Shown: in pieces, positions 1-26,914 of the stretch
Layout of the letters: every line of letters begins with the position of its first letter
Position numbering within the stretch: the first letter of the stretch is position 1
Origin: a virus
Strand: one strand, 5' to 3'
IMG/VR virus record: IMGVR_UViG_3300018009_000015
Location: 1-26,914 of that record
DNA length: 26,914 nt
Notes under the pieces: generated by a model
The model's database searches: none
What the model was told of the DNA's origin: nothing
The model's input: only the letters and a program-made list of their open reading frames with translations
Program-made: the position numbers and the translations under genes

Positions 1-36
1 AGCACTAGCAAGATATAATCAGTAAGGTAAATCAGC

Positions 37-2382
37 ATGGCAATCTACAATCCAATCCTGAGTGAAATTGCCGCTGGCCGAGGGATATCTACTATCCAAA
101 ATGCCAGTGGTGCTGTGGTGATATCGACTATTGCTATTCCACCAACAGTGAAAGTTGCAGCTAATGCTGTGGTTATTTTTGCAGATAGTGCAGGTGATTT
201 GCAGGGTAGTGGTGTCAGCATTGATTCACTGAACAATATCTCTGGTATTTCCACGCTAAGTTGCAACACAGTCGCAATGGATTCAGGAGCTTATTCTGTA
301 TCGTTAGCTGCTCCAACTGGTTTATCTGCGTCTGCGACTTATACATTTCCTACATCAATGGGGGTCGCTGGCAATTTGCTTATTTTGAATAATGTAGTTG
401 GTAGTGTAGGTAATCTCACATGGACCACCGCGGCTGGAGAAGGGTTAATTACCAGTGTAAATGGTACTACAAATCGAATTACATCGAGTGGAGGAGTTAC
501 ACCAGCACTGGATATATCTGTTAATTATGTTGGGCAAGCGTCCATTACCACATTAGGATCGATCACGTCAGGATACTGGAACGCATACACTATCCAATCA
601 AACTTTGGTGGAACAGGTGTCAACAACAACGGGAACACGCTAACGGTTGCTGGAAATTTCAGCACAACTGGAGCATACACAGCTAACCTCAACGTCACCG
701 GCAATACCAATGTGACTTTGCCGACCGCGGGAACATTAGCTACTGTTGCACAGATACCAGCTTTTCCACTATCAGTAAGCAATGGCGGCACTGGACAATC
801 ATCCCTCACTGCAAATGCACTACTGATTGGCAACGGCACAGGCACAATTAATTTTCTTGCTGGCGGCACTGCTGGGTACGCACTTACTTCTGCTGGCACT
901 ACTTCACCCCCTACGTGGACATCATTGTCTGGCTATGCACCGCTAAATGCTCCAATCTTTACTGGCGGGATATACTTCGATTCTACGGGAGCTCCTGGAT
1001 GGAATTTTGCTTGGTCAGCATCAACTACACAAAGTACTGCTAATTTCATCATATCGAACAACTACGTAGTGCAGGCGCTAAAAATTGATGGCTATGGCAA
1101 CACCACAATTTCTAGCAATCTAATAGTCAACGGCTCCATCACTAATTATTCAACAACAGCACAAATGAACAATGCTATATCTACCGCTCTGAGCAGCTAT
1201 GTCACTAATTCATCCCTAGCAAGTACTTTGAGCAGCTATGTCACCAATTCATCTTTATCTAGCTCATTGAGTGGCTATGCAACCAATTCGACATTGAGCA
1301 ACTACGTCACCAGCACATCTTTATCTAGTACGCTTGGCAACTACGTCACCAGCACATCTTTATCTAGTACGCTTGGTGGCTATGCAACCCTTTCTAGCCC
1401 AACATTTGCGAACAATCTCTATTTCATCACTTCTGGTACTGGCGGTTGGAATATATCAACAACTTCAAATTCATTTGCGATAAGTCTGAATAATGTTGTG
1501 CAAGCATTGAGCATAGATAACTCTGGGAACCTTTCGATACATGGCAGTTTAGCTGGATATTCTAGTACATCACAGATGAACAGTGCCATCTCTAGTGCCA
1601 TATCAAGCTCACTGAGCAGCTACGTAACCAATTCGTCACTGAGTAGCACGCTTGGCAACTATGTCACCAATTCAACATTATCTGCATATGTAGCACCAAA
1701 TAAATACTCAACAAATTACCTGATGTTTGTGGCTTCAACTGATTTTTCCGGCAATATATACACTATGAACTCAGGTATTGGAAACTACTATGTAGACATG
1801 TCAACCGTGACAGGATCCGGACCAAACCTCGTGATGCCTCCCGATGGCAACTTAACTAATCTTCAACAATTCTACATACAGACATCACCTGGAGGTATCT
1901 ACAATGTTGGGATATATGGCGGAAGCGTATATGATTGGTTCTTTACTTCGAATGGAGTAGGAGCTATAGCGACAGGACTTAGTCCAAACACAATATACTT
2001 GGTGACGTATTACCAGAAAAGCATCCAAAACAATCCGTGGGATACAGGCGGCTATGCGCCCTCAAATAGTTTCACTGTTGAAGTTTTCCAAAGTGCTGAA
2101 ATGCCTATCCCAAACAACACTGCTTTTTTCGGAGTGTACACTAAAGCCAAGGCGTTTACGTGTAACCTTGCAGTGCCAACAACCCTCACGGAAGGACAAT
2201 ATTTCTATGTTGCTGACATGAATAGTCACGGCTCTCAATCGCAGGTAATCATTAATCAAATTAACGGTAACTCGATAGATGGAGCAACATCACTAACGCT
2301 AAACTACAACAATTTCAGGGTTCATATGGTGTATTCAGGAAGTGGAAGCAATGGCAAATTAACCATCCTTAGTCAGCAGTAG
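37..2382 (+). CDS. Phage fibre / receptor-binding-type structural protein (781 aa)
   Basis: This is a secreted-type beta-rich Ser/Thr/Asn/Gly protein typical of phage fibres. Around residues 246-300 it carries the fibre motif 'SNGGTGQSSLTANALLIGNG' followed by a '..G..LTSAGT..PPTW' segment. Residues 385-455 and 524-551 are tandem 13-residue repeats (consensus YVTNSSLSSTLxx), which probably form a trimeric shaft. An approximately 75-residue unit (about 307-384) is duplicated at about 455-524; both copies have a W-N start, a 'VVQALxID' centre and an 'AQMNxAIS' end. Shared modules link it to the two fibres at 14851 and 16410 ('YTFPTSMG...LxW', 'FADSAGDL..S.V.ID'). It lacks their T7-like virion-anchoring N-terminus. 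The start is supported by AAGG at 25-28, and TATAAT at 14-19 is a possible -10. It lies at the head/tail gene boundary, so it could be a head fibre or a tail fibre. The fibre class is confident; the site of attachment is not. Confidence 0.8.
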   Translation: MAIYNPILSEIAAGRGISTIQNASGAVVISTIAIPPTVKVAANAVVIFADSAGDLQGSGVSIDSLNNISGISTLSCNTVAMDSGAYSVSLAAPTGLSASATYTFPTSMGVAGNLLILNNVVGSVGNLTWTTAAGEGLITSVNGTTNRITSSGGVTPALDISVNYVGQASITTLGSITSGYWNAYTIQSNFGGTGVNNNGNTLTVAGNFSTTGAYTANLNVTGNTNVTLPTAGTLATVAQIPAFPLSVSNGGTGQSSLTANALLIGNGTGTINFLAGGTAGYALTSAGTTSPPTWTSLSGYAPLNAPIFTGGIYFDSTGAPGWNFAWSASTTQSTANFIISNNYVVQALKIDGYGNTTISSNLIVNGSITNYSTTAQMNNAISTALSSYVTNSSLASTLSSYVTNSSLSSSLSGYATNSTLSNYVTSTSLSSTLGNYVTSTSLSSTLGGYATLSSPTFANNLYFITSGTGGWNISTTSNSFAISLNNVVQALSIDNSGNLSIHGSLAGYSSTSQMNSAISSAISSSLSSYVTNSSLSSTLGNYVTNSTLSAYVAPNKYSTNYLMFVASTDFSGNIYTMNSGIGNYYVDMSTVTGSGPNLVMPPDGNLTNLQQFYIQTSPGGIYNVGIYGGSVYDWFFTSNGVGAIATGLSPNTIYLVTYYQKSIQNNPWDTGGYAPSNSFTVEVFQSAEMPIPNNTAFFGVYTKAKAFTCNLAVPTTLTEGQYFYVADMNSHGSQSQVIINQINGNSIDGATSLTLNYNNFRVHMVYSGSGSNGKLTILSQQ
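1193..1389 (+). repeat. 39-nt tandem repeats encoding fibre shaft
   Basis: The period is 39 nt (13 codons). The copies at 1298-1336 and 1337-1375 are identical. Flanking copies in 1193-1297 are diverged, and one lacks four codons. A second, shorter array of the same unit lies at about 1609-1689. The unit encodes Y-V-T-(N/S)-(S/T)-S-L-S-S-T-L-G-N or close variants. Confidence 0.85.
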
Positions 2383-2587
2383 CCGCAACAGTGGTCGCAG
2401 CAATAGTCGTTGAGAATAAAGAAGTGTCAGGAAGGAATATGTGCCAGCAAAATACTGTTCCGCAAGTATTGTTCCGCGCCGCGAATACTTAGGCTGAGCA
2501 TGAAATAATACACTATACTTAGACAACAATTGTACGCCTTACTCAACTACTGTACTCAACTACTCTTTTCCATGGAGGGAAAACTAA
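2383..2587 (+). promoter_or_regulatory. Intergenic leader with competing stems and TATACT
   Basis: This is a gene-free stretch before the 267-aa protein. AATACT (2451-2456) can pair with AGTATT (2465-2470). The overlapping AAGTATT (2464-2470) can instead pair with AATACTT (2484-2490). GTTCCGC occurs in both loops. A -10-like TATACT lies at 2514-2519, without a convincing -35. ACTCAACTACT is directly repeated at 2541-2551 and 2554-2564. A strong GGAGGG (2574-2579) precedes the next start. The regulatory role is inferred. Confidence 0.35.
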
Positions 2588-3391
2588 ATGCCATTTCAAA
2601 TACAAAATTTCGCAAGAGTTTCTGCTTCTGCAAATGAAGAAATAGATATAATTCAACAAATGAATACTGCTGTGAGTCCTGCTGTCATGTACAACGCGGA
2701 TGTAAAAGGTTGCTTCACTAAACACAGCTATTTTTCCAGTACGTTCACAGGAACAAATCCAGCTGTATCAAGTGGCGACACTCAATCTGTGATTGGAGCT
2801 CCTGGCTACTTTGATCAAATTTCTGGCAACTTGAAGAAATATGATTCAATTGAAGCATATAGTGCTATCGACAATTTCAGGATTACTTATCAAGTTGTAG
2901 CTATCAACGCTACTTCTCCAAAAGTAATTGTTACCCCAATAAACACTAGTGGAGTGGTGAAATTGCTTGTTGCTCCTGTGTTTGTCTACAATCCTCCTGC
3001 TAGTACCACGATCGTTTCTGGCAGTCTTTTAGCTACTCCAGTTACCGTGATTCCTGCTATGGCCAACGCAATCATATCAGTAAACAGCGTAGTGTTTGCT
3101 ACCAATGCTGGCACCGCATACGCAGGTGGCGGAAATATTGGTTTAGCGTACGACAATGCAGTGGTGATAGTGACCCCTAGTGCAGTTCCAGGATTAATTG
3201 CTGGTGCTGCTGCGGCTACTTTCCAGCCAGAAACAATTGCTGATACTGGTTTGTTAGGTGCTCTAAGCATTGCTGAAATTGGTCATGGCGTAGTTCTTTC
3301 TGCTGCTAATCCATTCACAGCTGCTGCACCTTGGACTGGATATCAACCATTGATCGTGTATGTGAATTACTCAGTATTTGCGACCGTTTAA
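2588..3391 (+). CDS. Beta-rich probable virion protein, function unknown (267 aa)
   Basis: I do not recognise a named family. The protein has no Cys-rich, enzymatic or membrane motif. It is rich in Val, Ala, Ser, Thr and Asn with alternating hydrophobics, as in beta-sandwich virion proteins. The C-terminal segment ('GHGVVLSAANPF' then a Tyr-Val-Asn-Tyr strand) resembles surface or decoration proteins of phages in general terms only. It has the best ribosome-binding site in the region (GGAGGG, 8-nt spacer), consistent with high expression of a structural protein. It lies directly upstream of tail tubular protein A. The major capsid protein is normally in this neighbourhood, but 267 aa and the composition do not argue well for it. 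A head decoration or minor structural protein is the better guess. Confidence 0.55.
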   Translation: MPFQIQNFARVSASANEEIDIIQQMNTAVSPAVMYNADVKGCFTKHSYFSSTFTGTNPAVSSGDTQSVIGAPGYFDQISGNLKKYDSIEAYSAIDNFRITYQVVAINATSPKVIVTPINTSGVVKLLVAPVFVYNPPASTTIVSGSLLATPVTVIPAMANAIISVNSVVFATNAGTAYAGGGNIGLAYDNAVVIVTPSAVPGLIAGAAAATFQPETIADTGLLGALSIAEIGHGVVLSAANPFTAAAPWTGYQPLIVYVNYSVFATV

Positions 3392-3421
3392 TGCGTTAAC
3401 TATACACGGAGGTAACGACAC

Positions 3422-4018
3422 ATGGCTTTCAGTAGAGTTCAAATAATTTCTTACGCTCTCACTCTGATGGGCCGGAAGCCTGTGTCGTCCTTAGTTAACC
3501 AGGGTGATATAGTCACCTCAGCAGACCAAGCATTTGATTTGCTGCTGACATCTGCATTATCCATTGGTTTTTGGCGATTTGCGACCACTATAGCCACATT
3601 GCAAAAACTTCCTGAAACACCCGTTGGTGGCTACTGGATGTATTCGTATATGTTGCCAGCAAACTACTTGAAGATGGTGCATCTCTATCCGCACACGTAT
3701 GACTTTGAGCTATATAGCAACAGTAGACTGTACAGCAACTACAACAACCAGTATCAACCGCTCTACATAGAGCACATATATTTACCTAGCGAAACACTGT
3801 TGCCACCGTACTTTGTCAAATATTTCAGCTTCGAGTTGGCAGCATATTTAGCACTAAGCAATGCACAAGCACCTGATTATTTAGCTGAGCTTGAACGTAG
3901 ACGTGCGATTGAATTATCCATTGCACAGGCTGCTGATGCACAAAATCGTCCACAATCTCCATTGATGTCCAAGCCTATGCTGGAGTGTCGCTACGTTAGC
4001 ACATTTGCTGGGGGGTAA
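3422..4018 (+). CDS. Tail tubular protein A-like (T7 gp11 type)
   Basis: The 198-residue protein begins with the pattern of tail tubular protein A / head-tail adaptor proteins of podoviruses: 'IISYALTLMGRKPVSSL' followed by an acidic/helical 'ADQAFDLLLTSAL' and a 'FWRFAT' motif, with 'YMLPANYLKMVHLY' downstream. In T7, gp11 forms the ring between the portal and the gp12 nozzle. The length matches T7 gp11 closely. GGAGG at 3408-3412 gives a 9-nt spacer to the ATG. The next gene starts 5 nt after this stop, so the two are probably co-translated, in keeping with their shared place in the tail tube. The family assignment rests on N-terminal pattern, size and context. Confidence 0.8.
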   Translation: MAFSRVQIISYALTLMGRKPVSSLVNQGDIVTSADQAFDLLLTSALSIGFWRFATTIATLQKLPETPVGGYWMYSYMLPANYLKMVHLYPHTYDFELYSNSRLYSNYNNQYQPLYIEHIYLPSETLLPPYFVKYFSFELAAYLALSNAQAPDYLAELERRRAIELSIAQAADAQNRPQSPLMSKPMLECRYVSTFAGG

Positions 4019-4023
4019 GCATC

Positions 4024-6756
4024 ATGGCAAAAATCAGATGGGATCAGGTTAACTTCACGCGTGGAGAATTAGACCCTAGAGTACAGTGCCGCACTGATTG
4101 GCCGAACTACTACAAAGCTGCAAAGCAAATCCGCAACTGTGTGAGTATTCCTCAAGGTGGAGTTACCCGCAGATGGGGAACTGAATTTGTTGACGACCTC
4201 AGTAGAAGGTTGGGCCTTTTGGATGTATCGCAATTTGCTGATGTGGAAATCATAGCATTTCCGTTTAGCGACACCACCACATATTTACTGGTGTGGAGCC
4301 ACAATTCACTGTTGATTTACCTTGAGAACAAGCTAGTAGCTACGATAGTTGCAGTTGGTGGAATGATATACACCAAAGAAGACATAGCTAATCTGAGGTT
4401 CACACAAGCATCTCGCAGATTGATCGTGACCGATGGCAACCATCAACCGATGAACTTGCGTAGGAGTGCAAATTCGCCCGTGCTTGTTGCAGGGTTTACG
4501 CTAGATGCTGATGTATGTATTGCTGGTATACCTGATAGTGCGATAAGCATCGGAAAGGTCTATCCAGCTAGATTTACCTTTGGTGCTGCTACACCAACAA
4601 CCAATCCACAAGTTTTTGCTGGCAGATTCTATTTCATACGGATAACCGCAGCTAACCGGTTCAAGATTTACTCAACATCTGAGGATGCTATAGCTGATGT
4701 GAACGCATACGCAATGAGCGCATTTGCGCCCGGGTGGAACTTGATCATCCAAAATACCTGGACATTGTCTGCGATCACGTTTGCCAATGTACCCACCTAC
4801 GATTTTGATCACGCTTACCTCAACAAGAACTACATCTTTACTCCATCTGCGATTGCTGGTGGAAATGCCACTATCACAGTATCAGCCGCAGCAGGAACAG
4901 TGTTGCCAGTGGGATTTGCGCCATTTACCGCCGCAAACATTGGTGGAATATTCTCGGGAAGCACCGGGGTTGTGCGTATAGCATCAGTGACACCTAATGG
5001 TTTATCTGCAACAGGAAGCATGGTGAGCAATTTCCCAGCTGCCAACACTCCAATCACTGGCGACCTTTGCTACATTGGTGTGCCAGCTTGGAGCGATACT
5101 CGCGGATGGCCTAGATGTGCGGGTATGTTTCAGGGAAGACTGGTGATGGCTGGAACTGCTGAAATTCCCAATGGTCAATGGCTATCGGTAATCAACGAAT
5201 TGTACAACTTTGATGAAAGTGAAACAGGGGCAGATAATGCAATCGCATCATACCCAGCATCAGGTGCAATTAGCTACATCAAAGCAATCACATCAGCAAG
5301 ATCGTTGTTGGTACATACCAGCACTGCAAACTACAGTACTCAAATCCAAAATGAAGTAGCTATTATTCCACAAAACTACATGTTGATTGAGCACAATAAA
5401 TTTGGTGTAGGCAATGTGCAACCTGCATACATAGACAATCAATTGTTGTTTATCGACTCTAGCGGCAACAACGTGATCAACATGTGTTGGGATTTCATTC
5501 AGGGCAACTACGTCACCAACAATATATCCATTGCAGCTAGCACGTTGATTCGCAATCCAGTCGACATGTCAGCATTTTCCGAACCAAAATACCTAGATGG
5601 ATTCTACGTATTATTCATCAATGGTGATGGTACATTGTGCATACTGCAAACGCTGAAAGAAGAAGATATCCTAGCGTTTTCGCTAAGCAACACTAGCACA
5701 TACTTATCTATTGATCAAAGCAATAGCTATGCTGCGACTCCATCATCCTATCTGAAAGTGGTGGCTTCGCAGAATCGTTGTTGGATGCTGGTTTCCAGGG
5801 AAATAGTGCCAGCAGATATTCCTGGTGTGCCGGACAATGGTGTAGACACTATTGCTATGGAAGGGTTTGGAAATAATTATTTCATCAACGCTCAGGGACG
5901 CATGAACGAAGGAACTATCTACAGAGCTACATTTGAGTTCAACGCAGCTCCAGCGGTGCCACAGGTTCTTCCTAGCACTACTCCTCTTGTAGCACAAGGC
6001 GTGATGTATTTTGCTGCAACAGTACCAGGCTCACCAACACATGTAGCTATCTATGGTAGCCTTGCAGATGCCACGGCTTCCGCCAACGCATACGCTGTAG
6101 CTAATGTTGGCAGTGCCAACTGCTACATACGTACATATGAATCGAGCACAGAATTATTCCTGGAAGAAATTGACTTCGACTACTACACAGATTTCTCTAC
6201 TACCTACAGGAATCCTGTTGCACAGCCTGTGATCACAGGACTAAATCACTTGAATGGTCAGGTGGTGAAAGTGGTGTCCGTAGATCCAATCAACGATGCA
6301 GCTCCAACAGTTTCATCCAACGTATCCAACCAGTATGTACTGCAAGACCGAACAGTGGTCAACGGTAGCATCACCATTGAACGTCCATCAACAATTGTGC
6401 GTGTTGGGCTAAAGTATCAATCAATGCTTGTGCCATTACCTCCGGTAGTTCCTGAACAACCTGGAATGCTATTCAATCCACGGCACATTAGAACACTGTA
6501 TATCGCTCACTACAACACTGTTGGAGCGACTATTCAGGGCTATGGCATACCTACGCAGTATCTTGGAAATGTTAAGCTTGGAGCTCCTGCGAATGTCACA
6601 GCTGGCAATCAAGTATTTACTTACACTCCAATGGAAGGTTGGGGGTCCGCGTTCAACAATGATGGTTTAGTAGCAAATGACTTACAAATAATACAAGAAC
6701 AGCCGTTACCAATGACGATAACAGGTTTGAGTTATATAATTGATATAAGCAAATAA
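4024..6756 (+). CDS. Tail tubular protein B-like nozzle protein (T7 gp12 type)
   Basis: This 910-residue protein has a characteristic N-terminus at residues 6-56: 'VNFTRGELDPRVQCRTDW', then a 'Y..A...IRNCVSIPQGGVTRRWGTEFV' segment. This is the signature of tail tubular protein B / podovirus nozzle proteins (the F-x-x-GELxPr...GG..rRwGt pattern). The rest is beta-rich, and the conserved middle includes 'DTRGWPRCAGMFQGRL', typical of the beta-propeller. T7 gp12 is about 794 aa, so this copy is somewhat longer. It follows tail tubular A after 5 nt, with the G-run at the end of that gene (4011-4016) acting as a Shine-Dalgarno. The product would form the distal tail tube through which DNA leaves the virion. 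Confidence 0.88.
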   Translation: MAKIRWDQVNFTRGELDPRVQCRTDWPNYYKAAKQIRNCVSIPQGGVTRRWGTEFVDDLSRRLGLLDVSQFADVEIIAFPFSDTTTYLLVWSHNSLLIYLENKLVATIVAVGGMIYTKEDIANLRFTQASRRLIVTDGNHQPMNLRRSANSPVLVAGFTLDADVCIAGIPDSAISIGKVYPARFTFGAATPTTNPQVFAGRFYFIRITAANRFKIYSTSEDAIADVNAYAMSAFAPGWNLIIQNTWTLSAITFANVPTYDFDHAYLNKNYIFTPSAIAGGNATITVSAAAGTVLPVGFAPFTAANIGGIFSGSTGVVRIASVTPNGLSATGSMVSNFPAANTPITGDLCYIGVPAWSDTRGWPRCAGMFQGRLVMAGTAEIPNGQWLSVINELYNFDESETGADNAIASYPASGAISYIKAITSARSLLVHTSTANYSTQIQNEVAIIPQNYMLIEHNKFGVGNVQPAYIDNQLLFIDSSGNNVINMCWDFIQGNYVTNNISIAASTLIRNPVDMSAFSEPKYLDGFYVLFINGDGTLCILQTLKEEDILAFSLSNTSTYLSIDQSNSYAATPSSYLKVVASQNRCWMLVSREIVPADIPGVPDNGVDTIAMEGFGNNYFINAQGRMNEGTIYRATFEFNAAPAVPQVLPSTTPLVAQGVMYFAATVPGSPTHVAIYGSLADATASANAYAVANVGSANCYIRTYESSTELFLEEIDFDYYTDFSTTYRNPVAQPVITGLNHLNGQVVKVVSVDPINDAAPTVSSNVSNQYVLQDRTVVNGSITIERPSTIVRVGLKYQSMLVPLPPVVPEQPGMLFNPRHIRTLYIAHYNTVGATIQGYGIPTQYLGNVKLGAPANVTAGNQVFTYTPMEGWGSAFNNDGLVANDLQIIQEQPLPMTITGLSYIIDISK

Positions 6757-6796
6757 ATAATACACAAATAAACAGTACACATGTACAGGGAAAAAT

Positions 6797-7402
6797 ATGT
6801 CATTCGAGATGTTGTTGCTTGCATCACAAGCAGCTGGATTAGCGACAAACTTGTGGGCAACAAAACGAGCTAATCAATTAGATATTCTTGGAACCAAAAT
6901 GCAGCAGCGTGAACTTGATATGCGTATGCAACAAGAGCAATTAGCATCCTCACAAGAAAGTTTAATGGGCATGGAAAAACTACGTGATGTAATGTCTAGT
7001 CAACGTGCGATATTTGCAGCTCGTGGACAAACAGGTGGTGGCTCAAACTATTTCATTGGGCAAAATAGTGTTCGCGCATTTAACGAAGATGAGAATGCCA
7101 GAAAATTATCTCTTGGATTCAAACAATACTACAACAAAGCTACACAAAATTTACTTGGGCTAGAATCGGAAGGAAGAAAGAGTGCCAGGAACTTCAAGGC
7201 GGCAGCAAAAGGATTAAACATGATGTCGTTCAATTCATTTGGTGATAGCAGTATAAGTGATATGCTGGCAGACTTTGGAAAAGACTGGGGTAAAAGTAAT
7301 TTGGCAGGAAGTTCAGCGGGAAATTCTGCTGGCAATTCTATTGGTATGTTCTACACCAATGCACAGGGAGCACGTAGACAAGCCGGAAAAATATACAGAT
7401 AG
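6797..7402 (+). CDS. Internal virion protein B-like (T7 gp14 type)
   Basis: This 201-residue protein has an N-terminal hydrophobic helix (about residues 4-22, LLLASQAAGLATNLWA), then a charged Gln/Glu/Met-rich helical segment (residues 35-70). These are followed by the 'IFAARGQTGGGSN' signature seen in podovirus gp14-type internal virion proteins, in which a small Gly/Ser turn follows 'AARG'. Gp14-type proteins are ejected first and make the outer-membrane pore for genome entry. T7 gp14 is 196 aa, a very close match. The gene stands in the expected place, between tail tubular B and two large ejection proteins. The ribosome site is AGGG at 6786-6789. The 40-nt gap upstream contains no clear terminator. 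Confidence 0.8.
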   Translation: MSFEMLLLASQAAGLATNLWATKRANQLDILGTKMQQRELDMRMQQEQLASSQESLMGMEKLRDVMSSQRAIFAARGQTGGGSNYFIGQNSVRAFNEDENARKLSLGFKQYYNKATQNLLGLESEGRKSARNFKAAAKGLNMMSFNSFGDSSISDMLADFGKDWGKSNLAGSSAGNSAGNSIGMFYTNAQGARRQAGKIYR

Positions 7403-7416
7403 ACAAATAGATATTC

Positions 7417-7455
7417 TGTTGGGCTATGTATAGTACATCTATATTTAGCCCAACA
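7417..7455 (+). promoter_or_regulatory. Perfect 10-bp hairpin in intergenic region
   Basis: TGTTGGGCTA (7417-7426) is perfectly complementary to TAGCCCAACA (7446-7455), with a 19-nt loop. It is followed by an A-run, not a T-run, on the + strand, so it does not fit a simple intrinsic terminator in the direction of transcription. An RNA processing or stability element is possible. The loop contains GTATAGTAC, the reverse complement of a GTACTATAC found at 18596-18604. Confidence 0.55.
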
Positions 7456-7497
7456 AAAAAAACAATTAATACTAATCAATTAACACGGATGTAATTC

Positions 7498-9789
7498 ATG
7501 GCAGAACTACCAGAATATCGCAAACAAAGAGCAATAGAACCAGCACCTGTAGTACAAGGCGTACGTGAAGCATACAATGCAACTGGTGAAGTTTCATCTA
7601 TGATTGCTGAAATTGGAAGTCAGATTGCACAAAATGCTGCAAATGAAATGGCTGCCATCAAAGGTCAACAAGCAGCTGAGAAAAATCCAGGAAAAAAATT
7701 ACTTCCAGCATGGACTGAAAGCGATAAACATTTTCAGGAAGCATTTAAGAAAGAAGCCTATAGCAATTCAGCATTCGCAGCAACGCAATTAATACAGAAG
7801 CAACAATTGCTTTTTGAGCAGAATCCTAGCACTTTCACATTACAACTGTACGAGAAGAATCTTATCCCAGGGCTGCAAAACATTATAAATAATTCCCCGG
7901 AAGGCATACGCAATCAATTGCAGAAATCTACAATGGAATCTTACAACCAGAGTTATTTCGATGCAACAAGAGCCGTGGTTGCAAAAAATCGTGCAGACAT
8001 GATTAGCAATACTAAAGCTCGAATTGATGAGAACTATAAGAATATATACAACAGTGCTAAAGATGGATTTGGCATAGATGCTAAGAATAAATATGACACT
8101 CTTATGGCTGACATCTCATCATTAAAGGCCAATGGAGGAGCTGATGCTCAGCAAATAGCCACCATGAAAGACACTGCCAAGAACATGTTGTCAACTGGTA
8201 AATATAACGGAATGGTTGCCACTGCATATAGAGGTGGAGAGCAAGATGCTGCTGATTTCATAAGAGATTTTGCAAATAATAAACCCTCCAATCGAACACC
8301 GATAGAACATGAATTCATTGTGAAGAATATGTTGAACGAATATACTAGATTGCAAGGAGAAAGTGCAGACAGCAAACATTTAGCATTAATGGACTATAAG
8401 AATGATATTGATCAAAACACATTAACGCCAACTAAATTAGCAGAAGCTCCACAAGTATTAGGTGATGCAGGATTCAAGCAATTCACAAAGGACTATAACA
8501 AAGCTGTCAGGGATAACGCTATTTCGGCTGAGATATCTTTTGCTGCATTTAATGGTCAACAGCTAGGCGGATATACCACAGAACAGGTAAACAAAGCATT
8601 TGATGGAACGGTAAAAGCTGCACAGCAAGCATATGCTGCTGCTGGCAAAGAATTTGGATATATACAAAGAATACAATTAGCTGAACCCTACAAAGATAAT
8701 AGACTACATATTGTTGGTGAAACCAGAAACAAAATATTGCGTGGTTCAGCTCAAGATATTGCTGAGGCGTCTATTGCAATTAAGCGATCTGACGCAAAAC
8801 AATCTGGTTATTTAGATGATATTGGAGATGAGGCTAGAGCAATAGCGGTGATGTTTGAGGTTAATTCTGTAGATAAGACTAAAAACATAGAAGATATTGC
8901 TGTAGAAACAAGGAAAAAAATAAGAGATATTTCTCCTGAAGACTTGAAGCAAAGAGGGATTAAATTTGCTCAAATGACAGCTAAATCAGGTGCGTGGATG
9001 AGCAGCAATCCTGGAGAAAAATACAAGTTGTATGATACGAATGCACTGCAAGATAAATTATCTAATGATCTGGGTTTTGGTCATTGGGTCGGCAGCCCAG
9101 ATAAAATTCCTACACAATTAGTTGCTGAATACAAAGCCGCGATGAAACATGGATATGACCTAACTGAAGATTTGGAATATGCTCACGATAACGCTATTAG
9201 ATTGCTGAAAATGAAATCCGGTAAATCTGACATTAATGGCGAATCTCGGCCAACACTTTTTCCATTGGAAAAAACATTCCCATTCAAATCTATCACTAGA
9301 TTGAGAAACGATGCTGTTGTCGAAATATCAGATAAATTTGTAGAGCAAGAAAAGTTATTCACTAAAGGGAAAACGTCAAGCTACTACAAGTTTGCCAACG
9401 ATGCATTGAAGCCTGGGCACAAGGAAAACTATATATACGACAACCCCGTATTCAACGGAAAAAAAATCAAGATTGTCAGAGTGTACAAAAATAGGAATAA
9501 TGAAACAGTGGAACAACCAGGATATATGGAAATTGGGTATGATCAGCTTACCGGAATCAACACGGGTGGAAATCAATTTCCATCATACCCCATTCAATTT
9601 GCTCCTGAAAAGGGTAAAACAATAGATATCTACGATCCAAATGAAACATCTGTAGAGTTGCGTTTTTATCCAGCGTTAGCTGACAAAAAAGAAGCTGAGA
9701 TAAAGAAGAATAGAATCATTCATGACAAATTTCGGAAGATAGCATTTCAATTAGAGTTAGATGCAGACTTTGAGTTCGGCGAAAGATAG
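7498..9789 (+). CDS. Internal virion protein C-like ejection protein (763 aa)
   Basis: This large, hydrophilic, mostly alpha-helical protein has no signal peptide or membrane span. It begins 'MAELPEYRKQRAIEPAP' and then has an Ala/Gln/Met-rich helix (residues about 20-60), a common opening of podovirus gp15-like internal proteins. T7 gp15 is 747 aa, close to this length. It sits between the gp14-like and gp16-like genes, as in T7, where gp15 and gp16 form the periplasmic conduit and genome-pulling assembly. No catalytic motif is visible. The assignment depends on order, length and composition rather than on a clear domain. The Shine-Dalgarno is weak (GGAT at 7487-7490). The stop lies 9 nt before the next start, so the two are coupled. 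Confidence 0.7.
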   Translation: MAELPEYRKQRAIEPAPVVQGVREAYNATGEVSSMIAEIGSQIAQNAANEMAAIKGQQAAEKNPGKKLLPAWTESDKHFQEAFKKEAYSNSAFAATQLIQKQQLLFEQNPSTFTLQLYEKNLIPGLQNIINNSPEGIRNQLQKSTMESYNQSYFDATRAVVAKNRADMISNTKARIDENYKNIYNSAKDGFGIDAKNKYDTLMADISSLKANGGADAQQIATMKDTAKNMLSTGKYNGMVATAYRGGEQDAADFIRDFANNKPSNRTPIEHEFIVKNMLNEYTRLQGESADSKHLALMDYKNDIDQNTLTPTKLAEAPQVLGDAGFKQFTKDYNKAVRDNAISAEISFAAFNGQQLGGYTTEQVNKAFDGTVKAAQQAYAAAGKEFGYIQRIQLAEPYKDNRLHIVGETRNKILRGSAQDIAEASIAIKRSDAKQSGYLDDIGDEARAIAVMFEVNSVDKTKNIEDIAVETRKKIRDISPEDLKQRGIKFAQMTAKSGAWMSSNPGEKYKLYDTNALQDKLSNDLGFGHWVGSPDKIPTQLVAEYKAAMKHGYDLTEDLEYAHDNAIRLLKMKSGKSDINGESRPTLFPLEKTFPFKSITRLRNDAVVEISDKFVEQEKLFTKGKTSSYYKFANDALKPGHKENYIYDNPVFNGKKIKIVRVYKNRNNETVEQPGYMEIGYDQLTGINTGGNQFPSYPIQFAPEKGKTIDIYDPNETSVELRFYPALADKKEAEIKKNRIIHDKFRKIAFQLELDADFEFGER

Positions 9790-9798
9790 GAAACACGT

Positions 9799-12700
9799 AT
9801 GATCGTAGGCAGAAACGAACTAGAGGTGGGATTTTCTACTCCAACAGACTATACCGCAGAAGAACCAGAAGAAAAAAAATTATCAACTTTTGGTGAAACA
9901 TTGCTCATGGTAGCTAAATCAAATATATTACCTCTCCACAACGAAATACAAGGCCTGAAAAACTCCAAGGCTACATGGGCATACCTAAGAAGATTTAATG
10001 AAGGAATTAACGCGTTCTCATTCCTGAAAAATGTAATCAAGCCATTGATGGTTCCGTTGCCTATGGATCAACCATTTGAGGTTCAAGTAGACGATCTACT
10101 ACACTTTCCCGAAAAACATTGGCCATATCTATTAGATTCGATCAACACTGAAGACCTAGAAAGCAGAAAAAATAAACTAAATAGAGAATACAATGATATA
10201 CGTCTCATTAACACATTGGGAACATTTGAGAAGTTGTTGTTGGGAGCAACAAATATGGCCATCAGCCCTAGCACATATCTATCGGGTGGATTAACGGCAT
10301 TTCGTGGAGCCATTCAAGGGGCTACTGTATTGCAGTCGGCATACAATGTCGCTAAAGCAGTTGCCCCAAAAGTTGCATTAAGTTCAGCTATTACCAATTT
10401 ACCGTCATATCTCAACAGACCAACAATAAGTGAAGAAGATTATTTGCTAGGAACCTTGGTTAATGCTGTTGTTGCCGGGGCTGCGTATGGGTTAGGTGGT
10501 GCTGGACAACATGCATTACAGTCTAATGTAAGAGTTGCTATGGTTGCTGACTACAAGTACAACCCAAATGTAACTCACGTTGTTAGCGGAAAAACTGGAA
10601 AGATGACAGGGGCACACGTTCATTTTACTGATGAAAATGGAATGGTCACCACCTCATCCACGCCTGCAAAAACTACAGCAGTCAACGTACCATCGATACC
10701 TACAAGAGAAGATTTGCTTGCACAACTAGCAGCTCAAGCTGAAAAGATGAAGGCTAATGGTGTGACCATGGAGGAGTTGGAATTAATCCACAACGAAGCA
10801 AATAAATTATTGGGTCAAGCTAAGGAGGAAACTATACCCCTAACTCCATCGGAAAAACTTCATCAACAAGCAACAGCACTGTTGCAAGAAAATAGCAACC
10901 TAAGCAACCTCACAGAGGAACAAATTCTTACATTAACTGAAAATGAATTATCGCAATACTATAAACACAACATAAATGGAGTTAACGATACCTTCATGAA
11001 GACGTTTGGGTTTGCTGCGTTACCTGTAGTGAAAGGATTAACCAGTCCATTTCCTGTCGTGAAAGAATTCACACAAAAATTATTTGGCAGCAATTTCATC
11101 ATAAGTAATATGACCCATCCTGACATACAGGAAGTAGAGAAGAAAATATTTGCTATCAAAAATCGGATAAAGAAAGTTGCTATCACTTCTCCATCAGATA
11201 AGGAATATCTGCAAGCAGAACTAGCTTCCCTGAAAGCTGAAAGAAAAGAAGTAATTCAACGGCTTGATAGAGAAGGATTACTGTATAGCGGTACACCAGA
11301 AAATTTGCCATCAGCTCAAAGAGAAGCTGCCGTTTGGGTCAATGATTTTCATTTTCTCATGTATGAATTTAGGCAAGATTATCTCAAATATATTGGACTT
11401 GGAGATATAGAAACTAACTTACCGTTTGTGGACTTGTACGCAAAAGCCAAACAAGTGCTAACTCACTCCAACAAAGGCAGGACAGCAACCCAACAAGCAC
11501 TTGATTCCGCATTACATCAAGCTTATGCCAGCGGGGATGTTCAAACTATTATGGACATACACAAAAATCCTGATTTTGAGGCTGGCGATGCTATATTGAG
11601 TTGGGAGGATATGGGAAAAGAAGTTTGCTATGCACTAAGGCGCAACGAACAATCCAGGATACCTCTTGCCGCTGAAACCGCCAGAAAACTTAGACAAAAA
11701 ATATTCAACCCACTACTGAAACGAGCCAGAGAATTAAATGTTTTACCTGAGTATATGGATGATTCTACTGCCATTAGCTATTTATGTAGGGTGATGGATA
11801 AAGAAAAACTAACCGATATAGGCAGGGAAAATCTTATTAAAAGATTAACCATTTATGCAAATGGGTTGAATATGAAAACATCAGCAATAAGAAAACCTAT
11901 AGAAGACATCATCAAAGAAGCTAAAGACACACAAATTCAAATCAAGGATGAAATAGCAAAAGGCGACAAGAAAGATAAATTGCTACTTCATAGTTTGATG
12001 AATAAATTGCAATCTGCACGAAAACAAAAGATTCGACTACGAGATGAACTACAACAAAAAATTGATACTGGCACATTAGATTTGACAAAGGATGAAGTAG
12101 ATAACTATGGTCTTACTCAAGCATCATTAATCGACTCACGCTTCTCGTTAACTGCCGTACAGAAGAAAGAGTATGATGAGTTAACTAAAGATTTAGACAC
12201 TGCAAGAGAAGATTTAGCTCAACTGAAAAAAAACGCACTTGCAGAAGAAATGAAGTTGTTAGGTGAAGAAATAAAGCAAGAGCTGACATCGATATCCAAT
12301 GAAATAAAAAAAGAAAAAAACTCCCTCAAAAAAAAAGAAGCTAAACAACGCTTCATCATCACCAAGGATTATACGCAAAAAATAAACACCTTGAACAAAG
12401 AGCTTGAAATAGATCTAAAGAAGATAGACAAAGACAACAAACAAGAAATGAAGTCTTTGCAACAACAAGTGAAAGAAGAATATGCAAGACTAAATAAATC
12501 TCAACGTATAAATATCACAGAAAAAAACAAGCAAATTGTAGAACAACAAATAAAAGAATATGCCAGCACAATTGATGTGCTAGAAAAAAAAATAAATGAG
12601 CTTCCAAAAATAACCAATCAATTGATCAAAGATATTACCTCGTCAACCAAAAAAAGAATAAAAGAGTTGGAAGCCACAGCAAAGGAATTACACAAAGATA

Positions 12701-14787
12701 TACAAGATGAAACGAATACCAAAATAACCAACTTGGAAAACGCAAAAAGAAAAGAACTAGATTTTTTGGATATGCAAGAAAAAGAAGATATAGCTACACT
12801 AAACGCCACAGCAAAAGACACACAAAAGAAAACCAAAGAAGAAATATTAGCTGAACAAAATAATCTCAAGCAACAAATAAAACTCCACAAACAAGAAATA
12901 CAAAGAAAACTTGATGCTGGAGAGGTAAGCGAAGATCTCTACACTATTAATAACGCTGGAAAAAAAGTGCTAAAAAAATTAAACAAAACTCCACTCAAAC
13001 AAATAGCTGGCAAAATCAAGCAACCAGCAATCTATGCTGAAAATGTAGTAGACACATGGAAGGGTCACAACGAAAGTCAAATGTCTGGTGAAATGTTTGG
13101 GGCAATAAGACGCGGAGGAGGTGTTCCAAAGTCAACTAAAACAAGAACAGCACTATGTACTGATTATTGGATAGAAGATTATTTCCTAAACGATCCTCAA
13201 ATGATCATTGGTTCATATGTGGCTAACATGTCTAACTATCTTGCGTTGGAAAATTTATTCCAACAATATGGGGAAAAACTAGGAGTAAAAGGCAAAGTCA
13301 CAGCAGATAATGGTGAAACCTATTTGGTCAAAGAGTTGAAGCAAAGCTATCAATTGAAAAGACAAGAGATAATTAGCAAATATAGTAAGCTCGAGAAAGA
13401 AAACTATCAGAGGGAAATAAATAAAACATTAACTAATCAGCAGAATCGCAAGAAAGAATTGACTGATTTAGATAATTTATTCAAAGAATATAAAACATTT
13501 ATCAAGGAATCTCTACAAATATACAGAGGAGACTATGGTACACCAACATCTGATGCTGGCCACAAAGCTGCTGAATATTCGAGAAATTTGACACGATACG
13601 CATCTGCAACAATGTTGGGTGGAACTGTTTTAATGATGGTTGGAGATATGATAATGCCAATGTTCAAGAGCGGTCCATGGAGACACATTGTGGATGGTCT
13701 GATCCCAATGGTTGGGAGCTTGTTGATGCATCCATTAACAGCTACAGATGCATTCAAGGATGCTAATGTTGGGATTAGCATGGCATCGTCCTCATCAAGA
13801 GCAAGAGTATTCGGTGAAATAAGCCAGCAAAATTTTCGTTCCTCACGTAGAGCATCTATCATATTTGAGAATGCGTCTAAGTTTGGTATGAATGCCTCAC
13901 TATTAGCTCCAGTTGTAGACTTCTGTGAAACCGCTGCTGGATTTACAGCATCTGCTAGATTAATTAGATTAATAGACAAATATTTCAGCAAGGGCAGTTT
14001 GGTCACCAATAGTAATGGTAAACAAGTTTGGGCATCTTCTGCAAGATTCTCCAGAAAAGATCTGGAATGGCTACAATCTACTGGATTTGACATAAATAAA
14101 TATGGTGAACGCGTAAGAAAAATGTTGGAAAAGTACAAAGAAAAAAGATGGACAGGATATATACCGCATGAATCCAAATGGACAGACCTTGAAGCAGCAC
14201 AACATTTCAGAATGTTTATCACCAAGGAAGTTGATGCAACCCAAAATCGCTCTGGCAAAGGAGATAAACCATATTGGACCCAGTCTCCAATTGGTAGAAT
14301 TCTTGCACAATTTCAATCGTGGTTTTTTGGAGCTACAAATAATTTCACCATTCCACTTATTCAACGACCAGACATGGAGAAAATAATATGGGCCATGTTG
14401 AGTTTGGCAGCAGCAGCTGTTGTTGGACCACTTAGAGATATGGCTGCTGGCAGAAAACCAGATCTTAGTGCTAAAAAGTTGTGGATAGAGGCTCTTGCCG
14501 GATCTGGGATAGGTGGATATCAATTAGACTTGATCATCAAGATGAATGCATTACTGAAAAACCCATGGGGAGTTATGCCAGGTAGATATGATCGGAAAAC
14601 ATTTACTGGCATGGCATTTGGTGCTGGTGGTGGCATCCTAGATACTGCATTCTCATTAGCATCAGCAGTTGCCAAAGGAAATATAAACAACAAGGTTGGC
14701 AGAAAAGCGATCAAGATGATTCCTGGAATGGAAACAGTGTACACCAAACAAGCTCTCAATGAAATTTTTGGAACTGAGCCAGAATAA
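9799..14787 (+). CDS. Giant internal virion protein D-like ejection protein (1662 aa)
   Basis: The protein is the size and position of a T7 gp16-type ejection protein (T7 gp16 is 1318 aa). Hydrophobic stretches occur near residues 135-165, 215-240 and 1530-1550. A long, highly charged Lys/Glu/Gln coiled coil covers about 697-1044, and a second covers about 1177-1240. The C-terminus contains a Gly/Ala-rich segment followed by 'AIKMIPGMETVYTKQALNEI', matching the usual 'PG...WYTRLAL..L' end of podovirus internal virion proteins. I see no transglycosylase active-site motif at the N-terminus, unlike T7 gp16; a separate lysozyme-like gene lies at 19796. The coiled-coil DNA is strongly purine-rich with A-runs of 7-9, unlike its neighbours. 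AGGA at 9787-9790 serves as ribosome site. Confidence 0.78.
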   Translation: MIVGRNELEVGFSTPTDYTAEEPEEKKLSTFGETLLMVAKSNILPLHNEIQGLKNSKATWAYLRRFNEGINAFSFLKNVIKPLMVPLPMDQPFEVQVDDLLHFPEKHWPYLLDSINTEDLESRKNKLNREYNDIRLINTLGTFEKLLLGATNMAISPSTYLSGGLTAFRGAIQGATVLQSAYNVAKAVAPKVALSSAITNLPSYLNRPTISEEDYLLGTLVNAVVAGAAYGLGGAGQHALQSNVRVAMVADYKYNPNVTHVVSGKTGKMTGAHVHFTDENGMVTTSSTPAKTTAVNVPSIPTREDLLAQLAAQAEKMKANGVTMEELELIHNEANKLLGQAKEETIPLTPSEKLHQQATALLQENSNLSNLTEEQILTLTENELSQYYKHNINGVNDTFMKTFGFAALPVVKGLTSPFPVVKEFTQKLFGSNFIISNMTHPDIQEVEKKIFAIKNRIKKVAITSPSDKEYLQAELASLKAERKEVIQRLDREGLLYSGTPENLPSAQREAAVWVNDFHFLMYEFRQDYLKYIGLGDIETNLPFVDLYAKAKQVLTHSNKGRTATQQALDSALHQAYASGDVQTIMDIHKNPDFEAGDAILSWEDMGKEVCYALRRNEQSRIPLAAETARKLRQKIFNPLLKRARELNVLPEYMDDSTAISYLCRVMDKEKLTDIGRENLIKRLTIYANGLNMKTSAIRKPIEDIIKEAKDTQIQIKDEIAKGDKKDKLLLHSLMNKLQSARKQKIRLRDELQQKIDTGTLDLTKDEVDNYGLTQASLIDSRFSLTAVQKKEYDELTKDLDTAREDLAQLKKNALAEEMKLLGEEIKQELTSISNEIKKEKNSLKKKEAKQRFIITKDYTQKINTLNKELEIDLKKIDKDNKQEMKSLQQQVKEEYARLNKSQRINITEKNKQIVEQQIKEYASTIDVLEKKINELPKITNQLIKDITSSTKKRIKELEATAKELHKDIQDETNTKITNLENAKRKELDFLDMQEKEDIATLNATAKDTQKKTKEEILAEQNNLKQQIKLHKQEIQRKLDAGEVSEDLYTINNAGKKVLKKLNKTPLKQIAGKIKQPAIYAENVVDTWKGHNESQMSGEMFGAIRRGGGVPKSTKTRTALCTDYWIEDYFLNDPQMIIGSYVANMSNYLALENLFQQYGEKLGVKGKVTADNGETYLVKELKQSYQLKRQEIISKYSKLEKENYQREINKTLTNQQNRKKELTDLDNLFKEYKTFIKESLQIYRGDYGTPTSDAGHKAAEYSRNLTRYASATMLGGTVLMMVGDMIMPMFKSGPWRHIVDGLIPMVGSLLMHPLTATDAFKDANVGISMASSSSRARVFGEISQQNFRSSRRASIIFENASKFGMNASLLAPVVDFCETAAGFTASARLIRLIDKYFSKGSLVTNSNGKQVWASSARFSRKDLEWLQSTGFDINKYGERVRKMLEKYKEKRWTGYIPHESKWTDLEAAQHFRMFITKEVDATQNRSGKGDKPYWTQSPIGRILAQFQSWFFGATNNFTIPLIQRPDMEKIIWAMLSLAAAAVVGPLRDMAAGRKPDLSAKKLWIEALAGSGIGGYQLDLIIKMNALLKNPWGVMPGRYDRKTFTGMAFGAGGGILDTAFSLASAVAKGNINNKVGRKAIKMIPGMETVYTKQALNEIFGTEPE

Positions 14788-14850
14788 ATACAAAAAAACA
14801 GTATATACTGTATAAATAATATACGTATCAGCGAAAGGGAATTTGCATAC
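14788..14850 (+). promoter_or_regulatory. Intergenic palindrome and promoter-like region before fibre genes
   Basis: ACAGTATATACTGT (14798-14811) is a perfect 14-bp palindrome that contains TATACT (14804-14809). It is followed at once by an A+T-rich TATAAATAAT. This could be a late promoter or operator for the two downstream fibre genes. AAAGGG at 14835-14840 provides a ribosome site for the start at 14851, with a slightly long spacer. Confidence 0.4.
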
Positions 14851-16392
14851 ATGATACCTATCAAAACAGATCAAACAGGATTAATCCAGTATCAAGCCGC
14901 AGCAGGTGATGGATCCACTACAGCTAACGCCTTCGGTGTGCCATTCTACATCTATGATGTCGCAGGGCTAAATGTTTATCTCACTCCAGCGGGTACATTA
15001 GCCAATGATGCTGCCAACCTATTGGTGTATGGCACTGATTGCTTCGGCGGAAGCTACGCTACTCCAATTAGCGGTAATTATGGGTTTATTCAATTAACTG
15101 CTGCCTCATTCCCTACTGGTGCAAATGCTGGGGACATCATCACTATATTCTATGACTTCGGTTCAGCAACTATTGTTCCACAGTATCCATTATGTTCTAC
15201 AGCTGACATAGTGATTGATGGTATATTGCCAGCACTACCTCCTGGTTGCACGTGGGTAAAGAATTCAACTGGCACACAAATCCTGGCAGCTCCTTTATCT
15301 AGCACATCTGCTGTCACGCTGCCTACTGTGTCTGGTAGTGTATCTATATTCACTAATACCACTGGCAGTACGCAAAGCAGCAATGTAGTGCTAGCTCCTG
15401 CTACTGTTGATGCCGTTAGCTATGATGATGTGTCGGGTATTCGCAACCTGATTGCCGAGGGAATGATCACCGCTGACGACTTGAATGTTCTCTCTGTGGC
15501 AACAGTTCCTGCGCTGGTGGTGAGGTCTTCCCTTTCAATCTATGACCAGAATAACGATAACCAAACAATCATATTCGGCCCCGGAACCTTTGAAGCGAAC
15601 ATTGGCTACTATTTACCTACACATCAAGCAAGTGTGTTGGGTTCACTCCTATCAAATGATTCCACCGGAAAGCTCTCTTGGATGCCACAGACCAGCATTA
15701 CCTCAGTTGGAGCTATCACATCTGGCACATGGAACGCAGGAGCTATCAATTCTTCTGGAAATATCAGCGCATTAGGTGCTGTAGATGGAAACACAGGATT
15801 CTTTCCTGCATCTGTGGAAAGTCATTCATTTGTGGTCACAGACCTCACCACACCAACAAATTTATCTACAACTATCCAAGGTCCAGCTAACTATGGCGGC
15901 AACTACACGTACACGCTGCCAACAACTATGGGGTCAGCAAAAAGTGTGCTAGCCATCTCTACAGTGACCAGCAATGTTGCCCAACTAGCTTGGAATCCAC
16001 TGCCTCAAGCTGTGAGAGCGTGGGTGAGATTCAGTACATCCCCGATTCCTGGCGGCTACATGGTAAACATTGCCAGTGACAGCTCGTATAACGTAGCAGC
16101 AGTAAGTAGAATAAGTGCTGGTATCTATGATGTGAACTTTTCTACCCCATTTTCTTCTGGCACATCCTATTGCTGGAACGCAACTGGATATAGCGCCAGC
16201 AACAGCGGAGTAAACGTCGGCATCTTCAACATCTTGCAGCTAGATTCCAGTTGGAGTTTGGGAGTCAATCCACAAGCGGGAAGTTGCGTGTTTGGTCTCT
16301 ACAATGATAGTGGACAGCTATCTGACCCATTACTTCCTAACACACCTCCAGCAGTAGCTCCAACAGTCTGCATTTCATTTTTTGGTACCTAG
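14851..16392 (+). CDS. Tail fibre protein with T7-like anchor domain (513 aa)
   Basis: Residues about 10-100 form a virion-anchoring domain like the T7 gp17 N-terminus ('VPFYIYDVAGLNVYLTPAG', then 'YGTD'). It is clearly paralogous to the start of the next gene. A shaft-like Ser/Thr/Gly-rich region follows. It holds 'AITSGTWNAGAI' and 'YTYTLPTTMGSAKSVL...LAW', modules shared with the fibre at 37. The C-terminal approximately 125 residues begin 'VRAWVRFSTSP' and contain 'YNVAAVSRISAGIYDVNFS'. This is the widespread phage fibre tip fold ('AWVNF...sfNVssi...G.Y.v.F') that carries receptor-contact variation. It is followed after 17 nt by another fibre. Host-range determinant is inferred. Confidence 0.82.
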   Translation: MIPIKTDQTGLIQYQAAAGDGSTTANAFGVPFYIYDVAGLNVYLTPAGTLANDAANLLVYGTDCFGGSYATPISGNYGFIQLTAASFPTGANAGDIITIFYDFGSATIVPQYPLCSTADIVIDGILPALPPGCTWVKNSTGTQILAAPLSSTSAVTLPTVSGSVSIFTNTTGSTQSSNVVLAPATVDAVSYDDVSGIRNLIAEGMITADDLNVLSVATVPALVVRSSLSIYDQNNDNQTIIFGPGTFEANIGYYLPTHQASVLGSLLSNDSTGKLSWMPQTSITSVGAITSGTWNAGAINSSGNISALGAVDGNTGFFPASVESHSFVVTDLTTPTNLSTTIQGPANYGGNYTYTLPTTMGSAKSVLAISTVTSNVAQLAWNPLPQAVRAWVRFSTSPIPGGYMVNIASDSSYNVAAVSRISAGIYDVNFSTPFSSGTSYCWNATGYSASNSGVNVGIFNILQLDSSWSLGVNPQAGSCVFGLYNDSGQLSDPLLPNTPPAVAPTVCISFFGT

Positions 16393-16409
16393 CACAAGGA
16401 CATTCACAC

Positions 16410-18587
16410 ATGCCAGACATCACAGTCACCGATATACCTCCATTTAACGCTTACACCATTGTTCTTCCAATGCCACGTGGGGTCACGAACACCGTGCTTC
16501 CGTTTGCGTTTGCAGTACTAAATGGCGCTCAGGTTTCAGTATTTCTCACTCCTGCTGGAGCGGCGGCCAATGATACTGGACAAATACTTACATATGGTAC
16601 CGATTACACTGTACAAATAAATCCGGCTCCAGCTATTGGTGGAACAGTTACATTAACTGTTGCGGCGCCATTGCAGGCTAGAATAACTATTGTTCGCAAC
16701 ACCTCAGCAGTAAGAGCCAGCGCATATAGTGATGGGACATTATTGTCAGCTTCTGTATTGAATAGCGACTTCAATACCACCGTGATGATTGAGCAAGAAG
16801 CAAATAGATATAACACCATGCTTTGTCCCCACTACAATCAGACTGAAATTACTGACAACAGTGACTACGTATTACCTAGATTAGTTCGCGGACAAGTGTG
16901 GGTGAAAGGATTGGTGCCAGGAACAACTACTGGCCAAGAAGCTATTATTGCTGAAAGTATAACTAATGTACTAGGTGGTGCTCCTGTTTCATTGATAAAC
17001 CCTCCAACGATAGCAACCACCATCCCAAAATTTGCAGATACCGCTGGAAATCTTACCGGAACTTCAGTTGCTATAGACGCTGGCGACAACATCGTGGCTC
17101 CAGCTAGCATAAATGTTACTGGAGCAGTAAATGCATCTGCTGTTAATACTACGAATATTTGTCGTGCAGCAACATTTACTGGAACTAATTTAAATATCAC
17201 CAACGCCAACATACAAACTAATCTTACTGCTGCAAACGGAAGTGCAACAAATTTAGCTAACACCATTGTTACCGGCACATTCACTGTAAACGGAGTAGCA
17301 AACATTCCAGGACTAGTGTTAGGTGATATAAATCTTCCTCAAAATAACATTACCGCTGCAACAATAACTGCACCAACAATTAAATCAACAAACATGCTCG
17401 AGGCATCATCAGCCAATATTACTGGTTCGTTAACAGTGACTGCTGGTGGCACAACAACCATTAGTAATCAGTTGATTGCAGAGAATTATTCTCCAGCTAA
17501 TTTTAGACCAGTAGTTATTAATGCTACAGGATCTATTGATGCCCGAGGACATATTTATACTCCCGCTGCATTCATTACAGACACTGCATTGCAGATAAGA
17601 AATCCAGCAAACCTTTACACATCAATCACACGAACTGCTGGCGGTGCTATTCATACGCTTGCATTGCCAAACGCACTTGGTAACGCAGGACAATTGCTAT
17701 CGCTCACCAATGTTGTCGGAAATGTGGGTACACTATCTTGGGTTGATGGTGGAGGTGGTGGAGGAGGAATTACTGCAACGCTTCCTGTGACTGCTGGAAA
17801 TATACCAAGATTTACTGATGCAAATGGGAATGTTGGTAATTCGACGGCTAAATTAGATGCAGCTGGCAATATTACTGCTAATACTTTGAACTTAATATCT
17901 CCATATCCAGGTAGAAATGATTTTCATATTGGACCATACCTAGGCTCAGCATATACAATATATAATCTAAATCTTGGTGATAATATTAACATAGCTCTTG
18001 GTGGATCTGGGTCTTTGCGTTTGCAAAATTTTACAGCAGGAGCGGTTTCACCTCTATGCTTCTGCGATCAAAATAATGTTAACAGTGTTGGAATACAAGC
18101 ACCATTAACAGTCCCGGTAACCTATAGTATTACATTACCAGCTGCTCCACCAACTGCAGTAAATCAACCGTTAATGGTAACTGGAGTTGATGGTCAAGGT
18201 CAGGTTGGGAATACTCTTGGGTGGGGGAATGTTCAACCTAAAAGAGCATTTATGGCTCTTGGATGGAATGCTACTGGAGACTTCAGCCCGATTGGTTCAG
18301 TAAATATGCAACAACCAACCTGGTTTTCAGGTACAGCAGATGTTGGCACAATACACAACGCTGTTGGAATAAAGTTTAGTTTTGTTGCTGGAATGCCTTT
18401 TCAGTATATAATAAAGATTATGTTTTATTCGGCTCCGCAAAATTTTACTTACCAGACATATGGTTTGGCTGGAAACGCTTGCATAATTATGTTTCGAATT
18501 ACAGACCCTCCCCCAACTCTATCTCCAATACAAACTCTAGATCGATGGAATAAACTTAAAGGATTTATCATAGAATGCACAGGATAA
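16410..18587 (+). CDS. Second tail fibre protein with T7-like anchor domain (725 aa)
   Basis: The N-terminal approximately 150 residues match the T7 tail-fibre attachment domain. They include 'VSVFLTPAGAAANDTGQILT', then 'YGTDYTV', 'ITIVRNTSAVRAS', and 'LNSDFNTTVMIEQEANRY' leading into a short helical region. The first part is paralogous to the N-terminus of the 513-aa fibre. The shaft contains two 'F(A/T)D..GN(L/V)...(S/T)...(I/L)DA..NI' units and a 'HTLALPNALGNAGQLLSL...LSW' module. A run of seven glycines at about residues 446-452 is followed by another module. The C-terminal tip (about residue 610 onwards) differs from that of the 513-aa fibre, so the two may recognise different receptors. 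AAGGA (16396-16400) is the ribosome site. Confidence 0.84.
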   Translation: MPDITVTDIPPFNAYTIVLPMPRGVTNTVLPFAFAVLNGAQVSVFLTPAGAAANDTGQILTYGTDYTVQINPAPAIGGTVTLTVAAPLQARITIVRNTSAVRASAYSDGTLLSASVLNSDFNTTVMIEQEANRYNTMLCPHYNQTEITDNSDYVLPRLVRGQVWVKGLVPGTTTGQEAIIAESITNVLGGAPVSLINPPTIATTIPKFADTAGNLTGTSVAIDAGDNIVAPASINVTGAVNASAVNTTNICRAATFTGTNLNITNANIQTNLTAANGSATNLANTIVTGTFTVNGVANIPGLVLGDINLPQNNITAATITAPTIKSTNMLEASSANITGSLTVTAGGTTTISNQLIAENYSPANFRPVVINATGSIDARGHIYTPAAFITDTALQIRNPANLYTSITRTAGGAIHTLALPNALGNAGQLLSLTNVVGNVGTLSWVDGGGGGGGITATLPVTAGNIPRFTDANGNVGNSTAKLDAAGNITANTLNLISPYPGRNDFHIGPYLGSAYTIYNLNLGDNINIALGGSGSLRLQNFTAGAVSPLCFCDQNNVNSVGIQAPLTVPVTYSITLPAAPPTAVNQPLMVTGVDGQGQVGNTLGWGNVQPKRAFMALGWNATGDFSPIGSVNMQQPTWFSGTADVGTIHNAVGIKFSFVAGMPFQYIIKIMFYSAPQNFTYQTYGLAGNACIIMFRITDPPPTLSPIQTLDRWNKLKGFIIECTG

Positions 18588-18639
18588 ATATTTTTGTACT
18601 ATACTATCTATGAACGTGACACTTACACAGGGAGAACAT
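18588..18639 (+). promoter_or_regulatory. Possible promoter before small-gene block
   Basis: GTACTATACTATC (18596-18608) contains a -10-like TATACT at 18600-18605. No clear -35 is seen inside the preceding fibre gene. GGGAG at 18630-18634 lies 5 nt before the ATG at 18640. That ATG is therefore the better start than the in-frame ATG at 18610, which lacks a ribosome site. Confidence 0.35.
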
Positions 18640-18792
18640 ATGCCGCTAATATCAGGCAAGGAAGCTGCCACCAAAAAAGGATTTTCTGAAAATGTTCGCA
18701 TTGAAAAAAATGCTGGCAAACCAATCAAACAGGCAGTGGCAATTGCATACGCACAAAAACGAAAATCTAACCGAGGAGGCAGAGGTAAATAA
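18640..18792 (+). CDS. Small basic DUF6496-like phage protein (50 aa)
   Basis: The peptide begins 'MPLISGKEAATKKGFSENVR' and continues with an 'AGKPIKQAVAIAYAQKR' core and a basic Arg/Gly tail. The pattern 'P...GKs......N...E..aGkp..QA.AIA......' is very common in small phage proteins placed in the DUF6496 group; their role is unknown. The start at 18640 is chosen because GGGAG lies 5 nt upstream. The stop codon directly abuts the next start codon, so the two genes are translationally linked. The high Lys/Arg content would fit nucleic-acid binding, but nothing proves it. Confidence 0.75.
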   Translation: MPLISGKEAATKKGFSENVRIEKNAGKPIKQAVAIAYAQKRKSNRGGRGK

Positions 18793-19038
18793 ATGATAAC
18801 CGAACGCAAAAGTTTATTAATTCATGAAAAAGGTAATAGTGTCAATGAGGTTCATAATTATGTTATGCACCCAGGTGAACCTATTCAACATGGTATACGC
18901 AACAAAGAAATGAGTGCTAGCGAAATATTTGATCACACGTCAGCGCATAATCACAGTATACCGACAGCCACAAGAATGATTGCAGGTGATGCTCCAAATC
19001 CGTTTATGTATACTGGACTTCCCGAAAGACATATTTGA
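18793..19038 (+). CDS. Hypothetical protein (81 aa)
   Basis: I do not recognise this protein. It is soluble, His- and Asn-rich (seven His), with no membrane span. The stretch 'YVMHPGEPIQHGIRNKEMSA' and a C-terminal 'NPFMYTGLPERHI' look like short conserved peptide blocks rather than a known domain. Its ATG follows the previous stop without a gap. An AGAGG (18780-18784) inside that gene's end serves as the ribosome site. Strict linkage to the preceding DUF6496-like gene suggests that they work in the same process. Its place between fibres and lysis genes matches other small unknown genes in podoviruses. Confidence 0.6.
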   Translation: MITERKSLLIHEKGNSVNEVHNYVMHPGEPIQHGIRNKEMSASEIFDHTSAHNHSIPTATRMIAGDAPNPFMYTGLPERHI

Positions 19039-19101
19039 CTTTTTGACGTATTTGAATTTTTGATATGTTTGACTTTTTGATATGTTTGATTTTTTTGGTT
19101 T
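19034..19101 (+). repeat. Four tandem 17-nt T-rich repeats
   Basis: Units starting TTTGAxTTTTTGAtatg lie at 19034-19050, 19051-19067, 19068-19084 and 19085-19101 (the last is diverged). The array begins just before the 81-aa gene stop (19036-19038) and leads into a promoter-like TATAAT. No stem is apparent. Confidence 0.8.
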
Positions 19102-19122
19102 TTTTTGAAAGACAGATATAAT
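19095..19122 (+). promoter_or_regulatory. Candidate promoter with perfect -10
   Basis: TATAAT lies at 19117-19122. A weak -35, TTGGTT (19095-19100), stands 16 nt upstream, immediately after the T-rich repeats. It would drive the mini-ORF at 19163 and the VRR-NUC gene. The evidence is sequence match only. Confidence 0.4.
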
Positions 19123-19162
19123 GTAAATATATTTAACACAATTAACACAAGGACGTGAAATT

Positions 19163-19237
19163 ATGAAAGACAAAGCAGAAAAACGCAAAGAAGAACGCAA
19201 AAGAGAAGAACGGAAAGCAGAAAAACGCAAAAAATAA
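19163..19237 (+). CDS. Highly charged 24-aa mini-protein
   Basis: This open frame starts at ATG 19163, preceded by AAGGA (19149-19153, 9-nt spacer). It reads M-K-D-K-A-E-K-R-K-E-E-R-K-R-E-E-R-K-A-E-K-R-K-K-stop, almost pure Lys, Glu and Arg, and would be a single charged helix. The stop is 1 nt before the next start (19239), and the VRR-NUC gene has no separate clear ribosome site. The mini-ORF may therefore act as a translational lead-in for the nuclease as well as, or instead of, making a useful peptide. Short purine-rich ORFs can also be chance. Confidence 0.45.
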   Translation: MKDKAEKRKEERKREERKAEKRKK

Positions 19238-19238
19238 T

Positions 19239-19751
19239 ATGCGCTACGACAATGGACCCAATGAATGGCATGTGCAATTTGAGTTCTTCAAGTGGTTGGG
19301 GCCGACTTTCCCTGAATTGAGGGAAATAGCTTTTTCCATATCAAACGAGAAGGGTCAACGAACCGTGCAAGAGATGAGCAGATTAAAGATGACAGGGCTA
19401 ACTGCTGGTGTCCCTGACGTTTGCATCTGTTACCCTACGAAGCTCTATCACGGTATGTTCATTGAGTTCAAGAGTGCTATCGGTAAACTATCTGATGTGC
19501 AAAAAGAAATGCTAGACAGACTAGAAAGTCGTGGCTACAAGTGTGTAGTGTGCTATTCCACAGGTGAAGCAATAAACGCTGTGCTAGACTACCTCAAGGG
19601 GAATTTGCCAATGAAAAAAATCTCACCAATGAAAGTGTTAGCGGCACCAGGAAGTACATCAAGAAGTACACCAAGAAGTACACCAAGAAGTACACCAAGA
19701 AAGCTCACCAAAAAACAGCTAAAGTGGTTGACAATCTCACAGCAAATGTGA
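19239..19751 (+). CDS. VRR-NUC domain nuclease (170 aa)
   Basis: Residues about 5-120 match the VRR-NUC branch of the PD-(D/E)XK nucleases: an N-terminal 'NEWHVQFEFFKWL' helix, 'LTAGVPDVCICYP' with Asp60, 'GMFIEFKSAIGKLSDVQKEM' with Glu76, Lys78 and Gln88, and 'GYKCVVCYSTGEAINAVLDY'. This is the full catalytic set of a small phage-type VRR-NUC enzyme, which may resolve DNA branches or cut structured DNA before packaging. The C-terminal 50 residues are a basic tail with four Ser-Thr-(Ser/Pro)-Arg units encoded by 12-nt tandem repeats. Its place just before the lysis and packaging genes suggests a role in DNA maturation. That role is inferred; the domain is clear. Confidence 0.85.
   Translation: MRYDNGPNEWHVQFEFFKWLGPTFPELREIAFSISNEKGQRTVQEMSRLKMTGLTAGVPDVCICYPTKLYHGMFIEFKSAIGKLSDVQKEMLDRLESRGYKCVVCYSTGEAINAVLDYLKGNLPMKKISPMKVLAAPGSTSRSTPRSTPRSTPRKLTKKQLKWLTISQQM
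19652..19699 (+). repeat. Four 12-nt tandem repeats in VRR-NUC tail
   Basis: Units of AAGTACAYCAAG lie at 19652-19663, 19664-19675, 19676-19687 and 19688-19699; the last three are identical. They encode Ser-Thr-Pro-Arg-like units of a basic tail. The copy number is likely to vary by slippage without breaking the frame. Confidence 0.9.
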
Positions 19752-19795
19752 GATACTGAACAATATCTACAACCTAAATGGAAAGGAAATAGCGC

Positions 19796-20350
19796 ATGGA
19801 CAGCGGTCAACTAAGAAGTATCTTCATCATCCCAGTTATTCGTACATTAGCGGTAACGGATGTATCATCTCGATTTCAGCAAATCGCCTCCAAAGAAGCA
19901 GAAGATTTACTCAATGGTACTTTCGCACAAGAAAGTGGTTGCGGAAGATATGTGCGTGAATTGGAAGGTGGTCCAGGTCGGGGATTTTGGCAAATGAATC
20001 CAAAAGATCATGACGAGATTTGGAAAATGTATTTACCTAATCATGCCAAGCTTGCCAATGCTGTGTTGAATTTAGCTACTTGCAGTAAACCGCCAAGTGC
20101 AGACTTGCTGATAGACAATATCAGATATGCTTGTGCAATGGCCAGAATACATTACTTGAGAATAGCTGACAAAATACCTGGCACCCTGGAAGGGCAAGCT
20201 GCATATTGGAAAAAATACTACAATAGCATAGAGGGAGCTGGTACTGTTGAGCAATATATTGCTAACTACAAAAAATTCAACGGGATTGTTGATGCTAGTG
20301 CTGTCAATTCTGGTGCGGTACAGATTTTTACAAAAAAAGACAAGAAGTAA
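19796..20350 (+). CDS. Lysozyme/transglycosylase-like protein, candidate endolysin (184 aa)
   Basis: Residues 40-70 read 'NGTFAQESGCGRYVRELEGG' followed by 'GRGFWQMNPKDHDEIW'. This is the arrangement of lysozyme-fold phage enzymes, with a candidate catalytic Glu46 in 'AQES' and a G-x-x-Q-M substrate-cleft segment. A later 'YACAMARIHYLRI' helix and 'AAYWKKYYNS..G.GTVEQYIANY' also fit this fold. There is no signal peptide, so as an endolysin it would need a holin, or it could be a virion-borne wall enzyme. It is followed by a one-span membrane protein, in keeping with a lysis cassette. The ribosome site is AAGGA at 19783-19787. The fold is reasonably supported; the choice between lysis and entry function is open. 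Confidence 0.62.
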   Translation: MDSGQLRSIFIIPVIRTLAVTDVSSRFQQIASKEAEDLLNGTFAQESGCGRYVRELEGGPGRGFWQMNPKDHDEIWKMYLPNHAKLANAVLNLATCSKPPSADLLIDNIRYACAMARIHYLRIADKIPGTLEGQAAYWKKYYNSIEGAGTVEQYIANYKKFNGIVDASAVNSGAVQIFTKKDKK

Positions 20351-20383
20351 AAAAATAAATAATATTCCATGGAGGAAAAAACA

Positions 20384-20611
20384 ATGTTCGGATTTTCAGC
20401 AGTAACAATAGCAATCACAATAGCTGCGTTGCTTGCAGTCGTTGGGTCATACTTTGTTTATCACAAATGGAGAAACCCCGTGGAAAAAGAAATGGAAGAA
20501 ATTATCAAACATGAGGTTGGCATAGATATTGACAACTACTTGCCCGATGATGGTAATACTGTAAGCGATAATACAGTGGAACCAAACGCATCCTCAACAG
20601 AAAATAAATAG
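20384..20611 (+). CDS. Small one-span membrane protein, lysis-associated candidate (75 aa)
   Basis: Residues 2-27 form one hydrophobic helix (FGFSAVTIAITIAALLAVVG..YFVYH), directly followed by K-W-R and then an acidic, Asn/Ser-rich hydrophilic tail. I place the start at 20384, because GGAGG (20371-20375) lies 8 nt before that ATG; the in-frame ATG at 20369 overlaps the ribosome site itself. It follows the lysozyme-like gene after 33 nt, so a holin, an inner-membrane spanin or a membrane anchor are candidates. A single span with a positive C-flank predicts the tail to be cytoplasmic. That would argue against an i-spanin, whose bulk is periplasmic. Confidence 0.6.
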   Translation: MFGFSAVTIAITIAALLAVVGSYFVYHKWRNPVEKEMEEIIKHEVGIDIDNYLPDDGNTVSDNTVEPNASSTENK

Positions 20612-20623
20612 CAAGGCAATATC

Positions 20624-21217
20624 ATGTGGTACGGCACAGGCAATAATGATTCCAGTGATAGTGATAGCTATGTTTATAAAAATTCACTTAGAAATTATCT
20701 TCATGCAAATATAATTTCTACCGCAGAATATGCAGAATGGGTAGATATGAGAGAAAGATGTATTAACCCGCATCATCCCCACTATGAAGAATTTGGGAAG
20801 ATTGGCGCAAAAGTTTGCAATGACTGGTATTTATCTTTCGCTAAATTTTTATATGATATGGGTGAAATGCCTACATCAAGTCCAAAAAAACTTAATTCTC
20901 CTACGCTCAATGCTAATAAAAAATATGCCTACGTTTTGGAGAGAATGGATGCCACTCAACCATACTGCAAGGAAAACTGCAGATGGACACTTCGATCTGA
21001 TAATGTGCTACATTTTAAATTTCAAAAAACATCAAGCAAAATAATTCCACTTCCTTCGAGTTCTTCATCCTCATTGCCAACAAACGAACAAAAAACCAAT
21101 AAGTGTAAATTTGATTTGCTAGAAACAGTTGTAAATACACCGACAAATTCCCCAAAAACTGAGTTAGAAAGCAACAAAAAAGCAAACTCACCAAAAAGTA
21201 CATGTAAAATGTCATAG
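20624..21217 (+). CDS. YGGRGI-VC-W family phage protein, possible small terminase or nuclease-like (197 aa)
   Basis: Residues about 34-125 match a family of phage proteins with the pattern 'W..M..RC.NP.h..Y..(Y/F)G..G..VC..W..SF..FL.DMG..P.....L(D/E)R(I/M)D....Y...NCRW'. Visible here are 'EWVDMRERCINPHHPHYEEF', 'VCNDWYLSFAKFLYDMGEMP' and 'LERMDATQPYCKENCRWT'. Such proteins are often annotated as hypothetical or as HNH-like; I know of no proven function. The last 70 residues are low-complexity Ser/Lys/Asn. It occupies the slot just upstream of the large terminase where the small terminase usually sits. The family does not look like a classic small terminase, so that role is only positional. 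AAGG at 20613-20616 is the ribosome site. Confidence 0.6.
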   Translation: MWYGTGNNDSSDSDSYVYKNSLRNYLHANIISTAEYAEWVDMRERCINPHHPHYEEFGKIGAKVCNDWYLSFAKFLYDMGEMPTSSPKKLNSPTLNANKKYAYVLERMDATQPYCKENCRWTLRSDNVLHFKFQKTSSKIIPLPSSSSSSLPTNEQKTNKCKFDLLETVVNTPTNSPKTELESNKKANSPKSTCKMS

Positions 21218-21238
21218 AATAAATATTCAAATAACCGC

Positions 21239-23449
21239 ATGGATGCAAACAACCGAATAAAAATTTATCAACAAACAAATAAACAGCAGATAATTCAGCA
21301 GAAAGTAATTCATTACCCAACATTTATTCCTAGACACTACCAGGAAGAATTGCTGGATGCATTTTTTCTGCTAAAAATGAAGCGCTTCTACTATTTGTGC
21401 CATAGACGTGCTGGCAAAGACATGACTTGTTGGAACCTTATGTGGGGGGCAGCATTGCAGCGAGTGGGTACGTATTTATATCTACTTCCACAGCACAATC
21501 AGTCTCGAAAAGTAATCTGGAAAGGAATGATCGGAGATGGTCGCAGTTTTGTGTCCATGATACCCAAACAGTTAATTAACAAAATAAATAACACCAACAT
21601 GTCAGTTGAATTGATCAACGGTTCGGTTATTCAGCTTGGCGGTGGAAAAAACTTTGATACGTTGATGGGAACAAATCCAGTCGGCATTGTATTGTCAGAA
21701 TTTGCATTACATTCCCCGTTGGTGCTTCCATACTTATCTCCGATACTTGTAGAAAACGGCGGTTGGTTAATCTGCCAAACAACTCCTCGCGGCAAAAATC
21801 ATGCATACAAAACATTTCTAGCAGCAAATAATGATGAAGATTGGTTTGTGCGTAGATGGTCTATTGCCGAAACAAAAAAACATGACGGCACGCCTGTTAT
21901 TTCTGATAAACAAATTGATGCCGAAAGGCGTAGCGGAGTATCTGAAGAATTAATTCGACAAGAATGGATGCTGGATTGGAATATTGGCAATGTGGGCGCA
22001 TATTTCACACAAGAACTTGATGATGCGGAGTATGATGGGCGCATCTGCAATTGGACGATCAATCCAAACTTGCCTGTCTATACTTTCTGGGATTTAGGAA
22101 TATCTGATGCGACAGCTATTTGGTTCATGCAGCCAGATGGCTATGATTTGAAAATGATTTACTACTACGAAGATACTGGAAAAGGGTTTCATCATTACGC
22201 ATGTGTGTTGGATGATTTGAAAGCCAGATTTGGGTTTAAATATAAATATCACTATGCGCCACACGATGCGAAAAATAGACAATGGGGATACACCCCAAGA
22301 AGTACGCTAGCATTGGCCGCCGAGTGTGGAATTACATTTTTGTTAGTACCAAATACCTCTATAGAGACCAGAATACAGGCTGCCAAAGCAATATTTCCAC
22401 AAGTTTGGATCCATCAGGCAAACTGTGCATTGGGGCTTGAAGCACTGAGAAGCTACATGCGGGAGTATGATGAAGAAAATAGATGCTTCAAGGATAAACC
22501 TTTTCACAATTGGGCCTCTCATTGTTTTACTGGCGATACGAAAATAATTACACGAAAAGGAATATGTCAACTAAATAATTTACCAAGGATAGGAGAGGTG
22601 CTAACGATATGTGGATGGAAGCAATACCGGAATGCGAGAATAACACAGAAAAATGCCCAACTTGTGGAGGTTGTGTTCAAAGACGGAACTACGGTGAGAT
22701 GTACGCCGGAGCATTTGTTCATGACGGAGAAAGGGTGGAAATACGCAAAACACCTAACGAAGAATTCATTGATCCGGTCTTCCTTGACCCAATCGTGCAA
22801 TACTTCAATGGAAGCATCTACCGAATATGGCCAAAAGAAGTTTACTTCAAGAAGGGCGGGGCAATACTGCATAGAGAAGTTTGGAAAAGCGCGTTTGGTG
22901 AAATTCCTGAAAAATGCCATATTCACCATAAGGATGGCAACGTGCAAAATAATTTGTTGTCAAACCTTGAGTGTTTACCTGCAACTGAACACTTATCCCA
23001 GTCTTGGCGCATTAGACATGAGGAAACACCTTTTTCCTTCTCAGCAACAGCTAGAGAAAAAGCCACCCTGTGGCACAAATCAGAGGCAGGTAGATTGTGG
23101 CACAAACGATCAGCAGAAAGAACTAAAAATTGGACCAAATGGAAAAAAGAAGATAGGCCATGTGAATTTTGCAAAAAAACATTTGATTGCATTGTTCGGA
23201 AAAGCGGACACATGCAAAAGTTTTGTTCCAACGAATGCAGAGCATCTGCATATAGAGAGCGTAAGAAAGCTGGATTACAGAAATGATGTATGGTGTTTGA
23301 GCGTGCCAGAAGTTGAGCATTTTTCTTTGTCGAATGGAGCTATAGTACACAATTGCTCTGACTCATACTGCTATTTTGCGGTTACATGGAAAGAATCATT
23401 TCAGCGACCTGATCTGAATATGCCAACTACGTATCAAATGGATTTTTGA
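21239..23449 (+). CDS. Large terminase subunit (TerL) interrupted by an intein
   Basis: The extein parts (residues 1-428 and 706-736, 459 aa after splicing) make a full TerL. Walker A is 'CHRRAGKDMT' (Lys60). Walker B is 'GIVLSEF' (Glu154, with Ser where Asp is usual). The coupling motif is 'CQTTPRG' (181-183). The nuclease motifs are 'FWDLGISDATAIW' (Asp285), 'YAPHDA' (Asp343) and the spliced 'WASHCSDSYCYF' (Asp708). The protein packages DNA into the prohead: an ATPase motor plus a cutting nuclease. Residues 429-705 are an intein. No Shine-Dalgarno is evident before the ATG at 21239, which follows the upstream gene by 21 nt; the upstream gene may couple its translation. The last extein segment ends at a convergent gene pair. 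Confidence 0.93.
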   Translation: MDANNRIKIYQQTNKQQIIQQKVIHYPTFIPRHYQEELLDAFFLLKMKRFYYLCHRRAGKDMTCWNLMWGAALQRVGTYLYLLPQHNQSRKVIWKGMIGDGRSFVSMIPKQLINKINNTNMSVELINGSVIQLGGGKNFDTLMGTNPVGIVLSEFALHSPLVLPYLSPILVENGGWLICQTTPRGKNHAYKTFLAANNDEDWFVRRWSIAETKKHDGTPVISDKQIDAERRSGVSEELIRQEWMLDWNIGNVGAYFTQELDDAEYDGRICNWTINPNLPVYTFWDLGISDATAIWFMQPDGYDLKMIYYYEDTGKGFHHYACVLDDLKARFGFKYKYHYAPHDAKNRQWGYTPRSTLALAAECGITFLLVPNTSIETRIQAAKAIFPQVWIHQANCALGLEALRSYMREYDEENRCFKDKPFHNWASHCFTGDTKIITRKGICQLNNLPRIGEVLTICGWKQYRNARITQKNAQLVEVVFKDGTTVRCTPEHLFMTEKGWKYAKHLTKNSLIRSSLTQSCNTSMEASTEYGQKKFTSRRAGQYCIEKFGKARLVKFLKNAIFTIRMATCKIICCQTLSVYLQLNTYPSLGALDMRKHLFPSQQQLEKKPPCGTNQRQVDCGTNDQQKELKIGPNGKKKIGHVNFAKKHLIALFGKADTCKSFVPTNAEHLHIESVRKLDYRNDVWCLSVPEVEHFSLSNGAIVHNCSDSYCYFAVTWKESFQRPDLNMPTTYQMDF
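22591..22598 (+). promoter_or_regulatory. Internal Shine-Dalgarno for the overlapping HNH gene
   Basis: AGGAGAGG lies 10 nt before the ATG at 22609, inside the intein coding sequence, where it encodes Ile-Gly-Glu in the terminase frame. No other start of the terminase frame nearby uses it. It is stronger than the site in front of the terminase itself. Confidence 0.65.
22609..23286 (+). CDS. HNH endonuclease in alternate frame inside the intein, probable homing nuclease (225 aa)
   Basis: This gene lies wholly within the intein in the -1 frame relative to the terminase. Residues 88-127 are an HNH_3-type domain: 'HREVWKSAFGEIPEKCHIHH' followed by 'KDGNVQNNLLSNLECL' and 'TEHLS', with His106, His107, Asp109, Asn111 and Asn115 as expected metal and catalytic residues. 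Residues 185-210 form a zinc finger (Cys185-x2-Cys188 ... Cys206-x3-Cys210) of the type found at the end of phage homing nucleases. The first 60 residues overlap intein block B in the other frame and include Cys16-x2-Cys19-x2-Cys22. The TGA stop at 23284-23286 falls where intein block F begins. The internal ribosome site supports the 22609 start; GTG at 22795 is a later alternative. Confidence 0.85.
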   Translation: MWMEAIPECENNTEKCPTCGGCVQRRNYGEMYAGAFVHDGERVEIRKTPNEEFIDPVFLDPIVQYFNGSIYRIWPKEVYFKKGGAILHREVWKSAFGEIPEKCHIHHKDGNVQNNLLSNLECLPATEHLSQSWRIRHEETPFSFSATAREKATLWHKSEAGRLWHKRSAERTKNWTKWKKEDRPCEFCKKTFDCIVRKSGHMQKFCSNECRASAYRERKKAGLQK

Positions 23450-23470
23450 TGAAAACAGGGGGTTGTTTTG

Positions 23471-23510
23471 TACGCTTGAATGTTTACTACGCTTCAATGG
23501 CTACGCTTCA
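23471..23510. repeat. Three short direct repeats at the convergent gene junction
   Basis: TACGCTTGA (23471-23479), TACGCTTCA (23488-23496) and TACGCTTCA (23502-23510) lie between the terminase stop and the end of the leftward gene; the third includes its stop codon. I see no good bidirectional terminator hairpin here. Confidence 0.6.
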
Positions 23511-23758
23511 GTTTCCATGTAATACATACCTTCATGATTAGCAGTATTGGCATTTTGCACTTCTTGTGCGCCGGAATATTGTCTACAATGAGAGCACATC
23601 CATAGCATTACTTCCCAGCGATTATTTTGTGTGGAAGCATTAGCGGCAACAAACGTATGAATGCCATCAGGATGTAAATGACACCTTGAGTTGTCTAGCC
23701 ATTTTTTAGTCAAAAGTTTTTCATTCAAAGATTTTTCAGTCAAGGATTCTTTGGTCAT
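23501..23758 (-). CDS. Hypothetical small protein with Cys/His pairs (85 aa)
   Basis: I do not recognise the family. The N-terminal 25 residues are Lys/Leu/Glu/Thr-rich with internal repetition ('KESLTEKSLNEKLL'). Next comes a segment with Cys-x-x-His-x3-His ('CHLHPDGIH') and a later 'WMCSHCR', which could bind one zinc ion. I place the start at 23758 rather than the ATG at 23767. It overlaps the stop of the upstream gene as ATGA, and AAAAGG lies about 9 nt upstream. This indicates translational coupling to the 110-aa gene. It is the last leftward gene and converges with the terminase. Confidence 0.6.
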   Translation of the reverse strand: MTKESLTEKSLNEKLLTKKWLDNSRCHLHPDGIHTFVAANASTQNNRWEVMLWMCSHCRQYSGAQEVQNANTANHEGMYYMETEA

Positions 23759-24087
23759 TTCTCGCATCCTTTTTCAATGTCATCATGAAATACATGCATA
23801 AAATGCGGTTCATCGGATAGTTCCCGTTTGATTTCTTGAATATGATGTTTCACTTGATGCAATTCGGTAATTATTTCCCAGCAATTGCCTTTGGTTTCTA
23901 GTTTTTCCGCGCAACCATCAAGTTTTGCTGGCAAAATTTTCATGAGATTTGCTATTTTGAATAAGCGTCTGTTGATGCATTTTTCGGATTCACTTTGCTC
24001 GCACTCATTCGACTTGTACTCGTCCGACTGGTTCTTGTATGTCTGAAATTCTTTTTTGCAATCGCAATTATTTTGTTCATGTTCCAT
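23755..24087 (-). CDS. Hypothetical Cys/Glu/Lys-rich helical protein (110 aa)
   Basis: No family is recognised. The protein starts 'MEHEQNNCDCKKEFQTYKNQ'. It has Cys residues scattered through the N-terminal half, then an amphipathic helical region ('IANLMKILPAKLDGCAEKL', 'ITELHQVKHHIQEIKREL') and a His-rich end. The start at 24087 is chosen over the upstream ATG at 24156 because GGAG stands 7 nt before it and the extension adds an unlikely hydrophobic peptide. It is coupled by ATGA overlap to the next gene. An extended -10 promoter candidate and a hairpin lie in its leader. Its orientation and neighbours place it with the early or recombination genes. Confidence 0.55.
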   Translation of the reverse strand: MEHEQNNCDCKKEFQTYKNQSDEYKSNECEQSESEKCINRRLFKIANLMKILPAKLDGCAEKLETKGNCWEIITELHQVKHHIQEIKRELSDEPHFMHVFHDDIEKGCEK

Positions 24088-24254
24088 TTCACAGCTCCAT
24101 TGTTTAATTGTCAAGTAGAAATTCACCAAAAGAAGCGGCCACAAAGGAGTAAACAAAATGGCCGCTAAAGGAGATATGGACTATCTGAGGTCAGTATAGC
24201 ACAGTTATTTAGAAAGACAGAATTACTAACAAACAAACCTAGAAAGAGACAGAA
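24088..24254 (-). promoter_or_regulatory. Leader with extended -10 promoter and hairpin
   Basis: On the minus strand, TGCTATACT (24201 down to 24193) is an extended -10 element. Downstream, AGCGGCCA (24166-24159) pairs perfectly with TGGCCGCT (24141-24134) across a 17-nt loop and is followed by TTCTTTT. The hairpin may be an attenuator or weak terminator before the 110-aa gene. An imperfect direct repeat TAGAAAG(AG)ACAGAA lies at 24210 and 24240. Confidence 0.45.
24158..24199 (+). CDS. Possible 13-aa leader peptide ORF
   Basis: An AAAGGAG (24143-24149) lies 8 nt before an ATG that opens M-A-A-K-G-D-M-D-Y-L-R-S-V-stop on the + strand, opposite to the surrounding genes. It overlaps the leftward promoter and hairpin. 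The ribosome site is very good, but the ORF is tiny and no + transcript is evident, so chance is quite possible. Confidence 0.2.
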   Translation: MAAKGDMDYLRSV

Positions 24255-24803
24255 CTAAAAAGGTAGAACTTCTTGCTCAATAGGTAGAGCGCTTTCATCA
24301 AAATCTATTAACCACTTGCTAATTATCACTTTGCGTTTAGTTGTGCCATCCTTTCCTAAATATTCTTGTGAATTAATCTCAGCATATCCAGTTCCACCAA
24401 CCAGCATTTTGACAGCACACTTGTTTAAATTCGGAATGTTGAGGCGAAGAGCTTCAGTAACTGCATACGCCTTCTCCTTGTTGTTTGCGTACAGTTTTTC
24501 ATAGATAGTTTTGGTATTTAAGCTATTGTTTACATCTGTTCCCTTCATTTTTAAATTGATATATGGAACACCTTCTTTAGTTATTAGTGGGGAACCATTA
24601 AAATTATCTTTCGTTTCTATCGCTAGCACCTCCATTTTGCAAACAGTTGGCTTGTCTGGCATCCAATTATCGGTGCGCTGACTGCGAGACACAAAAGAAA
24701 AATATTCTTCTTTACCACAAGAAACGCTGTCAATTTCTCCGTCAAATGCGTTTTTCAAATTGTTTATTAAACCATCGGCTAATGCTTTGTTGATATCGTC
24801 CAT
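24255..24803 (-). CDS. Putative single-stranded DNA-binding-like protein (182 aa)
   Basis: There is no certain family match. The case for an SSB-like role is as follows. It follows recT in the same direction after 49 nt. The C-terminus is acidic and ends '...ESALPIEQEVLPF', resembling the SSB tip (acidic stretch then P-F) that docks partner proteins. Residues about 137-168 ('AEINSQEYLGKDGTTKRKVI' then 'ISKWLIDFDE') look like OB-fold strands with a basic loop. The N-terminal half contains 'TVCKMEVLAIETKDNF' and 'GVPYINLKMKG', also strand-like. A strong AAGGAAAG precedes the ATG. In phages, SSB and RecT-type annealing proteins are often encoded together for recombination. An unrelated RecT-partner is the alternative. 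Confidence 0.45.
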   Translation of the reverse strand: MDDINKALADGLINNLKNAFDGEIDSVSCGKEEYFSFVSRSQRTDNWMPDKPTVCKMEVLAIETKDNFNGSPLITKEGVPYINLKMKGTDVNNSLNTKTIYEKLYANNKEKAYAVTEALRLNIPNLNKCAVKMLVGGTGYAEINSQEYLGKDGTTKRKVIISKWLIDFDESALPIEQEVLPF

Positions 24804-24852
24804 AATTTCTTTCCTTGTTTGTTGATTGTTTCATTATTTTTAGATAATTAGT

Positions 24853-25788
24853 TTAACAGTTAACATTTTCTTGTGCGGTATTAACTACCACAATCTTGTT
24901 TGCTTCAATTTCTTCAGAGACAAGTGCACCCTGCTGATTTTGTTGTTTTTTTGCTAATAATATTTTTTCTGCTTGCGCAAATTTAGTGGTAGGCAATTCA
25001 TTAACAGTTCCAACAGCATAGTATTCACGAAAACTCTTAAAAGTATCCTCAGGGTCATGCGTTTCGTTCATTAATTTGATTAAATAAGATGCCTGATTGT
25101 TGCTGATTAATTCAATGGACACTCCAGTTGACCATTCTGTTTTTCCATTATCTATTTTCACGTAGTCTATCGCTTCTTCTCTTGTGATAAATCCGCACAA
25201 AATATCCGCACATCCATCTCTTAACGCAAATCCACGCGCCCTGGCTGGAAGCATGCGTTGAGGATATTCCGTCCATGGACCAGGCTTACCCCACAATTTT
25301 GCACGCTTGGCATCATCCTCAGAAAAACTTCTTTTTACTTCATTTTCCCCAACACGTTTCACACGACAAATATATTTATTTTTGCCTTTGACTTTTGTTT
25401 CTTTGATGTATTCAACTGTTGGATGACTTTTGCATAACGCTAATGCTAAGTCCCCCCACATGGTTGGTTTGCCATTGATCACAGCTGTGTTTTGAAGTGC
25501 CTGCATTGGTTTCAAACCAAGTTCTTGACCGTGCTGCAAAGCAACTACAATATCTCCAGGTTTATTTTGAAATGCACGCGGACAAAATGAAGATTTGGCG
25601 ATTAAGTCAGCACAAATCATAGCTTCTTTCAAGGATGTGACATACATGAAGCCAACATTGTGGGAGCGTGGGGGTTCGACTACTCCGATTGAGCTGCTAT
25701 CCACCCCTGATACGGTGCATGTAGTGCTAGGTAGACTAAATTTTCCGTCATGTGAGGTGCTTGTGTTATCTATATTGCTTCCATGCAT
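24853..25788 (-). CDS. recT: RecT-family single-strand annealing recombinase (311 aa)
   Basis: The protein carries the RecT core at residues 47-180: '[20 protein letters not shown]', '[20 protein letters not shown]', '[19 protein letters not shown]', and later '[20 protein letters not shown]'. These are the hallmark lines of the RecT/Redbeta-like annealing proteins that pair complementary single strands during phage recombination. I use ATG 25788 because GGAG (minus strand, 25798-25795) stands 6 nt upstream. The frame stays open upstream to a GTG at 25974, but without a ribosome site. Residues 1-46 are Ser/Thr-rich and low in conservation signal. No RecE exonuclease is seen; the VRR-NUC gene lies elsewhere. 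The gene heads a leftward run with the SSB-like gene. Confidence 0.92.
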
Positions 25789-26144
25789 AGTATTCTCCGT
25801 TGATTTCATTCCATTGATTTCATCAAGTTTACCTGATATATATTTTTTGTCCAGAAATAGTTTGGTGGAAATGGCAGAAATAATGGTATTTAGATCGATA
25901 GCTAGAGGTGGGATTTGTTCTTCAGAACAAGTCCTACATGAATTGATAAAACTGTGTGATATATTGATCGGCACTGCTGTGGTGGAAACGAAGCGCGGCT
26001 GGAGATTACCCCAACCGCTAACACAACTTCACACAACAAAAAAGGAAATAGACATGTAGACAATCATTAAACAAAACCAACAAACTTAATCAACCCCTTG
26101 ACCATCACTTGCGTGATTGTCTACACAAAAGGAATGAACGAATT
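25789..26144. promoter_or_regulatory. Divergent control region between recT and the replication gene
   Basis: This is a gene-poor stretch separating leftward recT from the rightward winged-helix gene. It holds TTGTTC-TTCA-GAACAA (25915-25930), a 6-bp inverted repeat of operator shape. It also holds a perfect 12-bp inverted repeat, TGTAGACAATCA (26055-26066) / TGATTGTCTACA (26114-26125), enclosing 47 nt. ATCAC-TTGC-GTGAT (26104-26117) is nested at the right arm. TTGACC (26098-26103) is a possible rightward -35, with a poor -10 overlapping the right arm. Both strands are open to some length here, but neither has a convincing start. Confidence 0.5.
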
Positions 26145-26914
26145 ATGCCTCACAAAAGAAACGATGTCAACCACCCAGCAATAAGCATTAGCACGGTAAC
26201 TGGCAGTGCTAACACACTTGTTTACCCTTCATTGCAAAGCGATAGCCAAAACATAATCAAACGATACCCCGGGAGAGGATATGCTGTGATCCCTAATTCC
26301 ACCTTGGAAGATTTGCGGATCAAAGATTCCCTGGGTTTGCTAGTTTACCTTGTCGGTAAGCCAGATGACTGGACAGTGAGGCATGCTGATTTGACAAGAA
26401 GGTTCGAGTGGAAGAAACACAAAATATACAGATTACTGAAAGAACTTGAGCTAGCCGGTTATCTAAGAAGAACATTCATGAGGGATGAAGGTGGTCATGT
26501 GATTGGTATAGTGAGCCAAATTGCCAACGAATCTATATTTGACTATGAACCGCTACCAAATAAATTCAACAACGAAAAAACTCAATCCACAGATGAATTT
26601 TCACCACTCGCTGAAAATCAGGAAGCGGGTTTACCGCACGCTGATTTCCTGCATGCAGGTAAACTGGATGCAGGAAATCAACACGCATACAAAATAAAGA
26701 GTACTTCTACAAAAGAAATATTTTCTACAAACAAAACAGATCCAACTAGAGAGATCACCTCCAAGTCCAAGTTGGAAGGATGTCTTGAAAAAGAAAAGGC
26801 AGAAGCAGCAGAAGAAGGGGCAGCAAAAGTAGGTGCCAGCACTACCACAGAAACTTCCTCACCGCCAAACCTAACCAGAACGCAACTAAGGCAAGATAAT
26901 CCAAAACCACCATC
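26145..26914 (+). CDS. Winged-helix phage replication protein, 3' end outside window
   Basis: The open frame from ATG 26145 runs without a stop to the window end (at least 256 residues). Residues about 42-115 read 'GRGYAVIPNSTLEDLRIKDS', 'LGLLVYLVGKPDDWTVRHAD', 'LTRRFEWKKHKIYRLLKELE' and 'LAGYLRRTFMRDEGGHVIGI'. This is the winged-helix domain common in phage and plasmid replication initiator-type proteins ('vIPN..l.D..L...A.GLL.yL...PddW'). The remainder is a low-complexity Glu/Ala/Ser/Lys linker, as in initiators with a C-terminal helicase-loader contact. AAAAGGA (26127-26133) gives an 11-nt spacer. It is divergent from recT and carries an origin-like repeat cluster in its coding sequence. 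Confidence 0.78.
   Translation, partial: MPHKRNDVNHPAISISTVTGSANTLVYPSLQSDSQNIIKRYPGRGYAVIPNSTLEDLRIKDSLGLLVYLVGKPDDWTVRHADLTRRFEWKKHKIYRLLKELELAGYLRRTFMRDEGGHVIGIVSQIANESIFDYEPLPNKFNNEKTQSTDEFSPLAENQEAGLPHADFLHAGKLDAGNQHAYKIKSTSTKEIFSTNKTDPTREITSKSKLEGCLEKEKAEAAEEGAAKVGASTTTETSSPPNLTRTQLRQDNPKPP
26613..26680 (+). other. Origin-like palindrome and iteron cluster inside the replication gene
   Basis: TGATTTCCTGCAT (26642-26654) and ATGCAGGAAATCA (26668-26680) are a perfect 13-bp inverted repeat. CCTGCATGCAGG (26648-26659) is a perfect palindrome. ATGCAGGWAA is directly repeated at 26653-26662 and 26668-26677, 15 nt apart. GGTTTACC (26628-26635) mirrors GGTAAAC (26658-26664). A TCAGGAAG (26618-26625) is a related half. 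An A+T-rich tract follows (about 26688-26745), as expected of an unwinding element. The origin role is inferred by analogy with lambda gene O. Confidence 0.5.

Follow-up and report, generated by a model that had tools for sequence, protein, structure and literature searches.

The window analysed here, that is, the whole stretch of 26,914 nucleotides, is a 26.9-kb linear virus record of a tailed phage with tail, terminase and RecT-like genes. The gene at its right edge runs off the contig, its 3' end being missing after position 26914, and because it is cut there, neither a C-terminal domain nor a loader gene can be seen. Its product matches PHROG families of replication initiators and DnaD-like loaders (best E-value 7.8e-9; phrog_428, 1.4e-10). 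Pfam yields weak matches only (MarR_2 and HTH_36), the one to HTH_36 (PF13730) reaching 13.1 bits against a curated cut-off of 25 (E-value 0.085), and HTH_36 also falls below the cut-off in all four relatives having a match; a sequence-profile search of solved structures with the initiator protein gave no match. An AlphaFold2 model of the N-terminal domain, obtained with a 39-sequence alignment as input, is most similar in fold to Geobacillus DnaB (5wtn, Z 8.4), followed among others by the RepA protein of a staphylococcal plasmid (4pql, Z 7.4), RctB (5ube, Z 7.4) and DnaD (2v79, Z 6.1). All top six fold matches are replication initiators, consistent with the PHROG matches, although Z values near 8 may reflect a common arrangement. 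The RepA_N initiators differ from the window protein in that the latter has no Pfam match to RepA_N (PF06970), the likeness being one of fold (4pql and 5kbj, Z 6.2-7.4). Judging from the profile matches and the model, the gene is a winged-helix replication initiator, as the first-pass annotation had proposed.

The predicted linker-coding DNA downstream of the winged-helix domain carries an ordered array of five 15-bp units (26604-26678) and a degenerate sixth (to 26693), each consisting of a 10-bp dyad core, CYG-N4-CRG, and a 5-bp spacer of mostly A/T (table 1). The first-pass annotation had noted a 13-bp inverted repeat, a perfect 12-bp palindrome and direct repeats spaced by 15 nt, clustered at 26613-26745 next to an A+T-rich tract. 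All of these are present and prove to be parts of a single array with the tract adjoining it; the location holds, and the array is slightly wider at its 5' end. The palindrome CCTGCATGCAGG (26648-26659) corresponds to core 4 plus a single base at either end, and the inverted repeat TGATTTCCTGCAT (26642-26654) / ATGCAGGAAATCA (26668-26680) arises from two cores. The place of the sixth unit matches that of a degenerate last unit (e.g. CCGACACTAGTAAGT) in many relatives. The half-sites of the window (n=10) include four CTG, three CAG and two CCG and are more degenerate than those of most relatives; the core CCG-N4-CGG, the commonest one in the class and not universal there, is not that of the window, which mainly has CYG-N4-CRG. 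The A+T-rich tract contains AGTACT (26700-26705) and two TTCTACAAA repeats (26705 and 26723).

Table 1. Features of the initiator gene and its repeat array, with the units in the register 26604/26619/26634/26649/26664(/26679).
Feature	Coordinates	Strand	Basis or remark
Winged-helix replication initiator gene (predicted)	26145..26914	+	PHROG matches; ATG at 26145, frame open from TTG at 26109
Winged-helix DNA-binding domain (predicted)	26253..26570	+	AlphaFold2 model, mean pLDDT 89
Putative recognition helix KKHKIYRLLKELEL	26412..26453	+	Alignment and half-site association; helix 55-67 of the model
Iteron 1, CCACTCGCTG + AAAAT	26604..26618	+	
Iteron 2, CAGGAAGCGG + GTTTA	26619..26633	+	
Iteron 3, CCGCACGCTG + ATTTC	26634..26648	+	
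Iteron 4, CTGCATGCAG + GTAAA	26649..26663	+	Core within the 12-bp palindrome
Iteron 5, CTGGATGCAG + GAAAT	26664..26678	+	
Degenerate sixth unit, CAACACGCAT + ACAAA	26679..26693	+	
A+T-rich tract, candidate DNA-unwinding element	26679..26738	+	60 bp, 73% A+T versus gene mean of 57%; directly 3' of the array

The array was scored as the sum of outer dyad pairs and unit-to-unit identity over four consecutive units, maximised over linker positions, with the maximum taken anew in every synonymous shuffle that keeps the protein fixed. The window array scores 17.0, a value reached by five of 10,000 within-gene codon permutations and by two of 4,000 draws from the phage codon usage, both with the protein fixed. 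Since synonymous shuffles match it so rarely (5/10,000), the array is constrained as DNA; the signal at synonymous sites that the first-pass annotation had named as a check is indeed there, also in relatives, while cumulative GC skew, another check it had named, gives no information, as the feature lies at the very end of the window. Taken singly and with the protein fixed, the inverted repeat (17/4000 shuffles) and the palindrome (230/20000) are both significant; plain 15-nt direct repetition is not (p about 0.1). On a grid of periods from 12 to 24 and core lengths from 8 to 14, the optimum of the window lies at (15,10), the same class as in the relatives. That short repeats have merely clustered here by chance is the least probable of the explanations considered. 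A stretch elsewhere in the window (23682-23756) does score equally high on the same measure, but, besides the five in 10,000 permutations, none of 100 Markov-simulated windows of equal composition reaches 17, and the period, core length and position agree exactly with those of a family of relatives.

Two other periodic stretches of the window may be mentioned here. The one just named, a second stretch of 15-nt period at about 23682-23756, ties the dyad score of the linker array in the real window; its part at 23697-23756 (minus strand) is A/T-rich, lacks CNG cores and encodes KESLT EKSLN EKLLT at the start of a small ORF (23501-23767). The best plain 15-nt periodicity of the whole window is found at 19153-19240, just upstream of a VRR-NUC gene (19239).

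Neither the initiator protein nor the neighbouring RecT protein of the window has close relatives in the viral and genome contigs searched, and alignments including the window sequence diverged too much for patterns to be built from them. Distant relatives of the initiator are plentiful, with at least 569 in one scan. An array of the same 15-bp unit occupies the same linker position in about 75 of 79 non-redundant relatives, usually with the core CCG-N4-CGG and followed by an A/T-rich tract. With the protein fixed, the array is individually significant in 62 of the 79 at p<=0.05 and in 43 at p<=0.01; the relatives come from a motif search and are phylogenetically non-independent, and combined p-values are therefore too small. 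Control windows in the relatives' own genes stay at chance level; the direct-repeat component of this test is biased by position for the linker, though not for the controls. The carriers are phages and plasmids of many phyla (Pseudomonadota, Bacillota, Bacteroidota and Deinococcota), and the hosts, some of whose arrays are clear by eye yet individually non-significant, include Pseudomonas, Burkholderia, Vibrio, Legionella, Sinorhizobium, Agrobacterium, Lactobacillus, Staphylococcus, Geobacillus, Brevibacillus, Parabacteroides, Alistipes, Deinococcus and Caldicellulosiruptor. No array was found in the Gordonia phage Clawz (L305), a Helicobacter prophage (L098) and a Paracoccus phage (L004). The arrays closest to that of the window are those of loci L186 and L244, both CTG-N4-CAG; they came from a scan with a CTG-core pattern, which in the loci examined otherwise yielded mostly unrelated repeats. 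A scan with a tandem GNPHV pattern gave a single, unrelated match.

The adjoining tract is likewise a feature of the family. An average over 76 arrays shows A+T content to be 0.17-0.19 higher in the 45 nt directly downstream of the array, with values close to baseline elsewhere, and the peak of the family falls within the first 60 nt 3' of the array (76 relatives). The octamer AGTACTGA occurs in the 90 nt after the array in 24 of 76 relatives, as against 1.2 expected from synonymous shuffles. In four relatives from Firmicutes (L301, L303, L308 and L299) the tract is a run of ACTAAT/AATAAT-like repeats, which might be a single-strand binding element. A different repeat is seen in a Limosilactobacillus mucosae plasmid (Lactobacillaceae; L302, 1192-1986), whose initiator gene has a CGTACATTGGAAAAA-like 15-nt repeat with a core that departs from CNG-N4-CNG and may represent another half-site class.

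Could the repeats be a feature of the protein only, that is, a pentapeptide-repeat linker born of tandem duplication, which would make the likeness of the DNA a mere consequence? It is true that the linker can be read in five-residue units (AGLPH ADFLH AGKLD AGNQH), and the direct repetition in the window, as stated above, is non-significant once the protein is fixed. We nevertheless consider this very improbable, as the dyad cores exceed synonymous shuffles, as duplication leaves the dyads, the association between half-site and DNA-binding helix (see below) and the A/T peak unexplained, and as an identical DNA core occurs in two reading frames with unrelated peptides as the outcome. Thus, CCGTATACGG followed by CTAAA is read as PYTAK in L008, and the same core followed by TAAAA, one base out of frame, as TVYGK in L061. 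The CTG cores of the window and of L186 lie in codon phase 0 and those of L244 in phase 1, which is also the phase of the arrays of L099 and of phage 80alpha. Going by the synonymous-site signal, the two reading frames and the association of half-site with helix, the array is conserved as DNA and not as peptide.

This association concerns the start of the putative recognition helix, where Arg-Asp is present with 68 of 74 CCG arrays versus one of eight non-CCG arrays (Fisher p 3e-6, uncorrected for kinship and with a small non-CCG group of eight genes). The window, which is CTG-type, carries KKHK at this place, aligned with the G-R-D of the CCG-type relatives. The association suggests that the initiator protein recognises the array carried by the gene that encodes it. 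The C-terminal partners vary, with DnaB_2 (PF07261) in L092 and L096, an O-like domain in L061 and other families in L079, so that, from the sequences, the N-terminal winged-helix reader and the array look like a module joined to differing C-terminal domains. The word 'modular', which the first-pass annotation had offered as one option, fits these similar halves with different ends well.

Iteron origins embedded in initiator genes are a known kind, as exemplified by lambda O, SPP1 gene 38, 80alpha ORF20 and pSK41 rep. One of them belongs to the Staphylococcus phage 80alpha, whose ORF20 (an SPP1 G38P-like replisome organizer) resembles the window gene in being a winged-helix initiator gene with the same 15-bp dyad array in the linker, followed by an A/T-rich tract. 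An ORF20 mutant was not complemented in trans, from which the authors infer that the origin is embedded within ORF20, and a plasmid given ORF20-21 replicates autonomously (PMC5499656). The annotated 80alpha origin (9674-9899) contains a 15-bp dyad array (p 0.002), CCAACGTTGG.AAAAA CCGTTAACGG.TAAAA CCAACAATGG.AAAAA CCGTTAATGG.TAAAT, and then a TAAT-rich tract. Unlike the window, with its CTG-type half-sites in phase 0, this array of a Firmicutes phage has CCA/CCG half-sites in phase 1. Phage 80alpha thus serves as the experimental anchor, its genetics placing the origin at the level of the gene and the array being seen within the annotated origin.

The other systems are compared at a coarser level. 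Lambda O with ori-lambda, to which the first-pass annotation had likened the locus, shares the layout, having dyad-symmetric iterons and an A/T-rich tract placed centrally in the initiator gene; the iteron type does not carry over, as the lambda O annotation (L300) has iterons of 18-19 bp at 20-24 bp spacing and of other sequence, and the window has 15-bp units. Scoring lambda O as a 15/10 array gave p 0.019 with no coherent array, which we take as noise. The pSK41 Rep protein (RepA_N) binds boxes located centrally in rep that are origin sites, its linker being dispensable (PMC5703833); compared by fold and layout, it shares with the window a winged-helix N-terminal domain of the same fold class and the central boxes. 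A pPR9 plasmid with a swapped-in phage-like PF13730 N-terminus and origin region replicates autonomously (PMC5703833), and this chimeric Rep is, by description, like the window in combining a phage-like winged helix and an origin region as an exchangeable module. SPP1 gp38 binds direct repeats inside gene 38, beside an A/T-rich unwinding element (PMC6316719), and gene 38 with oriL is, again by description, like the window in its in-gene repeats and A/T-rich element. The literature searched, with most subscription journals outside the search, contained no description of a 15-bp dyad iteron class; as a widespread identifiable type, this class and its CTG version are new as far as the searchable literature shows.

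Sequence comparison thus leads us to regard it as highly likely that the array and the A/T-rich tract are the replication origin of the phage, lying within the part of its own initiator gene that encodes the linker; the first-pass annotation had seen a candidate origin here, a reading strengthened by the conservation of the repeats as DNA in relatives, the adjoining tract and the same array in the 80alpha origin. The repeats would very probably be the sites bound by the encoded initiator to start phage DNA replication. Dyad-site arrays also act as operators and parS sites, and the same winged-helix protein might use the array for something other than initiation, for instance in partition or in repressing its own replication operon, all the more as the half-site association supports binding and not initiation. 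This we consider improbable: the array sits inside the coding linker, not at a promoter, the A/T peak lies on the same side of the array across the family, and the Rep boxes within pSK41 rep are origin sites. The 80alpha results, with ORF20 not complemented in trans and ORF20-21 supporting plasmid replication, also speak against it.

In the mechanism that we infer for an origin in this phage, the N-terminal winged-helix domain would bind the 15-bp iterons, probably as one dimer per 10-bp dyad core CYG-N4-CRG, the filled array would strain and melt the adjoining A/T-rich tract (26679-26738), and the C-terminal domain, missing here, would recruit a helicase loader, helicase or primase. Each 15-bp unit spans five codons, and units can therefore be gained or lost without a frameshift; the linker would tolerate the amino acids imposed by the array. 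More broadly, we lean towards a portable module, consisting of a winged-helix reader, a 15-bp dyad array and an A/T tract in the linker, that would occur in many phyla with varied helicase-recruiting tails, the first residues of the recognition helix setting the half-site (Arg-Asp for CCG, others for CTG, CCA or CCT).

For most uncultured phages, to our knowledge, the site at which replication starts is unknown. A 15-base repeat shared at the same place makes phage and plasmid origins recognisable from sequence, and the motif (a 10-bp dyad core plus 5-bp A/T spacer at period 15 in the initiator linker, followed by an A/T tract) would permit direct annotation of many of them. If the half-site code is true, origins and their compatibility would be predictable from sequence. 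The motif also makes the co-evolution of DNA and protein testable within one gene, and the arrays offer a ready collection of dual-coding sequences whose function as DNA would shape a protein linker.

Two further features of the window deserve mention. RecT and the initiator are encoded divergently, and the intergenic DNA that separates their genes contains a perfect 12-bp inverted repeat, TGTAGACAATCA (26055-26066) / TGATTGTCTACA (26114-26125), with its arms 47 bp apart, a possible operator pair. The terminase large-subunit gene (21239-23449, plus strand) carries an intein (PF14890, E-value 7.7e-12), and inside the intein part lies a complete HNH endonuclease ORF of 225 amino acids (22609-23286, plus strand; PF13392, E-value 2e-13), which is in a different reading frame from the intein and overlaps it over the whole length of the ORF.
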